Source: Giesbergeria sp. | Lineage (GTDB): Bacteria > Pseudomonadota > Gammaproteobacteria > Burkholderiales > Burkholderiaceae_C | DNA length: 23,782 bases | NCBI GenBank assembly: GCA_017987055.1 | Contig: JAGNUJ010000006.1 | Coordinates: forward strand, 1,483-25,264 | Reading direction: 5' to 3' | Shown here: piece by piece, positions 1 through 23,782 of the stretch | How positions within the stretch are numbered: position 1 is the stretch's first letter | Layout: every line of letters begins with the position of its first letter | The notes under the pieces: generated by a model | Databases searched by the model: none | Told to the model about the DNA's origin: nothing | Seen by the model: the letters and a program-made list of their open reading frames with translations, nothing else | Translations under genes and position numbers: made by a program

Positions 1-227
1 AGGCACGTATCCTCGAAATCACCACCCAATGCCGCCCGACTCTGGCGGACAACCTGCCGATGATTCGCCAAACCGCACCGCGCACGCTGGAAATCAACGG
101 CTTGTACCGCCACGGCTACATGATTGCCCCGGCCATGCTGGACGTAACACTCGAAGTGCTCGCCACCGGCCAGTCCACCTTGGCCAGCCGCTTTGGCTTG
201 TCGCTGCAATTGCAGGGCGAGCGCTAA
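1..227 (+). CDS. thiO: Glycine oxidase ThiO, C-terminal fragment
   Basis: The window opens inside a gene read in the frame starting at base 3 and ending at TAA 225-227, leaving about 74 codons. The visible tail carries RPTLADNLPMI and, further on, the NGLYRHGYMIAP motif, the C-terminal signature of the FAD-dependent glycine oxidase ThiO, followed by a short tail ending LQGER. ThiO oxidises glycine to the imine that ThiG uses to build the thiazole of thiamin. thiS starts 28 bases later on the same strand, which supports the call. The FAD-binding N-terminal half lies outside the window, so catalytic residues cannot be checked. The family is well supported; a related D-amino-acid oxidase-like deaminase is the only realistic alternative. 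Confidence 0.85.
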   Translation, partial: ARILEITTQCRPTLADNLPMIRQTAPRTLEINGLYRHGYMIAPAMLDVTLEVLATGQSTLASRFGLSLQLQGER

Positions 228-255
228 ACCCCCTCTTTGTTGAAATTTTTGCGCC

Positions 256-465
256 ATGCACCTCAATATCACCGTCACTGTCAATAACAAACCCTGCGAA
301 CTGCCCGCAAACGCCACCGTGGCCGAGGCACTGGCTGCCGTCCAAGCCCAGCTGCCGTATGCGGTGGCCGTCAACACTGCGTTTGTGCCGGCGGCCCAGC
401 ACGCCAGCCACCCGCTGCAAGACGGCGACCGGTTGGAAGTTATTTCACCTGTCACTGGTGGTTAG
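256..465 (+). CDS. thiS: Sulfur carrier protein ThiS
   Basis: A 69-residue ubiquitin-like protein ending in Gly-Gly (PVTGG), the diagnostic ThiS tail that is adenylated and turned into a thiocarboxylate, then gives its sulfur to ThiG for thiazole formation. The beta-grasp pattern is visible: MHLNITVTVNNKP, then ATVAEALAA, then the DGDRLEVISPVTGG end. Length matches the family (about 65-70). It lies between thiO and thiG on the same strand. There is no clear Shine-Dalgarno before the ATG, so it may be translated by coupling with thiO. The stop codon is followed directly by a dispersed repeat element (466-523). MoaD would be larger and would not sit in a thi cluster. Confidence 0.95.
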   Translation: MHLNITVTVNNKPCELPANATVAEALAAVQAQLPYAVAVNTAFVPAAQHASHPLQDGDRLEVISPVTGG

Positions 466-523
466 AAGGCTTTTTGGCCTCTAGCCCTTTAAATACGTGC
501 GCTAGCAGCTATCAATTTTGATA
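466..523 (-). repeat. Dispersed AGCTGCTAGCGC-type repeat, copy 1
   Basis: This element fills most of the 90-base gap between thiS and thiG and begins on the base after the thiS stop. On the minus strand it reads ATAGCTGCTAGCGC, then an A-rich part with AAAGGGCTAGAGGCC, then a short T/A run. CTAGC and GCTAG in it can pair as a 5-bp stem. It aligns without gaps over 58 bases to a segment inside folP (18177-18234; about 40 of 58 identical by hand), and its 36-base core aligns to 16451-16486 (23 of 36). Other copies are listed separately. Confidence 0.8.
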
Positions 524-555
524 AACCACTCCTTTTTATCTTTTCAATCTCTGCG

Positions 556-1368
556 ATGAACACTCCTGCTATCGACGACGCACTGGTCATGTATGGCCAG
601 TCTTTCCCCAGCCGCTTGCTGCTGGGCACCGCCCGCTACCCTTCGCCTGCGGTGTTGCAAGCGGCAGTGCAGCGCTCGCAACCAGCGATGGTCACGGCAT
701 CGCTGCGCCGCCAAGGCAGCAACCCGGCCGAAAGCGGCCAAGGCTTTTGGGAACTGCTGCGCGGCCTGAACGTGCCGGTGCTGCCCAACACCGCCGGCTG
801 CCACAGCGCGCAAGAAGCCATCACCACCGCACACATGGCGCGTGAAGTGTTCAACACGCCGTGGATCAAGCTCGAAGTGATTGGCGACGACTACACCCTG
901 CAGCCCGACACGCTGAACTTGGTCGCAGCGGCTGAGACGCTGATCCGCGACGGTTTTTACGTGCTGCCCTATTGCACGGAAGACTTGGTGCTGTGCCAGC
1001 GCTTGGTCGATGTCGGCTGCCAAGTGGTGATGCCGTGGGCGGCGCCGATTGGCACCGGGCGCGGCCCGGTCAACCCCTACGCCATGCAAATGCTGCGCGA
1101 GCGGCTGTCGGTGACGATGCTGGTCGATGCGGGTTTGGGCCTGCCATCGCACGCCTGCCAAGTGATGGAATGGGGTTTTGACGGCGTACTGCTCAACACC
1201 GCCGTGGCGCTGGCGCAAGACCCGGTGGCAATGGCCGGGGCTTTTGCCGATGGCGTGCGCGCCGGCCGCAGCGCCCGCCTTGCCGGGGCGATGCAAGCCC
1301 AAGACGCCGCGCAACCCAGCACGCCCGTGCTGGGCACACCGTTTTGGCACCACGATCAACCGGCTTGA
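556..1368 (+). CDS. thiG: Thiazole synthase ThiG
   Basis: A 270-residue TIM-barrel protein that joins 1-deoxy-D-xylulose 5-phosphate, the glycine imine and ThiS-thiocarboxylate sulfur into the thiazole phosphate of thiamin. Visible family signatures are SRLLLGTARYPS (19-30), LPNTAGCHSAQEA (76-88), the Schiff-base lysine in WIKLEVIGDD (Lys105), PWAAPIGTGRG near 180, and the phosphate-binding segments LVDAGLGLPSHA and DGVLLNTAVALAQDP. Length is normal. The start is the ATG at 556; a second in-frame ATG at 589 is possible, and neither has a clear Shine-Dalgarno. thiE follows 21 bases later, so thiS-thiG-thiE most likely share one transcript. No TPP riboswitch is seen; it would be expected ahead of thiC or the operon head, outside the window. 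Confidence 0.96.
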   Translation: MNTPAIDDALVMYGQSFPSRLLLGTARYPSPAVLQAAVQRSQPAMVTASLRRQGSNPAESGQGFWELLRGLNVPVLPNTAGCHSAQEAITTAHMAREVFNTPWIKLEVIGDDYTLQPDTLNLVAAAETLIRDGFYVLPYCTEDLVLCQRLVDVGCQVVMPWAAPIGTGRGPVNPYAMQMLRERLSVTMLVDAGLGLPSHACQVMEWGFDGVLLNTAVALAQDPVAMAGAFADGVRAGRSARLAGAMQAQDAAQPSTPVLGTPFWHHDQPA

Positions 1369-1389
1369 AGGAAATTGAAGGCAATCACG

Positions 1390-2298
1390 ATGGAGATGGA
1401 CATCAATATCAGCGCCCTCGCGGAAAACATCGTGCGCAAGCACGCGCCGACGTTTGCGCCTTACACCCCGCAGCCGCTGCCCGACAGCACAGAAACCGCC
1501 CCCATCTACCGCGCCGCCCTGCAAGCCTGCAGCGAACTGGGTTTTATCGCTATCGACGCCGACTGCTTAGCGCGCGCTTGGCAAGCCCGCTTTGAGCACA
1601 CCGGCGACGCCAACATCGCCCGCTGGCCGCAAACCGCCGCCTACTTTGGCCTGCAACCCACGCCACCAGAGCAAGCCTTTGCTGCCTGCCCGCGCAATTT
1701 GGGGCTGTACGCGGTGCTGCCCGACGCGGCGTGGGTCGGGCGCATGGCGCGCGCCGGCGTACCCACGGTGCAACTGCGCTTTAAATCAAGCGATGCCGCT
1801 GCCATCGAGCGCGAAGTCCACGCCGCCGTAGAGGCCGTGCGCGGCACCAACGCGCTGCTGTTCATTAACGACCATTGGCAAGTCGCGCTGGCCGCTGGCG
1901 CTTATGGCGTGCATTTGGGTCAAGAGGATTTAGCTGCACTGCAGCCGCACGAAGTCGCTGCGCTGCGCGCCTCGGGCGTGCGTTTGGGGGTCAGCACGCA
2001 TGGTTACGCCGAAATGCTGCGCGCCGCCGCCGTCTGGCCGAGCTATATCGCCATGGGCGCGGTATTTCCGACCACGCTCAAGCGCATGGAGACCGCACCG
2101 CAAGGCGTGGCGCGGCTGGGGTTCTATGCCAAGCTGATGCAGCAGTTTCCACTGGTGGCGATTGGCGGCATTGGTGCTGAGCACTTTGCGCAGATTGCCG
2201 CTACTGGCGTCGGCTCGATTGCCGTGGTGCGGGCGCTGGTCAACGCGCCAGACCCTGAAGCCGCAGCAGCCCAGCTTATGCAAGCAATGGCGACTTGA
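1390..2298 (+). CDS. thiE: Thiamine-phosphate synthase ThiE with N-terminal extension
   Basis: Couples thiazole phosphate with the pyrimidine pyrophosphate to make thiamin phosphate. I choose the ATG at 1390 because GAAGG at 1377-1381 is correctly spaced before it; a TTG at 1375 would add five residues. The 302-residue product has the ThiE core in its C-terminal two thirds (about 104-302): QLRFKSSD (128-135) at the pyrophosphate site, FINDHWQVALAAGAYGVHLGQ (158-178), LGVSTHG (199-205), MGAVFPTTLKRME (222-234) and VAIGGIG (256-262). The first about 100 residues, which include a possible helical stretch and a tryptophan-containing loop, have no counterpart in short 210-residue ThiE proteins and I do not recognise a domain there. 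It is the last gene of the thi run and converges with the FimV-like gene. Confidence 0.93.
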   Translation: MEMDINISALAENIVRKHAPTFAPYTPQPLPDSTETAPIYRAALQACSELGFIAIDADCLARAWQARFEHTGDANIARWPQTAAYFGLQPTPPEQAFAACPRNLGLYAVLPDAAWVGRMARAGVPTVQLRFKSSDAAAIEREVHAAVEAVRGTNALLFINDHWQVALAAGAYGVHLGQEDLAALQPHEVAALRASGVRLGVSTHGYAEMLRAAAVWPSYIAMGAVFPTTLKRMETAPQGVARLGFYAKLMQQFPLVAIGGIGAEHFAQIAATGVGSIAVVRALVNAPDPEAAAAQLMQAMAT

Positions 2299-2301
2299 AA
2301 C

Positions 2302-2321
2302 CCTAGCTATAGGAGGCTAGG
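2302..2321. terminator. Weak inverted repeat between convergent thiE and FimV-like genes
   Basis: CCTAGC (2302-2307) and GCTAGG (2316-2321) form a 6-bp stem with an 8-base loop in the 27-base gap between two convergent stop codons. There is no long T run on either side (only GTTTC on the minus strand). A role as a shared weak terminator is inferred from position only. Confidence 0.3.
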
Positions 2322-2325
2322 TGCC

Positions 2326-4677
2326 TCAAAAATCCATAGGCTTGCCCTTGTCATCTTCCAAATCAAAGCGGGCTTCAAAACGGTCGCTGACGGCACCAAA
2401 GCCAATCGACGCGCCTGGCGCTGGCGGCGGTGTCACGGCTAGCGCTGGGATAGCGCTCTCAGTCAAGAGTGGCAAATCGGCCAGCTCCAGCGCATTGGGA
2501 TCAGACAAATCCAAATCCAAATCCAAATCCAACGTCCAAGCGCTCTGAGTGGCGCGGGGCTGAGGTGCAGGTGCAGGCACAGGCGCTGAAGCCAGCGCCG
2601 CCCGGTTAGACAACTGGTGGGCATCGTACTCAATCAAGTTACCCAAGGCTGGCGCAGCTTGCGCGGCCTCCAAAGCCAAGCTGGCCTCAGACTGCGCCAC
2701 GGGCAAAGGCGCGAGCAAGGCCGCATCCAAAAACGGTGCCAAATCAAAATCCACCTCGTCTAACGCCGGCAAAGCGGCAGGCGACAAAAGGTCTTGCTCT
2801 GGCAAATTCAAGGGCTCCAGCGGCGGCGACTGCGCTGGCTCGGCGACGGTGTGCGGCATCGTGCGCTGACGCGGCGGTGGTGCGCCGCGCGTCTCGGCCG
2901 GAATGGTGCTGGCAATCGCGTAGAGCAACAGCAAATCGTCGTAAGCCGGCAGCTCAAACGGCTCGACCACGGTTTTTTGACCGTTGTGCTGACAAAAAAT
3001 ATAGCTCTCTAGCAACGCCAATACCGCGCTGTCACTCCACACAGCTTCGATGCTGGCCGCAACGTCGGGGTAGTCGAGCAAGGTGCGGCGGCCGCCGCCT
3101 TGGAAGGCTGAAAACTCGGGCACCAAGGCATTAAAGTGCTGCTGAAACTGCGCCCGCAAATCGCTGAAATCAGTGCGGCGGCTGAGTGAGCGGTACAAAC
3201 GCAACAACTCCAAATACATCAATGGCGAGGCAGTGCGGTTCTCTTCAATATGCTGCTTCATCACCTCAATGGCTTGCTCATGCTCGCCCACCGAGATAAA
3301 AAACTCAGCCTGCTGCTGCAAATCAAACAGCTCTTCAGGGTGCAACATGCGCACCGCCCCGACTGTCGCCGGCGCCAGCTCAGCGTGCGTCGCCTGCTGC
3401 TGCGCAGCTACGGCGGCATCTGCCGGAACGGGCATGGGCGCGTCAGGCGGCACCAAAGCAGCGCTCTTGGCCAGCGAAAGCGGTGCCGTAGCTGGCTGCG
3501 CCGCTGCGGTAGGGGCAGGCGCAGCCGCAGGCAAAGGCGCTGGTGCGGTCAGGCTCTCGGAATCGATCGAGGCAGCAGAGGCGCGCTCTTTGTCGCGCAA
3601 AGCCTCTGAATGGCTCCAATCTGAATCAAAACGCTGCACCGGCTTATAGCTGCGCATACGCTGCCACAGCCAAGCCAGTGCGGCGCATATCAGCACCAGC
3701 AAAGCCAGCAGGCTGTAGAGCAATGCGACCGGAAAGCGCTGGACATCGAGTGTGTCCACCCGCTTTTGCAAGGCGCTGACAGTGGTCTGCATTGTGGCGC
3801 TGCTGGCGCGAGCAGCGTCGATTTCAGCCTGCAACTGCTGCAAGCGCAGCTGGGTTTGCTGCACGTCTTGGGCAGAGATATTGAGCAGTTGCCACAGCGC
3901 GGCCGCCTGAGTACGCTGCTGGCTGGACTTTTCGCTGGGCTCCTGTTGCAACTGGGGCGACAGGCGCAGCGGCGCAAGGGTCGATTGCGCCAGCCAATCG
4001 CCCAGCGGTTCTACCGTGAGCCGGGATTTGTGCAGCGCAGCGGGCGCGCGCTCGCCAAGCGGGGCAGCGGCTTGCGCGCTGCCAATCTCCAGTTGCTGCT
4101 TCGGTGGTGTGGGCGACTTAGGCGATTTAGGCGGTTGAGGTGATTGAGGTGGCTTGGACTGCTTAGGCAGTTTGGCCGGTTGCGCTGTTTTGCTTGTTTG
4201 TACTACTTGTGCTGATGGCTCTGCTGCTTGCGCTTTTTCGGGCGCAAAAGGCTCCGCCGCCGCTGCAGGCGCAATCACCAATGGCCGCTTGCTTGCCACC
4301 AAGGCAGCGGGCACATCGGCAAAAAAGTCATAGTTACGCACCACGGTGCCCGAGCAACCCACAGACAGGCGCAGGCTCAAAATCGGCTCCATCACCACCG
4401 CCGAGGACAGCACCCGCACCGAAGGCGCGCGCCCCGCCAGCACCGGCAGTGCCGTAATGCGCAGGCGCGAATTGTCAATAAAGGTTTCGCCCGCCTGCAC
4501 CGAGGCGCGCACGCAGGCAAGGTTGAGCTCGGTGCCAGGGTCAGTGTGGATATCAAACACCAAATCCAAAGGCTTGCCAAGCAACACACGGCCATGTGCC
4601 TCGCCCAAAGACAAAGCGGAGGCGCTGGAAACAAAAAGACCTACTGCGAGGCCTAACAATGTGTTACTTAATTTCAC
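2326..4677 (-). CDS. FimV-like inner-membrane protein
   Basis: A 783-residue protein starting at GTG 4677 (no upstream alternative before an in-frame stop). Residues 1-21 are a signal peptide ending ASA. Residues 22-125 are a FimV-type N-terminal domain beginning LSLGEAHGRVLLGKPLDLVF. A Lys/Pro-rich stretch follows (about 165-195), then a coiled coil (about 267-312), one membrane helix (about 316-338) and an acidic Ala/Pro-rich cytoplasmic part with a TPR-like segment (HPEELFDLQQQAEFFISVGEHEQAIEVM) and the DLDLDLDL run near 716-725. This matches FimV/TspA-type proteins, which bind peptidoglycan and act in polar organisation, type IV pilus assembly or motility. I see no LysM motif, so cell-wall binding is uncertain. 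I leave the symbol empty because FimV homology is recognised by architecture rather than full-length similarity. Confidence 0.75.
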   Translation of the reverse strand: MKLSNTLLGLAVGLFVSSASALSLGEAHGRVLLGKPLDLVFDIHTDPGTELNLACVRASVQAGETFIDNSRLRITALPVLAGRAPSVRVLSSAVVMEPILSLRLSVGCSGTVVRNYDFFADVPAALVASKRPLVIAPAAAAEPFAPEKAQAAEPSAQVVQTSKTAQPAKLPKQSKPPQSPQPPKSPKSPTPPKQQLEIGSAQAAAPLGERAPAALHKSRLTVEPLGDWLAQSTLAPLRLSPQLQQEPSEKSSQQRTQAAALWQLLNISAQDVQQTQLRLQQLQAEIDAARASSATMQTTVSALQKRVDTLDVQRFPVALLYSLLALLVLICAALAWLWQRMRSYKPVQRFDSDWSHSEALRDKERASAASIDSESLTAPAPLPAAAPAPTAAAQPATAPLSLAKSAALVPPDAPMPVPADAAVAAQQQATHAELAPATVGAVRMLHPEELFDLQQQAEFFISVGEHEQAIEVMKQHIEENRTASPLMYLELLRLYRSLSRRTDFSDLRAQFQQHFNALVPEFSAFQGGGRRTLLDYPDVAASIEAVWSDSAVLALLESYIFCQHNGQKTVVEPFELPAYDDLLLLYAIASTIPAETRGAPPPRQRTMPHTVAEPAQSPPLEPLNLPEQDLLSPAALPALDEVDFDLAPFLDAALLAPLPVAQSEASLALEAAQAAPALGNLIEYDAHQLSNRAALASAPVPAPAPQPRATQSAWTLDLDLDLDLSDPNALELADLPLLTESAIPALAVTPPPAPGASIGFGAVSDRFEARFDLEDDKGKPMDF
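2506..2529. repeat. Four tandem CAAATC hexamers in the FimV-like gene
   Basis: Four perfect copies of CAAATC lie head to tail inside the FimV-like coding sequence. On the coding (minus) strand each reads GATTTG and gives Asp-Leu, producing the DLDLDLDL stretch near residues 716-725. Because the unit is six bases, slippage would change length without breaking the frame. Confidence 0.9.
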
Positions 4678-4784
4678 TTTTATGTCTGGTGTGTGGCGTT
4701 GATTTTGTCACATTTTGTTGTATTAACGAGAGATTCATTACTCCCACGCTGGATTGAAGCGCTTGCATCGCAGGCAAGCAGACT

Positions 4785-4833
4785 CAATTTTGATAGCTGC
4801 TAGCGCTTGTCAAATAAGGATTTGAGACTGTTT
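4785..4833 (+). repeat. Dispersed AGCTGCTAGCGC-type repeat, copy 2
   Basis: In the 220-base gap between the flavoprotein and FimV-like genes. It contains TTTTGATAGCTGCTAGCGC (4788-4806) followed by an A-rich part (AAATAAGGATTTGAGAC), the same order as copy 1 in opposite orientation. Just before it, GCTTGC (4761-4766) and GCAAGC (4774-4779) form a separate 6-bp inverted repeat. Confidence 0.75.
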
Positions 4834-4841
4834 CATATCGC

Positions 4842-4876
4842 AAACCTTTTATAAACGTGCGGTTTAAGCTATTGTT
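4842..4876 (-). repeat. Dispersed repeat, TTAAACCGC variant, copy 3
   Basis: On the minus strand the core ATAGCTTAAACCGC (4859-4872) replaces the usual ATAGCTGCTAGCGC. The same variant core occurs at 16473-16486, also between 3' ends or tandem genes. AAACC (4842-4846) and GGTTT (4861-4865) can pair as a 5-bp stem. It is 22 bases beyond the flavoprotein stop codon, so it could act as a 3' structure for that gene. Confidence 0.6.
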
Positions 4877-4897
4877 TTATTCGCATCTTTACAAAAA

Positions 4898-6238
4898 TTA
4901 TTCCTTGCCGCCCTGCTGCGCCAGCCATTGCGCTGCGCCTTGGCCGGCGCGCACGCCGCTGGCCATGCAGGCGGTGAGCAAATAGCCGCCCGTGGGTGCC
5001 TCCCAGTCGAGCATTTCGCCGGCGCAAAACACGCCGGGCACGGCCTGCGCCATCAGCTGCGCGTCCAGCGCCTCAAAGGTCACGCCGCCGGCGGTGCTGA
5101 TGGCTTCGTCAATCGGCCGCGCCGCCACCACGGTGATCGGCAGCGCTTTGATCGCGGCGGCCAGCTTTGGCAAATCGGCCACGCCGTCTTTGCCCAGTTG
5201 CTCATACAACAGGCCCATCTTGATGCCGTCCAGCCCCAGCCGGCTTTTCAGGTGGCTCGACAGCGAACGGGTGCCGCGTGGGTGGCGCACCTCTTTGAGC
5301 ACGCGCTCGGGCGTGTGGTCGGGCAGCAAATCGAGCGTGAACGTCGCATGGCCGTGGGCGCTGATTTCGTCGCGCAGCAGGGCAGAGACGGCGTAAATCA
5401 AACTGCCTTCGACGCCGGTTTGCGTGGCGACAAATTCGCCCCGGCGGCTGAAGTGCTGGCCAGCGCTGTCGGTAAACGTGACTGCCACGGTTTTAAACGG
5501 CTGGCCGGCAAAGCGCTCGGCAAAGTGCGCGCTCCAACCCACCTCTGGGCGGGGCGTTTGGCCAAGCAGCTCTTGCAAGAACTCGCGCCGGGTTTCGCCC
5601 GCTGCAGCGCCTTGGCGTGGCACGTCAAAGCCGCAATTGCTCGGCTGCAGCGGCGCGGTGGCGATGCCGCGCTCGGCCAACCACGCCAGCCACGCGCCGT
5701 CGGAGCCCAACCGCGCCCAACTGCCACCGCCCAGTGCCAGCACCACAGCGCGCGCTTGCACGGTGATGTCGCCCGTCGGCGCTTGAAACTGCAACGCCCC
5801 AGTGCTGTCCCAGCCTATAAAACGGTGGCGCATGTGAAATTGCACGCCTTGGCTGCGCAAGCGCTGCAACCACGCGCGCAGCAGCGGCGCAGCTTTCATA
5901 TCGGCCGGAAACACCCGTCCCGAGGTGCCAATAAAGGTTTCCACGCCCAAATCGCGCGCCCAAGCACACACTTGCTCAGCGCCAAACGACTCCAACAGCG
6001 GTGCCAGCTGCGCTTGGCGCGCGCCGTAACGGCTGACAAACGGCACCATAGCCTCAGAGTGCGTCAAGTTCAGCCCGCCCTTGCCAGCCAGTAAAAATTT
6101 GCGGCCGACGCTGGGCATGGCGTCAAACACATGCACTTGCGCGCCGGCCTGGGCCAGCGCTTGCGCGGCCATCAGGCCGGCGGGGCCTGCGCCGATGACG
6201 ACAGCGTCACAAGCAGAAGAAAGAGAGTTGGGGTTCAT
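4898..6238 (-). CDS. TIGR03862-type FAD/NAD(P)-binding flavoprotein (HI0933/YhiN superfamily)
   Basis: A 446-residue predicted oxidoreductase. I take the ATG at 6238 (MNPNSLSSACDAVVIG); the open frame extends upstream to 6367, but that stretch would run into the trxA start and lacks homology. The N-terminus has the dinucleotide-binding motif GAGPAG (16-21), followed by GRKFLLAGKGGLNLTHSE (45-62), characteristic of the TIGR03862 branch. An ALGGGSWARLGSDG motif lies mid-protein and the flavin-closing GEMLDWEAPTGGYLL segment near the C-terminus. The substrate of this family is not known to me; it is soluble, with no signal peptide. It is divergent from trxA across 122 bases. There is no obvious Shine-Dalgarno, and the region upstream is A/T-rich. 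Confidence 0.85.
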   Translation of the reverse strand: MNPNSLSSACDAVVIGAGPAGLMAAQALAQAGAQVHVFDAMPSVGRKFLLAGKGGLNLTHSEAMVPFVSRYGARQAQLAPLLESFGAEQVCAWARDLGVETFIGTSGRVFPADMKAAPLLRAWLQRLRSQGVQFHMRHRFIGWDSTGALQFQAPTGDITVQARAVVLALGGGSWARLGSDGAWLAWLAERGIATAPLQPSNCGFDVPRQGAAAGETRREFLQELLGQTPRPEVGWSAHFAERFAGQPFKTVAVTFTDSAGQHFSRRGEFVATQTGVEGSLIYAVSALLRDEISAHGHATFTLDLLPDHTPERVLKEVRHPRGTRSLSSHLKSRLGLDGIKMGLLYEQLGKDGVADLPKLAAAIKALPITVVAARPIDEAISTAGGVTFEALDAQLMAQAVPGVFCAGEMLDWEAPTGGYLLTACMASGVRAGQGAAQWLAQQGGKE

Positions 6239-6245
6239 AATTTTT

Positions 6246-6297
6246 TCAATTTTGCTATCACGGTCATAGCATTCACGCCTAGACCTAGCGCAGTGCA
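6246..6297. repeat. Possible degenerate copy of the dispersed repeat
   Basis: In the divergent gap before trxA, CAATTTTGCTATCA followed by ATAGCA and later CCTAGCGC resembles the repeat core (CAATTTTGATAGC ... TAGCGC) with extra bases between. TGCTAT (6253-6258) and ATAGCA (6266-6271) also form a 6-bp inverted repeat with a 7-base loop. The match is partial, so assignment to the family is tentative. Confidence 0.35.
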
Positions 6298-6360
6298 AAC
6301 GCTGGTTTCTGTCACAATGGCCGCACTTTATCCCGATCAGCTCCCTATAAGGAAAGTGCA

Positions 6361-6693
6361 ATGGCAAGCGACCTCATCAAACATGTTTCTGACACCGATT
6401 TTGAAGCCAACGTGCTCAAGGCCGCCGGCCCCGTGCTGGTGGATTACTGGGCCGAGTGGTGCGGCCCGTGCCGCGCCATTGCGCCCATCCTCGACGAAGT
6501 GGCCAGCGCTTACCAAGGCAAGCTACAAATCGCCAAAGTCAATGTCGATGAGAACCGCGAAATCCCAGCCAAATACGGCATCCGTGGCATTCCTACGCTG
6601 ATGCTCTTCAAAGATGGCCAGCTGGCCGCCACCCACGTCGGTGCGTTGAACAAGTCGCAGCTGACCGCGTTTATTGACGAACAGCTGGCTTAA
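6361..6693 (+). CDS. trxA: Thioredoxin 1
   Basis: A 110-residue thioredoxin, the cytoplasmic dithiol reductant for ribonucleotide reductase, methionine sulfoxide reductases and others. The active site WCGPC is present (Cys34 and Cys37) in the context [17 protein letters not shown], and the cis-proline follows in GIRGIPTL (Pro78). Length and fold pattern are standard. AAGGAAA lies about six bases before the ATG and fixes the start. The gene is followed by a strong hairpin (6712-6743) and then rho. trxA next to rho is a common proteobacterial pairing. Nothing unusual is visible. Confidence 0.97.
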
Positions 6694-6711
6694 AGCCTTC
6701 TAACGCCTCTT

Positions 6712-6743
6712 AAGCCGCAGCGCAGCCGTTTGCGCTGCGGCTT
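6712..6743 (+). terminator. Hairpin terminator after trxA
   Basis: A perfect 13-bp inverted repeat (6712-6724 with 6731-6743, AAGCCGCAGCGCA and its complement) with the 6-base loop GCCGTT, 18 bases after the trxA stop. The T run after it is short, so termination may be incomplete and allow some read-through towards rho. Confidence 0.75.
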
Positions 6744-6880
6744 TGCAGCAACAGCACTGCAAGCCCCCATTTTTTGCCCGCGCCTGACCACGCCATCGGC
6801 CTTTAAAAGTTTTCCTGCATAATTCGACCCGATCCCTGGCTCACACGCATTGGCCAGTTTGATCCTCCAGGCCAGCCAGA

Positions 6881-6953
6881 ACTGTCAACAGCAGCCTTCT
6901 CGGCACTCAGCCTCTCTCCCTGATTCATATTCACTCCGCCAAGGAGTCACCCC
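6881..6953 (+). promoter_or_regulatory. C-rich leader of rho, possible Rho-binding autoregulatory site
   Basis: The 73 bases before the rho start are C-rich and G-poor (about 30 C to 11 G by hand count), with pyrimidine runs such as CCTCTCTCCC and few pairing options. Rho utilisation sites have this composition, and rho is autoregulated in other bacteria by Rho-dependent termination in its leader. The rho Shine-Dalgarno AAGGAG (6941-6946) lies at the end of the region. A CATAAT box at 6818-6823 could be the -10, but no convincing -35 is visible. The regulatory role is inferred. Confidence 0.35.
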
Positions 6954-8216
6954 ATGCACCTCAACGAACTCAAGGCACTGCACGTGTCTGAAGTCCTCAA
7001 GCAGGCTGAAGAGCTTGATATTGAAAACGTCGGCCGTATGCGCAAACAGGAGTTGATGTTTGCCATCATTAAAAAACGCGCCAAGGCGGGCGAGCAAATT
7101 TTTGCCGACGGTGTGCTCGAAATCTTGCCCGACGGTTTTGGTTTTTTGCGCAGCCCCGACACCAGCTTTACCGCCAGTACGGACGACATCTACATCTCGC
7201 CCAGCCAAGTGCGCCGCTTTAATCTGCACACTGGCGACATGATCGAAGGCGAAGTGCGCACGCCCAAAGACGGCGAGCGCTACTTTGCCCTGACCAAGCT
7301 AGACAAGGTCAACAACGGCCCGCCCGAGCAAAACAAACACAAGGTGATGTTCGAGAACCTCACGCCACTGTTCCCCAAGGAGCAAATGCGGCTAGAGCGC
7401 GACGTCAAGAGCGAAGAAAACATCACCGGCCGCATCATCGACATCATTGCGCCGATTGGCCGAGGCCAGCGCGCCCTGATCGTGGCACCACCCAAGAGCG
7501 GCAAGACGGTGATGATGCAGCACATCGCCCACGCCATCACCGCCAACAACCCCGACGTACACCTGATGGTGCTGCTGGTGGACGAGCGCCCGGAAGAAGT
7601 CACCGAGATGCAGCGCACCGTCAAAGGCGAGATCATTGCCTCGACGTTTGACGAACCCGCCGCACGCCACGTTCACGTAGCCGAAATGGTGATTGAGCGC
7701 GCCAAGCGCTTGGTCGAGCTGAAAAAAGACGTAGTGATCTTGCTGGACTCGATCACGCGACTGGCGCGCGCCTACAACAACGTCGTGCCATCCAGCGGCA
7801 AAGTGCTGTCGGGCGGTGTCGATGCGGCAGCGCTGCAACGCCCCAAGCGCTTTTTTGGCGCGGCGCGCAAGGTCGAAGAAGGCGGCTCACTGACCATCAT
7901 CGCCACCGCGCTGGTCGATACCGGCAGCCGCATGGACGAAGTGATCTTTGAAGAATTCAAAGGCACCGGCAACTGCGAAATCCACCTGAACCGCCGCCTG
8001 TACGAAAAGCGCGTGTTCCCAGCGATTGAGCTGAACAAAAGCGGCACGCGCCGCGAAGAGCTGCTGCTGGCGCCCGAAATTTTGCAGAAAACCCGCATCC
8101 TGCGCCAGTTTATGTACAACATGGACGAGATCGAGTCGATGGAACTGATGATCAAGAACATGAAAGCCACCAAGAGCAACGTCGATTTCTTCGACATGAT
8201 GCGCCGCGGCGGCTAA
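6954..8216 (+). CDS. rho: Transcription termination factor Rho
   Basis: A 420-residue hexameric RNA-dependent ATPase that ends untranslated transcripts. The N-terminal domain [20 protein letters not shown] is followed by the RNA-binding cold-shock-like fold with DGFGFLR (60-66). The ATPase carries the P-loop APPKSGKT (178-185), the Walker B segment [14 protein letters not shown], and the R-loop region [20 protein letters not shown]. Length equals the classical 419-residue form with no inserted domain. AAGGAG correctly spaced before the ATG fixes the start. The next gene is rpmE2, and a hairpin with a TTTT tail separates them. The leader is C-rich, as described separately. Confidence 0.98.
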
Positions 8217-8227
8217 ACGATTGCAGC

Positions 8228-8266
8228 CTTTCGATAGCACGATTCGTGCAATAATCGAAAGCTTTT
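8228..8266 (+). terminator. Two-part hairpin terminator after rho
   Basis: CTTTCGAT (8228-8235) pairs with ATCGAAAG (8254-8261). Inside it GCACG (8237-8241) pairs with CGTGC (8245-8249). A CTTTT run follows at once. It begins 11 bases after the rho stop and lies upstream of rpmE2, so it probably ends the rho transcript at least partly. Confidence 0.65.
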
Positions 8267-8338
8267 CGCGAGAAGTGCTGCGACAAATACGTGTTGCAGT
8301 GGCTGGCGCAACTGACCCACCCACCAAAGGATTTCGCC

Positions 8339-8629
8339 ATGAAAAAAGGCATTCACCCCAATTACCGCGAAGTTCTCTTCGTCGACCTGTCTAACGGCTT
8401 CAAGTTTGTTACGCGTTCGTGCGTGAACACCAAAGAAATGGGCCAGACCGAAGACGGCCGCGAGCTGCCCATGTACAAGCTCGATACGTCGAGCGAGTCG
8501 CACCCCTTCTACACCGGCACGCAAAAGTCGGTGGACAACATGGGTGGCCGCGTCGAGCGCTTCCGCAACCGCTTTGGCAAGACCACGGCGACTGCTGCAG
8601 CCGCACCAGCCAAGACAGCCGCAGAATAA
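8339..8629 (+). CDS. rpmE2: Ribosomal protein L31, type B
   Basis: A 96-residue large-subunit protein. I start at ATG 8339 because AAAGGA precedes it and [20 protein letters not shown] is the usual L31 beginning; an open frame extends upstream but would add unrelated residues. The zinc-binding cysteine pairs of type A L31 are missing; only one cysteine (RSCVNT) remains, which places it in the zinc-independent type B group (RpmE2). The body contains [26 protein letters not shown], the conserved C-terminal half. An Ala/Lys-rich tail ([15 protein letters not shown]) follows. It sits after rho and is closed by a clear terminator. Confidence 0.95.
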
Positions 8630-8651
8630 TTTTTCTGCGTCTTTCGCCTCC

Positions 8652-8683
8652 AAAGGCAGCCCGGGCAACCGTGCTGCCTTTTT
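8652..8683 (+). terminator. Intrinsic terminator after rpmE2
   Basis: AAAGGCAGC (8652-8660) pairs with GCTGCCTTT (8673-8681), 9 bp with a 12-base loop, directly followed by TTGTTTGTC. It begins 22 bases after the rpmE2 stop. It is one of the two clearest intrinsic terminators in the window. Confidence 0.85.
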
Positions 8684-8728
8684 GTTTGTCCTGTGGGTCT
8701 GTCTTCGCCCTGCTATCTTCTTGACGCC

Positions 8729-10423
8729 GTGAACCTGCCTTCTCCCGCCATCGTTCCCCAAAGTGCCGTGCGCCGACTGCCGCGCTGGGCACTGCTGTTG
8801 CTGTGCTTGGCCTACATCGTGCCGGGCTTTGTCGGGCGCAGCCCGTGGCGCGGCGACGATATGACCGCGCTGGGCTATATGCAAGCGCTGGCGCAAGGCC
8901 AAACAGCGTGGCTCGCACCGCTGCTGGGCGGCTTGGCACCACAGGCCGATGGCTTGCTGGCCTATTGGATTGGCGCTGCCGCCTTAAAAATCGCGCCCGC
9001 CGCGCTGGCACCCGAGCTGGCGGTGCGCCTGCCGTTTGCTGGCGTGCTGGCGCTGACGCTGTGGGCGGCGTGGTATGGCGTGTACTACTTGGCGCTCAGC
9101 CCGCGCGCGCAGCCGGTGGCGTTTGCCTTTGGCGGCGAAGCCCAGCCGCGCGACTACGCTCGGGCTATCGCCGACGGCGGTTTGCTGGCACTGTTGGCCT
9201 GCCTTGGGCTAGCCCAGCCGGCGCACGAGACCACCGCGTATTTACTGCAGCTGTGCGGTGCCACTTTGGTGTTTTTTGCCTTGGCGGCGCTGCCCTACAA
9301 AACGCTGGCACCGTCACTCGCTTTGGTCGCCGGCCTGACTGGCTTGGTCTTGAGCGGCGCACCCACTTTGGCCGTGCTTTACAGCGTAGGCGGCGCGGCG
9401 CTTTGCTGGTGGGGCACCAGTCCGGGTGCCATCAAGGGCGATATGGCGACGCATTTTTTGCGCCGCGCCGGTTGGGGCTTGCTGCTAGCTGCACTGGCCA
9501 CCGCCGCGCTGGCTTGGCAGGTCAATGTGTGGCGCTGGCGCGTCGTCTGGCCGTATGCCGACCCGCAGCACTGGGGCAGTTTCAGTCGCCTGTTGCTGTG
9601 GTTTACCTGGCCGAGCTGGCCGCTGGCGCTGTGGACGCTGTGGCGCTGGCGCAAACACATCACCAGTCGCCAAATGCACCGCCACCTGCTGCTGCCGCTG
9701 TGGTTTGCGCTGCTGGCTATCGGCTCGGCCTTCAGCACCTCGGCATCTGACCGCAGTTTGCTGCTGAGTTTGCCGGCGCTGGCAACGCTGGCGGCGTTTG
9801 CCCTGCCCACGCTCAGCCGCAGCGTCTCGGCGCTGATCGACTGGTTTACGCTGCTGTTTTTCTCCATCTCGGCGCTGGCAATTTGGGTGATTTGGATCTC
9901 GACGCAAACTGGCATTCCGGCCAAGCCGGCGGCCAACGTCGCCAAACTGGCGCCCGGCTTTGTGCCGTCGTTTTCGCCGTGGATGCTGGGGTTGGCGCTC
10001 GCCGCCACCGTGGCGTGGTGTGCGCTGGTGGCGTGGCGCACTGGCCGCCACCGCGCCGCGATTTGGAAAAGCCTCGTCTTGCCCGCCAGCGGTGCCACCT
10101 TGGGCTGGTTGTTGCTGCTGACGCTGTGGCTGCCGATGCTGGACTACGCGCGCAGCGATGCGCCGCAGGTGCGCCACATCGTCGCCGTCATCGGCCAACC
10201 CAACTGCGTGCTGATAGACGGCTTGAGCCGCAACCAAATCGCCGCGCTGCAACACTACGGCGCGCTGCAGTTAAAGACGGCTCAAAGTCGCGCCAGCTGC
10301 CCGTGGCTGCTGGCTGGCACCAGCGCGCGCATTGACCAAGAGCGGTGGCAGCTGCGCACAAAAATCGCCCGTCCGACCGACAAAGCCGACTTCATCCGCA
10401 TCTACCGCCGCCGTGTCAACTGA
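8729..10423 (+). CDS. ArnT/PMT-like (GT39 or GT83-type) membrane glycosyltransferase
   Basis: A polytopic protein of 564 residues from the GTG at 8729 (reads NLPSPAIVPQS after the start); a GTG at 8693 would add 12 residues but overlaps the terminator region less plausibly. After the first membrane helix (about 19-36) comes GRSPWRGDDMTALGYMQALAQG, with Asp43-Asp44 in the first external loop, the place where ArnT and protein O-mannosyltransferases hold their catalytic acid. About ten to twelve hydrophobic helices follow, then a soluble C-terminal domain (CVLIDGLSRNQIAALQHYG ... FIRIYRRR). Such enzymes move a sugar from a polyprenyl-phosphate carrier to lipid A, protein or glycan at the periplasmic face. 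The substrate cannot be told. The stop overlaps the next gene's likely start. Confidence 0.7.
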   Translation: MNLPSPAIVPQSAVRRLPRWALLLLCLAYIVPGFVGRSPWRGDDMTALGYMQALAQGQTAWLAPLLGGLAPQADGLLAYWIGAAALKIAPAALAPELAVRLPFAGVLALTLWAAWYGVYYLALSPRAQPVAFAFGGEAQPRDYARAIADGGLLALLACLGLAQPAHETTAYLLQLCGATLVFFALAALPYKTLAPSLALVAGLTGLVLSGAPTLAVLYSVGGAALCWWGTSPGAIKGDMATHFLRRAGWGLLLAALATAALAWQVNVWRWRVVWPYADPQHWGSFSRLLLWFTWPSWPLALWTLWRWRKHITSRQMHRHLLLPLWFALLAIGSAFSTSASDRSLLLSLPALATLAAFALPTLSRSVSALIDWFTLLFFSISALAIWVIWISTQTGIPAKPAANVAKLAPGFVPSFSPWMLGLALAATVAWCALVAWRTGRHRAAIWKSLVLPASGATLGWLLLLTLWLPMLDYARSDAPQVRHIVAVIGQPNCVLIDGLSRNQIAALQHYGALQLKTAQSRASCPWLLAGTSARIDQERWQLRTKIARPTDKADFIRIYRRRVN

Positions 10424-11771
10424 ACGCCGCACCATCCTGCGCCACGCCGCCACGGTGCTCGCCGGGCAACTGGCGGTGATGGCTTTTGGCGTCACCGACA
10501 CCATCGTCGCTGGCCGCCACGCCGAGGCCTCCTTGGCGGCGCTGTCGATTGGCTCGGCGATTTTTGTCAGCGTCTATGTCGCGCTGATGGGCTTGTTGCA
10601 AGCGCTGCTGCCAGTGTGGGCAGAGCAGCGCGGCGCGCAAAACTTGGCGCGCATTGGCGCTTCGGTGCGGCAAGCGCTGTATGTCTGCGCCATCGCCGCG
10701 CTGCTGGGCATGTCGATTTTGCTGTCGCCCGGCAAGCTGCTCGAATGGACGGACGTGCCGCCCGAGCTGCGCCCCGCCGTTACCGGCTATTTGGCGATTT
10801 TGGCGATGGCGCTGCCGCCGGCGCTGCTGTTTCGCCTCTACACCACGCTGAACCAAGCGCTGGGGCACCCGCAACTGGTCACTTGGCTGCAGGTGGCAGC
10901 GCTGTTTGTAAAGCTGCCGCTGTCGGTATGGTTCACCTTTGGCGGCGCGGGACTGCCCTCGCTTGGCGTGCAGGGCTGCGCTTGGGCGACGCTGGCGGTC
11001 AACCTGACGCTGCTGGCGCTGGGGCTGTGGTTGCTGCGCAACCAAAAACAGCTGTACGCGCCGCTGCACCTGTGGCGGCGGCCAGAGCGCCCCGATTGGC
11101 CGCAATTGGCGACGTTTGCCCGGCTGGGCATTCCGGCCGGGCTGGCCATTGGCGTCGAAGTGACCTCGTTCACGTTGATGGCGCTGTTCATTGCGCGCCA
11201 AGGCACGCTGGCCTCGGCTGGCCACCAAATTGCCAGCAACTTGGGCGCGGTGCTGTACATGGTGCCGCTGTCTATTGCCATTGCCGCCAGCGCGCGGGTG
11301 AGCTTTTGGCGCGGTGCCGGCGACGAGGCGCGCGCCCGCGCGGTGGTGTGGACGGCGCTCAAACTCTCCACGCTGATGAGTCTGGCGCTGGCGGCCACGT
11401 TGTTCAGCACCAAAGAAGCCTTCGCCGCCATCTATTCCAACCAAGCCGACGTGGTGCGGATGAGCGCCGGTTTGCTCGGCTGGGTGGCGCTGTACCACTT
11501 GGCCGACGCGCTGCAAACGCTGTGCGTGTTCATCCTGCGCTGCTACCGCATCACCGTGTGGCCGCTGGTGGTGTATTGCTTGCTACTGTGGGGCGTCGGG
11601 CTGGGCGGCGGTTATTGGCTGGCCTACCACGGCGTGGGGCCGTGGCCGGCGGCGCATTCGCCGCTGTCGTTTTGGCAGACCAGCACGCTGGCACTGGCAG
11701 TGACGGCCAGCATTTTTGCGTGGATGCTGCACCGCGTCACAAAACCGTCACACCCTGCGCCTACGCTGTAG
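10413..11771 (+). CDS. MATE family multidrug/sodium antiporter (NorM-like)
   Basis: A 452-residue transporter with the twelve-helix MATE pattern. Hallmarks are GQLAVMAFGVTDTIVAGRH in helix 1-2, AALSIGSAIFVSVYVALMGLLQALLPVWAEQRG, and the repeat half with AGHQIASNLGAVLYMVPLSIAIAASARVSFWRGAGD. I prefer the GTG at 10413 (VSTERRTILRHAATVL), which overlaps the previous stop by 11 bases, over the upstream TTG at 10332, which lies deep inside that gene. No Shine-Dalgarno is seen, so translational coupling with the glycosyltransferase is likely. Substrate range cannot be predicted; MATE pumps export cationic drugs or metabolites with Na+ or H+. A lipid flippase of the related MOP superfamily is less likely. 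Confidence 0.85.
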   Translation: MSTERRTILRHAATVLAGQLAVMAFGVTDTIVAGRHAEASLAALSIGSAIFVSVYVALMGLLQALLPVWAEQRGAQNLARIGASVRQALYVCAIAALLGMSILLSPGKLLEWTDVPPELRPAVTGYLAILAMALPPALLFRLYTTLNQALGHPQLVTWLQVAALFVKLPLSVWFTFGGAGLPSLGVQGCAWATLAVNLTLLALGLWLLRNQKQLYAPLHLWRRPERPDWPQLATFARLGIPAGLAIGVEVTSFTLMALFIARQGTLASAGHQIASNLGAVLYMVPLSIAIAASARVSFWRGAGDEARARAVVWTALKLSTLMSLALAATLFSTKEAFAAIYSNQADVVRMSAGLLGWVALYHLADALQTLCVFILRCYRITVWPLVVYCLLLWGVGLGGGYWLAYHGVGPWPAAHSPLSFWQTSTLALAVTASIFAWMLHRVTKPSHPAPTL

Positions 11772-11792
11772 CCATGACAGCGCAGGCACATC

Positions 11793-11890
11793 AAAAAACA
11801 TAGCTAGTAGCGCACGTAAACAGTAGATTTCAGATACAAAACTATCTTAATCCGTTTAGATACGGGCGCTAGCAGCTCACTTTTTAATAT
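11793..11890. repeat. Two convergent copies of the dispersed repeat forming a long imperfect palindrome
   Basis: The gap between the MATE and binding-protein genes holds one copy on the plus strand (core ATAGCTAGTAGCGC at 11800-11813, then ACGTAAAC) and one on the minus strand (core AGCTGCTAGCGC, complement of 11866-11877, then CCGTATCTAAAC). The two face each other. The arms 11802-11821 and 11854-11877 pair with a few mismatches and a short bulge, leaving a loop of about 32 bases. Confidence 0.75.
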
Positions 11891-11927
11891 CTGCGGCACC
11901 ACTTCTTTATCGCTATCTCGGTTCCAT

Positions 11928-13082
11928 ATGCTCCACTCTCGCCCGCTGCCGCCCCTCCACCGGCGCCACTGGCTGCAAGCCAGCGCGCTCACAGGCCTGG
12001 CGCTGGCAACGCCGCTGCGCGCCCAACCGCGCAGCGCGGCCAAGGCCAAGACCGATGAGGCGCTGTGCATTGCGCAGGTGGCCGATATGTCGCCCGCGCA
12101 GCAAGACATCAGCCGCGACTTTGTGATTGGCTCACGCGCGGCATGGCAAGCGTTCAATGCTCAGGGCGGCCTGCACGGCCAGCCGGTGCAGCACTGGGTG
12201 CTAGAAACCGACGGCAGCGCCGCTAGCCTGCAAGCGGCTTGGCACCAAGTCCAGCACCGCGGCGGCTGCGTGGCGCTGTCGGGCTGTGTCGGGCACCCGG
12301 CAGCCGCCCAGTTGGGCGAATGGCAAGCCCAGCCCAGCGACAACCCGCTGGCGCAAATTGCGCCGTGGCTGCACCACCGCACGGCGTCTGCGGCCAGCGA
12401 TGGGGTGTTCGACATTTTTTCTGACTACCCCGCGCAAATCCGCCACGCCCTGCAAACCATGCTGATTGCCGGCGCGAACGACATGGGCGTGGTGTATGGC
12501 AACGCGCGCCTAGAGCAGCAGTCAGCGCCGGCCATCAACCAAGTCGCGCAAGCCATGCGCCTGCGAACGCACACCTTGGCCGACGGCCAGCCCAGCCGAA
12601 TCTCGCCGCCGCAGCCGCTGATTTTGTTTGTCGGCGGCACGCCCGAGCTGCACGCCTTCACCCGCCAACTGGTGCTGCCGCCGGGGCGGCAATGCTATGT
12701 GCTGGCGCTGGCCGATGTGAACCTGCAGGTGCTGGCGCAGTTGGGCGCGCTGCCGCGCCATGTGTCGGTGATTGCGACGCAAACCGTGCCCTTGCTCAGC
12801 GCCAGCTTGCCGGTGGTGCGCGCCTACCGCCAAGCGCTGGCGCGGCTGTACGACGAGGCTCCGACTGCCCAAGGCTTGGCCGGTTTTATTGCTGCCCGCT
12901 ACAGCGCCCAGCTGCTGGCCAGCATCCCAGACGCCCCCAGCCGATCCAACGTGCTAGCCGCGCTGCGCCAGCGCCAAAACGCCAACGTCGGCGGCTTTCG
13001 GGTGACGTTTCAGGCGCAAAAACGCAGCAGCAGCTTTGTCACGCAAACCATGCTGACCGCCGACGGGCGTATAGTCGGCTAG
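11928..13082 (+). CDS. Exported periplasmic binding-protein-like protein (type 1, Leu/Ile/Val-type)
   Basis: A 384-residue protein with an N-terminal export signal: HRRHWLQASALTGLALATPL (11-30) followed by a possible cleavage after LRA. The Arg12-Arg13 pair followed by HWLQ suggests a Tat signal, though a Sec signal is possible. The mature part resembles branched-chain amino-acid binding proteins: IAQVADMSPAQQDISRDFVIGSRAAWQAFNAQGGLHGQPV is a typical first strand and helix of that fold, and it ends GGFRVTFQAQKRSSS ... MLTADGRIVG as such proteins do. No permease or ATPase gene is near, so it is an orphan. It may serve a distant transporter or act as a sensor. The ligand is unknown and the body is divergent. 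Confidence 0.65.
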   Translation: MLHSRPLPPLHRRHWLQASALTGLALATPLRAQPRSAAKAKTDEALCIAQVADMSPAQQDISRDFVIGSRAAWQAFNAQGGLHGQPVQHWVLETDGSAASLQAAWHQVQHRGGCVALSGCVGHPAAAQLGEWQAQPSDNPLAQIAPWLHHRTASAASDGVFDIFSDYPAQIRHALQTMLIAGANDMGVVYGNARLEQQSAPAINQVAQAMRLRTHTLADGQPSRISPPQPLILFVGGTPELHAFTRQLVLPPGRQCYVLALADVNLQVLAQLGALPRHVSVIATQTVPLLSASLPVVRAYRQALARLYDEAPTAQGLAGFIAARYSAQLLASIPDAPSRSNVLAALRQRQNANVGGFRVTFQAQKRSSSFVTQTMLTADGRIVG

Positions 13083-13142
13083 GGCGGGGCTCGCTACCAT
13101 GGAGGTGCCGCCCCATCTGCGGGCTCCTCTTAGCCAGTCGCC

Positions 13143-14090
13143 ATGCACCACACGCCCTCAGCCTCTCCTTTGCTCGCCACCATCGATCTGGGATCGAACA
13201 GCTTTCGCCTTGAAATCAGCCGCTACATACACAGTGGTAGCGACAAGCGCACCGAGCGCCTGCACTACCTCAAAGAAATCGTCCGACAAGGCAACGGCTT
13301 AGACGCACACGGCAACCTCACGCCAGAGGCAATGCAGCGTGGCTGGGACTGCTTGGCGCGCTTTGGTGCTTGTTTGGCGCAGTTTCCTTCAATTCGCGTG
13401 CGCGCCATTGCCACGCAAACGCTGCGCGAAGCACACAACCGCGCAGTGTTTTTGCAACGCGGCACCGCCCTATTGGGCTACCCAATTGAGGTGCTCTCGG
13501 GCGAGCAAGAAGCGCGCTTGGTGTACCAAGGCGTAGCGCGGCAATTACCCGCATCTGATGAGCGGCGTCTGGTGCTCGACATTGGCGGGCGCTCGACCGA
13601 GTTGATTGTGGGCCAGCACGCCAACGCGCTGGTCAGCACCTCATTGGCTGTGGGCAGCGTTGCTTGGTCAATGCGCCACTTTGCTGATGGCTCCTTGAGC
13701 GCTGCCGCCTTTGCCCTCGCCGTCGCCAGCGCCAAAACCGCTCTGGCACCAGCGCTGCCCACTTACCACCACACGGCCTGGGATGTGGCATATGGCTCCT
13801 GCGGCACCATCACCGCTGCCAGCGACATTTTGGGTGCCGCTGGCCGCTCGCCCGATTGCATCAGCCGCTCGGATTTGGAATGGCTGCAAACGCAACTGCT
13901 GCAAGCCAAGAGCACCCAAAGCATCCACCACGCACTGGACAAAGAAAACCGCCGCCCCATCATTGGCGGTGGCATTAGCGTGTTGCGCGCAGTCTACGAG
14001 CTGCTCGATATTGAGCGCCTACACGTCATTAAAGGTGCTTTGCGCCAAGGCGTTTTGTGTGAACTGCTGGCGCACGCAGCCACAACTTAA
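13143..14090 (+). CDS. Short Ppx/GppA-family phosphatase
   Basis: A 315-residue ASKHA-fold enzyme of the exopolyphosphatase/pppGpp phosphatase family. Motifs are TIDLGSNSFRLEI (13-25), IATQTLREAHNR (89-100), the catalytic glutamate in LSGEQEARLVY (Glu121) and the phosphate loop DIGGRSTELIVG (146-157), where the more usual DIGGGSTEL has Arg at the fourth position. The C-terminus GGISVLRAVYELLDIERLHVIKGALRQGVLCELL is a complete end of the catalytic core, so the gene is not truncated. It simply lacks the HD-like C-terminal domain of the about 500-residue Ppx. Whether it hydrolyses polyphosphate or pppGpp cannot be decided. It is not accompanied by ppk. It precedes the GGDEF-EAL gene by 124 bases on the same strand. 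Confidence 0.85.
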   Translation: MHHTPSASPLLATIDLGSNSFRLEISRYIHSGSDKRTERLHYLKEIVRQGNGLDAHGNLTPEAMQRGWDCLARFGACLAQFPSIRVRAIATQTLREAHNRAVFLQRGTALLGYPIEVLSGEQEARLVYQGVARQLPASDERRLVLDIGGRSTELIVGQHANALVSTSLAVGSVAWSMRHFADGSLSAAAFALAVASAKTALAPALPTYHHTAWDVAYGSCGTITAASDILGAAGRSPDCISRSDLEWLQTQLLQAKSTQSIHHALDKENRRPIIGGGISVLRAVYELLDIERLHVIKGALRQGVLCELLAHAATT

Positions 14091-14214
14091 TCCTTGTGTG
14101 CTCTCTGAGCCAAGACCCTGAAAAACCAGACCCAAGTGATACACTTTGGCACACAATTTTTTCTTCTAAGAGCAGCTCTCTGACTGCTCTACCCTCTACC
14201 ACCCTTTCGGTGAC

Positions 14215-16446
14215 ATGCCCCTGCTACCAGACACTTTAGGACGGCCACCGTCCGGTGCATCGTCCGACGCCTCTCTCGAACGCACTTTACGCGAGCAGCA
14301 AGCGCTGCTCGATAACGCTGGCGTGGGCATTGTTTTTTTGCGCCAACGCATGGTGGTGCGCTGCAATCAGCGCTATGCCGAGATTTTTGGCTATGACAAG
14401 CACGAACAGCTGGTGGGTGTCAACAGTGACACCTTGCACCCCAATCGCGCCGCTTTTAGAGCACTGGGGCGCGCTGCCTATCCAGTGCTCACCGCTGGTC
14501 AGACCTACCGCGAAGACCGTTTGATGCGCCGGCGCTGCGGCACCCTGTTTTGGGGTCGATTGACGGGCAGCTTACTCAACCCCAAAGACACCAGCGAAGG
14601 CTCGATTTGGATCGTTGACGACATCAACGAGCAGCGCCGTGCGCAAGAAGCGCTAGATGCCGCTGTCTGGGAAAAGCAAGTGCTGTTTGACCATGCAATG
14701 GTCGGCATCGTCTTCTTGCGCGATCGCCACCTGACGCGCTGCAACCGCCACTTTGAGCTCATGCTGGGCTATGAAGCGGGCGAACTGCAAGGCAGCTCCT
14801 CACGGATTTGGTATGCCAACGAAGCCGATTGGGAAAGTGTCGGCGAACGCAGCCGCGGCCCGCTGTCGCAAGGGCAGGCCTTTGCTGACGAAATCAAACT
14901 CTGCAAAAAAGACGGCTCTATCGTGGTCTGCGACGTGCGCAGCAAGGCGATTGACCCAGCCCAGCCGCACAAGGGCAGCGTCTGGATCACCATGGACATC
15001 ACCGAGCGACAAGAGGCACAGGCCGCCTTGCAGCGCATGCACCACGAGCTCGAAAGCGTGGTGCAGCAGCGCACCCATGAGTTGAGCGAAACGGTCAAAA
15101 ATCTGCACCAAGAAATCAAAAACCGCCGCCAAGACCAAGAGCGCATCCACTGGTTGGCCTATTACGACGCTCTGACCGGCCTGCCCAACCGCACTTTGCT
15201 GGCCGAGCGCAGCCGCCAAGCGATTGAAATGGCGCAAAAAAATTACAGCCCGTTGGCGGTCATTTTTTTGGATTTAGACCACTTCAAGCACATTAACGAC
15301 TCGCTGGGTCACAGCGTGGGCGATGCGCTGTTGGTTGCAATTGCCAAACGCCTGCGCGCACTGGTGCGCGAGAACGACACCGTCTGCCGACTGGGCGGAG
15401 ACGAATTTATTTTGCTACTGCCCGGTGCCAACGCCCAAGGCGCTGAACGTGTCGCCAACAAGCTACTGGAGGCCTCGCGCAAGCCCTACCAAATTGACAC
15501 GCACGAGCTGACCATGGCACCGTCGATGGGCATTGCGTTGTTCCCAGACGATGGCAACGACTTTGACACCCTGAGCCAGTGCGCCGATGTGGCGATGTAC
15601 CGCTCCAAGCTGGACGGACGCAACACCTACCGCTTTTTTACGCCGCAAATGCAGGCCGACTCATTGCGGGCGCTGGTGCTGGAAAACGCCCTGCGCCGCG
15701 CCTTAGAACGCGGGCAGTTTTCACTGGTTTACCAGCCGCAATTCAGCATGGCCAGCGGTGCCATTCGCAGCGTTGAAGCTTTGCTGCGCTGGCATCACCC
15801 AGAGCTGGGTCATATCTCGCCGGCGGAGTTCATCCCGATTGCCGAAGATTGCGGCCAAATTTTGCCGATTGGCGAGTGGGTGCTGCGCACTGCGCTAACG
15901 CAACTGAAAAACTGGCGTGCGCAGGGTTTGGTGCTCGATACCGTAGCGGTCAACCTGTCGGCAGTGCAGTTTCGCCAGCCCCAGCTGCCCGAGCTGATCA
16001 CAAAAATTTTGCAAGACGTTGGCTTAGCACCAAACTCGCTGGAGCTGGAGCTGACCGAGGGCGTGGCAGTGGACGATCCGCGCGCGGCCATCGTGACGAT
16101 GGACCAGCTGCACGCCTGCGGGGTGCGCTTGGCGATGGATGACTTTGGCACCGGTTACTCATCGCTGAGCCAGCTCAAACGCTTTCCGCTCTACAAACTC
16201 AAAATCGACCAATCCTTTGTGCGCGACTTGGGTGAAGATGCCAGCGACCGCGCCATCGTCAGCGCCATCATCCGCATGGCCCAAGCAATGGGGCTGCACA
16301 CCACCGCAGAAGGCGTGGAGACGCAGGAGCAAATGAATTTTCTGCATGAGCAAGGCTGCGCCGATGTGCAGGGCTACTTTTGCGGCCGCCCCATGGCACC
16401 TGAAAAAATGCAAGCGCTGCTAGCCAATCAAAAGATATCAAACTAA
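14215..16446 (+). CDS. PAS-PAS-GGDEF-EAL cyclic-di-GMP synthase/phosphodiesterase
   Basis: A 743-residue soluble signalling protein with no membrane segment. Two PAS sensor domains (about 25-145 and 152-270) each start with a similar FLRxR segment (VGIVFLRQR and VGIVFLRDR) and end with a PAC-like strand. A coiled linker (about 270-310) leads to a diguanylate cyclase domain (about 310-475) with intact GGDEF (394-398), the metal-binding DLDHFKHINDSLGH, and the inhibitory RxxD site (Arg385-Asp388) five residues before GGDEF. The phosphodiesterase domain (about 490-740) has EALLRW (521-526), ELTE (612-615), MDDFGTGYSSL (641-651), KIDQSFV (663-669) and AEGVET (698-703). Both halves look active, so it may switch between making and breaking c-di-GMP. 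The PAS ligand is unknown. An AGAGCAG/CTGCTCT inverted repeat (14169-14190) lies in the leader. Confidence 0.93.
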   Translation: MPLLPDTLGRPPSGASSDASLERTLREQQALLDNAGVGIVFLRQRMVVRCNQRYAEIFGYDKHEQLVGVNSDTLHPNRAAFRALGRAAYPVLTAGQTYREDRLMRRRCGTLFWGRLTGSLLNPKDTSEGSIWIVDDINEQRRAQEALDAAVWEKQVLFDHAMVGIVFLRDRHLTRCNRHFELMLGYEAGELQGSSSRIWYANEADWESVGERSRGPLSQGQAFADEIKLCKKDGSIVVCDVRSKAIDPAQPHKGSVWITMDITERQEAQAALQRMHHELESVVQQRTHELSETVKNLHQEIKNRRQDQERIHWLAYYDALTGLPNRTLLAERSRQAIEMAQKNYSPLAVIFLDLDHFKHINDSLGHSVGDALLVAIAKRLRALVRENDTVCRLGGDEFILLLPGANAQGAERVANKLLEASRKPYQIDTHELTMAPSMGIALFPDDGNDFDTLSQCADVAMYRSKLDGRNTYRFFTPQMQADSLRALVLENALRRALERGQFSLVYQPQFSMASGAIRSVEALLRWHHPELGHISPAEFIPIAEDCGQILPIGEWVLRTALTQLKNWRAQGLVLDTVAVNLSAVQFRQPQLPELITKILQDVGLAPNSLELELTEGVAVDDPRAAIVTMDQLHACGVRLAMDDFGTGYSSLSQLKRFPLYKLKIDQSFVRDLGEDASDRAIVSAIIRMAQAMGLHTTAEGVETQEQMNFLHEQGCADVQGYFCGRPMAPEKMQALLANQKISN

Positions 16447-16450
16447 AACT

Positions 16451-16486
16451 GCCTTTAAGCCTTATGAATCGGGCGGTTTAAGCTAT
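16451..16486 (-). repeat. Dispersed repeat, TTAAACCGC variant, copy between convergent genes
   Basis: Between the GGDEF-EAL stop and the glmM stop. On the minus strand it reads ATAGCTTAAACCGC followed by CCGATTCATAAGGC and a GGC end. It has the same 36-base length as the core of copy 1 (23 of 36 identical, no gaps) and shares GCGGTTTAAGCTAT exactly with the copy at 4859-4872. Its place between two convergent stop codons would suit a 3' end structure, but pairing is imperfect. Confidence 0.6.
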
Positions 16487-16500
16487 CTATTTTGCGTCAA

Positions 16501-17835
16501 TTACCCCTGCTGAGCTGCGCTGGCTAAACGCTGGGCGCAGGCGTGGGCTTGGGCCGAATCACGTGCTTCGACCATCACCCTCAGTAGTGGCTCAGTGCCG
16601 CTGGCGCGCACCAGTACACGGCCGTTGTCGCCCAACTCGCGCTCAACCTGCGCGGTCTCTTCGGCCAGCAGGCGGTTGGTTTTCCAATCCTGCCCCGGCT
16701 GCAAGCGCACGTTGAGCAGCACCTGCGGAAACAGTACCAACTCGGCCAGCGCCTGCGCCAGCGTTTGGTTTTGGCGAATACAGGTCTGCAGTACCTGCAG
16801 CGCACTGACCAAGCCGTCGCCGGTGGTGTGTTTGTCCAGCACCAACAGGTGGCCAGAGCCCTCGCCACCCAACACCCAGTGCTGGCGCGCCAGCTCTTCG
16901 AGCACATAGCGGTCGCCCACTTTGCTGCGCACAAACTTCACGCCGCGCGATTGCAGCGCCACTTGCACCGCCATATTCGTCATCAAGGTACCGACAACGC
17001 CGGGCACGTGCTCATCGCGCGCCATGCGCTCGCGGGCGATCAGGTACAGCAGCTCGTCACCGTTGTACAGACGACCCGCGCCATCGACTACTTGCAAGCG
17101 ATCAGCATCGCCGTCTAGCGCAATGCCGAAATCGGCTTTTTCTTGCAGCACCGCCGCCACCAGCGCCTCAGGGTGCGTCGCGCCGACGTGGTGGTTGATG
17201 TTGGTGCCATCGGGCGAGCAACCAATGGCAATCACCTCAGCGCCCAGCTCGTGGAACACCTTGGGCGCGATGTGGTAGGCCGCGCCGTGGGCTGCATCGA
17301 CGACAATTTTTACGCCCTTGAGCGTCAAATCATTGTCAAAGGTGCTTTTGCAAAACTCGATGTAGCGACCGGCAGCATCGTCCAAGCGGCGGGTTTTGCC
17401 CAGCGAGGCCGAATCAGCCCAAATCGGCGGCTCATCCAAGGCTGCCTCGACCGCCAGCTCCCACGCATCGGACAGCTTGGAGCCTTGGGCGCTGAAGAAT
17501 TTGATGCCGTTGTCAGGATAGGGGTTGTGGCTGGCACTGATCACCACGCCCAAGCTGGCGCGCTGCGCCCGGGTCAAATAGGCCACGCCCGGCGTGGGCA
17601 GTGGTCCTAGCAGCAGCACATCAACGCCGGCGGAATTAAAGCCTGATTCGAGTGCGCTCTCCAACATATAGCCAGAAATACGCGTGTCCTTGCCAATCAG
17701 CACCAGCGGGCGCTCTTCGGTGCGTTTGAGTACGCGCCCCACAGCGTGGGCCAAGCGCAGCACAAAATCCGGCGTAATCGGTGCCTGACCGACGGTGCCA
17801 CGGATGCCATCGGTACCAAAATATTTACGGGTCAT
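16501..17835 (-). CDS. glmM: Phosphoglucosamine mutase
   Basis: A 444-residue enzyme that turns glucosamine 6-phosphate into glucosamine 1-phosphate for UDP-GlcNAc, peptidoglycan and lipopolysaccharide. The beginning [13 protein letters not shown] is standard. The phosphoserine lies in [17 protein letters not shown] (Ser102). The metal loop DGDADR is at 241-246, the sugar-binding GGEGSGH at 323-329, and the phosphate-binding [10 protein letters not shown] at 410-419. All key residues are intact and the length is normal. It lies 39 bases after folP on the same strand, the common folP-glmM order, with no strong Shine-Dalgarno visible. Downstream it converges with the GGDEF-EAL gene rather than leading to pst or ppk genes. 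Confidence 0.97.
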
Positions 17836-17874
17836 GGAATTGAGGGTGCGCAGGGCTTGATTGCTATGGATTTT

Positions 17875-18729
17875 CTAGTTTATCGCAGCATCTGCCGCCA
17901 CCGTCTTGCGCCACACCGCCAGTGCCTGCACCGTAGCGCGTACGTCGTGTACACGCAGCACGCTGGCACCGCGCTCGGCGGCCAGCACCGCAGCGACCAC
18001 GCTGGGCAGCAAACGCTCGCCGACCTCCAGCCCAGTCACAACCCCCAGCGACGATTTACGCGACCAACCCGCCAGTAGCGGATAGCCCAACGCCAGCAGT
18101 TCACGCTGACGGGCTAACAAAGCAAAGTTTTGCTCGACAGTTTTGCCAAAACCAATGCCCGGATCGATCATTATTCGGGTCTTTTTGACCTCTAGCTCAA
18201 TCAATACGTGCGCTTGCAGCTCTAAAAATGAGAGCACCTGCGGCAGCGCATCACCCGCCATCGGCATGGTTTGCATGGTTTGCGGGTTGCCGTGCATGTG
18301 CATGAGGCAGACACCGCAGCGCGCATGCTGCGCTACCACCTGCGCCGCGCCCGGCTGGCGCAAGGCCCAGATGTCGTTAATGATGTCGGCACCCGCGTCC
18401 AGCACGGCTTGCATCACTTCGGGCTTGTAGGTATCGACCGATACCGGTACACCCAGAGTCACCGCGCCACGTACGATGGGTAGCACGCGCGCCAGCTCTT
18501 CTTGCAACGGCACGCGCGGACTGCCGGGGCGGGTCGATTCGCCGCCGATATCTAGGATGTCAGCGCCCTCTTGCAGCAACTGCTCGCAGTGGTGCAGGGC
18601 AGCAGCGGCCGAAAAATGCTGGCCGCCATCCGAAAACGAATCGGGCGTCGCGTTGACAATGCCCATGACGAGCGGGTGTTGCAAGTCCAGCAAGAAACGG
18701 CTGGTTTGCCAAAACATAGGCGTATTCAT
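17875..18729 (-). CDS. folP: Dihydropteroate synthase
   Basis: A 284-residue enzyme that joins p-aminobenzoate to the pterin pyrophosphate in folate synthesis. I start at ATG 18729 (MNTPMFWQTSRF) because further upstream the frame runs through a terminator hairpin; ATG 18717 is an alternative. No Shine-Dalgarno is evident. Motifs are MGIVNATPDSFSDGG (22-36), ADILDIGGESTRPGS (56-70), VSVDTYKPEV (97-105), MHMHGNPQTMQ (143-153), MIDPGIGFGK (187-196), AGWSRKSSLG (220-229) and LRVHDV (258-263), all matching an active enzyme. Residues about 166-185, just before MIDPGIGFGK, are encoded by a copy of the dispersed repeat (18177-18234). The helix is predicted to be retained but its sequence is unusual for the family. 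Confidence 0.95.
   Translation of the reverse strand: MNTPMFWQTSRFLLDLQHPLVMGIVNATPDSFSDGGQHFSAAAALHHCEQLLQEGADILDIGGESTRPGSPRVPLQEELARVLPIVRGAVTLGVPVSVDTYKPEVMQAVLDAGADIINDIWALRQPGAAQVVAQHARCGVCLMHMHGNPQTMQTMPMAGDALPQVLSFLELQAHVLIELEVKKTRIMIDPGIGFGKTVEQNFALLARQRELLALGYPLLAGWSRKSSLGVVTGLEVGERLLPSVVAAVLAAERGASVLRVHDVRATVQALAVWRKTVAADAAIN
18177..18234 (-). repeat. Dispersed repeat copy inside the folP coding sequence
   Basis: Aligns without gaps to the thiS-thiG copy (466-523): about 40 of 58 bases identical, and 39 of the first 50. Shared blocks include CTTTTTG, CCTCTAGC and AATACGTGCGCT. On the minus strand, which is also the folP coding strand, the core reads GAGCTGCAAGCGCACGTATT. It is read as folP residues 166-185 (LSFLELQ...EVKKTR) with the frame kept. 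Confidence 0.75.
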
Positions 18730-18739
18730 AGAACGACGT

Positions 18740-18765
18740 AAAAAAACGGGGACTCTGCCCCGTTT
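18740..18765 (-). terminator. Intrinsic terminator after ftsH, directly before folP
   Basis: On the minus strand AAACGGGG (complement of 18758-18765) pairs with CCCCGTTT (complement of 18744-18751), 8 bp with a 6-base loop, and is followed by a run of seven T (18746-18740). It lies 36 bases past the ftsH stop and its T run ends 10 bases before the folP ATG. Confidence 0.85.
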
Positions 18766-18801
18766 GGTGATGATGGCCAAGTGCCATCTTGGCCTGCACT
18801 T

Positions 18802-20745
18802 TTAGATGCTGGTCACTACCGGCTCTTTCGGCGGCTCAGCCGCTGGCGGCACCGTAACCGCTGGCGTGCCACCGCTGGGGTGATCGCCACCGGACGGAGG
18901 CGTGCGCGGTGTCCAGTCTTTGGGCGGACGCGGCTCTTTGCCAGCCATGATGTCGTCGAGCTGGTCAGCGTCGATAGTCTCCCACTCCAATAGCGCTTTG
19001 GCCATGGCGTGCATTTTGTCGCTATTGTCTTCAATCAACTTGCGCGCCAGCGCGTATTGCGTGTCAATGATTTTGCGCACTTCATCGTCCACTTTTTGCA
19101 TGGTGGACTCGCTCATGGTAGTGGTCTTAGTAACAGAGCGCCCCAAAAACACTTCACCTTCGTTTTCGGCATACACCATCGGGCCGAGCGCGTCGGTCAT
19201 GCCGTAGCGCGTCACCATGTCACGCGCTATTGAGGTGGCGCGCTCAAAGTCGTTACTGGCACCGGTGGTCATTTGGTGCATGAAAACTTCTTCGGCAATG
19301 CGGCCACCAAACAGCATGCTGATTTGGTTGAGCATGAATTCTTTGTCGTAGCTGTAGCGGTCTTGCGAGGGCAGGCTCATCGTCACGCCCAGCGCACGGC
19401 CGCGCGGGATGATGGTGACTTTGTGGACAGGGTCGCACTTGGGCAGCAGCTTGCCAATCAGCGCGTGGCCAGACTCGTGGTAGGCGGTGTTGCGACGCTC
19501 TTCCTCGGGCATGACCATGCTTTTGCGCTCGGGGCCCATCAAAATTTTGTCTTTGGCTTTTTCAAAGTCTTGCATCTCGACGGTGCGCGCATTGCGCCGC
19601 GCCGCCATCAAAGCCGCTTCGTTGCACAGGTTGGCCAAGTCGGCACCCGACATACCGGGGGTACCACGGGCAATCACGCCGGGGTTGACGTCTTGGTTGA
19701 CCGGAATTTTGCGCATATGCACGGTCAAAATTTGCTCGCGGCCACGAATATCAGGCAGCGTGACGTACACCTGGCGGTCAAAACGACCAGGGCGTAGCAA
19801 AGCTGCATCCAAGATGTCCGGGCGGTTGGTTGCTGCCACCACAATGACGCCGAGGTTGGTTTCAAAACCGTCCATCTCCACCAGCATCTGGTTGAGCGTT
19901 TGCTCGCGTTCATCGTTACCGCCGCCGACACCAGCGCCGCGCTGGCGACCGACGGCGTCGATTTCGTCAATAAAGATGATGCACGGGGCGTTCTTTTTGG
20001 CGTTTTCGAACATGTCACGCACGCGGGCAGCGCCCACGCCGACAAACATTTCAACAAAGTCAGAACCTGAAATCGAGAAGAACGGCACCTTGGCTTCGCC
20101 AGCAATCGACTTAGCCAACAGCGTTTTACCGGTACCGGGGGGGCCCACCAGCAGCAAGCCGCGCGGAATACGACCGCCGAGTTTTTGGAATTTGCTCGGG
20201 TCTTTCAAGAAATCGACTACTTCGCGGACTTCTTCTTTGGCCTCATCGCAACCGGCCACATCGGCAAAGGTCACGGTGTTGTTGGCCTCGTCCATCATGC
20301 GCGCCTTGCTTTTGCCGAAGCTAAAAGCGCCACCTTTGCCACCGCCTTGCATTTGGCGCATGAAGTAGACCCAGACGCCAATCAACAGCAGCATCGGCCC
20401 CCAGCTGACCAGCAGCGTCATCAGCAGCGAGCCCTCTTCGCGGGGCTTGACGTCAAATTTGACATTGTTGTTGATCAAGTCACCCACCAAACCTCGGTCG
20501 AGGTAGGTAGCGGTGGTACGAATGCGGCGATCGTCGTTGGTGAGCGCAACAATTTCGCTACCACCAGCGCCCTCTTGGATGATGGCGCTTTTAATACGGT
20601 TGCTGCGCACATCGTCCAAAAATTCGGAGTAACCAACGTGGCTGGCAGGCCCGCCGGTACGCGTGTCAAATTGTTTGAACACGGTGAACAGCACCATGGC
20701 GATGACCAGCCACACGGCTATTTTTGAAAACCACTGATTATTCAA
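18802..20745 (-). CDS. ftsH: ATP-dependent zinc metalloprotease FtsH
   Basis: A 647-residue membrane AAA+ protease that degrades unfolded membrane proteins and short-lived regulators. I start at TTG 20745 (reads [13 protein letters not shown]), because GGAG stands about eight bases before it and family members begin this way; the frame is open to 20856 but that part is unlike FtsH. The product has membrane helix 1 (about 8-24), a periplasmic domain, helix 2 (about 107-129), Walker A GPPGTGKT (201-208), the pore loop MFVGVGA (233-239), Walker B IIFIDE (256-261), the second-region-of-homology [22 protein letters not shown], and the zinc site HESGH (423-427). The C-terminus is Pro/Gly-rich. A likely promoter and a two-tier hairpin lie upstream, and a terminator lies downstream. 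Confidence 0.98.
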
Positions 20746-20781
20746 GCGGGACTCCAGAGTCAGAAGCGAAAAAAGACACGA

Positions 20782-20811
20782 TTTATATAACTGCGATTTT
20801 AGACTTTTCAA
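20782..20811 (-). promoter_or_regulatory. Candidate sigma-70-type promoter of ftsH
   Basis: On the minus strand TTGAAA (complement of 20806-20811) and TATAAA (complement of 20782-20787) are 18 bases apart; TATATA two bases earlier would give 16. The stretch is much more A/T-rich than its surroundings and ends 36 bases before the TTG start of ftsH. The call rests on sequence appearance only, and a heat-shock promoter is not excluded. Confidence 0.45.
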
Positions 20812-20822
20812 TTGACGGGCTT

Positions 20823-20867
20823 TAGCAAAGTCCCCGGTCAGCCATAGGCTGTACACGGACTTTGCTA
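20823..20867 (-). promoter_or_regulatory. Two-tier hairpin between rlmE and ftsH
   Basis: TAGCAAAGTCC (20823-20833) and GGACTTTGCTA (20857-20867) are an exact 11-bp inverted repeat. Inside, after a symmetric 5/5-base internal loop, CAGCC (20839-20843) pairs with GGCTG (20847-20851) around the 3-base loop ATA. The structure begins 4 bases after the rlmE stop codon and ends about 11 bases ahead of the candidate ftsH -35 box. No T run follows on either strand, so a plain intrinsic terminator is doubtful. It may protect or process the rlmE mRNA end, or bind a protein. Confidence 0.6.
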
Positions 20868-20871
20868 GCCA

Positions 20872-21534
20872 TCAGCTGAGCGCCTTGAGGCCGATACCGA
20901 CCAAAAAGGTTTCAGCTGATTTATCGCGCGAGGCTTTGGGCTTAACCGCCTTGACTGCGCGAAAAGTGTTTCTAAATAACCGAACTAACGGGTCGTAGGC
21001 TGCGCCGTGGAACAGTTTGACCACCAAAGCGCCTTCAGGCTTCATGTGCTGGCATGCAAAATCCACCGCCAACTCGACCAAATTTTCAATACGCGCCGCG
21101 TCTGTCGCACTATTGCCGGATAAATTGGGTGCCATATCGGACACCACACAGTCAGCTTGGCGGCCTTGCATAGCAGCCTCCAACTGCCGCAACACAGCCC
21201 CATCGCGAAAATCGCCTTGCAAGAACAACACGCTGTCAATCGGCTCCATTGCCAACAAATCCAAACCAATGATGCAGCCATTGAGCGTGCCAGAGGCTGC
21301 GCCCGTTGGTGACATTTTGCGGCGCAAATATTGGCTCCAAGCACCGGGTGTACAGCCCAAATCAACCACCAATTGACCAGGGCGAATCAGACCAAACTGC
21401 TCATCAATTTCCTTGAGTTTGTAGGCGGCGCGGGCGCGAAAACCTTCTTTTGTGGCCAATTTGACATAAGTGTCATTGACATGGTCATTGAGCCACGCCT
21501 TGTTCACCTTCTTACTTTGGGTTTTGACTTTCAT
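20872..21534 (-). CDS. rlmE: 23S rRNA 2'-O-methyltransferase RlmE (FtsJ/RrmJ)
   Basis: A 220-residue SAM-dependent enzyme that methylates the 2'-OH of U2552 in 23S rRNA late in 50S assembly. The Rossmann motif I is [14 protein letters not shown] (57-70), slightly off the usual LGAAPGGWSQ. The catalytic K-D-K-E set is intact: Lys39 in AAYKLKEID, Asp133 in [12 protein letters not shown], Lys173 in LVVKLFHG and Glu208 in [12 protein letters not shown] before the ATG supports the start. ftsH follows on the same strand. yhbY is divergent only 32 bases away, a conserved arrangement linking two ribosome-assembly genes. Confidence 0.96.
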
Positions 21535-21566
21535 ATTTCTTTCTTCCTACCTCGATAATACGACCC

Positions 21567-22037
21567 ATGTCCCAAATTGAACTGACTCCGGCCGAGCGCC
21601 GGGAACAACGCGCCCAAGCCCACCACCTGAACCCTGTGGTCATGGTGGGAAGCGACGGCATTACCCCCAACGTGCGCAAAGAAATCGATGCTGCACTCAA
21701 CGCCCACGGCTTGATCAAAGTGCGCGTCTTCAGTGACGACCGCGCCGCGCGCGAGCTGATGTACCAAGAGCTGGCCGCCGACTTGGGCGCTGCGCCCATC
21801 CAACACATCGGCAAGCTGCTGGTGCTGTGGCGCCCCCAACCCGAAAAAGAACGCGCCGTCAACGAAGACCGCATGGCCGGCCCCAAAGACGTCAAGGTGA
21901 TGAAGTACAGCAAACGCGGCGGCCAGCGCCCCGAGATCAAAACCCTGCGCGTGCTGGGCAACCAGCGCCTGACCTCGGGCGGCCAGATCAAGCGCGCCAA
22001 GCCCAAGCAAGTTTCCGTCAAGAAACGCGCGCAATAA
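21567..22037 (+). CDS. yhbY: YhbY family RNA-binding protein (CRM domain)
   Basis: A 156-residue protein with a CRS1-YhbY domain in the first about 100 residues: LTPAERREQRAQAHHLNPVVMVGSDGITPNVRKEIDAALNAHGLIKVRV, later AAPIQHIGKLLVLWRP. E. coli YhbY has about 97 residues and associates with the 50S precursor. Here a basic tail (about 110-156, with KVMKYSKRGGQRPEIK and KRAKPKQVSVKKRAQ) is added, as is common in this order. It is divergent from rlmE. No Shine-Dalgarno is apparent in the short 32-base gap. A glycosyltransferase-like gene starts four bases after its stop. A role in large-subunit assembly is inferred from the family. Confidence 0.93.
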   Translation: MSQIELTPAERREQRAQAHHLNPVVMVGSDGITPNVRKEIDAALNAHGLIKVRVFSDDRAARELMYQELAADLGAAPIQHIGKLLVLWRPQPEKERAVNEDRMAGPKDVKVMKYSKRGGQRPEIKTLRVLGNQRLTSGGQIKRAKPKQVSVKKRAQ

Positions 22038-22041
22038 GGCA

Positions 22042-22791
22042 ATGGGCGCAACAGCTACCGTGGCACCACAGCGCCACGTGATCTGCATGAAATGGGGCCA
22101 AAAATACGGCCCCGAATACGTCAACCGCCTCTACGCGATGGTGCGCCGCCACCTGAGCGGCGACTTCAACTTGGTCTGCCTGACCGATGACAGCGCCGGC
22201 ATCCGCAGCGAAGTGCAATGCCTGCCGATTCCGCCGCTCGATTTGCCAGCCGGCATTCCCGAGCGCGGCTGGAACAAGCTGGCCAGCTTCAGCGCCGACC
22301 TGTACGGTCTGCGCGGCACCGCCTTGTTCTTGGACGTGGACGTCGTAATTACCGGCAGCTTGGATGATTTTTTCACCCAGCCGGGCGATTTTTTAATCAT
22401 CCACGACTACAAACGGCCTTGGCGCATCATCGGCAACTCGTCGGTGTACCGCTTTGAGCTGGGCGCGCACCCGGATGTGCTGGCGTATTTTCGCGGCCAT
22501 TTTGCAGAAATTCGGAAAAAATTCCGCAACGAACAGGCTTATTTGTCGGATTTTTTGCACCGACAAGGCAAGCTGGCCTACTGGCCCAAAGAGTGGTGTC
22601 CCAGCTTCAAATACGACAGCATTCCGCGCTGGCCGAGCAACTACTGGACCGCGCCGTTCATACCAAACGGTGCGCGCATCGTGATTTTTCATGGGGAATG
22701 CAATCCGCCCGATGCCTTAGCGGGACGGCGCAACCGGCGTTTTCGCTTCATCAAGCCCGCCACGTGGGTGGCTGAGCATTGGTGCGAATAA
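22042..22791 (+). CDS. Small glycosyltransferase-like protein with a DxD motif
   Basis: A 249-residue soluble protein. Its layout follows GT-A type sugar transferases: a first strand HVICMKWGQKYGPEYVNRLYAMVRRHL, then WNKLASFSADLYGLRGTALFLDVDVVITG with the metal/nucleotide-sugar DVD (98-100), and SLDDFF just after. Later come the acceptor-side segment NSSVYRFELGAHPDVLAYF and an ending with FHGECNPPDA, a His-containing segment like those closing GT8-type sites. It starts four bases after yhbY; ATG 22087 is an alternative start but would cut into the first strand. Donor and acceptor are unknown. It could act on lipopolysaccharide or another surface glycan. Family assignment rests on the motifs. 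Confidence 0.7.
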   Translation: MGATATVAPQRHVICMKWGQKYGPEYVNRLYAMVRRHLSGDFNLVCLTDDSAGIRSEVQCLPIPPLDLPAGIPERGWNKLASFSADLYGLRGTALFLDVDVVITGSLDDFFTQPGDFLIIHDYKRPWRIIGNSSVYRFELGAHPDVLAYFRGHFAEIRKKFRNEQAYLSDFLHRQGKLAYWPKEWCPSFKYDSIPRWPSNYWTAPFIPNGARIVIFHGECNPPDALAGRRNRRFRFIKPATWVAEHWCE

Positions 22792-22818
22792 AGCCGCAGA
22801 CTGGCCCAGACTGATAGC

Positions 22819-23271
22819 TCAGTCCAGCGGGCGTGGCGTGCTACGCAAGGTCTGCCACAGCACCGCCAGCGCACAAGCCCACTGCGCCACATACAACCCG
22901 CTGCCCACGCTGTGCCACAGGCGTAAATTCTCACGCGCGACAATGCGCGGCGCGACGCCAAACTGCGATAACAGCGCCAGCAGCATGCCACCCAATATAA
23001 AAATGATAGCTGCTTGCGCCCACGGATACTGCGTTACAGAGCCTTTTGGCCTTGAAATCAGCAACAGCACTACGGCGCATGCTATCGAAACCCAAGTTTG
23101 TGCGGCAAACAAACGCGCCGCCATACCGCCAGCCAGCGCCGGTGTTGGCAAATGGGCAAACAACAAAGGCACGACCAAAAACCCCACCGTGCTCAAGCTG
23201 CCCCACCACAGCGCAGCCACCAGTGCCGGCAGGCGCGAAGGCTGGACGGCGGCGCTAGAGGGAGAGGGCAT
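22819..23271 (-). CDS. DUF4149 integral membrane protein
   Basis: A 150-residue protein with four hydrophobic helices (about 14-38, 55-72, 87-103 and 121-141). The first helix LVAALWWGSLSTVGFLVVPLLFAHLP and the C-terminal VAPRIVARENLRLWHSVGSGLYVAQW are the conserved parts of the DUF4149 (TMEM205-like) family, which has no established function. The ATG overlaps the greA stop by one base (TGATG), so it is probably translated by coupling from greA. Residues about 72-91, the loop between helix 2 and 3 plus the start of helix 3, are encoded by a copy of the dispersed repeat read backwards. The frame remains open, and rare codons such as ATA appear there. Confidence 0.85.
   Translation of the reverse strand: MPSPSSAAVQPSRLPALVAALWWGSLSTVGFLVVPLLFAHLPTPALAGGMAARLFAAQTWVSIACAVVLLLISRPKGSVTQYPWAQAAIIFILGGMLLALLSQFGVAPRIVARENLRLWHSVGSGLYVAQWACALAVLWQTLRSTPRPLD
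22999..23056 (+). repeat. Dispersed repeat copy inside the DUF4149 coding sequence
   Basis: Contains ATAGCTGCTTGCGC (23006-23019), then CCACGGATACTGCG, then ACAGAGCC and TTTTGGCCTTGAAA, the same order as the intergenic copies (core, A/T part, GAGGCC end, T/A run). The gene is on the minus strand, so the element is antisense to it and gives residues about 72-91 (ISRPKGSV...AAIIF). Alignment to copy 1 needs one or two small gaps. Confidence 0.7.
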
Positions 23272-23747
23272 CAGGCGTAACTGACCGACATCACTTCGTA
23301 GCGACGCAGGCCACCGGGCGCTTTGACTTCTGCCGTATCGCCCTGCTCTTTGCCGATCAGCGCGCGCGCAATCGGGCTAGAAATGTTGACCAAGCCCAGC
23401 TTCAAATCGGCCTCGTCTTCACCGACGATTTGGTACTTCACCGTGTCGCCCGACTCTTCGTCTTCCAACTCCACGGTGGCACCAAACACCACGCGGCCGC
23501 CCGCGTCCAGCGTAGTCGGGTCGATAATTTGCGCGACCGACAGCTTGCCTTCAATTTCTTGGATACGGCCTTCGATAAAGCCTTGGCGGTCTTTGGCGGC
23601 GTCGTATTCAGCGTTCTCGCTCAAGTCGCCTTGGGCGCGCGCCTCAGCAATGGCGGCAATCACGCTGGGGCGCTCAACGGTCTTCAAACGGTGCAACTCG
23701 GTTTTGAGTTTTTCTGCACCGCGCTTGGTAATTGGAATGGTGGCCAT
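23271..23747 (-). CDS. greA: Transcription elongation factor GreA
   Basis: A 158-residue factor that enters the RNA polymerase secondary channel and rescues backtracked complexes by transcript cleavage. I start at ATG 23747 ([10 protein letters not shown]) with GGGAGA correctly spaced before it; a TTG at 23765 would add six residues. The coiled-coil N-terminal domain carries the acidic tip [13 protein letters not shown] with Asp41 and Glu44, the residues that hold the catalytic Mg. The FKBP-like C-terminal domain follows ([24 protein letters not shown] ... [24 protein letters not shown]). Length matches E. coli GreA. The DUF4149 gene is coupled downstream. Confidence 0.98.
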
Positions 23748-23782
23748 GGGTTCAATCTCCCTCAAATGGTGTATGCCGCGTC

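Follow-up and report, generated by a model that had tools for sequence, protein, structure and literature searches.

A Comamonadaceae repeat in frame inside folP and at orthologous sites in other housekeeping genes

Accounts of small repeats within genes usually treat them as insertions by which the gene product gains a peptide. REP sequences are imperfect palindromes of high copy number that are found mostly between genes, while DNA uptake sequences sit seamlessly inside genes where the encoded peptide permits and occur as lineage dialects. Part of the relevant literature covers the REP / RAYT system (available parts of PMC3733652). The Rickettsia palindromic elements (RPE), about 150 bp in length, are inserted into genes so that their peptide is fused to the product (Ogata et al., 2000, 2002, as related in the available parts of PMC10969869). 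BRE, the beta-proteobacterial repeat elements, measure about 90 bp, average 69% GC in Bordetella and reach at most 29 copies, with 1 and 4 copies in two Acidovorax (Hot et al., 2011; available parts of PMC3110155).

The repeat considered here belongs to a family of the Comamonadaceae with a consensus of about 65 bp. It is present in the window, the whole 23,782-nucleotide stretch of Giesbergeria sp. DNA that was analysed, whose source genome (G000; 1.68 Mb, 61% complete) is accompanied by 25 other genomes in its genus group. Roughly one copy every 4-7 kb is found in the two sampled genomes, G000 and G009. Of 275 first-look candidates 40 were scored, and all 40 matched; within 205,750 bases of G000, 31 places agree with the consensus at 27 or more of 38 positions, a level that 40 shuffled consensuses never reached (none above 25). 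A 68-position matrix recovers 46 places of at least 14 bits in the same bases and 58 in 400 kb of G009, and no place at that threshold in the reversed sequences of either sample. Among the matches listed across the genus, the repeat core is 37 nt long, where the search pattern permitted 27-49. Rfam returned no match at gathering thresholds within the window, and no description of the repeat or of its core letters was found among the open-licence PMC papers listed.

The consensus contains an imperfect stem. Some copies seemed to change in pairs, but stem covariation was dropped as an idea when the tested stem positions of the 58 G009 copies displayed no excess of compensatory changes. Two opposed and diverged fragments adjoin one another in intergenic DNA at 11790-11882 of the window and could pair as a long hairpin. 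The three adjacent middle bases of 50 G000 copies read AAG in 39, TTG in 7 and otherwise in 4, and such linked subfamilies point to copying by descent. On crude gene models, the 58 hits in G009 comprise 36 intergenic, 8 overlapping gene ends, 9 coding sense and 5 coding antisense copies in a sample that is 87% coding, and the 50 in G000 comprise 34 intergenic, 4 gene-end, 3 coding sense and 9 coding antisense copies in a sample that is 90% coding. Genes are thus disfavoured yet permitted as sites, and orientation is not fixed. One intergenic copy is kept in three genus-group genomes directly upstream of the apparent start of what we take to be ruvC (L230, L231 and L216, near 3130-3230).

High copy number, an imperfect palindrome and mostly intergenic placement are traits shared with REP sequences; by inspection, the 32-copy consensus bears no GTAG or CGTC tag. 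Competence and the Y1 transposase were considered as partners of the repeat and set aside, as neither tracks repeat content in the genus. The transposase domain PF01797 occurs in 22 of 26 genomes, including the repeat-poor G001, G015 and G022 (it was not found in G000, which is incomplete, or in G011, G014 and G024), and ComEC (PF03772) occurs in 23 of 26, the three where it was not found (G000, G013 and G015) all being incomplete. Like DNA uptake sequences, the repeat is seamless in folP and trpF; unlike them, it is far longer, falls into linked subfamilies and has at least one clear insertion, between thiS and thiG. BRE elements also occur in Comamonadaceae and are mostly intergenic, with some copies wholly within coding sequence (available parts of PMC3110155), whereas the present repeat is shorter and AT-richer, numbers 29-381 first-look candidates per repeat-rich genome and is set apart from BRE by description. 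The intragenic RU elements of enterobacteria are likewise small mobile repeats in genes; however, their units span 103-168 bp, and the available parts of PMC2759123 do not describe family-wide, length-preserving sites. The nearest idea to the repeat in folP is that of the RPE, small interspersed repeats that lie in frame in unrelated metabolic genes and are tolerated by the protein (available parts of PMC10969869). In the same way as RPE in protein genes, the present repeat lies in frame inside folP, aroE, trpF, pepN, priA and comEC. In contrast to RPE, it occupies about 61 nt while FolP and TrpF keep their length (that of the PepN and AroE regions does vary). Its sites lie at orthologous places in many species and are lacking where the repeats are lacking.

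Table 1. Features of the window related to the repeat family and to folP (positions counted from the first base of the window).
Feature	Position	Strand	Remarks
Repeat, full-length, between thiS and thiG	461..528	-	85.3 bits
Weak repeat copy	4821..4888	-	14.9 bits; GATAGCTGCTAGCGC fragment at 4792-4806 (+)
Diverged repeat copy	11828..11895	-	25.4 bits; opposed fragment 11790-11818
folP (dihydropteroate synthase) ORF	17875..18780	-	301 aa from TTG
Repeat-like segment in folP	18176..18236	-	61 nt, sense, in frame, no indel vs homologs
Lineage-specific patch in folP segment	18191..18217	-	most differences from sister folP match own repeat
Diverged repeat copy	22990..23057	+	22.2 bits; antisense within predicted ORF

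For the product of the folP gene of the window (Table 1), PF00809 is found in each FolP among the 120 matches listed, 44 distinct solved chain sequences were matched, and Simplicispira psychrophila has the nearest FolP with a species name, at 82%. Translation is likelier to start at the downstream Met18 than at the TTG, and with that start the residue numbers 166-185 assigned to the segment in a preliminary description, made from the letters of the window, are correct. The same description had counted by hand 40 of 58 identities between folP 18177-18234 and the thiS-thiG repeat at 466-523, with 39 in the first 50; recomputed without gaps, the count is exact. Identity rises to 83% over a 46-nt core (470-515 against 18181-18226), and the runner-up ungapped place in the 23.8-kb window (34/58 at 11789, minus strand) lies on another repeat fragment. 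A matrix built from the genome's own repeats gives the segment 45.7 bits. The segment agrees with each of two 38-nt repeat consensuses at 32/38 positions, where 40 letter-shuffled consensuses attain a maximum of 21-25 of 38 anywhere in 206 kb of G000. The match is thus far above background by this control and by the synonymous recoding described below, as the preliminary description expected when it called chance similarity unlikely. Read in sense and in frame, again as first described, the segment encodes VLSFLELQAHVLIELEVKKT immediately 5' of RIMIDPGIGFGK. Its placement on a helix agrees with a predicted FolP model (mean pLDDT 81.7), in which the segment, about residues 182-202, would take up most of a predicted helix at 178-195 and the loop after it, ahead of a predicted strand at 203-206.

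The resemblance goes beyond what the peptide dictates. Each of 84 folP genes (loci extracted by regular expression; tblastn gives 105) was rewritten in synonymous codons according to that gene's codon usage; z is above 3 in 27 of them for the general repeat consensus and in 18 for that of G000. Three hundred control consensuses, their letters permuted within codon-position classes, average 0.38 folP genes above that value, with a maximum of 12. Mean z is 1.90 for the general and 1.72 for the G000 consensus against a control maximum of 1.39, figures that overstate significance because related sequences are not independent. The typed consensuses used are approximate in their last bases, though observed, recoded and control comparisons share one string and the matrix score agrees. 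In 27 of the 31 folP genes with the better of their z values above 3, this site is the only sampled offset to reach that value.

The signal also follows the repeat content of the genome. With 74 genomes having both values, divided at 18 candidates (a cut set after seeing the data, on counts of first-look candidates, not confirmed copies), z exceeds 2 at the folP site in 43 of 52 repeat-rich genomes and in none of 22 repeat-poor ones (maximum 1.8). A matrix from real copies recognizes 47 of the 52 and again none of the 22 (maximum 1.3). The folP DNA of repeat-poor relatives differs at the site, and neither of the two outcomes that the preliminary description had named as refuting was encountered. 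The folP z correlates with repeat content (Spearman 0.58; 0.60 controlling for GC). Independent contrasts over 65 tips of a tree of the flanking ftsH and glmM give r = 0.38 (sign-flip p 0.014), and r = 0.46 (p 0.008) with third codon positions alone; contrast signs agree in just 32/64 (30/64 for third positions), so it is the larger contrasts that make the association, and the small ones carry no signal. Some repeat-rich genomes have z below 1: both scores give this for L099, L070 and L060, and the first score alone for L069. Carriers of the folP site fall in both deep halves of the midpoint-rooted tree. A repeat-poor clade of G001, G015 and G022 (support 1.0) sits among repeat-rich genomes in a midpoint-rooted tree of the focal genus, with neighbouring supports of 0.89 and 0.75, which suggests that its state is a loss. 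Repeat copies are scarce or absent in these three genomes, and the signal is weak or missing at the four tested sites within genes, with one aroE locus at z 2.2. The clade offers a naturally occurring control for whatever keeps the repeat in place.

Other enzyme genes carry the repeat in the same manner. In-frame sense hits in Pfam-supported ORFs were found in aroE and fmt of G000 and in pepN, trpF, priA, comEC, dsbD and an acyl-CoA dehydrogenase gene of G009. Of these, aroE, pepN and trpF alone were traced across the genus, each having its match at one place: z exceeds 2 in 19/19 trpF, 19/19 pepN and 23/23 aroE loci of repeat-rich genomes, and in 0/3, 0/3 and 1/3 of the repeat-poor ones, values slightly raised by the register shift of up to 9 nt that was allowed for the real and not for the recoded sequence. 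TrpF length is constant across 22 loci, whereas the PepN of repeat-poor genomes is shorter by 6 residues and the AroE of the G000 group longer by as many as 10. Within the aroE 3' flank, an alignment places repeat copies at one place in three genomes, with no clean empty site. The Formyl_trans-domain gene of G000 (L151:2357-3328, minus strand), presumably that of methionyl-tRNA formyltransferase, has its in-frame match of 42 bits at 2496, in the C-terminal domain. In G009 the signal-peptide region of DsbD (L200:8470-10725, plus strand; hit at 8544) is repeat-like at 52 bits and reads FALVFIAASAGWTSANAQFS.

The family does spread by insertion, as the preliminary description supposed. From a list of 26 ThiG matches, two fragments and a 58% paralog were set aside; among the 23 loci examined, the thiS-thiG copy is present only in G000; the 22 other full loci lack it, with best matrix scores of -31 to -68. 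Aligned with G013, the G000 spacer is longer by a net length of about 42 nt (an ORF in another frame was used, so that length differences are meaningful and absolute lengths are not). MITEs have terminal inverted repeats and duplicate their target; alignment of the insertion with four relatives reveals no clear target duplication by eye. This copy is a true recent insertion.

The folP segment has a different history. A lineage-specific insertion in FolP, one of the outcomes first envisaged, does not hold: the segment is without indels among the 120 proteins listed (P0002 being that of the window), and the best solved homolog (2y5j, 2y5s), which we take to be Burkholderia cenocepacia FolP, aligns gap-free across it. 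P0018 and P0020 possess two additional residues, which lie in the motif after the segment. At the same place, sister folP genes already agree with the consensus in 31-32 of 42 positions, against 36/42 for G000. The match is best read as an old, length-preserving in-gene copy and not as a fresh insertion. A repeat element accommodated in an essential enzyme, as initially proposed, thus stands in principle, the family being a spreading one and the copy in frame and sense, while the detail of its insertion falls. The companion idea of a lineage-specific replacement fails for the segment as a whole, since orthologous sites resemble the repeat in the majority of the repeat-rich Comamonadaceae tested, and survives for a patch of about 27 nt inside it.

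In that patch, changes in the lineage of the window lean toward its own repeats. Consensuses were taken from copies, and differences from two sister folP genes (L112 and L116) and one other (L113) were scored as toward or away from them, the three comparisons sharing the same focal changes. With the TTG type the ratios are 8:1 for L112 (permutation p 0.0008), 7:1 for L116 (p 0.003) and 11:1 for L113 (0 of 5000 permutations). Because this type was picked once the match was known and is built from 7 copies, all 50 own copies are reported beside it: 7:2 (p 0.02), 6:2 (p 0.055) and 11:2 (p 0.0006), respectively. The AAG type gives 7:3 (p 0.07), 6:2 (p 0.06) and 11:2, and the repeat family of other genomes 3:3, 2:1 and 8:4. 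Expressed over all scored differences for two sisters, 8/9 and 7/8 go toward the TTG type and 7/9 and 6/9 toward the consensus of all copies.

Individual copies come close to the folP sequence. A 32-nt tract of folP agrees at 28/32 with two own repeat copies and at 24/32 with sister folP, and positions 18190-18214 match a repeat copy on contig C33 at 24/25, where either sister reaches 18/25. A second copy (L016) has 19 exact bases in common with folP, further 5'. This longest exact match was rejected as proof on its own, other folP 61-mers reaching up to 18 in the same sequence. Translated by hand, the C33 copy reads AHVLIGLE, as do the FolP proteins P0004, P0006 and P0007 of near relatives, and the majority repeat type reads AHVFKGL, as does P0014. 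Intermediate peptides (HVLQGLG, QVLIGLEV, HVLIGLEV and HVLIELEV) also fit stepwise substitution.

A further dialect involves an Ala/Gly codon of folP, which was compared by eye with the repeat types AAGCGCTAG and AAGGGCTAG in some genomes. G-type repeats accompany Gly in G057 (4/4 listed copies), G059 (5/5), G070 (2/2) and G074 (8/8), and C-type repeats accompany Ala in G027 (11/11), G028 (11/11) and G036 (13/15). G026, with C-type repeats and Gly, is an exception, and G024 and G031 are mixed. The comparison searched 49 of 80 folP loci on genome contigs and comprises few independent events; it lends support, and only support, to the lean toward own repeats.

On balance, the account we favour is that the folP segment is an old member of the repeat family, in register and length-preserving, which has been rewritten in patches from resident copies. 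The site would have turned repeat-like early in the family, at a helix with most residues free. Short patches would then have been rewritten from the genome's own repeats by gene conversion or by annealing of repeat-derived single strands, the last one in the lineage of the window perhaps coming from the TTG-type subfamily. Loss of the repeat would remove the source, and the site would drift to ordinary codons. Such conversion or strand annealing would explain at once the constant length, the direction of change and the dialect of the folP site, and the mechanism, the repeat-to-folP direction and the origin of the repeat-like state are inferred. The recoding excess, the association with repeat content, the lean toward own repeats, a near-identical donor candidate and the pattern in trpF, pepN and aroE speak for it. 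Against it, the direction test is weaker with the unselected consensus (p 0.02 and 0.055). Ordinary recombination is disfavoured by the shortness of the blocks identical to any single copy, the longest exact one being 19 nt, which is below what ordinary homologous recombination usually requires. The broader proposition that the repeat serves as a standing pool of templates, rewriting segments of FolP, TrpF, AroE and PepN in place without indels, is more tentative and somewhat short of an even chance; such rewriting would probably reach more enzymes than these four.

The main rival is a functional DNA motif that would serve protein binding, DNA uptake or the organisation of the chromosome. Selection or uptake bias would assemble it by point changes wherever a site permits, and folP would be one such functional site. 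We regard it as a serious though rather unlikely alternative. The orthologous sites in folP, trpF, aroE and pepN are weak or absent together with the intergenic copies in G001, G015 and G022, in-gene hits occur in both orientations, and the lack of compensatory pairing in the 58 G009 copies is what a motif read as sequence would show. However, the net insertion between thiS and thiG and the linked G000 subfamilies point to copying, and no co-distributed machinery was found, ComEC being present also in the repeat-poor G001 and G022.

Chance would require that the codons of a conserved peptide happen to resemble the repeat and that drift in one lineage raised the match. The flanking FolP peptide FL..A..L.GLGV is indeed conserved in the protein alignment, sister folP genes already match as noted above, and the direction test taken alone is moderate for the unselected consensus. 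Yet the synonymous-codon test with its controls, the split by repeat content and the three other genes contradict this explanation, which appears very improbable.

Slightly less credible still is a birth of the family from a folP fragment, with folP as the source. Length and register agree without any indel, and each in-frame stop of the general consensus (TGA, TAG and TAA) is, by inspection, one base from a folP codon. On the other hand, trpF, pepN and aroE carry the repeat too, partly in another frame; the folP feature that relatives have in common, TTTTTAGAGC, is unlike the typical repeats of G000 (ATTGATAGC and similar), and the G000-specific middle of the folP site is common to many other repeat copies. 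Least probable of all is a fresh insertion into folP in the lineage of the window, for although the repeat does insert, as between thiS and thiG, the constant FolP length among the 120 proteins listed and the repeat-like sister genes contradict it.

Returning to the favoured account of patchwise rewriting from resident copies, the repeat here occupies orthologous sites in several housekeeping enzymes, two of which keep their length unchanged. If the repeats do act as a pool of templates, parts of essential proteins would track a non-coding repeat, and ordinary evolution would resume once the repeat is lost. Conversion would mean that the evolution of essential proteins takes direct input from non-coding repeats, while selection for a motif would mean a genome-wide DNA function, so far unrecognised, in Comamonadaceae. 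With either cause, the shaping of coding sequence by repeats becomes testable in cultured species.
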